NCBI GenBank assembly: GCA_023853785.1
Contig: JAJIRX010000512.1
Span: 124,001 to 188,000, forward strand
DNA: 64,000 nucleotides
Direction of reading: 5' to 3'
From: Psilocybe azurescens
Lineage: Eukaryota; Basidiomycota; Agaricomycetes; Agaricales; Agrocybaceae
Of this stretch, positions 1 through 64,000 are shown in pieces (the first letter of the stretch is position 1; each line of letters begins with the position of its first letter). The position numbers and the translations under genes are program-made. The notes beneath the pieces were generated by a model that was not told the DNA's origin, ran no database searches, and saw only the letters and a list, made by a program, of their open reading frames with translations.

Positions 1-575
1 CTGTTTGTTAAATATACAGAATAGCTGTATGTAATTGCTGTTGTATGTTATACAAACACGAGTTCTGTAAGAAAACGACAGAATTTCTGTTTGTTTTACT
101 TACAGAATTTATATATATATTGCTGTATGTAAACTTACACAGAAATATACAGTATTCAACTTGCTCAGGTATATTTCGGTGTAAGTTTTACATACAGCAA
201 TTATATACATAAATTCCGTAAGTAAAACAAACAGAAATTCTGTACTTGACTGTAAGTTTTCTTTACAGGACTCATGTTTGTATAACATACAGCGATCACA
301 TACACAATATCTGTATGTTTACATACAGCAATTACATACAGCTATTCTGTATATTTAACAAACAGACAAAGAATAGAAATTCTCTTTATTTGGATGTATT
401 ATTGACTTACAGCTTAGAAACAGAAATACTGTTTGTTTAACTTACAGCCACCGAACAGAATATCTGTTTGTTATCTGTATTATTTTCAAACAGAAGTGCT
501 GTATATCATACTTACAGCAATTCTTACATAAGTTCTGTATTTAATTCGCTGTAAGTTTTACTTACACTGGTCGGC
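1..575. repeat. Large AT-rich palindrome (foldback repeat)
   Basis: Positions 1-150 are the imperfect reverse complement of about 169-363, leaving a loop of only about 18 bases (151-168). Both arms carry the same ordered words (for example CTGTTTGTTAAATATACAG at 1-19 and its complement ending near 364). The right arm has an extra piece of about 25 bp near 292-317. Words of the type CTGTAAGTTT and ACTTACAG continue to about 575, where the composition changes. The left edge is cut by the window. It is most likely the end or core of a foldback DNA element; no coding content is seen. Confidence 0.8.
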
Positions 576-2585
576 GCCAGCAGTGCAAGGCATATCTTGG
601 GTCGTGCAGCTGTGGCTGTGCTACCAAATGCAGCCAATTTCATAAGCCTAGGCAATCTAAGGAGAATTCCACTTCAGCAACTCATTTCTGCAACTACTTT
701 TGGTGGAGAAAAGTATTTCAATATATATTTAAAACATTTCAACGTGCTCAAAAAATTAAAAATTGGCCTAGAAGTGGGTCAAAAGCAGCACCAAACCACT
801 GTATCTCACACTTACTGTCCTTTTTTTAAAAAAAACTGATCACATTGAAATGTTTTAATATGGTATAGAAGTATTTTGTTCTACCAAAACTAGTTGCAAA
901 ATTGAGTTGTTGAAGAAGAAATCCATGTTAGCTTATCTACCAGCCAATTTGGCAGTGGTTTTGCTGTATTGTATTACTTACAGCTCAATAAAAGCAAAAT
1001 AATTAATTTTGCTCCCGTAGAACTATTCATATACGACTTTGGTATATTTCTCCCACTCAACTATTTTCCTGCTGATGTTTTGTGAATGTGGAAAGCCATG
1101 TCTCACAAAACTCTGTGTGCCACTGTGTGATGCATTGCAGTCAGCAGTGTCATGTCATAGAGGAATTTTGCATGACCACTTAAAGCAGTGTGGTTCAACT
1201 TTTCCAACACAGCTATAAAGCCAATCAGTAAATTTCTTAAGTCCATGATTTTATTTTTCATAAAATATTTAAATTTTACAAGTCACCCAAGGTCAGTGGG
1301 GTTCTTTTAATTCATTTCTTGCTTGCTTTTGTTATTCAAAGGCCTGTGCATTGTTTAATGTCCATAAGGCTTTTAATTACTGACTCCAGCTACACACACT
1401 ACTTGTCAATATACCTCTGATTTACCCTACAAGCCGTAGTAGCAGTAATTAAGTTGAATAATCACTTCCACATCAAGTTAACACTAAATTAAGACCTTAT
1501 TAACAGGCCATTTAGACTTGTGTGCATGGACTTGCAGTGACCCACACTTCCCCTGCAAGTCTGTGTGCATGGACTTGCAGTGACCCACACTTCCCCTGCA
1601 CAGACCCAAATATCAAATTGGATGAAGGAGAATATTTGCCAGGGGAAACAGACGCCCAGGGGTACAAGATCCACATGGGATGTGTGGTTGTGCAGCACTT
1701 ATAGGTTCCCTGATGTATTTGTCATTTGCAACTCAACAGCACACTGCATATGCAGTCAATAGATTTCACAATTTACCTCAAATTTAACACCGAAGGAGTG
1801 GGCTGCCTTTCAACAAGTACTTTGATGTCTTACAGGTCCTCAAACACAGGCACTTACTTACAGTAGATCAAATGATTTACAGTGAGGGACACAACCATTT
1901 CAATGTTTCAAGTGTCTGCAATAAAACATAAATACACTACCTCAGCAAAGAGATTGTCCCACAGATCTTTTGACAGAGTTTGATCAATAGCGTGAGAACC
2001 GCATTGCACACCAACTAGAGTCTGCTGAATGAAATTAAGCTTAGGATACATAGATTGTATATACCAAGTTTAGAAGCACATGGATAAAAACCTGCAGCAT
2101 GGTGTGGCACCAATTGTCACAAATGCCAAATGAGGTATGTAATCAAATGGGACATTTTGTATGAATTCAATGGAAAGACAGAACCTTGACATTTGAAGGG
2201 CAGATAATTATTATATTGAATCCCCACACTAGCTCCATATACTGCAAGAAATATTGGAAGGAGAGCTTCAACCAATCTTGCCATAGAACTCAAGTCAATG
2301 TTCCCTCCCCCTTCTATTTTTACACTGGAAACTTATCTCAGAGTAAGGCAGGGAAACTGTGCATATTCTTTATGTTCAACATAATTAAAGGTGTTTTCTA
2401 CAGTGGTATTATTAAGACTCCTGTGAAGCCGGAGAAGTATATCCATTAGTAGTATCTGTAAAGGTTTAGATCATTTACATGTGTTAAAAAATTGCGGTTT
2501 TGAGTATCTACAATAGATTTCGTATACAATAGAATGCATGGTGCAAAAAATGAGCGAAATTGGCCTCCTACTTTGTAATTAATAC
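576..2585. other. AT-rich stretch without a supportable gene
   Basis: Only short reading frames occur here. The longest at the left, 597-839 plus (80 codons), ends in a lysine-rich tail and matches nothing I recognise. The style of the DNA (AT-rich, many ACTTACAG words near 600-1000) resembles the adjacent palindrome, so at least the first part is probably mobile-element debris. Confidence 0.5.
1520..1600. repeat. 43-bp tandem duplication
   Basis: The word GTGTGCATGGACTTGCAGTG starts at 1520 and again at 1563, and the match continues to 1600. This gives one full 43-bp unit followed by a 38-bp second copy with no visible mismatch, which indicates a recent local duplication. Confidence 0.9.
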
Positions 2586-3128
2586 TGTTAGAACAAAGCT
2601 CAGTTGTCCATAGGACAAGCGACTAATATGTTAATTAGATACCTAGAACGAAGCTATTATACATAGTATAAGTACATGAGAAGTAAGATGTAAATTATAT
2701 AGCTCACCTCGGTTGTCGGTAGGACAAACGACTAAGTGAGCGTCGAGAAAGCAAACGAGTATTTAAACTACCCATACAGTAGAAAAACCCGAGTAGCTAC
2801 AAAGGGAATATTCGATGAGCAATCAAAGTGGAAGAATAAAGAGGATCATGAGGAAGCGAGCTTTCCCGCAGACACTGAGCAGGAATAAATGTAATATACG
2901 GAAAGATAATGCTTCATTGGTTATCGTCAATCTTGGTGGACAAGTCCTGGATCTTAATTGAACAAAATTCGACTAAGTGGCGATCTAGCAATCCTAAGGT
3001 AGGATAAGGTTGCGAGGACGATAGCCTGCCACAGCAGTCGGATGTTAGAGAATATCAAGAGTCAAGACACAGCCTCTGGTAATACCCATTGATCTTCCCA
3101 GACAACGATTACGTTTCCGCCGCTAACA
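2586..3128. mobile_element. Probable solo LTR of a Copia-type retrotransposon
   Basis: A 543-bp segment begins TGTTAGAAC and ends GCCGCTAACA, so it has the TG..CA boundaries and a TGTTAG/CTAACA inverted terminal repeat. Inside is a repeated motif, GTTGTC-n2-TAGGACAA-n-CGACTAA (about 2604 and 2715). No second LTR, primer-binding site or pol coding sequence is nearby. The 5-bp flanks (AATAC and ATATT) do not match, so a clean target duplication is not visible. The call rests on the termini and length. Confidence 0.4.
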
Positions 3129-3243
3129 ATATTTTATAATTGATGCGCTCAATTGAGAATCAAGGCGCCTACGTCATCCTAGATATATAGTCCTATTGTA
3201 GTCCATGCACTGATGATCAATTATCCATAGTAATTCCGTACCC

Positions 3244-3850
3244 TTACACGTTGATCGTAATGGACGCCAACACACCGCCCTCTCTCAAGACCTCGCTTCC
3301 ATCCGTACCGTTGATTGGGTAAGTGTCAGTAAGGACGACACTGTAAGGCGCTCCAGCAGTGAAAAACTCGTGCGGGATCTGTAGAGGACGGTGGCGCGTG
3401 ATTCAGCATTCATGATTCACGGATCATGGGCCCTGTCGAGGACGAATGATATTTGAGCTACATACCTTAGTGGTGAAAGAATCTACTGTGGCCCCAGGAC
3501 TCAGCGTGCGACGCGCGAGTGATATGGTGGGTTCAAACCCGTTATTCAGCGGGGCAGGAACCTCGATCGTGTAGTCGAGGAACTTGGGCACAATACCAGA
3601 ATGCGTGATAGCACAGGTAAAATCAACGTGGATACTGATGTTCTGTCGGTTGTAAGTAAGGCGTAAGTTTGTGTCCTTGGTGAAGCAATACTTGGAGAGG
3701 ACGTACATCGCCTGCGTTGAATGGCTTGCCACTCGGGGAGATACTGATGACACCAAATCTGTCAGCTTCCGAGCATACGATGGCTGGGATATTTGCTGAA
3801 GCGACAAAGCCAGCGATGGCGAGGAGAATGGTGGAGATAGTGAACTTCAT
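3244..3850 (-). CDS. Small secreted protein, 151 aa, three exons
   Basis: Exons on the minus strand are 3707-3850, 3466-3642 and 3244-3378 (144+177+135 nt, in frame, stop TAA). The introns are 64 bp (GTACGT..GACAG) and 87 bp (GTATGT..TACAG). The protein opens with a clear signal peptide (MKFTISTILLAIAGFVASA) and continues into SISPSGKPFNAGDN, a hydrophilic beta-rich segment, and a C-terminus ending ASITINV. There are few cysteines and no transmembrane segment after the signal. This layout is common among uncharacterised secreted proteins of Agaricomycetes; the biochemical role is unknown. Without the first intron the frame appears broken, but both splice sites are canonical, so I regard the gene as intact. 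It lies upstream of a truncated P450 on the other strand. Confidence 0.75.
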
Positions 3851-4642
3851 TGTAGGATCCTAAGATATGAGAGCTGTTACTGGTCATGCAAGCCAATTTA
3901 TATTCGTCAAGATTCCCGTCAAGGCAGTTTGAAACACGTAGTAAAATATTTTTAGCCGTGGGGCTCCAGGATCTGTCGAGGGGCATTGCTCACCGTCGTG
4001 AGACTAGACCTTCGGCATTATGTTACCAACTGCTAACATCTGGTAGGTGTAGCTTCTACTCACCTGAAAATTCCCTCCGATTATCATCAATGAACTTCGG
4101 ATCTGCAACTATTAATAAGCTATTGAAGTCGACGGCATGTAAGTAGCAGTGTGTGAGGACAACTTCATTAATACATTGAAAATATGAGCGGGTGTAATCT
4201 CTGTTGGAGTTCCGCTGTTTTTTAAGGGAGAGGCTCGGATCTGTCGCTAGTAGTCCGCAGATGTAAAGTCGAGAAAAAAATCATAATTCTATTCATAAAT
4301 TATGCGCGCGTGAAGGAAGGAATACCAGGCCCTGACAGTGACGGAGAATGGGTGGCGAAGCCGCCTAAATGTTTACGATGACGGTCTGAAGGCTCTACTG
4401 GAATTGCAGTGGTTGGCTGTACATTTTCGGTCTCAAGTATCTGCATTATACCCGCTGTTTTGTATGAGTACGTTCATAAGGCCATCACTTCGGTCAGATC
4501 TACCCTTTGACATTAACTTCGGTGGCCCGCCCATGGTGCTCCCCTTGGGTCATTAAACGGACATGCGGCGCAAGCTCAATTGGATACACCCTCCTTCGGC
4601 GTAATAACCCGTTATCCTAACGATATTGAAATTTTTTGCTAG
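3851..4642. other. Intergenic; no gene seen
   Basis: Only overlapping short frames occur on both strands. The missing upstream exons of the P450 that begins at 4643 were looked for here (an I-helix exon with a GGTDTSS-like motif, and the proline-rich N-terminus) and are absent. The P450 is therefore truncated, not merely mis-spliced. Confidence 0.6.
3896..3902 (-). promoter_or_regulatory. Probable TATA box
   Basis: A TATAAAT on the minus strand lies about 45 bp upstream of the start codon at 3850, a plausible core promoter for the secreted protein gene. Confidence 0.4.
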
Positions 4643-5523
4643 ACGCACCGTTTAAGACCTGTTGCACCTACCGCCGTTCCACATGCCTCGGTCAATGATT
4701 GCGAAGTGAGTTCCCGAGTCGAAGCCATGTTGGTCTGCTTTAGACTTAACATTGACCATGTTAGTATCGGGGATATACAATTCCAAAGGGAACACCCATT
4801 TTCATGAATATATGTAAGTAGTCTCCGACTTTTAACGATAGGCATGATCGTGTTGCTTATAGGACAAATTAAAGACGGTGTATTCCATGATCCAAGTGCG
4901 TATTGATTCTCCAACACATTCGTATTTATGAACATGGGGATCCACAGATATATTTGAACGTCCGGAAGACTTTTGGCCAGAACGCTATCTGTTGACCCCG
5001 GATGGAACCAAACCTGAGCTTCCCGAGGGCCTGGGTAACATCCGATCTACACTTCAATTTGGAAGCGGCAAGGTACGTACGACCATGGATTCACATATAT
5101 CCCTCTCCTCTGTGTCACCATGACTAAATGATGATATTTTGCAATTATTCTTCAGAGGCTATGTCCTGGAATGCATCTTGCCAATACAAACTCCGTATGC
5201 ATTCCATTCTTATAGTATTTAATGGCTAACTGAGCATGTCTGACGTCCTGGTCAGAGTCTTGCTGTTATGCGCCTTCTATGGGCATTCGACTTCGCCCCC
5301 ATAAATGAATCGGACAAGCAACCACCGACATGGGACATTGAAAATGAATATTTTGACGTCAGTCTACTCTCTCTAAGTCATACCGACCACCCTGCTCAAC
5401 ACAGCTACATTGCAGGGCATAACCTTAACCCCTAAGCCTTTCCAGTGCAAGATTACCCCACGAAGCAAAGAGAAGGTCGAGGTTATCAAAGAATGTTATA
5501 CGAGGACTGTAGTACAGGACTAG
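4643..5523 (+). pseudogene. Cytochrome P450, 3' half only
   Basis: Seven successive exons can be read: 4643-4705, 4765-4813, 4875-4895, 4948-5072, 5156-5194, 5256-5357 and 5416-5523. Their lengths (63, 49, 21, 125, 39, 102, 108) nearly match exons 7-13 of the intact P450 at 11250-13466 (63, 49, 21, 122, 39, 102, 114), with all GT/AG sites kept. Encoded landmarks are RPVAPTAVPHASVNDC after the ExxR region, FERPEDFWPERY, and the haem-cysteine loop FGSGK/RLCPG, followed by WAFDFAPIN and a closing TAG. The membrane anchor, the I-helix and all 5' exons are missing, so no working enzyme is expected. It is a paralogue truncated recently enough that no stop has accumulated. Confidence 0.8.
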
Positions 5524-6189
5524 CCTTGATATTAGGGAGAGAACCTAAGCTGCATCACAGAATTTTGGAGAGATATCTTAAATATAGTGACAGGAGAGTA
5601 GATGAGCTAGGTAGAGACATCAAGCAGAGAAGGAAGTCGCCGACTGTCGATGATCTCAATATGAAGGAGCTGTAACCTTTGAACCCGCTGACAAATACTT
5701 TCAATCTTCGAACAATGGCTAAAATTTGGTACTCGTCGCCCACGCGATTTATTCAATTTATTCCTAGATACCATCAGTAAATTGTGGAAAATCCTATAAG
5801 GCGTTATGAGCACCCAAAATGCATTGTAAATGGTCATCTGCGTTATGAACTGGTTATCATATTATAGGCCCATTCACAATGCTATAAATTGATAGATAGT
5901 GGTAGGTTTTAAAAATCTCCCGGACGCAATTTCATGAGTTTGTCACCGAGATGCTAGATTATTATCGAATTGACACTAGCTTCTGTGTGAAGATGGGGCA
6001 GTTGTAATATTATCATCAGTTGTCTAGAAGGTATCAGATTCTCAGATACTCAGAATACATTTTCACACCAAAAAAGGGCCAAATAGATATATTTCAAGCA
6101 GACGAGTAACTACCACATAAACCACAAATACAAAAACAGCAATGTATCTAACCACTGGTCCCAGGATGGGGATGAACATACCTGTAGGC
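5524..6189. other. Intergenic downstream of the P450 relic
   Basis: No reading frame with protein-like character was seen; composition becomes more AT-rich toward 6.2 kb, where mobile-element-like sequence begins. Confidence 0.5.
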
Positions 6190-8773
6190 TTCAGCACTCC
6201 CATTTACCATTATGGTAGGTAAAATAGTGGTAGAAGCAGCACTGAATGGGAGCACGGGGTGTGGAAGGTGAGATAGCAGGCAGCCGGATGGACACAGTGG
6301 TGACACATTGTTGATGGAGGTGCTGGGCTATGAATGGTGTTTAGCAGCCTGTTAGATAAATTGTAGTTAGCAACAAAAAGGGGATGGGTGTGGGGCGGGC
6401 ACACCTGTGAGCCTTGGCATTCCCATTCATTGTCATGAGAGGCAAAATGGAGCTGATGGCCACTAAGCACGCTGGGGGACATAGGTGCTGGGGCCGGAAG
6501 GAGTTCATCATAGTCTGTTGGGTGTAATGAAGTAAGAAAAGAGGCAGAAGGTGAAGGTGATTTACCTGTGAGCCGCGAGTGCTACATTCATTGCTGTGGC
6601 AGACCAAACAGTGGAAGCAGCACTGCAAAATGAAAATGTGGAGGTAAGGAGCAGTGAGTGCAAGATGACATGGAAGAGTGGGTGCTTACCATGCTACCAC
6701 CATTGTTACACTGCTTCGGTGCCCTTGCTTGCTCCCATCGTCGTTGGTGTGCGCTTGAGGTCATGGCTTCACTGTGTAACTATAGGGCTGTCGGTGTTCA
6801 GTGGTCGGCATGATAAGCAGGCAGCAGTGCGAATGATGCTAATAGCGCTCAGAGCCATTGACAATAACAAGAGTGGGGGAAGGGAGGTAGGCGGTGGAGG
6901 TGGTAGTGAACAAAGAACAGAAGTTGAACTTTACGATTAATACCATGAACGTTCAACGTGTCAGGTGATCTGTGGGAAAACAGAAGTGGAGCTAAATAAA
7001 GACCCCTTTATACTGCTCCAACGTCTCCCTGTGTCTACCGGTGGGGTAGGGTGCCCCACAATTCCTAATACATTCAAAAAAAGCCACCACTGCTGTGTCA
7101 CAGCTGCACTGACTGCTGGTACCACTGCCTCCTGCTCGCAATTGTGATCACAGCGAGCCCACTGTCTAATCTCATTCTCCGTCATCCCAAGACTCAAGTA
7201 CACAAATATTAAGCAAATATAACTTGTATGCCATATTTTTCCTATCTCATATCCAGCATACATAAAATCCTGCTGAAGAACAATAATGAGCTATGAAGGT
7301 CTAATATCTGATGTGTATATTGTGATTTTTTGTCAAACCTGGTAGCCACCTCATAACATAGTTATGATGTCCTTGCTATATTATATTTGCTTTGAACTAT
7401 AGAAAGAATACTGTACCTAACTGATATTGAGCTTTGAACCATCTAACATCTGGTATGCATACTGTGGTTTTTGATAAATCTGGTAGCTACCTTACATCTA
7501 GTTATTATTTCCTTGCAATATTATTTTTCCTTTGTGTTACAGAAAGAATATTGTATCTAAATGATGACATTGCCATAATCCTACAAGCTGCAGATACAGG
7601 ATTATAAACTGTTTTCTGGGTGTTATAATGTTGTGACAGGTTTGTGAACGTCATATTGCTAAATCAGATTTTTCCTAATTTACTGATGACCTCTCTTTCT
7701 CTGTAATTCCATTTAGATGTGTTTTTAAAATGTACAGGTCCTGGTTTGGAGAAGTCTTTCCACATCACACTAGCACCACAAGTTGACTTGTGGCACAATG
7801 GATTCTGGGTTTATCTCATTGCTTATAGTAAGCATTTCCTGGTTTTCTTTCTAGCTACATAGATGCAAAACAGTAGACATTTTTAAAGAAAACGGACGTG
7901 CGCCTTTGTTTACTATAAACAACCAGATATGGTATGCTCCACAGAAACCATGACGCAACGTGTCCTCAACCTCATTGCCCCACGTTCCCCCCACTTCGCT
8001 TGACCTCTGGCCTCTTCCTCAATACAGTCTACTATGTCAATGCAATATATTTATTGTTGACCCTATCAGCAGTGAGGAGCCTACGTAGATAGGCTTGCAG
8101 TATAAAGGCCAGACATGTTTCTGTGGTACATTGAACAACATGAATCTCAACTGACTTTTTAGATGTGTGTATACCAATTCCTGTCGCTGTTGCGATGTGT
8201 TTAGAGTGCATGCCCGAAGGTGCATGGTGAGAATGAGTTTCTTTTTCTCTTCTGATATATAGCACAAGTTGGCCATTGTTGTAGTTATAGGTTATAGTGT
8301 ACACCCATAGTACGGGCGCACTTACCGTAAATGGTGCCAAATAATGCTGCTCTGCTATGTCGCCACTCTGCCCCCAATACTGACCTCACTACGCATCAGT
8401 CTACCGTGTGGCATCTAGCTGTCATCGGTCAGCAGAATTAATCTATCAAAATTTTGCAGGCTCTGGTGTCATGTCTGGAACAGTCCAGATTTGGATGTTT
8501 TTTCAAAACCATGGGGTTATGAATATGTAGAATTATAAATGGTTTGTGTGCGCTTTTTGCCTTCTAAATCAGGAATGCCACAAGTTCAATTTCTGATCAT
8601 TGCAAACATTATAAACTTGCAGAAAATTATTCTAAAATTCTTATTTTATTAACAACTAATTGTACAGCCTTGATTTTTTTAGAGAGGAACCTTAACATCT
8701 ATTAGACAGTCTACATTCATATCTATCAATTTTTGTCAGGCAATAACATATTAATTAAATCCGTAAACATACC
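6190..8773. other. Mobile-element-like DNA without an identifiable ORF
   Basis: 6190-6900 holds a GC-richer patch with recurrent phrases (for example TGTGAGCC followed by CATTCATTG at about 6410 and 6570). The rest is AT-rich. Frames up to 114 codons exist but look like chance frames. The stretch leads into a Cys-rich ORF and a repeat array (8.8-10.4 kb) and may belong to one degraded DNA transposon. Confidence 0.4.
7299..7582. repeat. Diverged 142-bp tandem duplication
   Basis: 7299-7440 and 7441-7582 align along their length. Shared blocks include CTAATATCTG/CTAACATCTG, CTGGTAGC-ACCT, CCTTGC-ATATTAT and AGAAAGAATA-TGTA-CTAA. Many substitutions separate the two units, so the duplication is old. 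Confidence 0.75.
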
Positions 8774-10115
8774 TCAAGCTTTGGCTACAAATTCACAACA
8801 TTTGTGGTTATTCTTTCCTTTACAGTTTGTTTCTTTAAGGCCAGCAGCAATACACACCATGCATCTGCATTTTTTCTCATCACTCCAAATTGCATAGAGT
8901 GGACCAGGAGTAAAAGATTGACTCAGGTTTATATCACCTGATGGTCCTGGCATAGAATATAGTCCAGATGTTGATGCCTCTGGGTCCTGCATTGTCACAT
9001 CCTGGGATATCAATTCAGATGAAGGTGCATCTATACTCAATGTTACTGTATCTTGGACAATAAATGTTGACAATGAAGATGCCTCTGCACTTTGCATTGG
9101 CATTGGCACATCTTGAGTGACAAATATTCCTGTAGAAATTGAGGTACTTTCAACCTGCATAGTATGAGAAGTCATGACTTCTGGCTAGTGTCTTTTGCTG
9201 CAGAAAGGACACATGAAACATGATTATCTGACTGCACTCATTTCTCATGTGGTTTTCTCTGTGGCTGACTTGGTAAAATTGTTTGCTTCTCTTGACAGTG
9301 CTCACTCCAAATCTTGTAATATGCAGCTAAATGTTCTTGGGGTTTGTAAAAATTGATTTTCCAAAGTAACATACTTTGCCCCCATCAACAGGTTGAGAAT
9401 TATTACTTGAAAGAGCAGACTTCATCTGCTATTACCTGCCAAAGGAATTGTAATATGGCATGGTATTTTGCTATTTTATTAAAAATTGCCAGTCAAGTGG
9501 CACATCAGAACCTTTAATATTCAGGTGCCCTTTGTAGAGGGGTTGTAAAAAATTTCAATTATAAATCGACTTTGAACTTTGGAAAGTATTTTATATGTGG
9601 GGAAGTCTGAATTGTCCTTAAGATTACAAATCCGTGACAACCTACAAAGTTTTTGTGTACTTTGACTTGAAAGGTACTTTGTAGAGAAATCATGGGCATT
9701 CATTCTTCTACAAAGCTGCTTTAAATTTTGCGCACACTCAATTCAAGGCAACTTTGTAGGTCGTCATGTATTTGTGCTATTAAAGTCAATTCAGGTCTCC
9801 TCTGCATATAAAATATTTTTAAAGTTCAAAGTTAACCTATACTTGAAAATTTTTACAACCCTAATTATGCCTCTACAAAGGACTTTTGAATATCTAAAAT
9901 CCCAATGTGCAAGCTATGTAGATGTCCTGGGAAATTTTATCTACATATGGTGGTTATTTATATTTATGTACTAGATTGCAACTAACAAATTTCATACATG
10001 CAAAATACCCTGCCTTTGGCAGGTAATCTTGCTTTTTCTTGCCAAAACTTGCTTTTGCTCCACCTGCAGACTGACCAGCTATGTTTTTCTGGCTTTTGAG
10101 CCTTTTACCAGACAT
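8774..10115 (-). CDS. Possible transposon-encoded Cys-rich protein (fragmentary)
   Basis: On the minus strand an ATG at 10115 opens MSGKRLKSQKNIAGQSAGGA and a basic stretch. A second coding-like piece near 9240-9370 reads GKINFYKPQEHLAAYYKIWS, and a third open frame, 8774-9175 (133 codons), is rich in Ser/Thr/Gln. The third frame ends in a compact cysteine cluster, CRCMVCIAAGLKETNCKGK then HKCC, which looks like a zinc-binding module. Similar basic Cys modules accompany transposase genes in basidiomycete DNA transposons. I cannot join the pieces with convincing splice sites, and a foldback element (9.5-9.9 kb) lies between them. The 30-bp repeat array directly upstream (10.25-10.40 kb) would fit a transposon end. 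The function is not established. Confidence 0.3.
9511..9903. mobile_element. Foldback/MITE-like element, about 0.4 kb
   Basis: 9515-9622 is the reverse complement, with mismatches, of 9787-9892. Paired words include CCTTTGTAGAGG with CCTCTACAAAGG, AAAGTATTTTATATG with CATATAAAATATTT, and GACTTTGAACTTT with AAAGTTCAAAGTT. Inside, ACCTACAAAGTT (about 9640) also pairs with AACTTTGTAGGT (about 9750). No reading frame fits a transposase, so it is non-autonomous. No exact target duplication is evident. Confidence 0.7.
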
Positions 10116-10248
10116 GTTGAGTATATTAGGCAATATATCAGCAATCAGAAGTAATTGGATGGTGAGGGATGAGGGACAGATGAAAGAGTTAAATAAGGGA
10201 CTATAATTCAGCGGCCAGCAATTATTAACAGCCGTTTTGGGTCAGTCA

Positions 10249-10400
10249 CCCGATTTGGGTGTTAATTTTGATGGATTTCCGAATTGGGGTGTTAATTTTT
10301 GATGGGTATCCGAATTGGGGTGTTAATTTTGACAGCTTCCCAATTAGGCTGTTAAATTGTGGCTATGCAAATTAACACCCTAATTGGGGTGTTAAAGTGT
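10249..10400. repeat. About 30-bp tandem repeats, probable transposon subterminal array
   Basis: Units starting at 10249, 10279, 10310 and 10339 share the core CCGAATTGGGGTGTTAATTT with small changes (29-31 bp spacing). Near 10372-10395 TTAACACCC is followed by TAATT and GGGTGTTAA, a short perfect hairpin. Dense repeats of this kind at the border between AT-rich and ordinary DNA resemble transposase-binding subterminal repeats. No matching array was found at another position, so the partner end is unknown. Confidence 0.6.
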
Positions 10401-11249
10401 TCCAGACACGGCTCCACAGCCATTTTGCATGTCCCAACTTTCATGTAGAGTCCACTTGGGTGGAGCCAAGGAAAAAAGCCAAGCTTTTTGCGAATTCCAG
10501 ATTGAGATGTGAACATTGATGAGACACCTCAATGCAGGTGCAACCCGTTTTCAGACAGGATAGGCTGGATCGACACTGACTTTCATACCGTAAGTGAGCA
10601 CTTACCCGACTTACAATTCTTCATTTCACATGGTACGTTGACAATCGTACATGAACCTCGGGCAGATTTATATACCCTCACCAGCGCACTGGGTTTCTGC
10701 CACCACGCTAACCAACCGAATCCTGAGACTCTTTACTCTCAACTGTAGCCATTGGAATATTGACACTGAACGTCAAAGACAATTACCCCTAATCGGTGAG
10801 ATAGTTGAATGCAAGCGGCCATCGAAATAAGCCAAGACGTATATTTCGTGAGCGCTATCCTAACGGACCCCCTTTAGCTGACACCGATTGGAGGGTGCCT
10901 AATATTCAAAGATACTCGAGTAGCATGTATCGACCAGGCTCCCAGATACTTACCAACGGGAATTCCCGTGAGCTGCCATAACATGTTCTTTGAACTAGTA
11001 CATTCTGGACGGCGATCAAGGCTCACGCATTACTTGACTGCCAACACGAATTACGTTTCTGATATTCATTCCTACCTCTCTTCCTGTCCACTCCATGCTA
11101 TTTAAACACGATAAGGACTACGTTTTGGTGGAAAAAGAACACCACTGGTTCATCACGTTAATCCGTCTTGATCTCTCTGTGCTCAACGTTGAGCCCAGGT
11201 TGCTACATCTCAAGTCCGCTACCTCTCTAAATTAACGTCCTCTCGCTCA
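10401..11249. other. Upstream region of the intact P450
   Basis: An 80-codon frame at 10509-10748 is the only notable ORF and resembles nothing known. The last 150 bases hold the putative core promoter of the P450. Confidence 0.5.
11099..11106 (+). promoter_or_regulatory. Possible TATA element of the P450 gene
   Basis: TATTTAAA lies about 145 bp before the ATG at 11250, followed by CT-rich, leader-like sequence. This supports 11250 as the translation start. Confidence 0.35.
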
Positions 11250-13466
11250 ATGGACCCCAGGCTTACCTCACTGGTCGTACTGGGTGTTTCTTGGGTGGTG
11301 TTTAAGCTACTAAGTACTGGCCGGCGAGACAAAAGTCTACCACCTGGCCCTCCGACCATCCCGCTTTTGGGAAATATACACTTGCTCCTGCTCAAATTCC
11401 CATTCTTGAAGTTCGCCGAACCACTCTTTCTTCCTGATTTTTCTTTCTCGCTCATTGTATCATAATGTACCAGGTTCACGGAATGGTCCAAACAGTATGG
11501 CGGGATAATGTCGGTACGAGCTTTATTTGTTGCAGGGATGAGTAACTGCACTGACTTGGGAAATACTAGTTGAAAGTTGCAAACGAAACGATCATCGTGG
11601 TTTCAGATGTGAGAGTCGTGAAGGAGCTCCTTGATGACCGCAGCAGCGAGACATCTTCCCGCCCTTTCTTTTACGCTTTAGATGTCGTCTCTGGGGGAAA
11701 CTACTTTGCTTTGGCATCTTCCGGTGAATGCAGTTTTCGTGTACGCTGGGTGATATGTATAATGACACTCAAACAGATAGTCACATCTGGAAAACGGGGC
11801 GCAAAGCAATACAACCTTTGTTAGCTCCTCAAGCCATCCAGGGATACATTCCAATTATGGAGACCGAAACAACACAGCTCCTATACGACACTTTGCACAA
11901 TCCCGAAGTAGTTTTCTCTATACTATATGATTTTCTTTAAATATCTGATACAATCATCACAGGACTTCTGCTCCCATGTCTCTCGCTCTATATTTTCGTT
12001 CATAGCTTCCGTTGTTTTCGGAAAGTCAGCACCGAGGCACAACTCGCCAGAACCCACGCAGTTCCGCGAATACATGCGTCAACTATCGAGGGTGGTATCT
12101 CCTGAGGCTGCGCCTGTTGACCTGATACCTATCCTCATGTACGTTCCAGAACGGTGGGCACCCTGGAAGCAGCTTTGGCGAAAGACACGAAAGCTACAGC
12201 GAGCTCTGTACTTTTTCCTATTGGAACACGCTGAACAGAGGATCAACAGCGGCAATAGGAGCAATAATTTCATTGAAAATATTCTGGATCGACAATCCGA
12301 GCTTGGATTAAATCGAGAAATGACTGCGTACATTTTCAATCCGAGTCACGTCTTTTAAATTTAATCACTTTTTGCTGAACCCAGTTACATTGGCGGGATT
12401 ATGATAGACGGCGGAACTGACACATCTTCAACACTTATACTATCTCTGGTCCTCTGTCTCTTGAAGTCTCCTGACGTTCTACGAAAGGCTCAAGATGAAA
12501 TTGATGCTGTTGTCGGCAATAAAAGACTTCCAGTCTCCAGTGATATTAATGCTTTGCCATATATCCAAGCAATGATAAAAGAGGTTCGTTGAAGATTGAT
12601 CCGGCGTCTTTTATTATAGTGGTGGCACAAGATATTCACAGACACTTCGTATGAGACCTGCTGGCCCCACTGGTATCCCTCATGCCACAATCAATGATTG
12701 TCAAGTGAGTGAATATATTCCAGAAGTCCCTCTTTAACTTCATCATTCTCAATGATTCAAGTATCGCGGATACCACATTCCCAAGGGTGCTGCTATTCTC
12801 GTCAATATATGTAAGTAACTGAGAGTGATCGACTCATGTTGTGATTTGTTCACAATATCCGAAGGGGCAATAATGCATGATCCAGGTATGTCCTATTCTA
12901 CGGCAATATTTGGATCCGTAATAATATGAATAAAGATCTCTTCGAACGCCCGGATGAATTTTGGCCGGAGCGGTACCTGTTGACCCCTGATGGGACAAAG
13001 CCTGGCCTTGACAAAGACTATACTATCCGTTCCACCTTTCCGTTTGGAAGTGGGAAGGTACATCTGCTTTGTTCCACTCTTTATACTTCTTCCAATTGAA
13101 AATACCCAACTTCTGTAGCGCCTCTGCCCTGGAATGCACCTGGGCGCTACGAATACGGTATAGGTCAGTCATGTTATCGATGATATCATCCTGACAACAG
13201 ACAACAGAATCTCATTGTCATGTACCTTATCTGGGCATTCAATTTTGCTCCTATGGATGGCTCAATACCTCAAACCAAAGAATGGAACATCGCAGATGAA
13301 TATATCGATGTCAATAAATTTTATTACATGTTGAGCATGCTACTGAGTACAGTTAAAGGGCGTAACCCCCACACCTAAGGCATTTAAGTGCAAAATTACC
13401 CCACGGGACAAAGAGAGGATGGAAGTCATCGATGACTGCTATAAGAGGATTATACGTACTGATTAG
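11250..13466 (+). CDS. Cytochrome P450 monooxygenase, 519 aa, 13 exons
   Basis: Exons: 11250-11410, 11474-11513, 11570-11723, 11777-11907, 11963-12327, 12385-12583, 12642-12704, 12762-12810, 12865-12885, 12936-13057, 13119-13157, 13208-13309, 13353-13466. They total 1,560 nt and read as one frame to TAG, with GT..AG introns of about 43-66 bp. The N-terminus is a membrane anchor ([15 protein letters not shown]) followed by the proline hinge [13 protein letters not shown]. The I-helix oxygen motif is GGTDTSS, the K-helix ExxR is ETLR, and [12 protein letters not shown] precedes the haem loop [15 protein letters not shown] with the axial cysteine. The length is normal for a microsomal fungal P450. 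It would be bound to the ER membrane and take electrons from P450 reductase; the substrate cannot be inferred. It is related to the truncated copy at 4.6-5.5 kb. No further pathway genes are adjacent, so a metabolite cluster is not supported. Confidence 0.9.
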
Positions 13467-13601
13467 CTTCTTCTCTGGCGGGAAAGTCGCAGTCGCACCA
13501 TAGTAATTGGGGAGCCGTTGATATTTGGAATACGTTCTCTCCCATTTTTATGTTGTATTGTAGATTGTATTCGAAGGTTCTTCTTGCCTGATCGTTTTTA
13601 T

Positions 13602-13725
13602 AGGGGCAACCGGAAATTCAAGTGCCAACATGCGAGCCTTGAGTGCACATTTACGCGTTAGTTATGCGCTAGGTATGCGCTAGTTGCGCGCTAGCTTGCT
13701 CAAGTGCACGCAAGTTGGTAAATAC
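13602..13725. mobile_element. End of a TIR element (family also at 32.7-33.2 kb)
   Basis: AGGGGCAA followed by AAATTCAAGTG, GTGCACATTTA and GCGCGCTAGCTTGC matches, in order, the reverse complement of 33150-33235. The partner end was not found downstream, so this is probably a broken copy. Confidence 0.55.
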
Positions 13726-14514
13726 TGTGAAATAGATGATGACTTTGATTTACTGTATTAAAGTCATCCAGCATTTAAAGAACTGCTGGCAGTAGCGCTG
13801 GAGTCCAGTTGTGTCTAGAAAGACAAATATGACTTTGGCCATGAATTTGAATCGCAACTGATAACTATGGAGTGGCTAATGTAATTGCAGAATAATCTAT
13901 TGGGACCTGTATACTATAGCTATGTAGTGACTTTACATTCCCTAACACTATGTGCATATCTAAAGCTCATGCAGATGCATTCAATTACCCAACAATGAAC
14001 GCAGGATATGTTTTGATGGCAATACTTGGCATGAGAAATTTTAGAAAACAGTGGCACCGACGAACGCGAATGGACGAGCGTCAAGCTCGACGCATGCATC
14101 CTTAAGTCGTGTTCGCTGTATTCTCCGTCTGATCCTCCCTCTCCCTCCCTATCTCCCTTCCGTTCGTCATTATCGGAAGTGGCTCAGTTCACGAGGAGCG
14201 GCGTGCAATTGCCTTCCCAATCGGTGTCGAGACCGAAAATGGAGGTCAACAGCGTGGTCGTGGATGTGAGGACGGGTGGTACAAGGATGGTGTCCGCGTG
14301 CGAGAGAAGGCTTACGCAGTAGCTGTACCCGATCTGTTAAACAGTGTCAGCGGAATGTATGCAGGAGGGGGGTTCTTGGCTGGATGTGGACAGAGAGAGT
14401 GAGAGATAGAGTGGAGGAGTGAAGGGACGGCCAGATTGAATGGACAAGATTTTCTGCAACGAAACTTATGAACACACGGACGACATGTTGGGATCAGTCA
14501 CGTATCAAATCCCG
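13726..14514. other. Intergenic; no gene supported
   Basis: There are short frames only. A CT-rich patch lies at about 14110-14165. A 73-codon frame at 14440-14661 runs across the start of the inverted repeat and is partly mirrored near 23.2-23.36 kb, but it has no recognisable family. Confidence 0.5.
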
Positions 14515-16486
14515 TCGTTATCAAAATTTGAACACCGCTCGAACAATGTGAGAATTAATGCGAACTGCACGTCGTTCTTCCTCAACCAAACGCACGTGCT
14601 CTTAGCGACGTCTAAGTTCTCCTTGTATAATTTCAATCCTCTTGATTCCCAAACTATGTAATATCCAATCTAGTTAATGACCAAGTTGTGGCTGTAGGAA
14701 GATCACCGATTCATATGCATTTTACAACGTGGACCCCTATGAGCAAACTGGTGCATTCCGGTGCTGGTGCGTTCATTTTACCTTGGTTGTCGTGTCATCT
14801 AGCAGACTTCCGATAGTCCATGGTAGCTGGATCGCCCAATTACATCCATCCGACCTCAATTGGCAGTATCATTTACCTCCACTTCACCGCGCTTTCGACA
14901 ATCGCCGTCATTATTCAAACTGTTCAACAACTCTTTTCACCCATATCTTCGTTCTTCACCATATATGGCTTCTACTACTTGAGTTCGAAGAGTCATACTA
15001 GTCATGACGTGCAGGCGGAGGAGGAATTGACAACGAACCACCGTGCATTTGTGCTCCCTCCCATCCCTTGTCCTTTCAAATGCACATTCTCTCACGTGGC
15101 TGGAGGTATCGTCCACACGATTAGAATCAGGCAGAAGAATCATCCTTAACCCAGTCATTCAACACTTATTTCTACCAGAGCTCACTCCCCCCTTTCCCCT
15201 GCATGAATTTTCCGCGGGCGTCATCTAACCTGGCTTGGCAGTTGCATCTGAACGTCCCGGCACCCTTCCCCCAATACTGTCCAAAGTGTGTGGATGGTCG
15301 GTATTCGGTGTCTCTGTCTTTCGTGATGGGCATGAACTGAACTTCGATGTCGTCAGCCGTGGGACGGGAATCAAGCTGGGCTATATGTTGAGTGTGGCGA
15401 ATGGGATTTGTCTTGGATAATCGGAAGAGCTTTGGCGCGTATGTCCCTTATTTTCAACAATATTAAGCGACGTTGAGGCACATATACCGACATTGTGACG
15501 CAGAGTATCAATTTCCTTCTTTCTGTACTCATGCCCGTCTCGCCCTGCGCAGCGTCCGACAGATGCTGCATGGAAGGTGACGTCGGAACACTCATTTCCT
15601 CATATTCGTACCGTCATCTACTACATCTACGGCGCCGATTACGCTTTGACTTGACGTGAGATAATGAATTTGATAAAGGAAAATAGACAAACGGTGACGT
15701 CTTGAAAATTGTCCTGGTGGCCTCGTGTATTCTTTCCACTGGAAGCTATTTAAGCCTCACAGGCAGTTGAAATGATCCTATTTTGGGAATCGTGCGGCGG
15801 ATGTCCTGTGATAGGCAATTGATAGGCGTCTATCAGCGTTCGCGATCTCATCTTGAGATACTTGTCTGTCTGTCACTGCTTTGTCACCACCCTTCGCGCT
15901 CGGGTCCAGGCGCTTATGTCGATCACCCCAGAAACCGCAATGTGGGCTGAATCCAGTTGTCCAATGAGATGCCGTATCTAAACTTGTCCCGCCCAAGTAT
16001 CCACACATTGCCAATGCATTAGACAGCAGTAATGAGCGCCTACCTCTAAACGGGACATTCCGAACCACAAGTCTCTGTTACCCCTTTTCCTCTCCTGCAA
16101 CATACGCTGATGGGCGCCTGTATCCGTCTACTCACATTCCTACACGACTTTATGTATACAGTATAAAATTTATGAGGCCTAGTTTCACACCACTGACGAC
16201 ATACCCGATAATCGCCATAACGCAACCCTTATGTTTCTTGTATCTATCACTGTCGCCGTCCACAGAGCTATATGAATAAAAGAATGCTTCTGTAGCCTGA
16301 TCTCCCCGGAAAATCGCATGCTCCCTCCCACTGCTCGAGGAACGGATGTCCTGTGGTGTTCTTTTCTATCCAGAACGAACCAAGTTAAATGTGCGATGAG
16401 AATTGAGCGAGAAACGTTCATGAGATTGTCTGGACCTGTGTAATAACAGCAATCGAAGTCAACAGGAGTTTGTCCTTTCCGGCATG
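14515..16486. repeat. Inverted repeat, left outer arm (diverged)
   Basis: This stretch is the reverse complement of roughly 20704-23365, with substitutions and indels (about 80% similar by eye). Anchors include GCATTTTACAACGTGGAC at 14719 with its complement near 23160, TTCAACAACTCTTTTCACC near 14920 with its complement near 22900, and the block around 15781 with its complement around 21350. Reading frames here (for example 14820-15149 plus, 15778-16068 minus, 16185-16604 minus) are not conserved as frames between the arms, so I do not call genes. Confidence 0.85.
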
Positions 16487-17125
16487 TTTTCCCACTTGAA
16501 GCTTCTGCAAATTCACATTGCACGGTATTTTCTGAGTCCGTGGCACACAATTTCGAATAAGTGATTATATTTAGCTGACTGGTATTCCTGACATGTGAAG
16601 CCAATTCAGAATGGAAGGGACGACAAGCATGACTACTATGAAGTCATACATTCATCAATATGATTCTTAACTGACTATAGTGACGGCCGTGAACTTCGCG
16701 TGAACTTGAGAAGAGAGACGATGAGACATCCTATTCGTGTGGCTTGAGGCCCGAGCTTGGTCACTCTCGCAACCGTGCTAACAGGAACCTGCAATCGACA
16801 GTCACATGGTGAGAATAATATGAACCAGTCGAAGTTTAGATCTGTGACAGGGGCAACCAAGGACTTTATGTGTACACAAGCCAACCGGCGTGTAGATCTA
16901 TTAGCAGTGAGCATCATAAAATAATATGAGTTCTGGGAAGAAAGCTAGAGTGTGCAATTTTTGGATACAAGCTTCGTCGAAAATGTACACAGGCGTTTCT
17001 AGCTGCCGGATATTTTTAATAGATCTGTCAAGTTCACCCAACCGTCGAAATTCGGAGTATTTTTAAGCACAAATGTTACACAGAAAACAGTTCAAAGAAA
17101 TTCAGATATGCCAAGGGGGCCGCAG

Positions 17126-17132
17126 TATATAA
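17126..17132 (+). promoter_or_regulatory. TATA box of secreted protein gene, copy 1
   Basis: TATATAA lies 106 bp before the ATG at 17232, followed by a leader containing TCTTCAGTTCACTGAATC. It is identical in the mirrored copy. Confidence 0.5.
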
Positions 17133-17231
17133 GCTCAAGTCGACCGTCACTTATCTTCAGTTCACTGAATCATTCTAAGGACTGTCCCAAAGACAAAGAA
17201 AATTTTCAAAGCAAATTATCGCATAACGACA

Positions 17232-17776
17232 ATGTTTTCCAAGGCCGTCTTCACCAATGTACTCGCAGTGGTCGCAATGATTACCATTGCAAGTGCTATA
17301 CCCACCTCCAATGTCTTCGGGGAAAGAGCAGCAGTGCGTTGATTTTTTCCCCAACTTTATCATGACTTTCAACTAAATACACTCGATTATAACAGAGTGC
17401 CACTCCGAACGTGGAGGTGTGTACTGGGAACATCGGGACAGGATGCGTGAACATCCCTGTCGGCTCCGACGCCTGCATCAACTTCACTGGCGGGCTCAGC
17501 TTCCTCGACAAGGAATCGTCAGCCGTTGTTGTCCCAGGTGGTTTTGTTTGCAGTTTCTTCGCGTACGTGCCTATTTCTTTGTCGCCTTATAGAGCATGTT
17601 GGTCTGATACTAAGATTTGAAATTTAAGTGACGCCGGTTGCTTGGCTCCTCAAGGGGGCGCGGGCCAGGTGGTCTTGCAAGGTGGATCTTGGAGCTTCCT
17701 GTCGCCGGTGCCTGGAACCGCTGGGAATGTCAACTTTAACGACCAAGCAAGCTCATTCAGCTGCAGCCCAGTTTAG
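17232..17776 (+). CDS. Small Cys-rich secreted protein, 138 aa, copy 1
   Basis: Exons are 17232-17333, 17396-17562 and 17629-17776 (417 nt, stop TAG). The introns are GTGCGT..AACAG (62 bp) and GTACGT..TTAAG (66 bp). Residues 1-22 form a signal peptide (MFSKAVFTNVLAVVAMITIA). The mature part has six cysteines in the patterns VCTGN-n3-GCVN, DACINF, VCSFFADAGC and FSCSP, with Gly/Ser-rich strands between them. The spacing is reminiscent of fungal secreted proteins with a beta/gamma-crystallin-like fold, but this is a resemblance and not an assignment. The protein should be extracellular and disulphide-bonded. The start is set by the first ATG after the TATA box and by the signal peptide. An identical gene lies in the opposite arm, transcribed toward this one. 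Confidence 0.8.
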
Positions 17777-18000
17777 TTTCGTGTTGTACTTTTGTTAAGT
17801 GTGGTATTGAAGGACCTACGAGCAGATTTATAAGAAATATAACACCGATGTTTAGTTTGAAGGCACCAGTAGCCAGTATTCATTACGATCAGCTTTATTA
17901 TGCAATGGTTTCTCTGATCAGAATTCGTGCATTATGGTCCAGAATGTCGGAGTAGTGAACATCAACGCATGACCTCGGTTCACCGCTTCAAGCAGCTATA

Positions 18001-19189
18001 ATGCTAACTACATCTACTAAATGAACTCGTACATTAGGGTCCTGAACGTCAGAATAGTGGACATCATGCATGACCCCAACGAGTTAAGGCACTTACAGAG
18101 ATTTTAGATTAAATGACTTGATAACTTCGTAAATAAGGAAGGAGAAGCCTGGAATCGAGCTGTATATACCCTTGATATGTGATTTGGGAATTATTTCTGC
18201 CACAATGACCAAACTTCGAGACGAGGACTCAATAGTTAAGGTATATATATATGTATTCCAACTTGAATTAGCAACTGGACTTGAATACAAATTCAGGAAA
18301 CCCAACAGAAGTGTATTAGCCATTCGACAGCGGAAAGTATAATGGCAAGATGGTTGCATGGATGACAGGCTGCTCCGTGCTGAGACTCCGGACAGAGCGT
18401 CGTCATCAGAAAAATACCATACGAAACATATGTTAGGACCAAATGGACGTATTTTTGACGAGTTATTGTCCCCGACATATCTGTGAGTGTTATCCACATC
18501 TCGAAAAAGTGGTACTCATAGAATTAGATCCTGCAGATCGAGGTAGAAAAAACAGACGTGAGCAGAGACATTCTTTCCAGCGTACACACCTTCGGAATAA
18601 ACCAGTCGATGCACCACTGTCCTACGAACATCCTCGTACCCATTTACTAATAAATCGACGTCTTCGCATCTCCCTGGAACCTTATATACAGAGGTCTGTA
18701 TCCACTCCCAAACACGAATCTCCAACAAGGGATCCATCCATTATGAGTTCATCCTGCCACTCGGATATGGCCCTATCGCTATGGCGTTAGCAAGTGCATC
18801 CTACTTTGTCGTTGGACACTGCAACTGTAGCGTCGGGGCAATAAATACACAAATGACCCATATATCGTATTCTTTAACTGTAACTCTGGATGTTGACCTG
18901 TTGACTTACAATATGAACAACGACTTTCTATCGCCGTTATTCTGTGCCTATGTCACCTCTGTTTAAATTGTTCTTGTAAAACAAAAACGCACCATCGTTA
19001 ACGGATGTTGATGCTAATTTTCATGATAGATAACTAGTACTATGGTCCAATAGCAAGTCCTGATCTCACAGGCTTTGCTCCGTTCTTTGTGCACTACGGA
19101 AAAGTCGCGTCTGGAAACTATCAGATATTCAGTGCCATTACCAAAGTATTCGTCCATCCGAAACTTCATCTTGCAAATGTAATTTCCGT
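18001..19189. other. Spacer between the arms of the inverted repeat
   Basis: The spacer is about 1.19 kb and non-palindromic. Its first 80 bases contain a diverged copy of 17929-17978 (GTGCATTATGGTCC versus GTACATTAGGGTCC, then AGTAGTGAACATC versus AATAGTGGACATC). At 19037-19189 a plus-strand frame reads like real protein (YYGPIASPDLTGFAPFFVHY, then VFVHPKLHLANV) but stops being coding where the right arm begins. It may be a gene remnant cut by formation of the repeat. Two longer frames (18093-18497 minus and 18443-18790 plus) overlap each other and are not supported. Confidence 0.6.
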
Positions 19190-19413
19190 TATAGCTGCTT
19201 GAAGCGGTGAACCGAGGTCATGCGTTGATGTTCACTACTCCGACATTCTGGACCATAATGCACGAATTCTGATCAGAGAAACCATTGCATAATAAAGCTG
19301 ATCGTAATGAATACTGGCTACTGGTGCCTTCAAACTAAACATCGGTGTTATATTTCTTATAAATCTGCTCGTAGGTCCTTCAATACCACACTTAACAAAA
19401 GTACAACACGAAA

Positions 19414-19958
19414 CTAAACTGGGCTGCAGCTGAATGAGCTTGCTTGGTCGTTAAAGTTGACATTCCCAGCGGTTCCAGGCACCGGCGACAGGAAGCTCCA
19501 AGATCCACCTTGCAAGACCACCTGGCCCGCGCCCCCTTGAGGAGCCAAGCAACCGGCGTCACTTAAATTTCAAATCTTAGTATCAGACCAACATGCTCTA
19601 TAAGGCGACAAAGAAATAGGCACGTACGCGAAGAAACTGCAAACAAAACCACCTGGGACAACAACGGCTGACGATTCCTTGTCGAGGAAGCTGAGCCCGC
19701 CAGTGAAGTTGATGCAGGCGTCGGAGCCGACAGGGATGTTCACGCATCCTGTCCCGATGTTCCCAGTACACACCTCCACGTTCGGAGTGGCACTCTGTTA
19801 TAATCGAGTGTATTTAGTTGAAAGTCATGATAAAGTTGGGGAAAAAATCAACGCACTGCTGCTCTTTCCCCGAAGACATTGGAGGTGGGTATAGCACTTG
19901 CAATGGTAATCATTGCGACCACTGCGAGTACATTGGTGAAGACGGCCTTGGAAAACAT
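19414..19958 (-). CDS. Small Cys-rich secreted protein, 138 aa, copy 2
   Basis: Mirror exons are 19857-19958, 19628-19794 and 19414-19561 on the minus strand, identical to the copy at 17232-17776 in exons, introns and flanks. The protein has the same signal peptide and six-cysteine mature region. The two genes converge on the 1.2-kb spacer. With complete identity over the gene and its promoter, both copies should be expressed alike if each is functional. An assembly artefact would also produce this picture. Confidence 0.78.
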
Positions 19959-20057
19959 TGTCGTTATGCGATAATTTGCTTTGAAAATTTTCTTTGTCTT
20001 TGGGACAGTCCTTAGAATGATTCAGTGAACTGAAGATAAGTGACGGTCGACTTGAGC

Positions 20058-20064
20058 TTATATA
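20058..20064 (-). promoter_or_regulatory. TATA box of secreted protein gene, copy 2
   Basis: This is the mirror image of the TATATAA at 17126-17132, 100 bp upstream of the start codon at 19958. Confidence 0.5.
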
Positions 20065-20703
20065 CTGCGGCCCCCTTGGCATATCTGAATTTCTTTGAAC
20101 TGTTTTCTGTGTAACATTTGTGCTTAAAAATACTCCGAATTTCGACGGTTGGGTGAACTTGACAGATCTATTAAAAATATCCGGCAGCTAGAAACGCCTG
20201 TGTACATTTTCGACGAAGCTTGTATCCAAAAATTGCACACTCTAGCTTTCTTCCCAGAACTCATATTATTTTATGATGCTCACTGCTAATAGATCTACAC
20301 GCCGGTTGGCTTGTGTACACATAAAGTCCTTGGTTGCCCCTGTCACAGATCTAAACTTCGACTGGTTCATATTATTCTCACCATGTGACTGTCGATTGCA
20401 GGTTCCTGTTAGCACGGTTGCGAGAGTGACCAAGCTCGGGCCTCAAGCCACACGAATAGGATGTCTCATCGTCTCTCTTCTCAAGTTCACGCGAAGTTCA
20501 CGGCCGTCACTATAGTCAGTTAAGAATCATATTGATGAATGTATGACTTCATAGTAGTCATGCTTGTCGTCCCTTCCATTCTGAATTGGCTTCACATGTC
20601 AGGAATACCAGTCAGCTAAATATAATCACTTATTCGAAATTGTGTGCCACGGACTCAGAAAATACCGTGCAATGTGAATTTGCAGAAGCTTCAAGTGGGA
20701 AAA

Positions 20704-23365
20704 CACGTCGGAAAGGACAAACTCCTGTTGCCTTGGATAGCTGTTATTACACAGGTCTGGAAAATCTCATCAATGTTTCTCGCTCAATTCTCATCCCACT
20801 TTTAACTTGGTTCGTTCTGGATAGAAAAACAGAATACAAGGAATTCCGTTCCCACGAGCGGTGAGAGCATGCGATCTTCCGAGGAGATCCGGCTACAGAG
20901 GTCTTCTTTTATCCATACAGTTCTGTGGAAGGCGATAATGATAGATGCAAGAAATGTAAGGGTTTCTCATCAGTACTGTGAAACCAGGCGCCATAAATTT
21001 TATATTATATACATAAAGTAGTGTAGGAACGTGAGGAGAGGGATATAGGCGCCTAACAGCATGTGTTGCAACAGAGAAGGGGTAACAGATTCTTGTGGTT
21101 GGGAATGTCCCATTTAGACGTAGGCGTTCATTCCTGCTGTCTAGTATGTTGGCGATGCGTATATAAATATGCGGACCCAATTTAGATACAGCCCACACTG
21201 CGGTTTCTGGGGTGCCCGACATAAGCGCCTGGAACCGAACGCGACGTTCGCTGACAAAGCAGTGACAGACCATGAGACATTATCTCGAGATGAAGATCGC
21301 CAACGCCGATAGACGCCTATCGATTGCCTATCACAGGACATCCGTCGCACGATTCCCAAAATAGCATCATTTCAGCTGCCTGTGAAGCCTTAAATATCTT
21401 CCAGTCTCACGAATATACGAGGCCATCAGAACAATTTTCAAGACGTCACCGTTTGTCTATTTTCTTTTATCAAATTCATTATCTCACGTCAAGTCATGGG
21501 ACATTGGGGTATGCACACACTCTCGTAAATTTCGACCCATGAACTAGGTTCTGTGTGGTTATCACTCGTCTTTTCAAAGGTCCAATCGTAATGTAACGGT
21601 CCAAAAACCTCTTGGAACCAGCGCACTTTCGTAGCATCATCATCGAATTAAACTGCATTTATCAACAATTCTTACGTTTGTTACATTGTATGCTGTTCTT
21701 CTCAGTGCACTTTCGAAAGAAGATATGTATTCGGGAAATTTTCTGTACGTCTCTCACCCCTCCAGCTGTGCGAACTTGAGCCTCGTTCTGGCTGTGTTGA
21801 TCCTGTTCGAATTCAACATTGGCCTCAGCCTAGTCGATCAACTTGTTGTGTCAGTCTCGGTAAAGAATTCGGTAACAGCTAATGAATCAAACTCGATGAA
21901 TCTGCAATGCTTAAACTATCCAGTCTAGACGTTGTTTCTGATTAGAATGATTTTCTATCGCTCGGAAAAATGAACTGTACCTATTACTTCGTAAGATGCG
22001 CAGCCGTGTAACGTTACTGAAATGCGAGAAGTAAGCCTTAAGCTAATCCTGATAAAAGAAACTCACCGAGGTCAAAACAGAGCTGTGAATATGGGGGACA
22101 GTGGACGTGGCGGTGGAGTGGAAAGGTGGATGTTGGTATGGGTGTCGATGAAGTAGGCGGATGTGGAAAGAGATGCAAGAGATGGTCATTCAGGTGACGG
22201 AGGCGACGGAGGCGTAATCGGCGCTGTAGATGAAGTAGATGGCGGTATGAATACGAGAAAATGCGTGTCCCGACGCCACCTCCCATGCAGATGCAGCATC
22301 TTTCGGAAGCTGCGCGGGTGAGATGGACATGAGTAGAGAAAGAAGGAAATTGAGTATCTGCATAGAAATGTCCATATATGCGCTTCAACGTCGCTTGATA
22401 TACGTGAAAACAGAAGAGAAACGCACCAAAGTTCTTCGGACTGTCCAGAATACATCTCACTTGTGACATTCGACAAATAGCCAAAGCCCGACCCCCGTCG
22501 TACGGCTGACGACATTGAAGTTAAGTTCATGCTCGTCTCGAAAGACGGAGATACTGCATACCGAACTTGCACAGACCTAGGACTGTATTGACGGAGGGAG
22601 TCGGTGCTGCTGCTAACCGCGTTTAGATCACGCGCGGGTCAACGTCATGCACGAGAAAAGGGGGAGTGAGCTGTGGTAGAAATGAGTATTGAATGACGAG
22701 GTTAAGGCAAATTATTCTGTCTGATGATTCTAATCGTGTGGATGATACCTCCAGCCACGTGAGAAAATGTGCATTTGAAAGGACAAGGGATGGGAGGAAG
22801 CGAAAACACACGGTGGTTCATCAATTCCGCCTCTGCCTGCAAGTCACGACTCTTCGCATTCAAGTAGTAGAAGTTATATATGGTGAAGAGTAAAAAATAG
22901 CGGTGAAAAGAGTTGTTGAGGAGTTCGAATCATGACAGCGATGGTCGAAAGCGTGGTGAAGCGGAAGGGAAACGATGCTGCCCTTCGAGGTCGAGTGAAG
23001 TAATCGGACGATCCGGAGGACATGGCCCATTAGAATTCAGTTGGATGTCACTAATGTATCTGAAAGTTGAACCAGGTTCAGCCACAAACGACACGACAAC
23101 CAAGGTAAAACGAACGCACCGGCACTACAATGCTCCGGTCTGCTCAGAACGGTCCACGTTGTAAAATGCATAGGAATCGGTGATCGTCTTTCAGTAACAA
23201 TGCGGTTATTCACTAGGTTGAATATCACACTCTTTGGGAATCTTGAAGATTAGCATTAAGCGAGAGGAACTTGGACGCAGGTAAGAGTACTTTGGGTCGA
23301 GGAAGGACGACGTGGAGTTCGCATTACTCCGAACATCGTTCGAGCGGAGCTTAAATTCTGATGTG
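20704..23365. repeat. Inverted repeat, right outer arm (diverged)
   Basis: This is the reverse complement of about 14515-16486 at roughly 80% similarity, and longer than its partner because of insertions (for example around 21440-22300). Similarity fades near 23365, where AAGCTCCGCTCGAACGATG still matches ACACCGCTCGAACAATG at about 14535. No frame is shared intact between the arms; 22038-22484 minus (148 codons) is rich in His/Leu/Arg and looks non-coding. Confidence 0.8.
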
Positions 23366-24569
23366 CTACATGCGTTTCTATTTATCCGTCAAGTTGCTAC
23401 ATTTCATCCACACCAAAGGACCCCGTAATATCTCCTTCGTGTGTTTAAAAGCCCAGTATTCCTAGCTCAAGACACAAAATTTCAGCCGCCACGGACGGTT
23501 CTTTGGCGACTCCGTGCCATTCACGCACGGCTAGTCTACGTGGCTACATAGAGTAGAGACATACATGACAGCGTCCATATCGCTACACATATAGACCAAA
23601 TACAGAATCATAACTGTAATGGCGAGTATGGTGTTCGTAGATGCGCATGTGTTACTCCTCCTCCTCTTTTTCTGCCATTTCTTACTAACTCTCCCTTTCT
23701 TCTCTCATTCTTCTCACTCCCCTCTTACCCCCTCCCCTCCCGTGCTTGCTCAAATCACGTGCAAATAAACACAAACCAGATAGCAACATATCCCACTTCG
23801 TATCGCTCGCTAGACTCTCCTGTAAGATCAACAAAGCGACACCCTCGTAGGCAGCATGCACCCCGCCCCGTCCAAAGCGCATACGAGGTACTGGTGAAAA
23901 AGGGCGATGTATGGATGAGCAAAGGTTGAGTTTATATTAGGTTTAAGGGCAGAGGTGTATAGATATCGTTGACATGATACTTGGGAAAATTCCCTCTTAT
24001 GTCATGCTTTGGTTTAAGATATCGTTCTCAGAGTGTTCTATGTTTAGATGACCGTCTAGGCATGTTTTCTGTCTTTTTCTTTCTACTTTTAATTGATGTT
24101 TAAGCGTCCTTTTTGCATGTAGCCAGAAAATCTTCTCCCTTATATATTAACATTCCTCATCTACTTGTTTATCGCCCCAAACACGCTGCTACGGGGTTAT
24201 AGCGGATCGTGTATCTCCGCGAACTCGGGCAATTGTCACCTTTCCGGGAGCCTTACAGCACCCATCTCATACCCTGTTTCTATACCACCATCTACTCTAT
24301 GAATGGCATCCACATATCTTCCGTCGTCTATATCATCACCACTACTACCATCTCCGTCGTCGACTTCCATATTATCCTCTGCACCCACACCGACCTTTTC
24401 GACTTCCACCGCCAACAGCTAGCCTGGAAGTTGAGAGGGATAATTGTAGTGAAGTGCGAGGAGAGGCAGGGGTGGTGAATGTGTTGAACATTGAGGGTTA
24501 GAGAGACATGGAGGAAGGGGCACATGGGAGAGCGAGAAGTGGGGAAACAGGATGGAGAGGAGGTAAAAG
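23366..24569. other. Intergenic; no gene supported
   Basis: Pyrimidine-rich patches occur (about 23655-23745). A frame at 24209-24478 translates to a Thr/Ile-rich stretch without recognisable character. Confidence 0.5.
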
Positions 24570-27110
24570 AGTAGCAGGAGTGGGAGTTTGGATCAAGAAA
24601 AGCAGAGAGCATGGGCCAAGAGAGAACGCTCATTCCTGCTGAAGTACTAATCAGTCACCCGGACGGGACAAGTTTGGCCTGTCATAAACCTGAAGAGCCA
24701 AACGTGGAGGAGAGGAGGAAGTATTTAGAAGTGGGAAAACCGAGGACGCCTGAGTAAACCTGTTTGGAATAAGAATAGCGTAAGGAAGGGGAATACGAGT
24801 GTGAGTTTGCCGTTGCACGTTTGTAAGGACGCAAGGAGCAGGATGATGCCAAATCTAAAGCTGGCTCCGTCTCAATGATTACGCCGATATACATGGTTAA
24901 TGGTGCGCCTATGTACAGTCGAACTTTTCATAACTCATACCTGTCGCCGTCGGTTAACAGTCCAGGGAATGGGCTGACGGAGACAGGCTAAAAATAGGTT
25001 CGGCAATTGCAAAATTATCAGAATCATGGATAATGGGTTGCATTTCCCTGCAAATGAAGTCCATGGATCGAAAAACCTATGGGGTATAAGGAGATATGGG
25101 TACCACTGGTGTGGATTATTGCAAATTCGACTGTAGTTCTAACACGTTTCTTACGATACTCTCCTCACGGCGGTCTTATCAGAATACCACGACATTACAT
25201 CGAGGCGATAGTAATCATTCTGCTGGAATCTTGCATGTACTAATTTACAATGCACTACAGCTACCCAATATGTTATTTAGAATAGTTATTTCTCTCTTTG
25301 GAATTATTGAGTTCCAAAACCTTAAATCTCCGCCGTGGTTACTGTAACAGTGGAAAAAGGTGATTGAGCTGAGGATTCGAATCCAGGAACTGCCAAGCTA
25401 TACTCTATGATGTAGAACATAATTGAGTTTTTATGTCACTTTTGGTGCCACGTGAGGACGACGGCAGTTGATCGAAAACTCGGGATAAAATCAATTTGCA
25501 TTGAAAGGGCGGTGACGGTGGTTACTTACTAGCTAGCCGCTAGAATATAATTTCGAACTTTTGACGGAAGCTTAAAATAGTTTCGCCATTCTGTAGCATA
25601 CACCAAGTTCCTCGGCTCCTTCTTTCCCCTGCTCGAAGCGAACCACTATCTGTGTGTCCTCCATTACTCCTGTCTCTGTGCAGCGCCATTCGAATTGTCA
25701 TTTAGACAATATTCATCTAGCAATATTGCATTAATCCATGATTCCGTTACAAAATTACATATCCTGGAAAGGTCCGCCGTCTCTAACTGCCATATTTCGA
25801 ACACTGACACGTTGTTAGTATCAATGTCCATTCTTCACGGCATCGCCATCTCCTCAACATGTCTGCGCCTTGAGAACCGACGTAGAGCTCGACGCCTATG
25901 GTGGGACGACTATACTACCGTTATTCCAGCCATTACCGATTGTCTAAACATCGCCATGCTATGGTTGCGTCTGAGGAATAAAACAAGTAAGGGTTCCTCT
26001 GGCTTTGATGCGACGTGGACCATAGCTTTCTGATGCATGAGCTCTTAGTGTCCAGAGAAGAAAGAGCGCTATTCAGTTACTTTGGCTCCGCTTTCTTTGC
26101 GACGATTAATTGGTATGTGAAGTAATGGGTCATCAATCACTACTCCTATTGTCTGACCCACACATTTATAGGTGGTCTCGAATTAGCCTAGCCCTTGCGG
26201 TTGTTCGGATCACACCCACTTGGTCAAGATCACGACGACTTGCTACTGGCATGACCATTGCGTTTTTTGTTTTTGGGTTGCGCTCTTGGTCGGGATGATA
26301 GTGAAATGCGCTGTCCACACCGAGTGGCAGTTGGTCCATTCTCAAATTCTCATCTGTGGGCCAGCCTCTCGAGTGGCAATTGCTAATACAGTTTGTGAGC
26401 TATTACGGCCTTGCAGTTTCTGTGATCGACTAGTTCTAATTGGACTTACATGGGGCAGTGGACGTGATTAGCGATATCGCACTGATCGCAATACCCCTGC
26501 ATCAATTATGGGACATCAATCTTCCTGTGAACGAGCGTCTTCGGGTACGGCTGGTATTCTCTGCTAGCTCAATAACCTTAATCTCGTCTATTGTGCTCTG
26601 TACTGTCTTATATGGTGGATATATCATTGGACCCGGCGCTCTTGTGGTATGGATGATGGCATGTCGAGCTGAAGCGAGTTACTCTTTTTACGTCTACATC
26701 CACAAACTAGAACACTGATTCATTTAATCAAGGAAGCTGTATGTATAATCACATCCAATCTCCTTGTGCTGGTTTGCTGGTTTCTCCACCGCATTTCAAA
26801 TGACCAGAGAGAAATTGATGCCGGTGATGTTCATATTACACCTCATTGGAGTCATCCGGAACCCGTGAGCAAAAGATCTACGCCCATTTCTCTTGTCGGC
26901 TTGCCCCTATCAGCTCTGGAAGTGGCAGGTATGCAAAAACAGATAATTTATCTTCGGGTTGTAGTGGAGAAACAGAACACGACATTTGATAATTTATGTC
27001 TTCGTTGTATTTCTGGACGTTGTTATATAGCACCTATAAACAGCCTAAATGTCCAGGCTATATATGTTATCAATGGATTTCTTTTCTGATGGACACATTT
27101 TTGTTCTCCA
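24570..27110. repeat. Segmental direct duplication, copy 1
   Basis: This aligns collinearly with about 34690-37380. Matching blocks include AGTGGGAGTTTGG, GGAGAGGAGGAAGTATTTAG, GGCGATAGTAATCATTCTGC, and the whole rhodopsin-like gene (about 90-95% in coding parts, lower outside). The same two segments are each followed by fragments of RPN6. Confidence 0.88.
25824..27089 (+). pseudogene. Rhodopsin-like integral membrane protein, copy 1, frameshifted
   Basis: Exons start at ATG 25824 (MSILHGIAISSTCLRLENRR, then WWDDYTTVIP). They continue with REERALFSYFGSAFFATINW, ISLALAVVRITP, and after an intron starting GTGAGC with LDVISDIALIAIPLHQLWDI, RLVFSASSITLISSI and ITSNLLVLVCWFL. The order of hydrophobic segments and the motifs WWDD, D-n3-D-n5-P and LVFSASS match the fungal rhodopsin-like (PTH11-related) seven-helix family common in Agaricomycetes. 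The frame breaks at the run GCG-TTTTTT-GTTTTTGGG (about 26260-26275): six T are present where seven would keep the downstream frame. Everything after reads well in the shifted frame, so the lesion is recent or a sequencing error. The family has no proven ligand. Confidence 0.7.
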
Positions 27111-27164
27111 AACATTAGTTACTTCATTGCCACTCAAGATCCTGCCACTATCAGTACTGCCTTC

Positions 27165-27690
27165 GACTCGAGAAGGCACTCGAATGTAAAGGAGCTTCCT
27201 CCCTCTATTTCATCACCGAGGTGGACCCATAGAGAGCCGCGTGTATTGCGGGCTGGGCAATATGGCCAAGGCCAAGGTGCGTTCGCTTCCCCCTCCCTGC
27301 TTTTTCTTTCTCGTTTCCCTTCCTACTGCCTCCTCTTCCCGTCTGCTGCCTGCCTCGCCCCCTCCCTCTCTGGCCATGTTCCCCGTTCTCTCTTTCTCGT
27401 CCCTTTGCGATCCCTCCCTGACCCCTACCGCGAGCCAACGCTAACCCCCACCCTCAGACATCCCTAGCATCCTCCCGTACAGCCCCTAACACCATCTACT
27501 GCCCGCCATCCCTCCAAGTCCAGCTCGACCTCCAGTCCGGATTCTCCATGGCGAGGAGAAGGATCATAGCACCACATATTCGTATTTCTTCAAGGCGTTT
27601 GAGAATACTAATGCGTTGGGGGAAACTGAGGGGAAAGGAGGGAAGTATATGCTGTTGTGTAAAGTCATGTTGAAATTCGGTGGGTCCTCA
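27165..27690 (+). pseudogene. RPN6: RPN6 (26S proteasome lid subunit) fragment, locus A part 1
   Basis: Translation gives FITEVDP then ESRVYCGLGNMAKAKV before a donor site (GTGCG). After a CT-rich intron-like stretch it continues IYCPPSLQVQLDLQSG, a frame-shifted HGEEKDHSTTYSYFFKAFEN, and GKYMLLCKVMLKF. These match, in order, the central PCI/TPR part of RPN6 (PSMD11), where the family has [39 protein letters not shown] and YMLLCKVML. Missing exon ends, frame breaks and absent N- and C-terminal parts make this a relic, not a proteasome gene. Confidence 0.75.
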
Positions 27691-27899
27691 TTGTTGGCTA
27701 TCATGCTCTCTTCGGCATGTCTTTTTATGCGTCAATGGATGTGTAGACAAGACATGTAGGCTCGACCCCGTCCTCGCCTTGGCCTTGGCCTTGTCCTTTT
27801 TCTGTTCCTCATATGCTCCATGTCTCTGCCGAACTCATAGTAACTGACGTTCCATTCTATTCCACCCTCCTCTCCCCTCTCTTTCTCTCTCCCTGCTCC

Positions 27900-28203
27900 G
27901 TCAAATCATGTTACGTTGTGCACTCCGCCTTCGCCATCATCCACTCACCCATTCACTGAGTGCTCTTCAGCTCCACTTCGTTGTAAATCCGCCAAAACTC
28001 TCCTTCCAAAAGCCCTCCACAAACAACAGCCAGAAGCCATCAACTCCCTTTCACCCATCAAACTCGCCTTTGCCCTCCGCTACGCCTTACTCCACCTCGC
28101 GGGGCGTCGAAAGCATGTGCGCATGCACCGGAAGCGCAATTTGCCGGTGTTTCAGAGTGTTCGTTTTAAAGGAGTACTCGTATCGGGTATCGGGTTGGTG
28201 AGT
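27900..28203 (+). pseudogene. RPN6: RPN6 fragment, locus A part 2
   Basis: INSLSPIKLA and, in another frame, RGVESMCACTGSAI correspond to the RPN6 stretch INSLL.IKLALKYA..RDVESMRA.A. The piece follows part 1 in the correct order and is cut by a hAT-like element starting at 28212. Confidence 0.6.
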
Positions 28204-28211
28204 TTTTAGTT

Positions 28212-30094
28212 GGGCATACGGAAATCTGCGTGGCAGGTTGCGTGCTTGCGTGCTTGCGTGCATTTGCGTGCCACGCAACCTGGACTTAGTACTACACGCA
28301 TTTGAGTGTATCGTCGGATTGTTTTATGTGTAACCTTAATACCATCTCTTTAAAGTTGATTTACTGAGACTTAACTTGAACTTTCATCAAATCCATGCTT
28401 TCTGACACCTTTCCATGTTGAAGTTGGTTCTATATGAGACTCGTTTAAAAACTCTGTGTACCGCCTACTCTTAATAAAAAACTTCCTGTAATACACCCTA
28501 TATTACTGCTATGTTCACAATTCTGTGTAGGGAAAACAGCTACTACTACAGATTGTGCGCCTTTTTAGTGACTTTGTAGTGGCTTGACACTGTATGAGTC
28601 AAATATGAGTCTCAGTTGTGCTCGTGTGACATCAATACTCAAACTCCGGAGCACAATCTACACAACGATCTTGCAACAAGTACAGTGAGGAATGTCTATA
28701 TGCTTGTGAATAATAAGTTTATGGTGTATTGGGATCTGTAAACCATCTATATTTAAGGACGTAGCAACAGGCAATAGTTAGTACTGTAGAGTTCGTGCGC
28801 CGGCACCGTACTTGGCAAAAGTCTTAATGATGATAGCCGTCACCGCTGAAGGGTTTTGCCTTGTTATTCTTGACTATGTCTCCACCCCTCTCTGAATAAT
28901 ACACGCTAATCAACATGCAACTTTTACACGAATGCGCTCTGCCTACACTCAGCATACACTCGGTCACACGCAACTGACACTCAGCCGCACGCAACCGATA
29001 CTCAACCGCACGCAACCGACATGCAACCTCACACAGCCACCACGCAACCCACACTGAACGTACACGCAAGTGCCACTCAATCAATATTTAGAAGCATGCA
29101 AGTGCACTCGGTCAGTGCTCAGCATGCCTCACCTGCACAAAACCATATCAAAATAAATTAAGTGTGCTTGACACATTAGTATTTAGGTTTCAACTTGCTA
29201 TCCTACTCAAAATTAACGTTTTAGATGTGTAAACACTGTGAATTGTCTGCATTGAGATGATAATTTTTATTCGTTATGTTTCAGCTTTCCATACTTCTCC
29301 AAATTTGAGTTCTAGATGTGTAAAATTTGCCAATTTTTCTTGTTGAGATCATTCTTTTGTAAATCGAGTTGTCATTATGGTATCTGTGGCTGCCTTGGCT
29401 TTTAAATTCATTGTTTCAAGCTCTTACATATTTATATTCAACATGAGCAAGAGGCAAGAATATCCTATTATTTATTCTCCCTCACTTTCCGATCTTTGGC
29501 AGTCACAGCCTCATACTCGAGATAAACCGCAACGAGATGGTCATTGCAAGTTCATAAAATCAACATGAACGACAAACCGGCCTTATATCCTTTCAATTGG
29601 TAATTAAGTAGGGCCTGATAAAGCACATATGCAAATTTGCTGATGCTGGAGAGCGTAATGGCTCCACAGAGTATCACATTTTATCTATCTCAAATGTATC
29701 TACTAATGTCTTTTAATTCCGTCAAGCCGTGACTTAATTATGTCGACTTTCCGAAGTTAAAGCCAGTAGCAAATTTACCAGCGCAACCTCGCCCCAGGCC
29801 CAGACCAATGTTGAAGAAGAGGAAGCGGAGCAAGAGCTAACTAACCATAGATATAAGATACCACAAATTAGTATTAGGCACTTTGACCGCTTTCCCACAA
29901 TTTATTTACCGCTAATGCACGCACATATACATTGAACTGACCAACTAAATTAAGCAAGTTGCGCTTATTCACGCTTGTACAATGAAATTCTGCGCAAATG
30001 CACGCAAATGTTGCGCATGTTTGTTTGCGTGCATTTGCGTGTCACTCGAGCGCACGCAAGCACGCAACCTTGCCACGCACATTTCCTGATGCCC
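28212..30094. mobile_element. hAT-like non-autonomous element with 8-bp target duplication
   Basis: The left end (28212) reads GGGCATACGGAAATCTGCGT and then GGCAGGTTGCGTGCTTGCGT. The complement of the right end (30094) reads GGGCATCAGGAAATGTGCGT and then GGCAAGGTTGCGTGCTTGCG. These terminal inverted repeats are flanked by a perfect 8-bp duplication, TTTTAGTT, at 28204-28211 and 30095-30102, which is the hAT size. The element is 1,883 bp. Internal frames (for example 29377-29568) do not resemble a transposase, so it needs a partner in trans. A second, decayed copy of its right part lies at about 32450-32709. Confidence 0.82.
28950..29060. repeat. Short tandem repeats inside the hAT-like element
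   Basis: Units related to CTCAACCGCACGCAACCGACA recur about every 20-21 bp, with the core word CACGCAAC. The same core lies in both terminal inverted repeats, suggesting repeated protein-binding sites. Confidence 0.65.
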
Positions 30095-30102
30095 TTTTAG
30101 TT

Positions 30103-30904
30103 TTGGTTCTTGAGGGGGGTTTTTGAGGCATTTTTGCTTTCTGTGGACCGAGCGTTGTATTTGGATCTTACTCTCACTCTTACTCTTACTTTTGCTGTAC
30201 TTTTGCTGGTGCCCGCTGGGCGTGGGCGTGGGCGTGGGCGTGGGCGGTGTGCCTTTTTGTGCGTGGCGCTGTCGTAACGCTATCGTTTCGCTGTCGCACT
30301 TTACCCCGCCGCCGTCTTTTGCCTTTGCGTTCATTGCAGTTGACGAGATGGATAGATGAGATGGATGGATGGATGATGCCTGTAATTGCGGGTGCGGGTG
30401 CAGCGGTGGTGTAACATACTCAGGTTCTGGTTCTGGCTGCGGTCCTTCAAGCGGCTCATGTTCTTTGTCTGGGTTCTGGGTTTCATTTTCTTTCTCTCCT
30501 TTCTGTCTCTCTTTCCTCTGTCAGAACTTCAACTTTTATTTACTCGGAGTCGCGTGGGCATGGGTGCGCAGCGGGTTCTGGCCTTAGCTTGCGAGGCGAG
30601 CTGAGTGGTGGATCGCTGGCGAATTCAATTCACGCCGCGCATTCGTGGGTGGTGTGTGCGGGTGCGGTTTTGAACTGTAGAACGGTTGGTTGGTTGGTGT
30701 ACTTTCGCTTTCAACATGCTCTCTTTCCAATAGGTAATTTCTACTATACCCTGACGCACGCTGTTACGCTGCGTCTGCGTCTTTGTTTGTTCGTCCTCCG
30801 TCCTTCATCCTTCGTGCATCGTGCATTTACTTTCTTCATTCCCATTCCTCGCACCGTCTGTTCTCTCTCTTTCCCTCTTTCCGGCAGTTACCGGCACCGC
30901 ACCG
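30103..30904. other. Low-complexity stretch between RPN6 pieces
   Basis: This contains GGGCGT repeats (30218-30247), GATG repeats (about 30347-30374) and CT-rich tracts. 30640-30904 matches 38690-38960 of locus B, which shows that both loci descend from one rearranged sequence. Frames here (30589-31194 plus) follow low-complexity sequence. Confidence 0.55.
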
Positions 30905-31085
30905 CACACTACTTCTTGCTCTTCCTCTTCTTTTCCCCTATACTCCACACCAGAACTACAACTCCAACAATCCGCACACATCTCGCCGCGTTATACGACA
31001 TGCTGTATGCTGTCCGAGGTGAGGGGCAACCCAACCTCAATCAAGATGATCATCACGTCCTATTTGCATTCCTATTCTGTCATGG
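30905..31085 (+). pseudogene. RPN6: RPN6 fragment, locus A part 3
   Basis: PTIRTHLAALYDMLYAV followed by a GTGAGG donor matches the RPN6 C-terminal PCI segment (DPTIRSHLAALYDTLLEQNL). Similarity to locus B continues to about 31085 (TCCTATTC-TGTC) and then stops abruptly. Confidence 0.65.
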
Positions 31086-31329
31086 AGGGTCGTTACTTAC
31101 CGTATGGTGCCTCTTCCTTCTTTCGCGATGTCCCTCTCGACATCATCTATCTATGATATGCAACGATCCTCCCTCTTCATTCGGATTAATATGACTCTGC
31201 GTAGGAACAACAAGCACCGTTGACTTGACTCAGTGACTGGCTCCCCCCGAACCACCCGGACAAACACGGGCATTCTCACAGCGATCCTGCTGCATGGACT
31301 CATCAGACTGAAGGTAGAACAATCTTCGT

Positions 31330-32044
31330 ATGTACAGCGATAGCGACTCCTCTCCCTCTGTATCTTTACATATAATACATCCACCCCACGATGGAACGTA
31401 CTCCTCCGTTGAGGAGAAGCCTATGAACGGATTAGTCCTTAGGATGGTCCATTTCATTGGTTACGACTTTCACGCATGGATAACTGAGTTCCACGAACAA
31501 GTGTTGGACAAGGAGGCAAAATCAGTCATTAGCCCTTCTGACTGGTATCCTCATCTAGCCTCATTCCTTCTCATTAAAAAAATCAATGCGCTGTATTGAA
31601 CCCCAATTTTGAACAAAACTCGGGCTGGAAAACAATCACAAGGAAATTTTTTCTACCGCTTATCAAGTGTCTGCCTTACGCGATCCGAACAGAGCAGAAC
31701 TTGAATGCGCTACGTGCATTGCATCTCCTGTGTCCCAAAATACATTCTCGCCATCAATGGAGACCGCTGTTTGGGTTCTGCTCTTTAGCTATAGATTTCT
31801 TAAAGGTATGTTCGAAGTGTAACTTTACAGTTTTTATTGTACTGATTTTGATCGCACAAAAATAAACCTCTCTTCCCTCTCACTTGATTCATTAAAGGAC
31901 TGGTTATTGGAGCCCATGACTCGCGAGTTCAGGAGAAATTTTCAGGGTATTAACGAACATCATAGTATGCGTGAGCATTACACAACCGATGACAGCGAAT
32001 CAACATCAACAATGACCGACTTCGACCAAGATGAAGAACTCTGA
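31330..32044 (+). CDS. Unassigned gene, 190 aa, three exons
   Basis: Exons are 31330-31592, 31643-31805 and 31898-32044 (573 nt, stop TGA). The introns are GTATTG..CACAAG (50 bp) and GTATGT..TAAAG (92 bp). The protein starts MYSDSDSSPSVSLHIIHPP and has an amphipathic middle (SDWYPHLASFLLIKKINAL, FFLPLIKCLPYAIRTEQNL, WRPLFGFCSLAIDFLKDWLL). It ends in an acidic tail, TDDSESTSTMTDFDQDEEL. There is no signal peptide and there are no cysteine motifs. All three exons join in frame and codon use is protein-like, which argues for a real gene, but I recognise no family. It lies just after the truncated end of the RPN6 relic. Confidence 0.5.
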
Positions 32045-32449
32045 TTAAAGTGGAGGACGATTGCGTGATGGCCCTGTCGCATCGTCGTCATGGGTAGGGC
32101 ATCAATGAAAATAAGAACTTGCCGAGGAGTTTAGGATATGCATGGAAGGGGTGTGTACATACTTGGAACATGTTGCTGCGGCATAGACGTTGGCGTATTA
32201 GTGTACAAATATATGAAACTTTCGTTGATGATGTTTGGTCGTAAAACTTTTCTATAGAATGCAGACCCAAATAATCATTGACGTCAATCATTATTTGAAC
32301 TCACGACTTGAGCAAAAAAAACTGTGCTTAAAAATGAAATAACAACATTGGTAATTATAAATTGACTACAACTTCACTATGAACACTTTTTAATACTGTT
32401 GCTCATCACACTCTGGCTTTGAACACAACGTAAAATGAACACAGGTCCA
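32045..32449. other. Intergenic; no gene seen
   Basis: AT-rich sequence leading into the decayed copy of the hAT-like element; nothing coding is supported. Confidence 0.5.
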
Positions 32450-32709
32450 TAGATATAAGTATTACAATCTACGAGCTAGTATTAGGTAGCTTGACTGATT
32501 CATTCAATCAATTTTATTTCTACAGTGAATGCACGCACTTATTAATCGAATCGGACAACTAAATTAAGTGAATTGTGCTTGTACACACTCGTACGATTAG
32601 AATCTTGCGCAAATGTATGCAGGTCTCGCGTATTTGTTCTTGTGTGCGTATTTGTGGCACTGGAGCGCATGTAAACACGCAACTTTTCCATGCACATTTT
32701 CTGATGCTC
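32450..32709. mobile_element. Decayed right part of a second hAT-like copy
   Basis: This aligns with 29850-30094. Shared blocks are AGTATTAGG, AATGCACGCAC, CAACTAAATTAAG, CTTGCGCAAATG and the terminal CACGCAAC..CATGCACATTTTCTGATGCTC. The left end could not be found. Confidence 0.6.
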
Positions 32710-32717
32710 AGTTAACT

Positions 32718-33235
32718 GGGCAACAGGTTTTTAAAGTGCCAACTTACGGGCCTAGCGCGACAAACGCAAACTGGCGCGCCACGTGACTAGCGCGCACTTG
32801 CGCAAATCCACTTTTTGCGTGTTTTTGCGTGCACTTTCGAGATAAACATACAATATTCATTTTTATATTGCTCTAAAGGCATTAATTAAGGTGAGTTTTT
32901 ATTGAAAGATAAATAGGTTAGGGAGTTAGAAACACCTGGCACCCACCTAGGACATGTAAAGCCAGCCATAAAATCGTTTATGTATTGCTACCTGGCGTCG
33001 CACAGCATGAGACTGCCTTTGAGCTTTGAAGCAGCGTGGTTTTGTCTTCGTGGACTCCTTATGTATACCCACTGGGTTCAGGCTGCACATTCTATAAGTT
33101 TAGAACTTGATTAATTGTGATAAAAAAATACCGCATGATTTTTTTTGACTTGGGCAAGCTAGCGTGCAACTAGCGCATAAATGTGCACGCAAAGCCCGCT
33201 AGTTACCACTTGAATTTTCACTTGCCCCTGCGAAC
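32718..33235. mobile_element. TIR element/MITE, about 0.5 kb
   Basis: The left end GGGCAAC..AAAGTGCCAACTTACGGGC is imperfectly repeated as the complement of the right end, GGGGCAAGTG..TCAAGTGGTAACTAGCGGGC. Both ends are rich in GCGC and GCGTGCA words. The right end is the closest relative of the fragment at 13602-13725. No coding capacity and no exact target duplication were seen. It abuts the hAT-like relic directly. Confidence 0.55.
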
Positions 33236-33988
33236 TGCATGCCTTGCCAGGCAAAGCTTCTTAGTTTGACACCACATATCTGTTTTGGGTTGGTCAGCTA
33301 TTTTCTGACACTGAAGCAACGGCTATTAGATCTTCTTCCTGTCTTTTTTTTCATTTTAAAACTTCTTGCTAGCGCTGTTCTGCACGTCGGCCTATAAATC
33401 ATGATCATTTGACAAGAGAGATAATGGTTCTACCTCCCCTCTTTGTCCACGCAGCACGCATTATCACGGTTGAGGCTGAGGTTGGATAGTACATGATGTC
33501 AATATTACAGCTAGGCACACTGCAGTGGACGTGTCAGCGATCTCATCCAATTTGAGATGTCTTTTTTTTGTCAGACTCAGGAATCTGAAATAGTGACTAT
33601 TTATCACCTTCATTCTAAAGCTTTTGGTGTAGAACAGGCCGCAGCTAGTAATTATGGGTAGTAGGAAGTACCAGGAATACAGATTAAGCTCGGGACTCGT
33701 ATGCACAACCGTTACTTCTACCATTATGCTCGTAGCTAGTTATACTAGTGGTAGTAGACATATACAAGTATAACTAACCTCGGGATTCGATCATTACCGT
33801 ATACAAAAGATTGACTTCTACTACACTTTCGAGAGCTAGAATCGCTCGTTCGTCATTTGTTCTTCTCATGGTGTGCACAGAATTTTTGTATAAATTGAGG
33901 ATGTTCTTCTCGCTTGTGCTCTTCACTGGTCAACGTCTTATCCTCGTCGATTAAAACAATTTCTTAACTTGTACATCAATCAAACATC
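33236..33988. other. Intergenic upstream of a broken secreted protein gene
   Basis: No supportable ORF. 33889-33894 is a TATA box for the gene that follows. Confidence 0.5.
33889..33894 (+). promoter_or_regulatory. TATA box
   Basis: TATAAA lies 95 bp before the ATG at 33989, with a CT-rich leader between them. Confidence 0.45.
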
Positions 33989-34435
33989 ATGAAATTTGCA
34001 TCTACTGCGATCGCTTCTATCCTTCTGTTCACTACCCAGGTAGCATGAGGTCTGTCCTTACTTCCTTACTGTCCCCCGAGTCTCCACGATTACCACATCA
34101 TCATTAAAAAAGCACGATATACTAATCAAACTGAATACCATACAAACAGACCAATGCCGGAACGGGTTTCAACATCCGGGACGTTTCCGGGACCAACGGC
34201 CTCCAAGCCTTTGTTTCGGGCTACGGCGGGGAAGCGACGCCTGGTACGATGTCCCCTCGTCCTTTGATAACCCGCTACCGCGCACTGGGGCAGGTTCGGC
34301 TGGGAGATTGTCGCGTTCCAGGTCCCCACCACAGGCGAGACCAGGGGTTGGTATTTGGAAACTGGGAGCGGGGTTGCAAACCTGACGTTCTTTGGGTTTA
34401 GTCAGGATATTGGGCTTACGCGCGATGGTTTGTAG
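33989..34435 (+). pseudogene. Small secreted protein gene with frame breaks
   Basis: Exon 1 (33989-34039) encodes the signal sequence MKFASTAIASILLFTTQ. After a 110-bp intron, exon 2 (from 34150) gives TNAGTGFNIRDVSGTNGLQA. Protein-like sequence then shifts frame twice: first to DAWYDVPSSFDNPLPRTG, then to FGWEIVAFQVPTTGETRGWY and LTFFGFSQDIGL, closing with TAG at 34435. A WY-n2-P followed by GWE-V-F layout recurs in uncharacterised secreted proteins of Agaricomycetes. The alternative, a 43-bp intron with a poor GTCCCC donor, would drop the middle piece. Two small indels seem more likely. Confidence 0.55.
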
Positions 34436-34689
34436 ATGGGATGATGGGAGTCTACACAGGTCGTCAATTGTCATGTGTTGAATATGGAGTACTACGAAAA
34501 TGCAAATTGGCACAAAGAAGCTACATACGTAAGAAAAGGGCTGGGAAAATGACGCACCTCTGGCAACCCCGGAAGCTTGAGGAGAGTATGTAGTCGGAAT
34601 CTATCCAATAAATCGAGAAAAACATCTTTCCAGAAAGCGAATCAAGGTACTTACAGGACAGCTACAAGGGCCACTGCCTACCAAGAGCG

Positions 34690-37380
34690 AAAGAGGGACG
34701 GGAGTGGGAGTTTGGGGAAGAGAAGCAGGGTGCAAAGTTCGAGAGAGTGTGCTCGTTCTTGCTGAAGCAAACCCGACCAGTTACCTGGATGGAATAAGTT
34801 TGGATTATCAGAAACCTGAAGAGCTAAATGTGAAGGAGAGGAGGAAGTATTTAGGAGTGGGCAGGCCGAGGATGCCTGAGTAGGCCTGTTTGAGATAAGA
34901 ATGGAATAAGGAAGGGGAATATGAGCGTGAGTTTGCCGTTGCACTTTTTAAGGACCCGAGGAGCAATACAATGTCAAATATAAACCTAGATCTGGCTCAA
35001 TGATTACGTCGATATGCATGGTTAACGGTGCATCTATGTGCAGTCAAACTTGTCATAACCCATATCCGTCGCCATCGGTAAACAGTAAAAATAGGTTCAG
35101 AATTTCAAAATTGAACTCTTAAATAAATGTACATAGAACTCAGCATGCCAAAATGTCTGAGACATTGGTCAAAATTTACCAAAAATGGCAGTACGCTGAT
35201 CCCAAAACTTATGGATTTTTCTTCCAAAAGGGTATGGGTTATGAGTTGCATTTTCTTGCAAACTTGTTCGTGGATCGAAAACCTACGGGGTGTAAGAAGT
35301 TATGGGGTACCACTGGTGTGAATTATTGCAAATTCGACTATATTTCTAACATATTTCTTACGATGCTCTCCTCACGACAGTCTTATCAGAATATCACGAT
35401 ACGACACCGAGGCGATAGTAATCATTCTGCACGTATTAATTTACCACGCACTACAGCTACTCAATACGTTATTTGGAATAGTTATTTCCCTCTTTGGAAT
35501 TGTTCAGTTTCAAAAGCCTAAATCTCCGCCGTGGTTACTGTAATAGTGGGAAAAGGTGACTGAACTGGGGATTCGAGTCCAGGAACTGCTGCACTGCATG
35601 ACGTAGAACTGAATGAAGTTTTTACGTCACTTTTGGTGCCATGTGAGGACGACGGCAGTCGATCGAAAACTCAGGACAAAATTAATTTACATTGAACGGG
35701 CGGTGACGGTGGTTACTAACTAGCTAGACGATAGAATATAACTTTGAACTTTTAATGGAAGCTTAAAGTGGTTTCGCCGTTCCCTCATTCCCCTGCTCGA
35801 AGCGCACCACTATCTGTGCATCCTCCATTACGCCTGTCTGTGTGCAGCGTCACTCGGATTGTCATTTAGACAATACTCATCCAGTCATATTGAATTGATC
35901 CATGATTCCGTTACAAAATTACCTGTTCTGGAAAGGTCGACCATCTCCACTTGCCATGTTTCGAACGCTGACACGTTGTTAGTATTTATGTCCATTCTTC
36001 ATGTCATCGCCATCTCCTCAACATGTCTGCGCCTTGAGAACCGACGTAGAACTCAACGCCTATGGTGGGACGACTATACTACCGTTATTCCAGCTATTAC
36101 CGATTGCCTAGACATCACCATGTTGTGGTTGCGTCTGAGAGACAAACCAAGTAAGTGTTCCTCTGGCTGAGATCCGAAATGAACCATGATGTTCTAATGT
36201 ATAAATTCTTAGTTCCCAGAGAAGAAAAAGTGTTATTCACTTACTTTGGTGCCGCTTTCTTTACCACAATTAATTGGTATGTGAAGTAACGAGTCATCAA
36301 TCGCTACTCCTATTGTCTGACCCATTCATACCCCACATTTATAGGTGGTCTCGAATCAGCTCAGCCCTTGCGGTTGTTCGGATCACACCCGATTGGTCAA
36401 GATCACGGCGACTTGCTATTGGCATGACCATTGCGTTTTTTTTGTTTTTGGGTCGCGCTCTTGGTCGGGATGATAGTGACATGCACTGTCCACACCGAGT
36501 GGCAGTTTGCTCATTCCCAATTCCTCGTCTGTGGACCAGCCAGTCGAATGATAATTGGAAATACAATTTGTGAGTTGTTACGGCTCTGCAGTTTGTTTGA
36601 TAGACTAGTTCTAATTAGGATTACATGGGGCAGTGGATGTGATTAGCGATATCGCACTGATCACAATACCCCTGCATCAATTATGGGACATCAATCTTCC
36701 TGCGAACGAGCGTCTTCGGGTACGGCTGGTATTCTCTGCTAGCTCAATAACCTTAATCTCGTCTATTGCGCTCTGTACCGTCTCATATGGTGGATATATC
36801 GTTGGACCTGGCGCTCTTGTGGTATGGATGATGGCATATCGAGCGGAAGCGAGTTACTCTTTTTAGGTCTACAGACACAAACTAGAACACTGATTCATTT
36901 AATCAAGGAAGCCGTATGTATAATCACATCCAATCTCCTTGTTCTGGTTTGCTGGTTTCTCCGCCACGTTTCAAAAGACAAAGGCGAAATTGATGCCGGC
37001 GATATTCATATTACACCTCATTGGAGTCGTCAGGAACCCGTAATCAACAAATCTATGCCATCCGTTTCTCTTGTCAGCCAGTCTCTATCAGCTCTGGAAG
37101 CGGCAGTTGTGCAAAAAACAGGTGGTTCGTCGTAGTGGAGAAACAGGAAGCCATATTACTACCTATATATTATCAAGATGTCCCCATTTCGTATGTACAT
37201 ATTTGTTCTGTTCCTCTTATTTACGAACGCCAATTAGGATCTTTCTCTTTTGTCTTTAACCGTCTAAATTTTCAATGTGTTTATGAGCTGCCGTAGCGTT
37301 ATCGAGGCGCGGCTTTATATATATATGTGTTATCCATAGATTTCTTTTGTGAAGGATACATTTTTGATCCCCGAACTCCA
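34690..37380. repeat. Segmental direct duplication, copy 2
   Basis: This is collinear with 24570-27110, about 10.1 kb downstream in the same orientation. It includes the rhodopsin-like gene and its upstream DNA, in which GGCGATAGTAATCATTCTGC is shared. Small insertions and deletions are scattered outside the exons. Confidence 0.88.
35988..37135 (+). pseudogene. Rhodopsin-like integral membrane protein, copy 2, frameshifted
   Basis: The exon plan is the same as in copy 1: start MSILHVIAISSTCLRL at 35988, then WWDDYTTVIP, EEKVLFTYFGAAFFTTINW, ISSALAVVRITP, LDVISDIALITIPLHQLW and RLVFSASSITLISSIALC. The same homopolymer (about 36436-36443) carries eight T here, against the seven needed to keep the frame and six in copy 1. 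The exons on both sides remain free of stops. Copy 2 also has TAG after EASYSF, which may lie within an intron. The product is a presumed seven-helix membrane protein of unknown ligand. Confidence 0.68.
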
Positions 37381-38229
37381 GACTGCCCCAGTTGCCGTCC
37401 ATGCTGCTTTACCTAGAAGGAAGTAGGCTAGAACGATTAAGCTCCGCGGCGCAACTTTTCCTGATGTTATTCGCGGAGTATGTCCGCGGTAGTGATGGAG
37501 ATGGCTTCTTCGTCCGAACAGCACCGTAACTCAGAGTATACAGCTGTAACAGCGGGCTCCATGCGCATCCGCAGCAGTATGGTGAAAATTGGTGTTTTCT
37601 CCTCGTTCTTTTATACATCATGCAGAAAATAATTAGTAATCACTATTGTGCTCGCCGTGCTGTATGTAGTCTATTCTACTATCAGGACTATCTGTCCTCG
37701 CCTTGGTTACGGTCTGTTGTGTGCCTTTCTGCTCACGGGCTTTGGTGGGTCTTTTTGAAGCGTTCTATTAGTTTTCAAGGCTCGTTAATCTACTCTACTC
37801 TAATCAAGTCGCAAGCTCAGAGGCGGCCGGCAATGCACGATTTAGAATCGTTATTTTCTCTCTTTTGAATTATTGAGTTTCTGTTTCTATCTCGAGGGTC
37901 ACTCTTCACTGCAGATATAGTTCTCGATCATACATTATTGATAACTATTGGTTTTTCGTCTTTCTCTTCCTTACTCACGTACTCTGAGTCGTTGCTTCAT
38001 TTCAATAGAAAGTTGTCCCATCATCACCTTATCTATTTAATCCGTTCATTGTGCGTGTACGCCATCCTTGATCCCGTAGAGGGATTACCCGACGTGAGCC
38101 CTGGATACCCTACTGAATACGAGCTCATGAGTAAAGTAGATCCTGAGGCAAAGGGAATGACTTACGAAGTGAGTTGTCTCGGGATAACCCCACACGACCT
38201 GTTGTAGCGTGCTTGAGGGTACACACACA
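37381..38229. other. Intergenic between the duplicate and RPN6 locus B
   Basis: A frame at 37938-38207 contains DPVEGLPDVSPGYPTEYELM and MSKVDPEAKGMTYE, which is protein-like (Pro/Glu/Tyr-rich) but not assignable; it could be the remnant of another gene. Confidence 0.45.
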
Positions 38230-38690
38230 AGTTCTTATTTTCCCACGCCTCCGACACTTTCTCATTCAAGTAATACAAGCATGCCATCTTCATATTCTCG
38301 CCCGCTCATCCACTACCGCAAAGGAGGTAGAGGCTCTGTACAAGCGGATTCTAGCACGAGGAGCCGCTCTCGAGAGTTCATGTGGTCCACTTCGAAAGCC
38401 GTCTCCCTTTCCTCCTCCCTTCCTCCCTCCATTTCCTCACAGAGGTAGACATCTTCAAGAGCCGTGTGTATTGTCGGGTGGGCAATATGGTCATGACCAA
38501 GGTGTGTTTGCCTCTTTCCCTTTCCCCAAGCCTCCTCACTGCCTTCCTTCCTCCTCCTCTTCCTGCCTGCCTCGCCCAGTCCCTGCCTCGTCCTCCAGCG
38601 AACACTCCCTCTGACCCTACCGCAAGCCAACGCTAACCCCCACCCCCATCCACAGATATCCCTAACATCCCTCCGTGTGAGGCGATCTGG
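38230..38690 (+). pseudogene. RPN6: RPN6 fragment, locus B part 1
   Basis: AKEVEALYKRILARGAALES, which resembles the RPN6 N-terminal repeat (AE.LYKQIL), is joined after only about 20 codons to FLTEVDIFKSRVYCRVGNMV, which belongs over 100 residues further on. The same shortcut is seen at locus C, so the internal loss happened before the copies spread. A CT-rich intron-like stretch follows. Confidence 0.65.
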
Positions 38691-38989
38691 GTGGTGTATT
38701 TGGTGTCGAACTCTAGCACGCTTGTTGGTTGGTGTGCCTTGGCCTTTGCTCCCTTTCCTCTTCAACATGAGCTTTGTCCAATAGATGACATCCACCCAGC
38801 CCCTCCACCCGCGCTGTTACACTGCTTCTACGTCTGCTTATTCCCTGTTCTTCGTCCTTCGTACATTTAGTTTCTTCATTCCTCTTATCTCATCTCATTG
38901 TCTGTTCTCTCTCTTTCTCTCTTCCGGCAGTTACCCGCACCACACCACACCACACCCCACGTCTTCCTCTTCCTTGTCCTTTCCTCGTC

Positions 38990-39420
38990 CTATATATACA
39001 TCAGAACCTCGATTCCAATTATCCGCACACATCACATCTCGCTCTCGCCGCGTTACAAATACGACACGCTACCCTGTGCACTGTTCGAGGTGAGGGGCAA
39101 CCCAACCTCAATAAAGACGATCATCGCGTCCTATTCCTATTCGGTTGTGGAGTTCGAGTATGAGTACGAGTACATCGCGGAGCGGGGCTGGGCAGGGCAG
39201 GAGAGACGGGCAGGAGAGGCAGGCTGTTAGGACCAAGTGCTTTTTTGGCTCTTTTGGCTTGCTTTGTTGAGATGTCAACGCTGACTTTTTGTAGACCTGT
39301 CAAAAACGATCCTATCCTGGTCCCTGGTCCTGATTCCAGAGAAAGAGCTCTATGGCGTGTTGGAGCTGGACTGAGCGAGAGCCGGGGTGTCGAGCCCGAG
39401 CCTAAAGCCGACGTAAGCGT
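38990..39420 (+). pseudogene. RPN6: RPN6 fragment, locus B part 2
   Basis: IASYSYSVVEFEYEYEYIAE matches the RPN6 C-terminal segment RIVEPYSVVEIEYIAE. It is followed, in shifted frames, by LSKTIL, KELYGVLELD and RGVEPEPKADV, like the family's LSQMILDK, FHGVLDQG and EPEAD. Stops and frameshifts separate the pieces. Confidence 0.65.
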
Positions 39421-42400
39421 AAGTTTTCTTCTTTTATTATTATTTTCTCTTCCTCCCTCCTATGCTGATTGTGGACTACTCGAGTATTGATTAATTAATT
39501 TTTATCACCGCTTTTCTTTCCTTTTCCTTTTCCTTCCCTTCCCTTCCACCAATTCCGTTCCATGGCGTGCAGAGCACATATGGACCCTCGGCCCCTGAGT
39601 AGATCAGCAAAGTCGTCGAGTCGTTATATTATATGCCAAAGGTACATACGAACGCTGCTGTTTCCTTCTCTTTTCCCGCCTTTATTTGTTGCATCCGATG
39701 ATGATGATGATGGCGATGGCGATGGCTGGCTCTGCCTTCTTCCTCTTCGTTACACCCGGACTGTAAAAGCTGTGTAGATGTAAGAGGCGACATGTACATG
39801 CACACGTCGGCCTTTCTAGTTTTAGCGTTGCCCACAATGGCATTATTTCCATAACTGGAATCGAATGGCTGGGCTACTTTCTCCTTTTGTGCAAAGCAAC
39901 GACTGAGCCACAACTTCGTATTGCGGTCATAGCATGTTGTTTCTAAAACGTAAAAGGACGAGGGCCCTCGGGTGAGGAGCATTTCGAGACGATTCCCTTG
40001 CCTTGGCAATGGCCCTGATAGCTCACCCTGAATCTCAAAGAATAGTATAAATATCAAACAGAATCCATTGTTGAAAACCACCCGCCCTGGTTCACCATCT
40101 ACACTTTCCTCCACGGTACCTTGGAACACCATGGAACTGGATAATTACTATCCAAACCCCAAGACCAACTCCAGCATCAAATTCTTAGAGTCTCTTTCAG
40201 CCGAATTATTTACCCTGTCGCAAGACTCCAATGAGTATGGGGTTTGCACCCTTGCTATATTCTGATATCGATGGAAGGATCTCATAGCAGTGGATGGAGC
40301 CTGACTGGAGAGTATGTTAGGGATGTACATTGGTTCGGTAATCGATGCAAGTCAACCAGCCTATAGTATCGCAAGCATCCGTAATTCTCTCCTTCCTCGA
40401 ACGCTCACGGAGGGGGACCATTTCCATTGCACTCAAGGTGGTCCAGATTGGATCAGCAGAGGCAGAATCATTCGATCCCCAGTCAATGTTGATTGGAAAA
40501 ATTGGCTCGTACCTGGCTTCGACGATTTTTCCACCTTTCCCATATTGGACGCTGACTCCACGGTCTCTAGACTGAATTCAGCGGAAAATACACCAGAAGA
40601 CCGCCCATTTAAACGTCAAACACCGGTCTGGAAGTAGAGTACGATGCTGATAACCGTATCTACGTGCGGTGCGGAATGACTGCGAATAATGCGCATTCGG
40701 GGGCACCGTATTATATGGTCCATTCCGGGCACATATGGCCAAGATTTACATTTCCATTCGTCTACCTGTCCGTAGGAGGCTCAATGGAGAGCATAGTTAA
40801 CACGCAGTGACGATAGTGGAATCTGACCAGCACTCGATGTTTCCCCTTGAGCCATTCTATCAGCCGGTGTGGACGCAAGGAGACTCGAAGAATTGAAGAC
40901 CGTATCACCGAGGAGTTGGTCGAGATCCTCTAAGACTACTGCGGTTAATCATCGGGTGTAATTTTCAACAGTAACATAACGTCTTATAACAATTCGTAGT
41001 GATAGATCGACCTTGAATGGAATAAAACCGTGTTCGAAAAGATGAATGGACTTGTTCATAAGAAACTTAAGATATATTTGCTCGTGTATCCAGTATTCCA
41101 CCGTTTTGATCCAGTATTTCATGTCAGGAGTCAAATAGAAACTGGGAGAAGGAAAAACTTTCAGTGTGCGAGAGAGGGGTTATGACTCATACGCCACCTG
41201 CAGCACGAAGCCGCCAGGACCTGATAGTGAACTTAGAGAGCTTGATGAAATAAGTGAATATGAATATTTTCATCATAGCCCACCCAATATCTGGCAGTAT
41301 ATTAAGTGACAGCACCCATAGACATAAACTCGGGGCTCAAAGACGAGATGAAGACATGCCAAGCAAGCAAGGTAGCGCTAATCTTCCTATAATTATACGT
41401 GACGGCCTGTATCGCTAGTAGGATGACCTGCATATAAGAACATAGAGTCATGGCCAGGTTCAATTCATATCGAGTGCTAAGTCCGGAGAGAGAACTGAAG
41501 CTCTCACAGTACATCCTTCTGACACTGATGATATTGGCATGCCTACCATTCATAATATTTCAACAAGGACAATGTCAAATATTCCGAGAAATGAGAAAGC
41601 CCTTGGATTTTGAGGGTGTGTGGTCGGACTTGAGCATTATTTAAAAAGGGTGTCGAGATACCTTGTTAGTGACAGTGTATAACGAAGTTTTTATTGAACA
41701 GAAACCGGGATAGAACATCGGAGGAAATAGGAATACCCAGAGAACTATGGGGAATAAAGACCTCTGATTGGCTGTTGACTTAGTACAGGCAACATAGAAC
41801 ACCCAAAACTTCAAAACTTTCAATTCGAGAAACTCGTGGATATATCAATTGTGCTGCACACCGGAACACCTCCATTCTGCTTACCATTATATTACTGGGC
41901 CTCAAGGAACAACATGTTTCTTTGAACAAGTCAAGGCTGTCACAAAGAAGTTAGTAGCTAGATGAGCTCGAACAATATCCAGTCTTTGAGTGAAAAAGCA
42001 ACGATGGGAACAAACAGTGGCTCACCTTTTCGGATTCAAGCGAATTGACCCGACACTGCATGGTCCACTTTCCAACGCCAAGACAGCTTTCGTTGCGACT
42101 CCGTAAACCTTATTGGTGTAGCCTTCAACTTGTGGTTTGTTTCCCAGGTTGCTGTAGCAAGAACTCGTGGGTATGACCTGGTGGATCTCAGGTATCAATA
42201 TTTGAATATTAATGCGTACTAATGCCTCCTGTACATAATTGATATCTGATGCACCCAGCCCTGGCTATGTTCATGTCGTGGCTCATAACCCTCATTGATC
42301 TTGACCCTTATCCAGTATACACCCCAAAACTAGAATATTTCCTCCCCCTGCGTTGCGTTTAGTCTGTTGCAGATTTGTCGGAGAATACACATTACGCCGG

Positions 42401-42500
42401 TGCTGTGGACTATTGACCAAGTAAACGAACGAAAGAATACATGATCATATATAGTTAATAGTAGACCTTTTGCTTCAACCAGTAATGATGGTATGGCATC
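39421..42500. other. Gene-poor stretch with two weak ORFs
   Basis: On the minus strand 39629-40132 (167 codons) includes a plausible segment (GPLPRQGNRLEMLLTRGPSS, YDRNTKLWLSRCFAQKEK) after a possible intron but then runs into a His repeat made by GATGATGG microsatellite DNA. On the plus strand 40314-40637 and overlapping frames (for example SQASVILSFLERSRRGTISI) look like decayed F-box-type protein sequence; this is a guess. On the minus strand 41302-41553 is hydrophobic (ELNLAMTLCSYMQVILLAIQ). None can be completed into a gene. Confidence 0.4.
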
Positions 42501-44269
42501 TCATGAGTCGGAGACGGATAACTTGCCTGAGTTCGTCACGTCAACATCGTTGGCATAAATTCTGTGGATCTTGAATATCATCCTATTGCACAGGGTAGAT
42601 GATATGGCGACTGAAAATCCCACAGGGACATCAAGCTTGTCCTGAAGCGCTTGTTAGAATATCCAATTGAATAATTTATAAGGTAATATACCAGGTCCAC
42701 TATCCAGATAACCATACAGACAAGGTATGTTATCCCTATCCTGCATTTTGATCGATATAAGTGTAACTGTAGTGACTATAGTCAGGAAACACGTACGTTA
42801 TGAAGTAAAGAATTGAATCTCGAATCATGATATCAATGAGTCGTGCACCTGTAGAATAGTGCAATCCATATAACTTGAAGTGCTGGAGTCCACGGATGAT
42901 GGCAAGGGAGCACAAGAAGCACTCAAACGCAAGTTTTGGTATCCAAAATCCGTATGCATAGCGAGGAAAGCTTATATCGCAGAAATGTTCTCCATGTATT
43001 GCGATGGCATGTATGGAATTCTCTATGGTTAAAAGGAAAAATTATCTGTTGTCAAGTCGGCTGAACTAGTTTTAAATGTAGAGAACTGTACGTACCCTTT
43101 GTGATATTTCCAAAAATTTGCAACATCACAACGATGGAAGCAACAGTACACAGTATGTAGAGAGGTACCATGTACGCTAAGAGTTTCCGACTTTTCGAAA
43201 AATGGCGTATAGTCGAACCTGTAAAATAGCTAGTAGAGTAGAGTAAGTCGAGTCTGGCCTAGACACCTATGGGTACATACGGCCTAGCCTACCTTGTGTA
43301 AGAAGGGGTCCTATTATGCCAGTCCAGCCCTCCCATTTTATGTAATGCACACCTGGAATACTATAAATCGAGTAATTGATGTGTCACTGATTCCGAATAT
43401 ACTTACAACTAACCCACGTAGGGTGATATCACGATGTCAGCGTTCCTTGTTATTTCCTGACAACATTCATCTATCTAACGTACAACTGAGAGACAAAGAC
43501 GTCATTTATATCGTTGTACGATTGATCATGCTCTACGTACTTTGTCATCGACATTTGAGGAAACGAATGCTATGCGTGGGCGGAGTAAGCACTCATGAAT
43601 CGCTCAATACATTCGTGGATTACCGTAAATTGTAAATCTAATGAGACCGTCATTTTACTCTGAATAATAAAATAATGAGAATGTGACTTACATGGATGCC
43701 CCCATAAAATAATAACGATTCTAAGACCCCGTTATTGTCTTCCTTTCCAGACGTTAGAGGCTGTCACTCACCAACAAGAATAACAGTTTTACAAAGGTAA
43801 AGCGTGTGTTCTCAATCGAGAAATCGCTTACTCAATGAGGGGAAATGTAGTAGATACAAAGAATACCCACCCGCAGAAAGGACATCTAGATCAGCCATAA
43901 TGATATTAGTTTTGTAGTTGTCATCTACAATGAGGCAACTTGCCTCTTGGTCGAAGGTGATGACTATACAGCAGTCGTTTTCATTGGACAGTGAATTAAA
44001 TTCCAACCCAGTTACTTACTATAGTCATAGAAGCAGATGAAAGACGACGAAACTAGAGAAAAAGAATCATGAGTAACGCGGCAGAGTGCGTACTCGATGT
44101 GAATTGCGCTTGACGCACATCTAGAATATCTGTCCATTTGTAGAATCTGCATGCCGCGAATTAGCTCTTCCGTGGATTGAGCTGAAAATGCAGGGAATGT
44201 GGTGTTCATTTGAGGCTGTGAGTAAGTAGAATCTGGGGAATATGATTGACCGAATCGAGTCGCAGACAC
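42501..44269 (-). pseudogene. DUF6533-type integral membrane protein, probably frameshifted
   Basis: Read on the minus strand: IRGMQILQMDRYSRCASSAI (about 44140), ENTRFTFVKLLFLL (about 43800), RLYAIF then KSRKLLAYMVPLYILCTVAS (about 43150-43210), and a long exon, 42797-43022, with YGFWIPKLAFECFLCSLAII and IDIMIRDSILYFIT. After that come GITYLVCMVIWI, DKLDVPVGFSVAISSTLCNR and a short tail ending TCA/stop at 42501. The RGMQIL start, the F-KLLFLL segment, the fwip-n-FE helix and RDSILYF are hallmarks of the DUF6533 membrane family of Agaricomycetes. At about 43198 one A appears to be missing (CGAAAAGTCGG), breaking RLYAIFRK from SRKLL. The second helix could not be reconstructed, so decay is likely. 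The function of the family is unknown. Confidence 0.6.
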
Positions 44270-45739
44270 TTCTCGTTATATATCTACCGTTATCACATCG
44301 CCCAAGTCCGTCACAGAAGAAGTCCGTAAACATGATCAGTTCAACACACAGACTATACCAGATAAGTGTACCCTCATCAGTATTCGGTCAATGACCTTGT
44401 TGAATGAAGGTAGATGGAACACTAGCATAAAACCAGAAGCTGTCAATATTCTTGACGTGTGGAGCATTTGATGTGCGGGATCAATCACATCTAGCGCTGT
44501 GGAGAAGCAGGTATATCTTTATACCAGTGATTTCGATACATACTCTATAACAGGCCGACGCTGAAGACATTCACGAGATCTTAGACCATTGGCGTTAAAG
44601 ATATCACAGAAAGCACAGCCACCATTGATGATCGATGAACCTAGAAGCGTCTTGTACAGTTGTTTTATTTGGGTACCATCCATGATGCTCTGTTTGGTAT
44701 CAGCTAGGTGGCTGTACATATTCGTAGTATGACAAGAGCAGTTTCTATGGAAGACATGCGGCACAGCCGCAACTCTACTTTAGGTAAAGGCTGGAAAGAA
44801 GCCATCTTCCATGATAATAAGAATAGAGCCATCTAGCTAGCTGTTGCCGAACGGTGCCTTCGACGTACTGAGGTTGAAGAAACTTCTGTGATTATGACAC
44901 AAAATGTCCAATTCGGGGGTCAGAGCGCATCTGATGATCATTCAATTGATCGAATACACAAAGATGAAGCTAATAAAAAGCATTAATGAAACCCAACTGA
45001 AACATCTTCGAATCGATCTAGCGCTCAAGAGGCGATACTTAACCTCGGATATATGGGAGAAAAAATAAGTTCTGACCCTGGTGGTTGTGAAGAAGTCCCC
45101 AATGAGTAGCGATCGGGACTTGGGGGTCAAGCTCCAAGGACAACAAGAGATTATGGGAGCGCATGATATTTGTAACACCCACAATTACGCGGAACCAATA
45201 TCGAGCATACAAGTTTTTTTCGTATATCACATAGAGGATCTCAGCCGCTGTTTGTTTTTGTTTTTCTGTACGCGCCGTTACGGTTCAGGTCCAGATTGCG
45301 TGGGAGGCACATTGCATCAGGAGCAAGGGCGATGAGCGATGAGGGGTACGGGTGAGGCGGGCGAGTAAGGGGACGGGACGAAAGTAAGACAGGAGAGGAA
45401 AACGCAGGCACTTGCACTTGCACTTCATTAAGGCATCATACAAAAACACACTCAGCTTACCGCAAACGCCGCACGCAGACCCCACACGGGAAGGGGCAGG
45501 GGCAAGGTCAGATTCTCATACGACGCCGAATTTCAAAATCAAAAAGCTGGATATATGCGCGCGCGCACGCACGTACGCGCATCTCGCATCCCGCATCTCG
45601 CGGGTGGAAAATTGAGCGGGCATGCGGGGCTGGGGCTGGGCCAAGCATTGCTGTTTGCTGTTATGAGGGATGGGTTTATGAGTATGGGTGAGGGAAGGCA
45701 CTTAAGGGGAGGCGAGGGCTTCGAGTCAACTTCAAGGTA
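44270..45739. other. Intergenic; no gene supported
   Basis: Minus-strand frames at 44519-44764 and 44942-45184 are short, and the latter has a hydrophobic tail. 45555-45610 is a GCGCGCACGC low-complexity run. Nothing recognisable was found. Confidence 0.45.
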
Positions 45740-46440
45740 TTAAGTTCAAAGGCAAAGGCACGCACCCGCGTATTCAAATCCAGATACACCCTCCCCAAAT
45801 GCATCGCCCAATAAACGTGAACGGTGAGGGCCACGAAGTTATTAAACGACATCAGCTCCGACGCTGTGAACGCCGCGTCGGAACTGGCGGGGTGAGATAG
45901 GGTGCAGGCCTTGGTACACTTTGAGGCGGTTGCGCCAGTCCCAGTCGCCGCCTTCTTCTATGAGTCTGGGGGGGTTGCATGTGGATCAGACTTTGTTTTG
46001 GTGGAGAGTGGAGAATAGAAAGAGGGAGAAGGCAGGGGGAGGGGGAAGGGGTGAGGGAGAAAGAAAGAGAGAAGAGAAAAGGGGCGACTCACTTCTCGGC
46101 GTCGGCCATGTTGGAAGTTATGATCTTGTTGTCGCTGAAAAACCCGATGTGCACGAACCACGATGGCGAGCGTGATGTCGATTCGCGAGCTGATCCCCGG
46201 TGTTTGAGCACGAGCGCGAGTTGTTGGGCTGCTAGAGATTTGTCCTGTGCCCCAAGTTAAATCGAGGATGCCGTAAAAGGGAAGAGAGAAAATAAACGCA
46301 ACACATCTTGTCTCCAATCCGTGTCGAATAAAAATAATTCGCGCACGCTTTGAGAGGGTCTGAGATCTCCGACTCGCCCTCCTGCTTCTCGGCCTGAGAG
46401 GCGCTCGTCGACTCAGCCGCGTTGGCAGCTTCCATCTGGG
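45740..46440 (-). pseudogene. RPN7: RPN7 (26S proteasome lid subunit) fragment
   Basis: On the minus strand, QEGESEISDPLKACANYFY then TRIGDK (about 46340-46390) is followed, after intron-like sequence, by IGFFSDNKIITSNMADAEK (about 46090-46150). After another gap come [20 protein letters not shown] (about 45905-45960) and NNFVALTVHVYWAMHLGRVY (about 45780-45850). These match, in order, RPN7/PSMD6, where the family reads E.EISDALK..A.YLTRIGDK, RIGFF..DN.LI..NI.KA and [16 protein letters not shown]. Frames between pieces do not join cleanly, and the N- and C-terminal parts are missing. It lies head-to-head with an RPN6 fragment 0.3 kb away. Confidence 0.7.
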
Positions 46441-46754
46441 CTAGAAGTACCCTGTCAAGGGGCAGGGGAGGAGATCATGTTTTAGTGGTATGGACTCATT
46501 TCTTTGCACTTTGCAGTGTTGTTACGAATCGGTAAGAGAACGAAGATGAGGATAACAAAGAGTAAGGTTGGTTAGAATTCGAGCACACGGAGTGAAGGAG
46601 ACAAGGACTTGTGATCTGCTTTGAGCCCTTCGGGGAGGATCCTGCGTGCCTCGTAGTGAAGGTGGGAGAGGAACAGGTTGTAGAGGATGAACAGCTTTTC
46701 CAGACAATTAGGTAATATTGTCGTTGTGCAAGAGAAAGGACTTGTTACGCGCTC
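46441..46754. other. Region between RPN7 and RPN6 fragments
   Basis: Minus-strand translation includes LEKLFILYNLFLSHLHYEAR and ILPEGLKADHKSL, protein-like but unassigned; it may be another gene scrap. Confidence 0.35.
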
Positions 46755-47320
46755 TTATTTTCCCACGCATGCGACACGTTTCTCATTCAAGTATGTAATA
46801 TTAATACTTGCATGTCGTCTTCATATCCTCGCCCAATCATCCACAAACTAAAGGAGGCAGAGGTGCTGTACAAGCAAATCCTAGCACATGGAACCGCTGG
46901 AGAGCGTTCACATCGTCCATTGCGAAAGCTTCTGAGGTGGACCTCCCTGAGAGCTGCATGTGTCGTGGGCTTCGGCAATACGGCCAAGGCCAAGGTGTGC
47001 TTGCCTTTTTCGCTTTCCCCAAGCCTCCTCCCCGCCTTCCTTATTCCTATCTCCCGTCCTCCTGCCTTCTCTTCCTACTGCCTCCTCCTCCTCCCTCCCT
47101 CCCTCCCTTGCCCTCTCCTCCCCGTTTCCTCTTCCTCGTCCTTCTGCGACCCCTCCCTCTGACCCTGCCGCAAGCTAATGCTAACCCCCGCCCCCACTCC
47201 TAGGAATACCTAACATCCTTCCATACAGCCACCAACGCACACTACTGCCCTCCCTCCCTCCAAGCCCAACTTGACCTCCAGTCCGGGATCCTCCATGCCG
47301 AGGAGAGGGATTATAGTAAG
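46755..47320 (+). pseudogene. RPN6: RPN6 fragment, locus C
   Basis: This starts like locus B (TTATTTTCCCACGC-TCGAC, then KEAEVLYKQILAHGTAGERS). It has the same internal jump to a diverged VVGFGNTAKAKV, a CT-rich intron-like stretch, and then a segment matching [21 protein letters not shown] (reads [19 protein letters not shown] in the frame near 47250-47310). It ends soon after GGGATTATAG. Confidence 0.65.
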
Positions 47321-50300
47321 TAGTGCTCGCTGTCGGCGGGATGTATTTTGAGCATCTTATTAGGGCGTATGCATGTGCGGTCCCCACACCCGCTCATGCG
47401 AGTACTGTCTGAGTCCCTTGATGAATCGATTCAGACGCGGTCCTTGGTTCGGACTGATAAGGATAGGGAGAACACTGGCATACCAACAACACCCGAGTGC
47501 GATGATGCACCACGTCCACCTGGCAACATTTTCCAGGATACAATATGTAAACGACGCGATCATGTTCCTAAAAGTCTCTCCTCCGCTTCTCATCGCTCGT
47601 TTATTTCTCAGCAGACCCGCATGCACGATGGATATCGGTTTCTTCGTGACTGGGAGACAAGGCATGCGCTCGGTAAAGATCGCCAATGAGCTAGAAGAGA
47701 GGGTCGAGTTAGACCTCACCACGAGGGTAGCCCCCACACAATGTGCAAGTCCGCTAATGCCCGGGCGCATATGTTCCCTTGTTACTTTTTAAACCTCTTT
47801 GCCACCAATAACGAATACTATCCACGTATAAGGGGAATATATCGTCACCACAATTTGGGCTGTTCTTGCCCCGGCTGGTTTGGGTATGAAAAGTTAAAAC
47901 CGAATATCTTATAGTTTCGATATCTGGCTCGTTACAACAGTGCGTCCTCCTTAACTTAATCTTGAATGATTTGACTACTACTTAACATATGATGTAATTT
48001 TTCAGAACGAAACAACCCACAGATACGAGCGCGAGCCGCACAACACATGCCTCTTATGTGACTATCCGCAATTCGTCACCTTCACGATATCTGGTCCAGA
48101 GAATCTTCCCATTCCATCCCCAACGTACCTCGCTATTCACGTTGCATGTGCCAAAGCGGCGCAGCTATCAGAAGACGCTGCGTGGACGAGCAAGACATGG
48201 AGGGAGGGAGACCCTCGACCCATCTGGCAATTACAGACGGCTGGATATGGAGTCACCGCTTGAGCGACGCGTATGCATCTTGTATATTCTTCAGACGTTT
48301 TCATCAGATACGAGTGGGCTATAATTCGGAAATGCTTCCTCATAATCCCCCCACCTTCCACTTCCCGCCTCACGGCCTCACTGCATCCTGCTCCTGTACA
48401 ACTCCCTCAAAATAACCGCCTACGATTACCCAGAAAGCATGAGAGCGAAGCTGTTCTGTGAGTCGCGCACGCTAGGATCACAGGTTTGGTATAAATCATG
48501 ATGGATATAGAGAGTGTGGGAGTCGGGGAGCGCGTGCGCATTCGCATTCGCTGAAGTGGTAGAGGAGAGGTGGTGGTGGATTACGTGGCCATGGCGTCAA
48601 ATGATATGATTGTATCCAGTTATAAGGCTTGCAGATTAGCTCTATGCGCTTCCTATGGGGTTCCGTATGCTATGCTTTCTCTAGGGAACGTATTTCACCG
48701 CTCCACTGAGATCCCTTGTTAATCCCCACTCTGTTTGACATATGGTAACATGCATTGTCCAATATTCTTCACGCAATATGCAACACACTCCATCACTACG
48801 CCTTACTTGTGTTCACGAGAGTCACGCCATGTCCATCAACGCGTCGTTGCGAATGAATACTACTGTGTGCTTTGAATATTTTCCCGCTTGTTATACCAGC
48901 ATCAGGATTCCAGGGTGTCATTTTTATTCACACATGATCTCAGACACGTTGAAATTATAGCTCGACGATAGCATATCACGAAGCTTGAACGTTCTCGCTG
49001 TCTCCTTATCTAACCAGAGACGTCAGCAGCCTTCCGATCTAGGACTAACCTCCAGTATGCTCGATGCGTCTAGCTTCTAATCCCTAGTAGCCAAAAAAGC
49101 ACCTCGAACAAACGTCTCTCCGAAAATTGGCATCTTCCCCAATACTATCTACATGATTCATTCGCGCCGGTCCTCGTATTTCAGGCCAAAGCAGTGTTAT
49201 TGCATGGTCTATGCAACCTCATTTCCGGGCTGAGAGCAAGTTGAGAGATAAGTTAAGGGCAATCCGATAAGGTAGTATGAAACTTTAAATTAATCCACCC
49301 ACGTTGCTGCTACTTGCACGAAATTAGACTGGAAAGTATCAGGCACGAGGGTAAAGGTGCGTGAGGAAGACAAGGTTGTGGCTCGTAGACTCGTCTGGGG
49401 TTCGATGTCATCGTTATGATTTAAATTTTTGTGGACATACTCTTCCCACTATGTTCTGGTGTCCCATCCATACTAGATTTCTATCGACTCGTAAATAGCA
49501 CCTTTCCAAGTATTTTTGTTGGCCTATGGGAAACACCAAATTGATCTGTCGTATTGAAAACAGCTGTGCCGAATACGGCACAACGAGCGATATGCTGGCA
49601 GAAAATCTGCCAGGTGACGGATTCTGTCCCACAAGACGCTGGACTAGGTCTCAATAAGTTGTACATGTAACTTAAAAGAACTTCCTTTCTGTTGTCTATG
49701 TAGAAATTTTCTTATCATACTTGGTCAAGACCCCAATTCTGTTTTTACAAGGCCTGTGAGCTCCGGCATTGCTGCATCTATCGGCTTCGAAATTTAATGA
49801 AGTGTACGAGATATGAGGGGATTTAAGTAATGACAGAACCCTGTTGTGATGGCATCTGCGCTCATATTGAGCTTGATCGAAAGATCAACGAAGTCATCGA
49901 TTTCTTCCTAAGATCATCTAGAGTATTAAAATCATCTCTTCGTCACGCCTCCTTTCGCATCACTAACGTGCCTAACAAGCTGTGGAAGAACGCGAGTTGA
50001 GTGGCTACCCTATGAGACCTAAACGAAGATTTTCTCTCATTACCATCGTTCTCTGTTTGGATATGTAGAAAGAAGGTCTTCGGGGACAAAGAGCTGGGCA
50101 TACCTTTCTATCATACGTCGTTACATCAATTGCACGTGTAGCATCAATCTATGTATAGCAGCTAGCTACACCGCGTGGCCCATCTAAGTCCATGCTTGAA
50201 CTCGGCGGGCTTCGTGTTTCCTCTCCTCTCGCCCTCGCTGCCCTCTGGAGGTCCACCCCGTAGTAGCATATCTATGCAATTGCACACATTGCACTGGCGA

Positions 50301-50499
50301 TTCATCTCGTCTAAAGCCAGTCTCCCGCAGCACATGGTTTTCCTGTAAGCAGTACCGGGATCTCGATGCAGTCGGACTTGCCCAACCGGCAACTCGAGGG
50401 TCGAGCAGCTTGATTTCTCAGCCCCAGACCCAGTCATCCGTGATTGTGGACAGGATCAATTTTTGTCACTCAAACAGAGGAACTAGATGATTAACCACC
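47321..50499. other. Gene-poor stretch
   Basis: The longest frame, 47373-47792 plus (139 codons), overlaps a minus frame of equal length and has no recognisable motif. Frames at 48058-48415 and 50162-50437 are likewise unsupported. No repeats or RNA genes were seen. Confidence 0.45.
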
Positions 50500-51460
50500 C
50501 AAAAGGCCAAGACTTGAGGATAATCATGATGCCGAGCTCGAGCCTAGTTCTCGTCCCCGAGAAGAATCGTCCCAGCCTCAGGATCGTGAAGAAAGGATTC
50601 AGGAAGAAAAGGGAGTTAGTATAGAGGAGAAAGACAGGAATATCACGGCAGAGGTACCATTCCTGCGCAAAATATTTACATTAGTGCGCACTGTAACCTG
50701 TGTTTTAGACTTTGAGATATGAAGACGATAATTATATAGACATTGCCCAAGAGGATTTAGCTGAGCAGATGGACAATCAGGATAAACAACACGCAGAGCA
50801 GCACACCGATATTCAGACGAACAATGTTGCAGCTGTTGAAGATATCGATACTCCTGAGGGAGGTAGAAGCTACACTCGAAGAGCTCAAAATTGCTCGATC
50901 ATTTATTGCCTATATTCGTACAGCTACGCTAGACGAAGGGAGGCTTGAGGAAGACGTTCTATAACGCTTAAAGCAGGATCCCATCAAGCAGTTACTGGAT
51001 TTCGCAGATGACTCCGAGCTTCGAACATCAGTTAGTTTATTCCTCAACACGATTACAGCATCTCAGGCGATCTTCGAAAATGTATGTCAGATGGTTCATC
51101 TGAGTATGACCCTCACACATCGCCTCATCAAGTCAAGAAGAGTATTGCAAATATCACAGGTGTACACTCAGTTATGCATGACACGTGCCCGGATATTTGT
51201 ATTGCATACACAGGACCATTTGCCGACCTCGAAGAGTGTCCGAAATGTTGAAAACCACCGCTATAATCCGCTTATACTTACATCGAGCGACGGCCGAAAG
51301 AACAATGCCGTCGGGACCGTAATTACAACCTCTTGGCGTAGCCCTGAGAGTGCGAAAGCTATGCGCCATCGTTCACGCAAAACGGACAGAATTCTTCTTG
51401 CTTGATCAGAATAACAATCAACTTTGCAGCTGGGACGACATATATTCTCGTTCATCAAAT
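50500..51460 (+). mobile_element. Plavaka-type (CACTA-like) transposon relic
   Basis: Translation in changing frames gives LEPSSRPREESSQPQDREER, EVEATLEELKIARSFIAYI and DPIKQLLDFADDSELRTSVS. It then gives SIANITGVHSVMHDTCPDIC, IAYTGPFADLEECPKC and SWRSPESAKAMRHR. The block MHDTCP..C.AYTGPFADLE.CP.C followed by RSPESA.AM.YR is characteristic of the protein carried by Plavaka elements in basidiomycetes. Stops (for example after EEDVL) and frame changes show decay; the transposase core and ends were not found. Confidence 0.7.
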
Positions 51461-52041
51461 ATTTAATCCGTGGGGGCAGGTAAAATCAAGACAGATGATG
51501 TGACGTTTTTATTATCAATTGATAAGTGCGCTGCTGTATAAAAAAGCAAGGGGTTGGAATGTTGGATATATATCTGGGTAATATTTGACCTTTCTCCAGA
51601 TCTCAGATACAAAGAACGACATGTATTCCCTGGCGGGTTTATACCAGGTGACTACAATAGCATAACATATAAATTGATCAATGGTCATCACTTGATGAAT
51701 AGGCAGATCCTGCTGGCTTTTCTCTCCCCTTGCCCTTAATTTTGCGGCAGACGTAGGTACCGGTCTCGGCTTGATGCAGCGGTCTGTGTGAAGGGACAAA
51801 TGAATTCGGTTTCGTTTATGATATTTGATACATCTTTTCGTAATGAGATGGAAGTACCCGCGAGCGGGCACAACTTCTCGTGAGAAGGAGACGCCACACA
51901 TGTGTCACAATCCCGTCGTCCTTTCTCTACAGTACGTTTTGAACTCGCACGACGACGACTAGACAAACCGTCGCATAGCTCACTCCTTCCCATTCTCATT
52001 ACTAGCTTCGCTTAAACGTTACACTCTTTTCAATCCTCAAC
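51461..52041. other. Leader region of the DIRS-like element or flank
   Basis: No gene. The element's 5' end must lie here or just upstream, but I could not define its terminal repeat by eye. Confidence 0.4.
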
Positions 52042-52563
52042 ATGCCCCCACCACCATACACAAAACCGATCACATCCATGAACAAACAAGAACTCAAAAA
52101 TCTTTGCGACCATTTCGGCCAAGTGAACGAAGGACTTGTCAAAGCGCTTCGACGACGACTCAAAAGATACCTCAATAATCATAGAGAAGAGCTAGCACAA
52201 AACCCTGATTACCAAAGACTTTACCCTCGTCGTCGAGGCCGAGCACCCACTCAACAACCAGACCACTCAGGAGATGAAGAAGAAAACAACCAGAATTCCG
52301 ACGAAAACTCAAACGGTGACGAACAATCAGCTGCATCAGATTTCTCGTCCTTTCATGGCTGCGAAATCCCCAACAATGGTTCAACCCTCCACAGCGATGG
52401 CCCACCAAGCAGCCGAACGCTGTCCACCATTCAAGATATGCCTAGCCCTCCCATACTTAGGACTCGAGACCGTAGTACACCATCTCATGGTGAGTTTCCC
52501 CCTCTCACTAAATCATACACATCTCTCTCTTTCACACAAACACTTCTCCATGACGTGGTGTAA
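52042..52563 (+). CDS. Gag-like N-terminal part with SAP domain
   Basis: This 173-codon frame from ATG 52042 starts MPPPPYTKPITSMNKQEL. Residues about 14-48 (LKNLCDHFGQVNEGLVKALR, then RRLKRYL) fit a SAP helix-extended-helix DNA-binding motif. It continues basic (RRRGRAP) and acidic/Asn-rich, then low-complexity Ser/Thr/Pro. Such SAP-bearing leading ORFs occur in basidiomycete retroelements. The frame ends at TAA 52561, shortly before the tandem-repeat array, so its natural C-terminus is uncertain. Confidence 0.55.
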   Translation: MPPPPYTKPITSMNKQELKNLCDHFGQVNEGLVKALRRRLKRYLNNHREELAQNPDYQRLYPRRRGRAPTQQPDHSGDEEENNQNSDENSNGDEQSAASDFSSFHGCEIPNNGSTLHSDGPPSSRTLSTIQDMPSPPILRTRDRSTPSHGEFPPLTKSYTSLSFTQTLLHDVV

Positions 52564-52738
52564 CTACCAACACCATTCAACACCTGTACCCTCAATCATA
52601 ATTCATCGAATCCAATTTTTTTTTCATTCTGGGACACTTTTATGATCCCCGTCGATGGCCCTACGCAGCCCGACGTATATATATATTTTATGGGACACAT
52701 TTATGATCCCTGTCGATGGTTCTATGCGACCCGACATA

Positions 52739-54341
52739 CAGTAGCTCAAAAAACTGTCCCAATGTTTGGCACTTTCTCACTAATTGTTTAATAACTTGGG
52801 AAATAAATTATGTAAAAGTCTGAAAATATTATATGTTATAGTTTAACATGTGACTAACATATGTCTCACCAAGGTCACATGATTTTAACAAAAACTGATT
52901 AAGTAATGGAATTTACAAAATAATAGAGCATTGGGACAGTTTTTGACTCTCTATCTAGTACTTAGTATGGCCTCCCTTTGCCTTGATAACAGCCTCCATT
53001 CTCCTTGGCATGCTTTCTATAAGCCTTTGGCATGTTTATGAAGGTATTTCAGTCCATTCCTTTGCCAATCTCTCCCACAATTCAAATGCTCCTTTGGGTG
53101 GTGTCTCATAGGTGTTCATTTGCCTTTTGAGGTAAACCCAAAGGTGTTCAATGGGGTTGAGAGCAGGGGATTGGGGTGGCCACTCCATAACTTCAACATC
53201 ATTGGCCAAAAACCATTCTTGAGCTTTTTTTGGAGGTGTGTTTGGGGTCATTATCCTGCTGAAAAATCCTTTTCCCCTCTGCCATCTCCAAGTTGTCAAA
53301 GCTTTCATCCACCCCATGCTCCAAAATTTCACAGTATTGGTCTGCATTCATCTTCCCCTCAACCTCAGTGAGTGTTCCAACACCATTCCACCCCATACAA
53401 CCGGATACCATGAGATTGTTGCCCCCTCCATGCTTGACAGTTGGTGATGTTGTTCTATCTGAGATTGCTTCACCCTTGGGTTTCCATGTATAGACCCTTC
53501 CATCTGAGCCAATCCTGTTTATTTTTGTTTCATCTGACCAGAGTACTCTTTTCCAATCCTCCACAGTCCAGCCAACATGATTCTGGGCAAATTTTAGGCA
53601 TTTTTGACAGTGGATAGCCTTGAGGAGGGGCCATTTTGATTTAACAACAGAGCCGGAAGTTGTTTTCTTTGAGGGCATTTCTGACTGTTTGGGCACAAAC
53701 AGGAGAGGGAATAGCATCATTGATGAAGTGTGTTGCCTGGACAGCATTGTCCAGCTTTCCTGTTTTGATTTGACGAAAAGGACCTGTTTATCCTTGGGAG
53801 TAAGCTTGGAGGAACGTCCACCTTTGTTGTTTTGGGGGTTTCTTTGTTGGCATCCACTTCCCTCTTGATTCTTCCAACAGTAGACTTTCCCAAACCAGTT
53901 TTAGACTCTATTTGACAAAGAGAATAGCCCTCTTCAAGAAGATTGAGGACAGAATTGTACTGAGAAGGTGTTGCAGGCTTCATGATGTGGTGGTTAAAGA
54001 GAAAGATGGTTGAACTTGAATTCAACATTGCAAATGTGTACAAATAGTGTCACATGACCTTGTTTAATTTTCTCACAATTTATACAAAGCAATTTGGCTT
54101 TCTACAAGCATGTAAAGCTATTATTTTATAGGGTCAAAAAACTGTCCCAATGTTTTATTATTTTGTAAATTCCATTACTTAATCAGTTTTTGTTAAAATC
54201 ATGTGATCTTTGTGAAAAATATGTTAGTCACATGTTAAACTATAACATATAATATTTTCAGACTTTTACATAATTTATTTCCCAAGTTATTAAACAATTA
54301 GTGAGAAAGTGCCAAACATTGGGACGGTTTTTGAGCTACTG
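52739..54341 (-). mobile_element. Tc1-type DNA transposon, 1,603 bp
   Basis: Long terminal inverted repeats (over 200 bp, outermost CAGTAGCTCAAAAACTG-type) run inward from 52739 and 54341. Both ends share words such as AACTGTCCCAATGTTTGGCA (inverted, GGACGGTTTTTGAGCTACTG on the right). TA dinucleotides at 52737-52738 and 54342-54343 are the expected target duplication. The transposase reads on the minus strand and is broken into frames. Confidence 0.92.
53036..54043 (-). pseudogene. Tc1 transposase (DD34E) with frame breaks
   Basis: The N-terminal part (54043 downward) has MKPATPSQYNSVLNLLEEGY and IESKTGLGKSTVGRIKRE, a paired-type helix-turn-helix. The catalytic core has WSDET, then QQDNDPKHT, and 34 residues on the glutamate of NPIEHLW, i.e. 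DD34E. The core frame changes near 53225 (after DNDPKHT) and more than once between about 53620 and 53830, where a TAA (in CTCTGTTGTTAA) also interrupts one frame. A working enzyme is therefore not encoded here. Ends and spacing are otherwise complete, so mobilisation by a relative remains possible. Confidence 0.88.
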
Positions 54342-54773
54342 TACATGGGACACTTTTATGATCCCGTCGATGGTTCTACGCAACCCGACATTTTTATGGG
54401 ACACTTTTATGATCCTTATATGATGGTTCTTTACAACCGACTTATACTTCATGGGACACCCTTTATGATCCTTGTTAATGGTTACACGCAACCAGATGTG
54501 TTATTTTACGAGAATTGTTCTGTGATCTCCGTCAAGACAACACTTCATTATTTGGCACATGCACACCTTTATTATACGCTGCCACCTTCACTGCGATGCA
54601 TCTACATCATGATTCATGAGCGTCTTCTCTATGTCATCAAATCATCGGGATACATTTATCAATCCGCTGAAATATTAAACAAGACATTATTCACTTATGA
54701 TTCAATATAAACAGATTACAACCGGGACATTCTCACTCGCAATATTTCAAAATCACAAACACCAATTCCTCGT

Positions 54774-55714
54774 ATGACTGATAGATCTCCTTCATCGTCA
54801 CGAAAGCGCCCCATCCGAGTATCAGGCATGCTCGCTCAGAGCGCTTCTTACATGATTCCAGACCAAATTCGAAAGAAATTCGCCGCTGACGGCGGCTGGG
54901 CAAGTCACATTCCTCTCACATTCCTCACAGATAAATTCTGTGCTCAAAAAGTGGCACTTCTACTGAGACGTTCAACGAATCATTATCAATTGACACGAGC
55001 ACGGGTAAAATTGTCACTGCTTCACGCACACTCTCCATAACGGGTGAGATGGATCTCACATTCGATGAATGGTATCAAGCCTGGCGAAGATTATTAGACC
55101 TTGTTCAGCAATATCTCTCAGACGAATACGAGTGCTGGAACCATCATTTTGTAGGATACGTGATGCAGAAAGTCGGTCTGAACATTGGCCACTATGGATA
55201 GCTTATGATACCGAGGTCCGCCCGACGTGCAGTCTACACCAATATTGATCCTAAAGAATATCATATCGGATTATGGAACGAACTTGAAGTACGATATAAT
55301 CAATCGCGAGTCAAAGAAGCCATGAACCTTGATTTAAGACGGTTTCCACGAACACCAAATTCCTATAACCAGCCACGTTATCACCCATATTATAACAACA
55401 ACCCCTCGAGCAGCACTCAAAACCGCTCTTTTCGAGCATCTGAATCCCAAAGATGTGTATTCTGTGGTAGCACCGACCACTCCTCTAGACAATGCAACGC
55501 TTCAAAACTTATCAACGGAAATCCATGCCACCTTCAGAAAGGAAAATCACCTGGTGATCAGACGAGGAGCGACAAATACGGAAAACTTTACTGTTGGGCA
55601 TGGAACAGAAACAGCGGCTGTACAAACAAAAATACGCACAACTGTAGATTTGGACAACATCTCTGCTCGCTTTGCGGATCACCCTCGCACAATGCTCAAT
55701 CATGCCAACTCTGA
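54774..55714 (+). CDS. Gag-like C-terminal part with zinc knuckles
   Basis: 54774-55040 encodes a basic start, SSSRKRPIRVSGMLA, and ends near TNHYQLTRARVK. 55050-55200, in another frame, gives DEWYQAWRRLLDLVQQYLSD, a helical Gag-like piece. 55205-55714 ends in Cys/His clusters: CVFCGSTDHSSRQC, CWAWNRNSGC and LCSLCGSPSHNAQSC. The first and last are CCHC-type knuckles as in nucleocapsid domains. Frame changes between the three pieces suggest decay. The role would be packaging and transport of the element's RNA. Confidence 0.55.
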
Positions 55715-55737
55715 ATTTCTCTTAATTGTGACACCCT

Positions 55738-56830
55738 TTGCCCAACGCATGGGAAGAAGCACTGCATCACACAAACCTGTTCTATAAATTCAGTGATGTC
55801 CCTTTCGGTATCCGCAATGGCTTCGACATGGGCATTAAAACAACACCATCCTCTACCTATACTCCACCTAATCATACATCAGCCCTAAAACAACCACAGG
55901 CTGTCTTGTCGCATATTCAAAAAGAACTCTCTCTCAGTCGCTATACCGGTCCCTTTTCTCGCTCTAAATTAGAATCTTTAATAGGCTCATTTCGAACATC
56001 TCCCCTTGGTGTCGTTCCCAAAGCTGGCACATCAGATGAATTTCGGTTGGTCCAAGATTTTTCTTTCCCCGAAACAACCCAGATCACAGGTCTGTCAATT
56101 CCGAAATTGACATGGACGAATTCCGTTGTGACTGGGGTACCTTTGACGAAATCGTATCAATTGTCAGAAATGCACCACCACTTTCCGAAGCAGCCACTCT
56201 TGACGTGAGACTCAGCCTTCCGGGCGCATTCCAATTCACCCATCACAACAATCTAGCTTTGTCATTGGTTGGCAAAACTTATATTACATTGACCATGCTG
56301 CTCCTTTCGGGCGCTGCCAGCTCCGGGGCGGTGTATTTGGCCGCACAGCTGATGCACTCATGGCTATATTTCATTCCAAAGAAATAATAGCTCGAAACTG
56401 GGTTGATGATTTTGTCTTCTTTCGCTGTCCAACAAACAAAAACCCTCAATTCCATTACCAAAATCCTTTTTCTTATATTACACCCTTGACACTATTTACG
56501 CCATAACCACCCCTCTCGGTTGGCCCTGGAAGCACTCCAAAACTCGACCCTTTTCTGAAATATTCAAATATCTTGGCTTTTTATGGAATCTCAAACACAA
56601 AACTGTGCAAATCCCAGACGACAAGAAAACTTCGATACCTTGTGAAGTTGACCCCATGGGTCGAAGGCCAAAAGTTCACACTTCGAGAAACAGAATCCAT
56701 ATTTGGCACCCTCGTTCACTGCTCCTTAGCCGTTCCTGAAGGACGTTCTCGCTTACCAGCCTTATCTCGTTTTGTATCTTCCTTCTCGCGTTCAGAATCT
56801 CCCCTTCTCACGGGCGAACCCCAAACAAAA
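55738..56830 (+). pseudogene. Reverse transcriptase of the DIRS-like element, frame-broken
   Basis: Motifs in order are FRTSPLGVVPKAGTSDEFRL, the template-grip DVDSAFR-like site (about 56195-56215, where frames change), then in a third frame IPIHPSQQSSFVIGWQNLYY and APFGRCQLRGGVFGRTADAL. The catalytic WVDDF follows at about 56403. TPWVEGQKFTLRETESIFGT then marks the connection to RNase H. At least three frames are needed over 900 bp and stops intervene (for example TGA at 56206). The enzyme cannot be made from this copy. Confidence 0.75.
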
Positions 56831-56832
56831 GT

Positions 56833-57375
56833 GTCCTAACAGACATCACATGGTGGCGTAAATGTCTAGAACAAAAATTCTGCGGTTCATCACTTGCCGC
56901 ACCACCCATTCAAAGTCCTCTAGAATTTTGGGTTGATGCCTCAACCGATTGGGGTATTGGTGTTGTTTTCGATGGGGAATGGAATTCATGGAAACTAAAG
57001 AAGAACTGGAAATCCAACGGCAGAAACATTGGATGGGCAGAATTCGTTGCTATCGAAATTGGTCTTCTTCATGCCATTCATCTAGGACACTCAAATACTC
57101 ATTTCCTTATTCGATCTGATAATCAAGGTGTCATTCAAGCTATCAAAGGCGGAAAATCACGAAGCCCAGAACAGAACAATGTATTACAACGTATAACTTC
57201 ACTATTAGCAACACATTCCTTATGGATCTCATCTCTATACGTACCTTCTGCAGATAATATTTCAGATGGACCATCACGAGGTATCCCATTAGACAATTTA
57301 CCTCGCTCTAATTTAGTTTTTACTCTTCCTCCTACTCTAGAAACATTCATTGAATCCTCTTCCTTTATTAAATAG
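56833..57375 (+). CDS. RNase H domain of the DIRS-like element
   Basis: An open frame runs to TAG 57375. Acidic residues sit in WVDASTDWGIG, GWAEFVAIE, FLIRSDNQGVIQAI and SADNISDGPSRG, the D-E-D-D order of retroelement RNase H. The C-terminal SADxxSD-SRG motif is typical of DIRS and related elements. The frame has no obvious own start codon and would be the C-terminal half of an RT-RH polyprotein. It would remove the RNA strand during cDNA synthesis. Confidence 0.72.
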   Translation, partial: VLTDITWWRKCLEQKFCGSSLAAPPIQSPLEFWVDASTDWGIGVVFDGEWNSWKLKKNWKSNGRNIGWAEFVAIEIGLLHAIHLGHSNTHFLIRSDNQGVIQAIKGGKSRSPEQNNVLQRITSLLATHSLWISSLYVPSADNISDGPSRGIPLDNLPRSNLVFTLPPTLETFIESSSFIK

Positions 57376-57478
57376 CTATTTTACCATCTACTCACACCAC
57401 TAATTTAAAACAGTGCATTCTCTCCCACGGATCACTACACTAACAACCCCGTGAAATCACACGTTCGTTACATTATTC

Positions 57479-58702
57479 ATGCGCTCACTCTTGTTTACCT
57501 CGATTGACTCCTTTAACCCACTAAATCCATTATCCCCACGTGAAAGCAAAGTCTCTACATACACCTTACACAAACCTGCAACAGCAGAAGACACAAACAA
57601 AATCTGTGACCCTCTCGACAACCAGCAATCAAAATCAACCAAAATGCAAATGGCCACGCCGTTCACACCCCCTTTTGCCCCACACCTTACACGAGCAACG
57701 ACAACTCATCATTTCTCAAAGAAGGCAAGAGACTCACTTAAACGTGCACTATCAAACAGCTGGGCTCCTTCAACTCTTAGCAAATATTCCAATGCCATTG
57801 ACCATTTCATAACCTTTTGCGATTTGGAAAAAGTACCAGAACACCTACGTTTTCCAACAGATGAATTTGTTTTATGTGCCTTCGCCGCCTCTGGAGTTGG
57901 CACATCCTCACATTCCACCATTTGCAACAAAATCTCAGCTGTCAAGGCCTGGCACCATACCCACGGCATCGAATGGAATGGTGGCTCTCGCCTTCGTTTA
58001 GTACTCAATGGTGTCAAAAACCTTACTCCCTTATCTTCCATACGCCCACCACGCCCACCAATTAATGCTCGTATGCTTGCACAACTCATTAAAGGACTAG
58101 ATCTCAATAATGCATTAGACTCAGCCATAGCAGCTTGTGCAGCTATCGCTTTCTGGGGGCAATGCCGCTTAGGAGAACTCCTAGCCTCATCCTCCTCCAG
58201 TGTCCTCTCTACAAATTCCATCCCTTCACGACGGTCCTTACGTCAGTCAAAACGCAACACACACTCCTATATCCTGGCTTTACCGCAAACCAAAACCAAA
58301 AAGCGAGGTGAAGACGTCATCCTAACACAACAAACCAATAACTCTGATCCTCTGCAACTGCTCCGAAACCACATGCTGATCAACAAACTACCTCAACGTC
58401 TACCACTTTTTGCATATACAACACGCTCCGGACCAAAAACACTCACCAAACGTCATTTTATCACTCGTTGCAACGCCATCTGGAAAACTCATGGTTACCC
58501 AAGAACAACAGGTCACAGTTTCCGAATAGGAGGTACAACCGAGCTACTCCTCGCTGGTGTCCCACCTGACGTTGTCAAGACCTTGGGTCGCTGGTCTTCA
58601 GACTCTTTCCTTCGCTATTGGCGCTCTCCGGAAGACATAGCACCTCAATACACTCAGAATGTCCCCAATTCCCGAAAACGAAAACGATCCTTATCCATGT
58701 AG
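57479..58702 (+). CDS. Tyrosine recombinase of the DIRS-like element, 407 aa
   Basis: A single open frame from ATG 57479 to TAG. The N-terminal core-binding region (about residues 80-180) has SNSWAPSTLSKYSNAIDHFI. The catalytic domain carries Arg230 (FWGQCRLGELL), Lys in LPQTKTKKRG (about 270), His346 and Arg349 (TTGHSFRIGG), Trp372 and the nucleophile Tyr380 (SFLRYWR): the full R-K-H-R-W-Y set. It ends with the basic tail RKRKRSL. The enzyme would insert circular element DNA without a target duplication. Start choice is uncertain because the first 60 residues look low-complexity; an internal Met at 56 or 58 is possible. It is the only fully intact ORF of the element. Confidence 0.88.
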   Translation: MRSLLFTSIDSFNPLNPLSPRESKVSTYTLHKPATAEDTNKICDPLDNQQSKSTKMQMATPFTPPFAPHLTRATTTHHFSKKARDSLKRALSNSWAPSTLSKYSNAIDHFITFCDLEKVPEHLRFPTDEFVLCAFAASGVGTSSHSTICNKISAVKAWHHTHGIEWNGGSRLRLVLNGVKNLTPLSSIRPPRPPINARMLAQLIKGLDLNNALDSAIAACAAIAFWGQCRLGELLASSSSSVLSTNSIPSRRSLRQSKRNTHSYILALPQTKTKKRGEDVILTQQTNNSDPLQLLRNHMLINKLPQRLPLFAYTTRSGPKTLTKRHFITRCNAIWKTHGYPRTTGHSFRIGGTTELLLAGVPPDVVKTLGRWSSDSFLRYWRSPEDIAPQYTQNVPNSRKRKRSLSM

Positions 58703-59000
58703 TGTCAACCGCTTTGGGGGTTAGCCGATGGCTTCGCTTTGGCTGGGCGGTTTTCCCTTCTCTCTGGGGTCACCCTTCAGCACTTCCATCGGCTTTCTAC
58801 GCCCTGGAGATGAGGCGGCACCTCCGCCGCCAACCTCTCCACCCCCACTATCTACCGTACTTTACCTTTATAATCTACCAGGCGCGACGCACCTCCCTCG
58901 AGATTAGATTGCGAGTGAGGGAGTCAGGCTCCGGGACCTACCGGATTCCGATTTCCCCGCCTTTCTCTCCGATCAAACTTTTAACCTCAGTTGAATCTCT
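58703..59000. other. Probable 3' end of the DIRS-like element
   Basis: GC-rich tail after the recombinase, with GCCGATGGCTTCGCTTTGGC and the complement-like CCATCGGCTTT 60 bp later. Composition changes near 59000. The exact terminus cannot be fixed without a second copy. Confidence 0.4.
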
Positions 59001-62000
59001 CAACAGCTGATATCCAGACACTATCGTTCCGGTGATAACAATCCATCGTGGTATGCTGCGACAATTTCGAGTCAAAGCACCCATACGATGATCGCAAAAT
59101 TCGACAGCACCAGGGTGAATAGGCATTTTATTTCCCGATTGTCTTCCGGACTGCCGACTTGGTAGTTGGATCGCGAGTCCAAATGGGAACGAAGAGCGCT
59201 TGTAATCACGATCATCACTGCAATGATTGCTGAGTTATCTAGCAATGTCATGACATTAAATACTCGACTATCTGTGCCTCTCATCGCCTCTCCGTCTCGT
59301 GATGATGATGATTATCTATCATCATCATGGAAGAATCAAAATTATATCAAGGGAGACCGGGGAGCTTGTTCTCCTTGATATATGTATATATAAATAACGC
59401 ACTTTATAGTATAGTTGCTCAGATAGAGGAGGTATGACTCGAGCTTTACGAGATTAAACTCTTTTATACTTATCATTAGAGGAGGTGAAACTGGGTGGAA
59501 AATAATGATATCCAACGTTGAAATCAATGTGCACAGATTGACCCGGTAATGTAGGGTATCCCTCCATGTTCCTGGGATGTTCAGAGACGTATATCAATAA
59601 AGTAAAGTTGCGCAACTTATCTGGTTGTTCAGCGGACTTATCGGTGAGAAATGACCAGATTTGAATACTTTGGTGCCAGGCCAAGGTAGTCCAGGGTCTC
59701 AGCCCAAGGCATTTTGTTAGTAGACACCAGGCTCAATGATGGCCACCCTGAAATTGACGGAATATATGCGATAGGAGCCAATGTGCAGGGCCGGATAACA
59801 GAATATTTATACACGATGCAGCCACGGTCACGTCGTGAGGTGGCGTCTCCTCCACCATTTCTAACGCTATTTACAACGCGGTCTCATCGTTATACGCCTC
59901 CAGTCGTGGCCACGATGGGCTAGGAATGTCGTGAAAGCGGGCCTGAACGTCGAACTCCTACTATTTCAGCACAGAGGCCATACATTTTACCGCGTTGCAC
60001 TCAAAGACGTGGCTGCTATCATAGTGGATATGTAGCGTACCTGCCATTTGAGAGTTTTCTCCAACAGCCATATACGGTTTAAAGGCGTGATAGGACTAAT
60101 GCTGTGGTCGGTATGATGGGTAGTCTATCTGAAATCGGAAGACATTACCAGACCGTGGACGTTGAATATAAACGTCTACATGAAAGCATATGGTGCGCAC
60201 CCCTACATCTGCAAAAACATCATCTCTAGAACAGCCATTCAGTGCTTGGATTACTTTTTAAGATTTCAAGAACTCGAAATACCATATTGGCTGACGACGA
60301 AGTGGGAAGACTTTGAGGCACGCATACCCTATTTGCAGTAGGAAACCGGCAGTAGTAGCGGTAGCAGCCGGCGGAATAATGATTCACTGACATCGGTGGT
60401 TGAGCTCAACCGTCGCTCGAGCGTCTAGGCTGAGAAATAGAGACCGGTCCTCAATAGACATGGATGATGAAAGTACCGAAAAGTACAGTCACAATGAGGC
60501 TCTTTTGTTGTGCTGCGAAATTGTACCCATATGGCTTTCGTTACGAGATGATTTCAAGCGATATTTGAATACTGGATGGATTTTACTCGACAGACATCCA
60601 AAAGACGAGTTTCGAGTAGTCGCTTGTGAAATACTTCTGTGAATAAACACAAAGAAAGCATTTTATAGTCACCCCTTCGGCGTAACCTCGACCGTATCCC
60701 TATTATGACAAAGCAAGAAGCAAGCTGATGTCTTCCATTCGACGAATCACCTGTGTCGTCGACATTGTTCCTGAAAACCCATGCTACGTGTAGTAGCTAC
60801 ACACGATCTCAGTCTGGGCATGGTGTGAAAAATCAGCGAGGCACGCATTGTAGAAAACGAGGAAGTTTAGGGGTCGAACCTTATATCGTGGCCGTTGGTA
60901 TAGCCTGTCCGTACTTCCATGCGATGACTGATAGGTAAGCTACCACCATCAATACAGTTTTTGGCTGTGGAAGAGTATCCAGGCTATGGCGTACTGGAAA
61001 TAGGGACTGAATACCAGTCAGTGAGGATTCAAATCGTGCGCAGGTGTCCTTAGGTAGACTGATAGTGTGCACTTTCCTTCACATTTCACCATATGGGAAG
61101 AAAGTCAGAGAAGACGGGTCGCTATCTGCTATCTTCTGTGTACCATCCTAAAAAAGCCGCGGCTCATGACAGAGAAGTGAGTCCTCTGTATTGGAACCTG
61201 GGGTAACGCTATACTCTACCTTTGGTGTTTGCGGGTTTTGGAGTATAAGATCAAGCTCTGTCCGCATGCTGCATCATCTCCACTTGCTTCCTGATGCGTC
61301 TCAATGGAATCAATGTAAATCTCCATAAAGTCCAGTTAAAATAAATTGAACACGGCTATTATTACTGCCTTTTCATAAACTCCCTGAGAGCCCACCCTAT
61401 CCATTTATCATGACACACCACTAAACTCTTTGTGATGAATTCCATTGCGCACGGCGCAACAAAAACTATATACATGGCCTGTCCAATAAAAGTCTGATTC
61501 TTGATTGGCTAAACACCGTGTTAGACATGATCCAATTCTAGAAAGAACCCTTCAGAAGTCTGTCCTTGCGACTGCGTTCAAGCCGAATGAGGGAACGAAT
61601 TACTACAGGAATAGTGCCATGTTGCAACAGAAGCCCCGCAACTGTCGGAGTTTTACTGCGGCAGGCGCGATAATCTCCTAGGCTCGGTGAATCTTGTGTC
61701 TTTTATTTTCCATGTTTGCGGATTTATGATTTAACGTGTTGAATCTGGGAAGGTGTGTGAGTGTATGAGCTTGGAATTTGGGCTCTGAATCATGGAAAGA
61801 CAGGTGGGCCTTTTGGATTACCCACGCCGGTTTTGACGTTCGGGTTCGGGGGTTGAAATATGCTAGCGTGGGTAAGTGATCTGAAAGGATGTTAAGAAAC
61901 GGGAGGCGCCGACCACACACTTGAACTCCAGGCCTCAGAGTCTGGTGGCCGTAAAATTCGGCATGGACTCTTCCTGGAAGCTGAAAATAGACAGCATAAA

Positions 62001-64000
62001 GCTTAAGCAAAGCTGTTATTGGCTATAATGCGACAGTCTCTGAGTTTCAAGAATTTCCGACTCCGGAATTCGGCACCGGAAGCGTTAAAGTTCCTAGAAT
62101 CATTCCACTTTTCTAGAATGAAATAGATGAACTGAGCTGGGTCGTTACCGACGGAGAAAACAGAGTGTTTGTTGTTGGTAACTACCCATTATTTCTTTCA
62201 ATAACAAAGGGCATACGGGGAAAGTGGGGTTTCCAAAACGAACATATCAAAGATGCAGAACAGATGGAAGGATCAAGTATCGTGGGTACATTGCTGTTTC
62301 TAGAGAAATATTTTCGGTACTTTCAGGCTACAGCTTTATGACTGTTGGTAGTCGCCTCAGTCAAGCTCCATACCGGCGCAACGTTACACTCTGACTTCTA
62401 AGCCATGGTACAGAAGTACTCTGGATTTACGCGTTCATTATGAAACGCATGTTTCAAAGTTTGGACTGGCAGATAATTGTTCGAAGTCGTGGGGAAAACC
62501 AGAAAGTAAAAATGTGATGAAACTAAGGTGGCATTCAATCTCGGCGTGCACGTTCTCAGTAGAGGTCTATCATCCATACTACTTTCTCACAATTAATAAT
62601 ATTCGGGTTTCAGGTGCTGGAGTGTATATTATCTAAGCGGAAGGTGATTTGAATCATGGGAATCAATTATACAGAAATCGCCGAGTGTATCTTTACAAAT
62701 TTTTCATTTCTATCACCCCTCACAGGTGCAACGACCTGGATTTGCACAGGCTGAAAAAGATGGATCCGAGTCGCAAATCTCCCCAGACATGATGCAGCAT
62801 TCCTCGCTTATCTTTTCATCTCAATCACTGGATGATATGTGTTCGTAGTCATCTTTTAATTGACCTTTAACGGCGAGGAAAGGGAGGAAGGTCCATAATT
62901 ACAACCAATATGACTTGCGCAGCCTTCGAACGACATAGCGCTCATTTAACCACGAGAAGAGAGAGAAGCTGAGGAAGAAAGTTGGTATCAGTGATTAATG
63001 ATTGTGATATTCAAACGACTTCCCATGGGCTTCTTCGCCTGGTCAAGCTGTATCAGCATGTGCTATACTTTTAAAATTGCACGGGTATTGTAAATGCCGG
63101 AGTCTATAATTAGATGCATGTCGCTCTCTGAAAGGATAAGACTCGACGTCATTGGCAGTGGTTTTCTGATACGCATTGCGGCTATGTACCTATTGTATTG
63201 AATTTCGGGAGAAGCAGTTGATGGATCCTGGGACAGGCGACAAGGCTAGGAAAATCGACAGGCCCCATCACGAGGGCGCAGCCAGGAGATAATTTGCGAG
63301 AGCGGAGATTGGGGATGGATGAAAATGGGACGCTGTGCGAACGCCACACCGTGTACAGACGGCGCCCAACTCCGCGTCTCCGACAGAAAGTTTGGCTCTC
63401 CTCCCAAAACCAATAGAGGCCATGATTGGGCATCACATCGATGACACTGACCATCAATACACGCTTCGGCAAGACAAGCCAGCATTTGAATTTGAAACAA
63501 ACGCTGGTTGATCACGAACCGCGAATACTCGTGATTGATGAACCTGAGTCGGACTCATGGAGAAAAATGATATCATGATGGGCCTTGAGCTTTTTTGAGT
63601 TTGTGTGGGTTACGTTACTATGCATGTATATTCAGTAGGAATATTGACACGCTATAGTACACAGCCCATTTTTGGGGTTTGTCGTTGTTTTTGGACTGCC
63701 AGGGTGAGCGTCTTATTTAGTCCTTGTTTATTTATTTGATAATCGATCATGATTTATATCAACCTGGGACTATAGGGAAGGAAGAATGAATGAATACCAG
63801 CAAATTTTACTCACAATTGTCGTAAAGCCCTAAATGCACCGTTAACGTTGGAATTATGACAGTGCGCCACTCTTGACTCTGGGAATACATGCCCACTTTG
63901 GGTGATTCTGGGTTTCAGGGCTACCAGGCGAACACCTCGGCTAAGTATTTATGTATGACCAGCATCCAGCATGGTGGGGCAGACACACTCTGGACTTGGT
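59001..64000. other. Gene-poor end of the window
   Basis: Only frames up to about 110 codons occur (for example 61678-62010 minus, 63182-63515 minus). Some have protein-like patches: 59454-59684 minus reads LRNFTLLIYVSEHPRNMEGY, and 60190-60340 plus reads TAIQCLDYFLRFQELEIPYW. No start-to-stop gene model or known motif emerged, and I found no repeats or RNA genes. Decayed genes may be present. Confidence 0.4.

Follow-up and report, generated by a model that had tools for sequence, protein, structure and literature searches.

The window analyzed here, a stretch of 64,000 nucleotides from a contig of the 70 Mb Psilocybe azurescens genome, harbors a gene-carrying imperfect palindrome (14520-23362, arms pairing as x to 37190-x) with an identical core and diverged outer arms. 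This arrangement was very probably generated by recent gene conversion within the palindrome, acting on an old inverted duplication.

The left side of the palindrome is composed of a diverged outer arm (14520..16484, + strand) and a core arm (16485..18001, + strand), the right side of a core arm that is the reverse complement of the left core (19189..20705, - strand) and a second diverged outer arm (20706..23362, - strand), with an unstranded spacer of 1,187 bp (18002..19188) between them. Alignment of the arms revealed no difference between the cores at any of 1,517 positions (16485-18001 versus 20705-19189), which confirms the predicted identity of the inner arms over an interval slightly wider than the proposed 16487-18000/19190-20703. 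The identical positions constitute 1,517 of the approximately 3.4 kb of aligned arm. Outside the core the arms remain homologous out to 14520/23362, with 1,573 of 1,851 aligned positions matching (85.0%) and identities of 72 to 94% across 100-bp bins; the original prediction had given a divergence of about 20% plus indels. As anticipated, identity changed at a sharp break instead of declining smoothly, since 10 mismatches in 16400-16484 were followed by none from position 16485 onwards. Inward, arm homology stops at the spacer except for about 24 poorly matching bases. The outer arms differ by small indels as well as by one unstranded block of about 713 bp (~21497-22211), which is present only in the right arm. 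A related palindrome contains this block in both arms on contigs C439 and C926 and, on C927, in the right arm, the left arm sequence examined there not reaching as far out. The simplest interpretation therefore is that the block was lost from the left arm here.

The core carries one complete gene, in agreement with the original prediction. The left copy (17232..17776, + strand; exons 17232-17333, 17396-17562 and 17629-17776, stop included) and its mirror copy on the right (19414..19958, - strand; exons 19958-19857, 19794-19628 and 19561-19414) contain two introns and encode identical proteins of 138 amino acids with six cysteines and no CC pair. That purifying selection holds the two copies identical has next to no probability, even though the gene here exhibits a dN/dS of 0.09-0.10 relative to the two copies on C439 and dN/dS is low between close copies. 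Identity between the cores extends to roughly 1.1 kb of non-coding tract sequence comprising the upstream region (745/745), both introns (62/62 and 66/66) and the 3' flank (198/198). Comparison of this palindrome to the related one, by contrast, gave a difference of 11-13% in the upstream and 3' parts; selection on the protein therefore cannot explain the identity of the core.

An assembly or polishing artefact, in which a single merged sequence of two similar but not identical cores was used at both positions, is improbable. The analysis was based on the assembled sequence, the gene is frameshifted on some contigs, and C154 contains one region twice in opposite orientation, as can arise from joined haplotypes. 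After splicing by alignment, premature stops were detected in seven of the 20 long copies of the gene in the genome, including four on C926/C927, so that parts of the assembly hold either true pseudogenes or errors that were left uncorrected. Against an artefact, the assembly keeps arms apart at 94-98% identity elsewhere (B439, B926 and B927), the outer arms here are distinct, the spacer is free of N, and the related palindrome on other contigs displays conversion tracts of its own.

This sister palindrome, located on C439, C926 and C927, carries the gene in both arms and in the same register. Since the three contigs are collinear, they probably represent haplotypes. A second, recent inverted duplication nested within the older palindrome would likewise yield an identical center and diverged outer arms, and the original prediction had offered such an event as an option. 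Considering that the sister palindrome already has both genes in the same place and that the arms stay in register where the core ends on its outer side, an arm appears to have been replaced rather than added, and we regard nested duplication as very unlikely. The other option in that prediction, homogenization of the center by gene conversion, is well supported by the core identity including non-coding sequence, by the switch in tree topology and by the tracts in related copies.

In the tree of the distal arm (14840-15640), the left arm here and those of C439 and C926 formed one group (support 1.000), which included neither the right arm here nor C699 nor the right arms of the sister palindrome. 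Unlike this distal left/right split, the cores of the two arms here are identical. The longest shared run between them spanned 204 of 594 polymorphic columns compared to at most 31 in 10,000 shuffles, which excludes chance as the source of the core identity. The permutation test is not specific, however, because the orthologous pair A_R/B439_R passed it as well (run of 30, null maximum 22); three other tested pairs gave p values of 0.004-0.03 with runs of 12-16. At sites that split the left and right cores of C926/C927, the core here was left-like at 45, right-like at 32 and neither at 4, leaving the direction of conversion ambiguous. Such a mosaic, together with the 20 long copies in the genome, would also fit the overwriting of both cores from a third copy on another haplotype or locus. 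We give this origin very little credence, as the closest other aligned copy is only 91.3% identical and homogenization within pairs recurs in other inverted pairs.

Homogenization between arms was not confined to the palindrome in the window. Core identity here was 100% between arms versus 91% to the sister palindrome, and the C439 core exhibited 98.3% identity within the palindrome versus 93.9% (left) and 97.5% (right) in the comparison with C926. A separate tract is present on C439 at 15976-16878 (left-arm coordinates; 219 polymorphic columns), within which the C439 left arm is 85-91% identical to that of C926, compared to 95-99% in more distal sequence, and bears right-type letters at 55/70 and 42/45 diagnostic sites. 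Across the whole core, the two arms of C439 grouped together with modest support (71.9/76). The whole cores of C926 and C927 were 93.8 and 94.3% identical within the palindrome and not more alike within than between related loci or haplotypes. The gene and 3' part of C926 were about 98% alike between arms. C926/C927 show only an older, partial homogenization of this part. In C439, C926 and the palindrome here, similarity between arms was higher in the gene-bearing inner part than in the outer part, which may reflect closeness to the spacer or selection on exons. The suggestion that the palindrome serves to maintain a gene pair remains unproven, considering that the long C439 tract lies upstream of the gene and that eight of the long copies reside outside close inverted pairs.

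The spacer is 84-85% identical to that of the sister palindrome and inverted relative to it. Because spacer orientation is opposite in the two palindromes, a crossover between arms is likely to have occurred. In the scenario of recent conversion, the old inverted duplication would have placed arms a few kb in length, both with a gene, tail to tail across the 1.2-kb spacer, and the palindrome would have continued to recombine with itself, a broken arm being repaired from the opposite one. Most of these repairs would overwrite a tract, resulting in gene conversion, and some would lead to a crossover, with inversion of the spacer as the consequence. The identical block, with its outer bound at 16485/20705 and its inner bound at the end of arm homology, would correspond to the latest event, which was presumably too recent for any mutation to have accumulated.

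The divergent pair on C154 is homogenized too, with core parts identical at 1,189/1,190 and 1,197/1,197 positions within each copy and 98.6% identical between copies. Inversion alone does not homogenize, since the members of the inverted pair C102_83/C102_91, which lie on opposite strands at a distance of 6,150 bp, share just 85% identity. The direct pair C102_65/C102_83 grouped together (95.4/96) at 97.1% identity. Many genomic copies begin near the same query base, and a mobile element was thus considered as the origin of the core; this reading was abandoned because the palindrome arms and the sister copies extend past that base, the unit being the gene with its flanks. GC-biased conversion received no support either, with upstream GC (0.39-0.44 across the 20 copies) showing no visible difference between copies in pairs and those outside them.

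Flank, core and arm searches did not reveal an intact allelic palindrome in the assembly. For the right flank, matches at 97-99% were obtained on C699 and C775, limited on C699 to sequence outward of 21995, the position at which a multicopy repeat adjoins. For the left flank, C927 and C304 gave matches at 97%. No palindrome was present in the 6 kb examined beyond the match on C927, and C304 contained no core or arm match.

The 138-amino-acid protein has the appearance of a secreted protein, judging by an N-terminal hydrophobic stretch that looks like a signal peptide by eye. Its predicted structure agrees with the betagamma-crystallin domain fold, which comprises approximately 85-90 residues. 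The calcium motif of betagamma-crystallins is N/D-N/D-X-X-S/T-S; by eye, NDQASS in a conserved stretch near the C terminus agrees with it and LDKESS agrees poorly. The protein had no Pfam family match at E values up to 1, and a sequence search of PDB returned just two chance-level matches (E 0.8-0.9). Four other ORFs in the window gave an integrase match below the Pfam cut-off and nothing else. Several database relatives are labelled hydrophobin. Hydrophobins contain eight cysteines with two CC pairs, and this assignment was rejected for the present protein on the basis of its six cysteines, the lack of a CC pair and the missing Pfam family; none of 32 relatives matched hydrophobin models at E values up to 0.1. 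The label may cover a family resembling betagamma-crystallins. The most closely related proteins come from Psilocybe cyanescens, whose protein P0001 is 98% identical and encoded on a contig of 1,535 bp, the size that would be expected if an identical core had been collapsed by short-read assembly. Secreted-protein families may thus be collapsed in short-read mushroom assemblies. Since the genome has 20 long copies and eight of these lie outside close inverted pairs, the pair here is not the sole source of the protein.

The palindrome provides a compact, well-bounded case of arm-to-arm conversion in a mushroom, in which sister contigs catch different stages and a spacer flip. It makes the length of tracts, the proportion of crossovers and the influence of distance and orientation measurable. 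A broader reading, that close inverted pairs of this duplicating gene form a natural recombination system in the genome with repeated haplotype-specific conversion and spacer-flipping crossovers, tight pairing keeping copies alike while dispersed copies drift, is tentative and unlikely at present, being made less probable by the unhomogenized inverted pair on C102. If it were true, selection for a uniform protein could favor tight inverted over dispersed copies.

Among the titles listed on fungal palindromes with gene conversion, gene pairs and concerted evolution, hsp70, Psilocybe assemblies and crystallin-like secreted proteins, in a collection with few subscription papers, none reported this locus. 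In Cryptococcus, mating-pheromone genes have a divergent inverted arrangement within the mating-type locus (PMC12510652). Parallels are also provided by the Drosophila Hsp70Aa/Ab and Amy-p/Amy-d genes, described as palindromic paralogue pairs with ectopic conversion within the pair and crossing over as an alternative outcome of a break (PMC3924832). The locus here shares with them a mirror-image pair of inverted paralogues separated by a short spacer, paralogues more alike within a locus than between loci or haplotypes (here, C439 and C154) and a homogenized block that spans non-coding DNA and ends sharply inside longer homology. It differs in that the gene encodes a small secreted-type protein of an agaric fungus and that the evidence for the spacer flip and the contig-specific tracts derives from a single assembly. 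Pairs of the Hsp70/Amy type are further marked by silent polymorphisms that the paralogues share in a population. Rozen et al. reportedly described arm-to-arm gene conversion in human and ape Y-chromosome palindromes in 2003. Such palindromes have arms that are near-identical over most of their length and lie in a region without allelic recombination. The proposed likeness to sex-chromosome palindromes holds for arm-to-arm conversion in an inverted repeat with genes but not for near-identity over most of the arm, as the arms here are homogenized only in part, the rest being 85% identical. The palindrome here is also much smaller. It is a clear new example of a process known from Drosophila Hsp70 and Amy and from Y palindromes.

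Self-comparison of the window revealed a single large inverted repeat at 14520-23362, an imperfect palindrome with a 1,187-bp spacer (18002-19188). The original prediction that its inner arms match without a difference while its outer arms have diverged and acquired indels was borne out by arm alignment, in which the core arms (16485-18001 and 19189-20705) were identical at 1,517 of 1,517 positions and the outer arms at 1,573 of 1,851 (85.0%), with a 713-bp block present in the right outer arm only. The sharp change in identity that had likewise been proposed was located as a step at 16484/16485, and the inner end of the identical tract coincides with the point at the spacer where arm homology ends. 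By the rule of three, zero differences in 1,517 bp place the divergence since the last event below about 0.2%.

Three other contigs of the assembly (C439, C926 and C927) bear the same arms and are mutually collinear, with 94-98% identity over the stretches compared. Both C439 and C926 contain the 713-bp block twice, once per arm; in C927, the left arm of which begins at the end of the contig, it is present on the right. No match to the window outside the palindrome was detected within the 10 kb compared of each contig; farther along C927 (14951-17815) the left flank of the window was matched at 97%. We regard the three contigs as haplotypes, or close copies, of a sister palindrome located in the same neighbourhood, rather than as established alleles of the window palindrome. 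The bound of about 0.2% lies below the 1-6% separating their matching cores, the exception being the right cores of C926 and C927 (99.9% identical).

Phylogenetic grouping switched along the arms. In the distal arms (14840-15640), the tree joins the left arm of the window to those of C439 and C926 with a support of 1.000; the window right arm (with contig C699) and the right arms of all three sister contigs fall outside this group. Because the distal arms group left with left and apart from right, the inverted duplication predates the split between the two palindromes. Closer to the core, in the proximal outer arms (15653-16484), the window arms cluster with each other at lower support (0.79 and 0.91), perhaps as the trace of an older exchange. 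Within the core the window arms are identical to each other yet only about 91% identical to every sister copy, and the tract inside the arms was therefore replaced after the split.

The window spacer matched the spacers of all three sister contigs at 84-85% on the opposite strand. Across five 200-bp bins (14831-15646) the distal right arm of the window was more similar to the right arm of C439 (88-95%) than to its left arm (77-85%), a difference that fades toward the core; the window left arm was about equidistant from both C439 arms, its assignment as left coming from the tree. Given the opposite-strand spacer and the outer arms assigned to left and right, the simplest reading is that in one lineage the inner part has been turned round between the outer arms, as an arm-to-arm crossover would bring about. 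Taken together, the results fit an inverted repeat with arms that pair with and repair one another, in most cases by conversion and at times with a crossover. Compared with the left and right cores of C926 and C927, the window core is a mosaic (left-like to right-like 20:7, 13:21, 6:2 and 6:2, from the outside inwards), a sequence pattern that suggests several rounds of exchange; either arm may have been the donor in the last event, since the mosaic does not single one out.

Evidence of homogenisation was also found in other inverted pairs. The left and right arms of C439 share 219 consecutive polymorphic columns (15976-16878, left-arm coordinates) upstream of the start codon (17232), while the longest common run between the C926 arms was 16. 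Within this tract, identity between the left arms of C439 and C926 drops to 85-91% (95-99% further out), and the C439 left arm shows right-type letters at 55 of 70 and 42 of 45 diagnostic sites; overwriting of the left arm by the right is thus the likeliest event. The C926 arms were alike at 666 of 747 positions in the upstream part, 167 of 167 in exon 2, 146 of 147 in exon 3 and 193 of 197 in the 3' flank, the last compared with just 174-175 of 197 between palindromes; to judge from these counts, the gene and its 3' flank read as a case of older, partial homogenisation. The genes on contig C154 point away from each other instead of converging; its inverted arms span 1,342 bp at 99.3% and 1,349 bp at 98.7%, and the core parts match at 100.0 and 99.9% inside the two copies but at 98.6% between them. 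The two 9.9-kb C154 loci (190500-200400 and 87500-97400), about 100 kb apart, match mainly in opposite orientation in pieces of 86-98% identity and are either the halves of one large inverted duplication or a pair of haplotypes that the assembly joined.

The window occupies C440:124001-188000 in the 70.4-Mb assembly (937 contigs), and a search of this assembly with the window core returned at least 26 match rows. Alignment took in the 20 copies 1 kb or longer and excluded six short rows (two on C262, one each on C911 and C300, and two of 54 bp on C154). Close inverted pairs comprised the window pair, one each on C439, C926 and C927 and two on C154, and the other eight copies were located on C102 (four), C560 (three) and C172 (one). 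No inverted repeat longer than 150 bp was present in any of these eight loci (8-10 kb each); the copies C102_83 and C102_91, on opposite strands, are separated by 6,150 bp, a span that none of these loci contains in full. With splicing assigned by alignment, 13 of the 20 copies had open frames and seven contained stops; four of the seven are on C926/C927, where sequencing errors may have been left uncorrected.

Outside close inverted pairs, identity between same-contig copies was 91.7% (C560_45/C560_98), 86.2% (C102_15/C102_65) and 97.1% (C102_65/C102_83). The members of this third pair, which are direct copies, group together in the tree (95.4/96), possibly owing to a recent duplication or to some exchange between them. 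C102_83/C102_91, inverted but farther apart, share 85.1%: at a distance of 6 kb, and between diverged copies, inversion has not brought about homogenisation. A shuffle test gave p = 1e-4 (0 of 10,000) for both pairs interpreted as converted. One orthologous pair (run 30) reached the same value, and three further pairs gave p = 0.004-0.03; run size therefore outweighs the p-value, at 204 (window pair) and 219 (C439) against null maxima of 31 and 42.

Each core arm contains one copy of the gene, which is interrupted by two introns; its 138-residue product has six cysteines and a hydrophobic stretch at the N terminus and is 98% identical to a Psilocybe cyanescens protein (P0001). All 32 database relatives listed carry the names of mushroom genera placed among the agarics, and together with the 98% match these names point to an agaric close to Psilocybe. 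A model of P0001 built on an alignment of 32 sequences predicted a betagamma-crystallin domain fold. Several relatives are labelled hydrophobin, an identity that neither the cysteine number nor Pfam searches support. Comparison of the window gene with both C439 copies gave a dN/dS ratio of 0.09-0.10, and comparison with six less closely related copies gave 0.19-0.52; the low values indicate that the protein is under constraint. P0001 and a second P. cyanescens relative (P0004) are located on contigs of only 1,535 and 1,596 bp, close in size to the homogenised core, which is what the collapse of such repeats in short-read assemblies would produce.

Several features were observed in the surroundings. 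In the near-identical counterpart of the right flank on C699 (9500-16500), the palindrome ends at window position 21995 (about 4395 in that locus) and gives way to a multicopy repeat; the rest may have been lost through an insertion or deletion at this junction. Just right of the window palindrome lies a direct duplication of about 2.4 kb (24577-26942 and 34701-37121, 80-85%), with more direct repeats up to 47 kb, making this area duplication-rich. The window start (1-365) contains an imperfect inverted repeat (about 330 bp, 80%), and another of about 212 bp (52737-54343, 95-96%) lies either side of a minus-strand ORF (53199-53747), a putative mariner-type transposase by eye, with no Pfam match at 0.001. 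A 407-aa ORF (57479-58702) with a weak Phage_integrase match (E 0.0002, below the Pfam cut-off) possibly encodes the tyrosine recombinase of a mobile element.

Among the matches listed for fungal palindromes and conversion, concerted evolution, hsp70, Psilocybe assemblies and crystallin-like secreted proteins, neither this locus nor the gene family was found by title. According to a review of ectopic gene conversion (PMC3924832), the Drosophila Hsp70 and Amy pairs are palindromic in orientation and homogenised by conversion, an arrangement argued there to possibly limit copy-number change. Conversion tracts in clustered Hsp70 genes of a stratiomyid fly are described in PMC3071340, and PMC12510652 proposes conversion for divergent Cryptococcus pheromone genes, which may serve as inverted repeats. 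We class the window palindrome with the Drosophila Hsp70 and Amy pairs, stratiomyid Hsp70 and the Cryptococcus pheromone genes, as a case of a mechanism already known.
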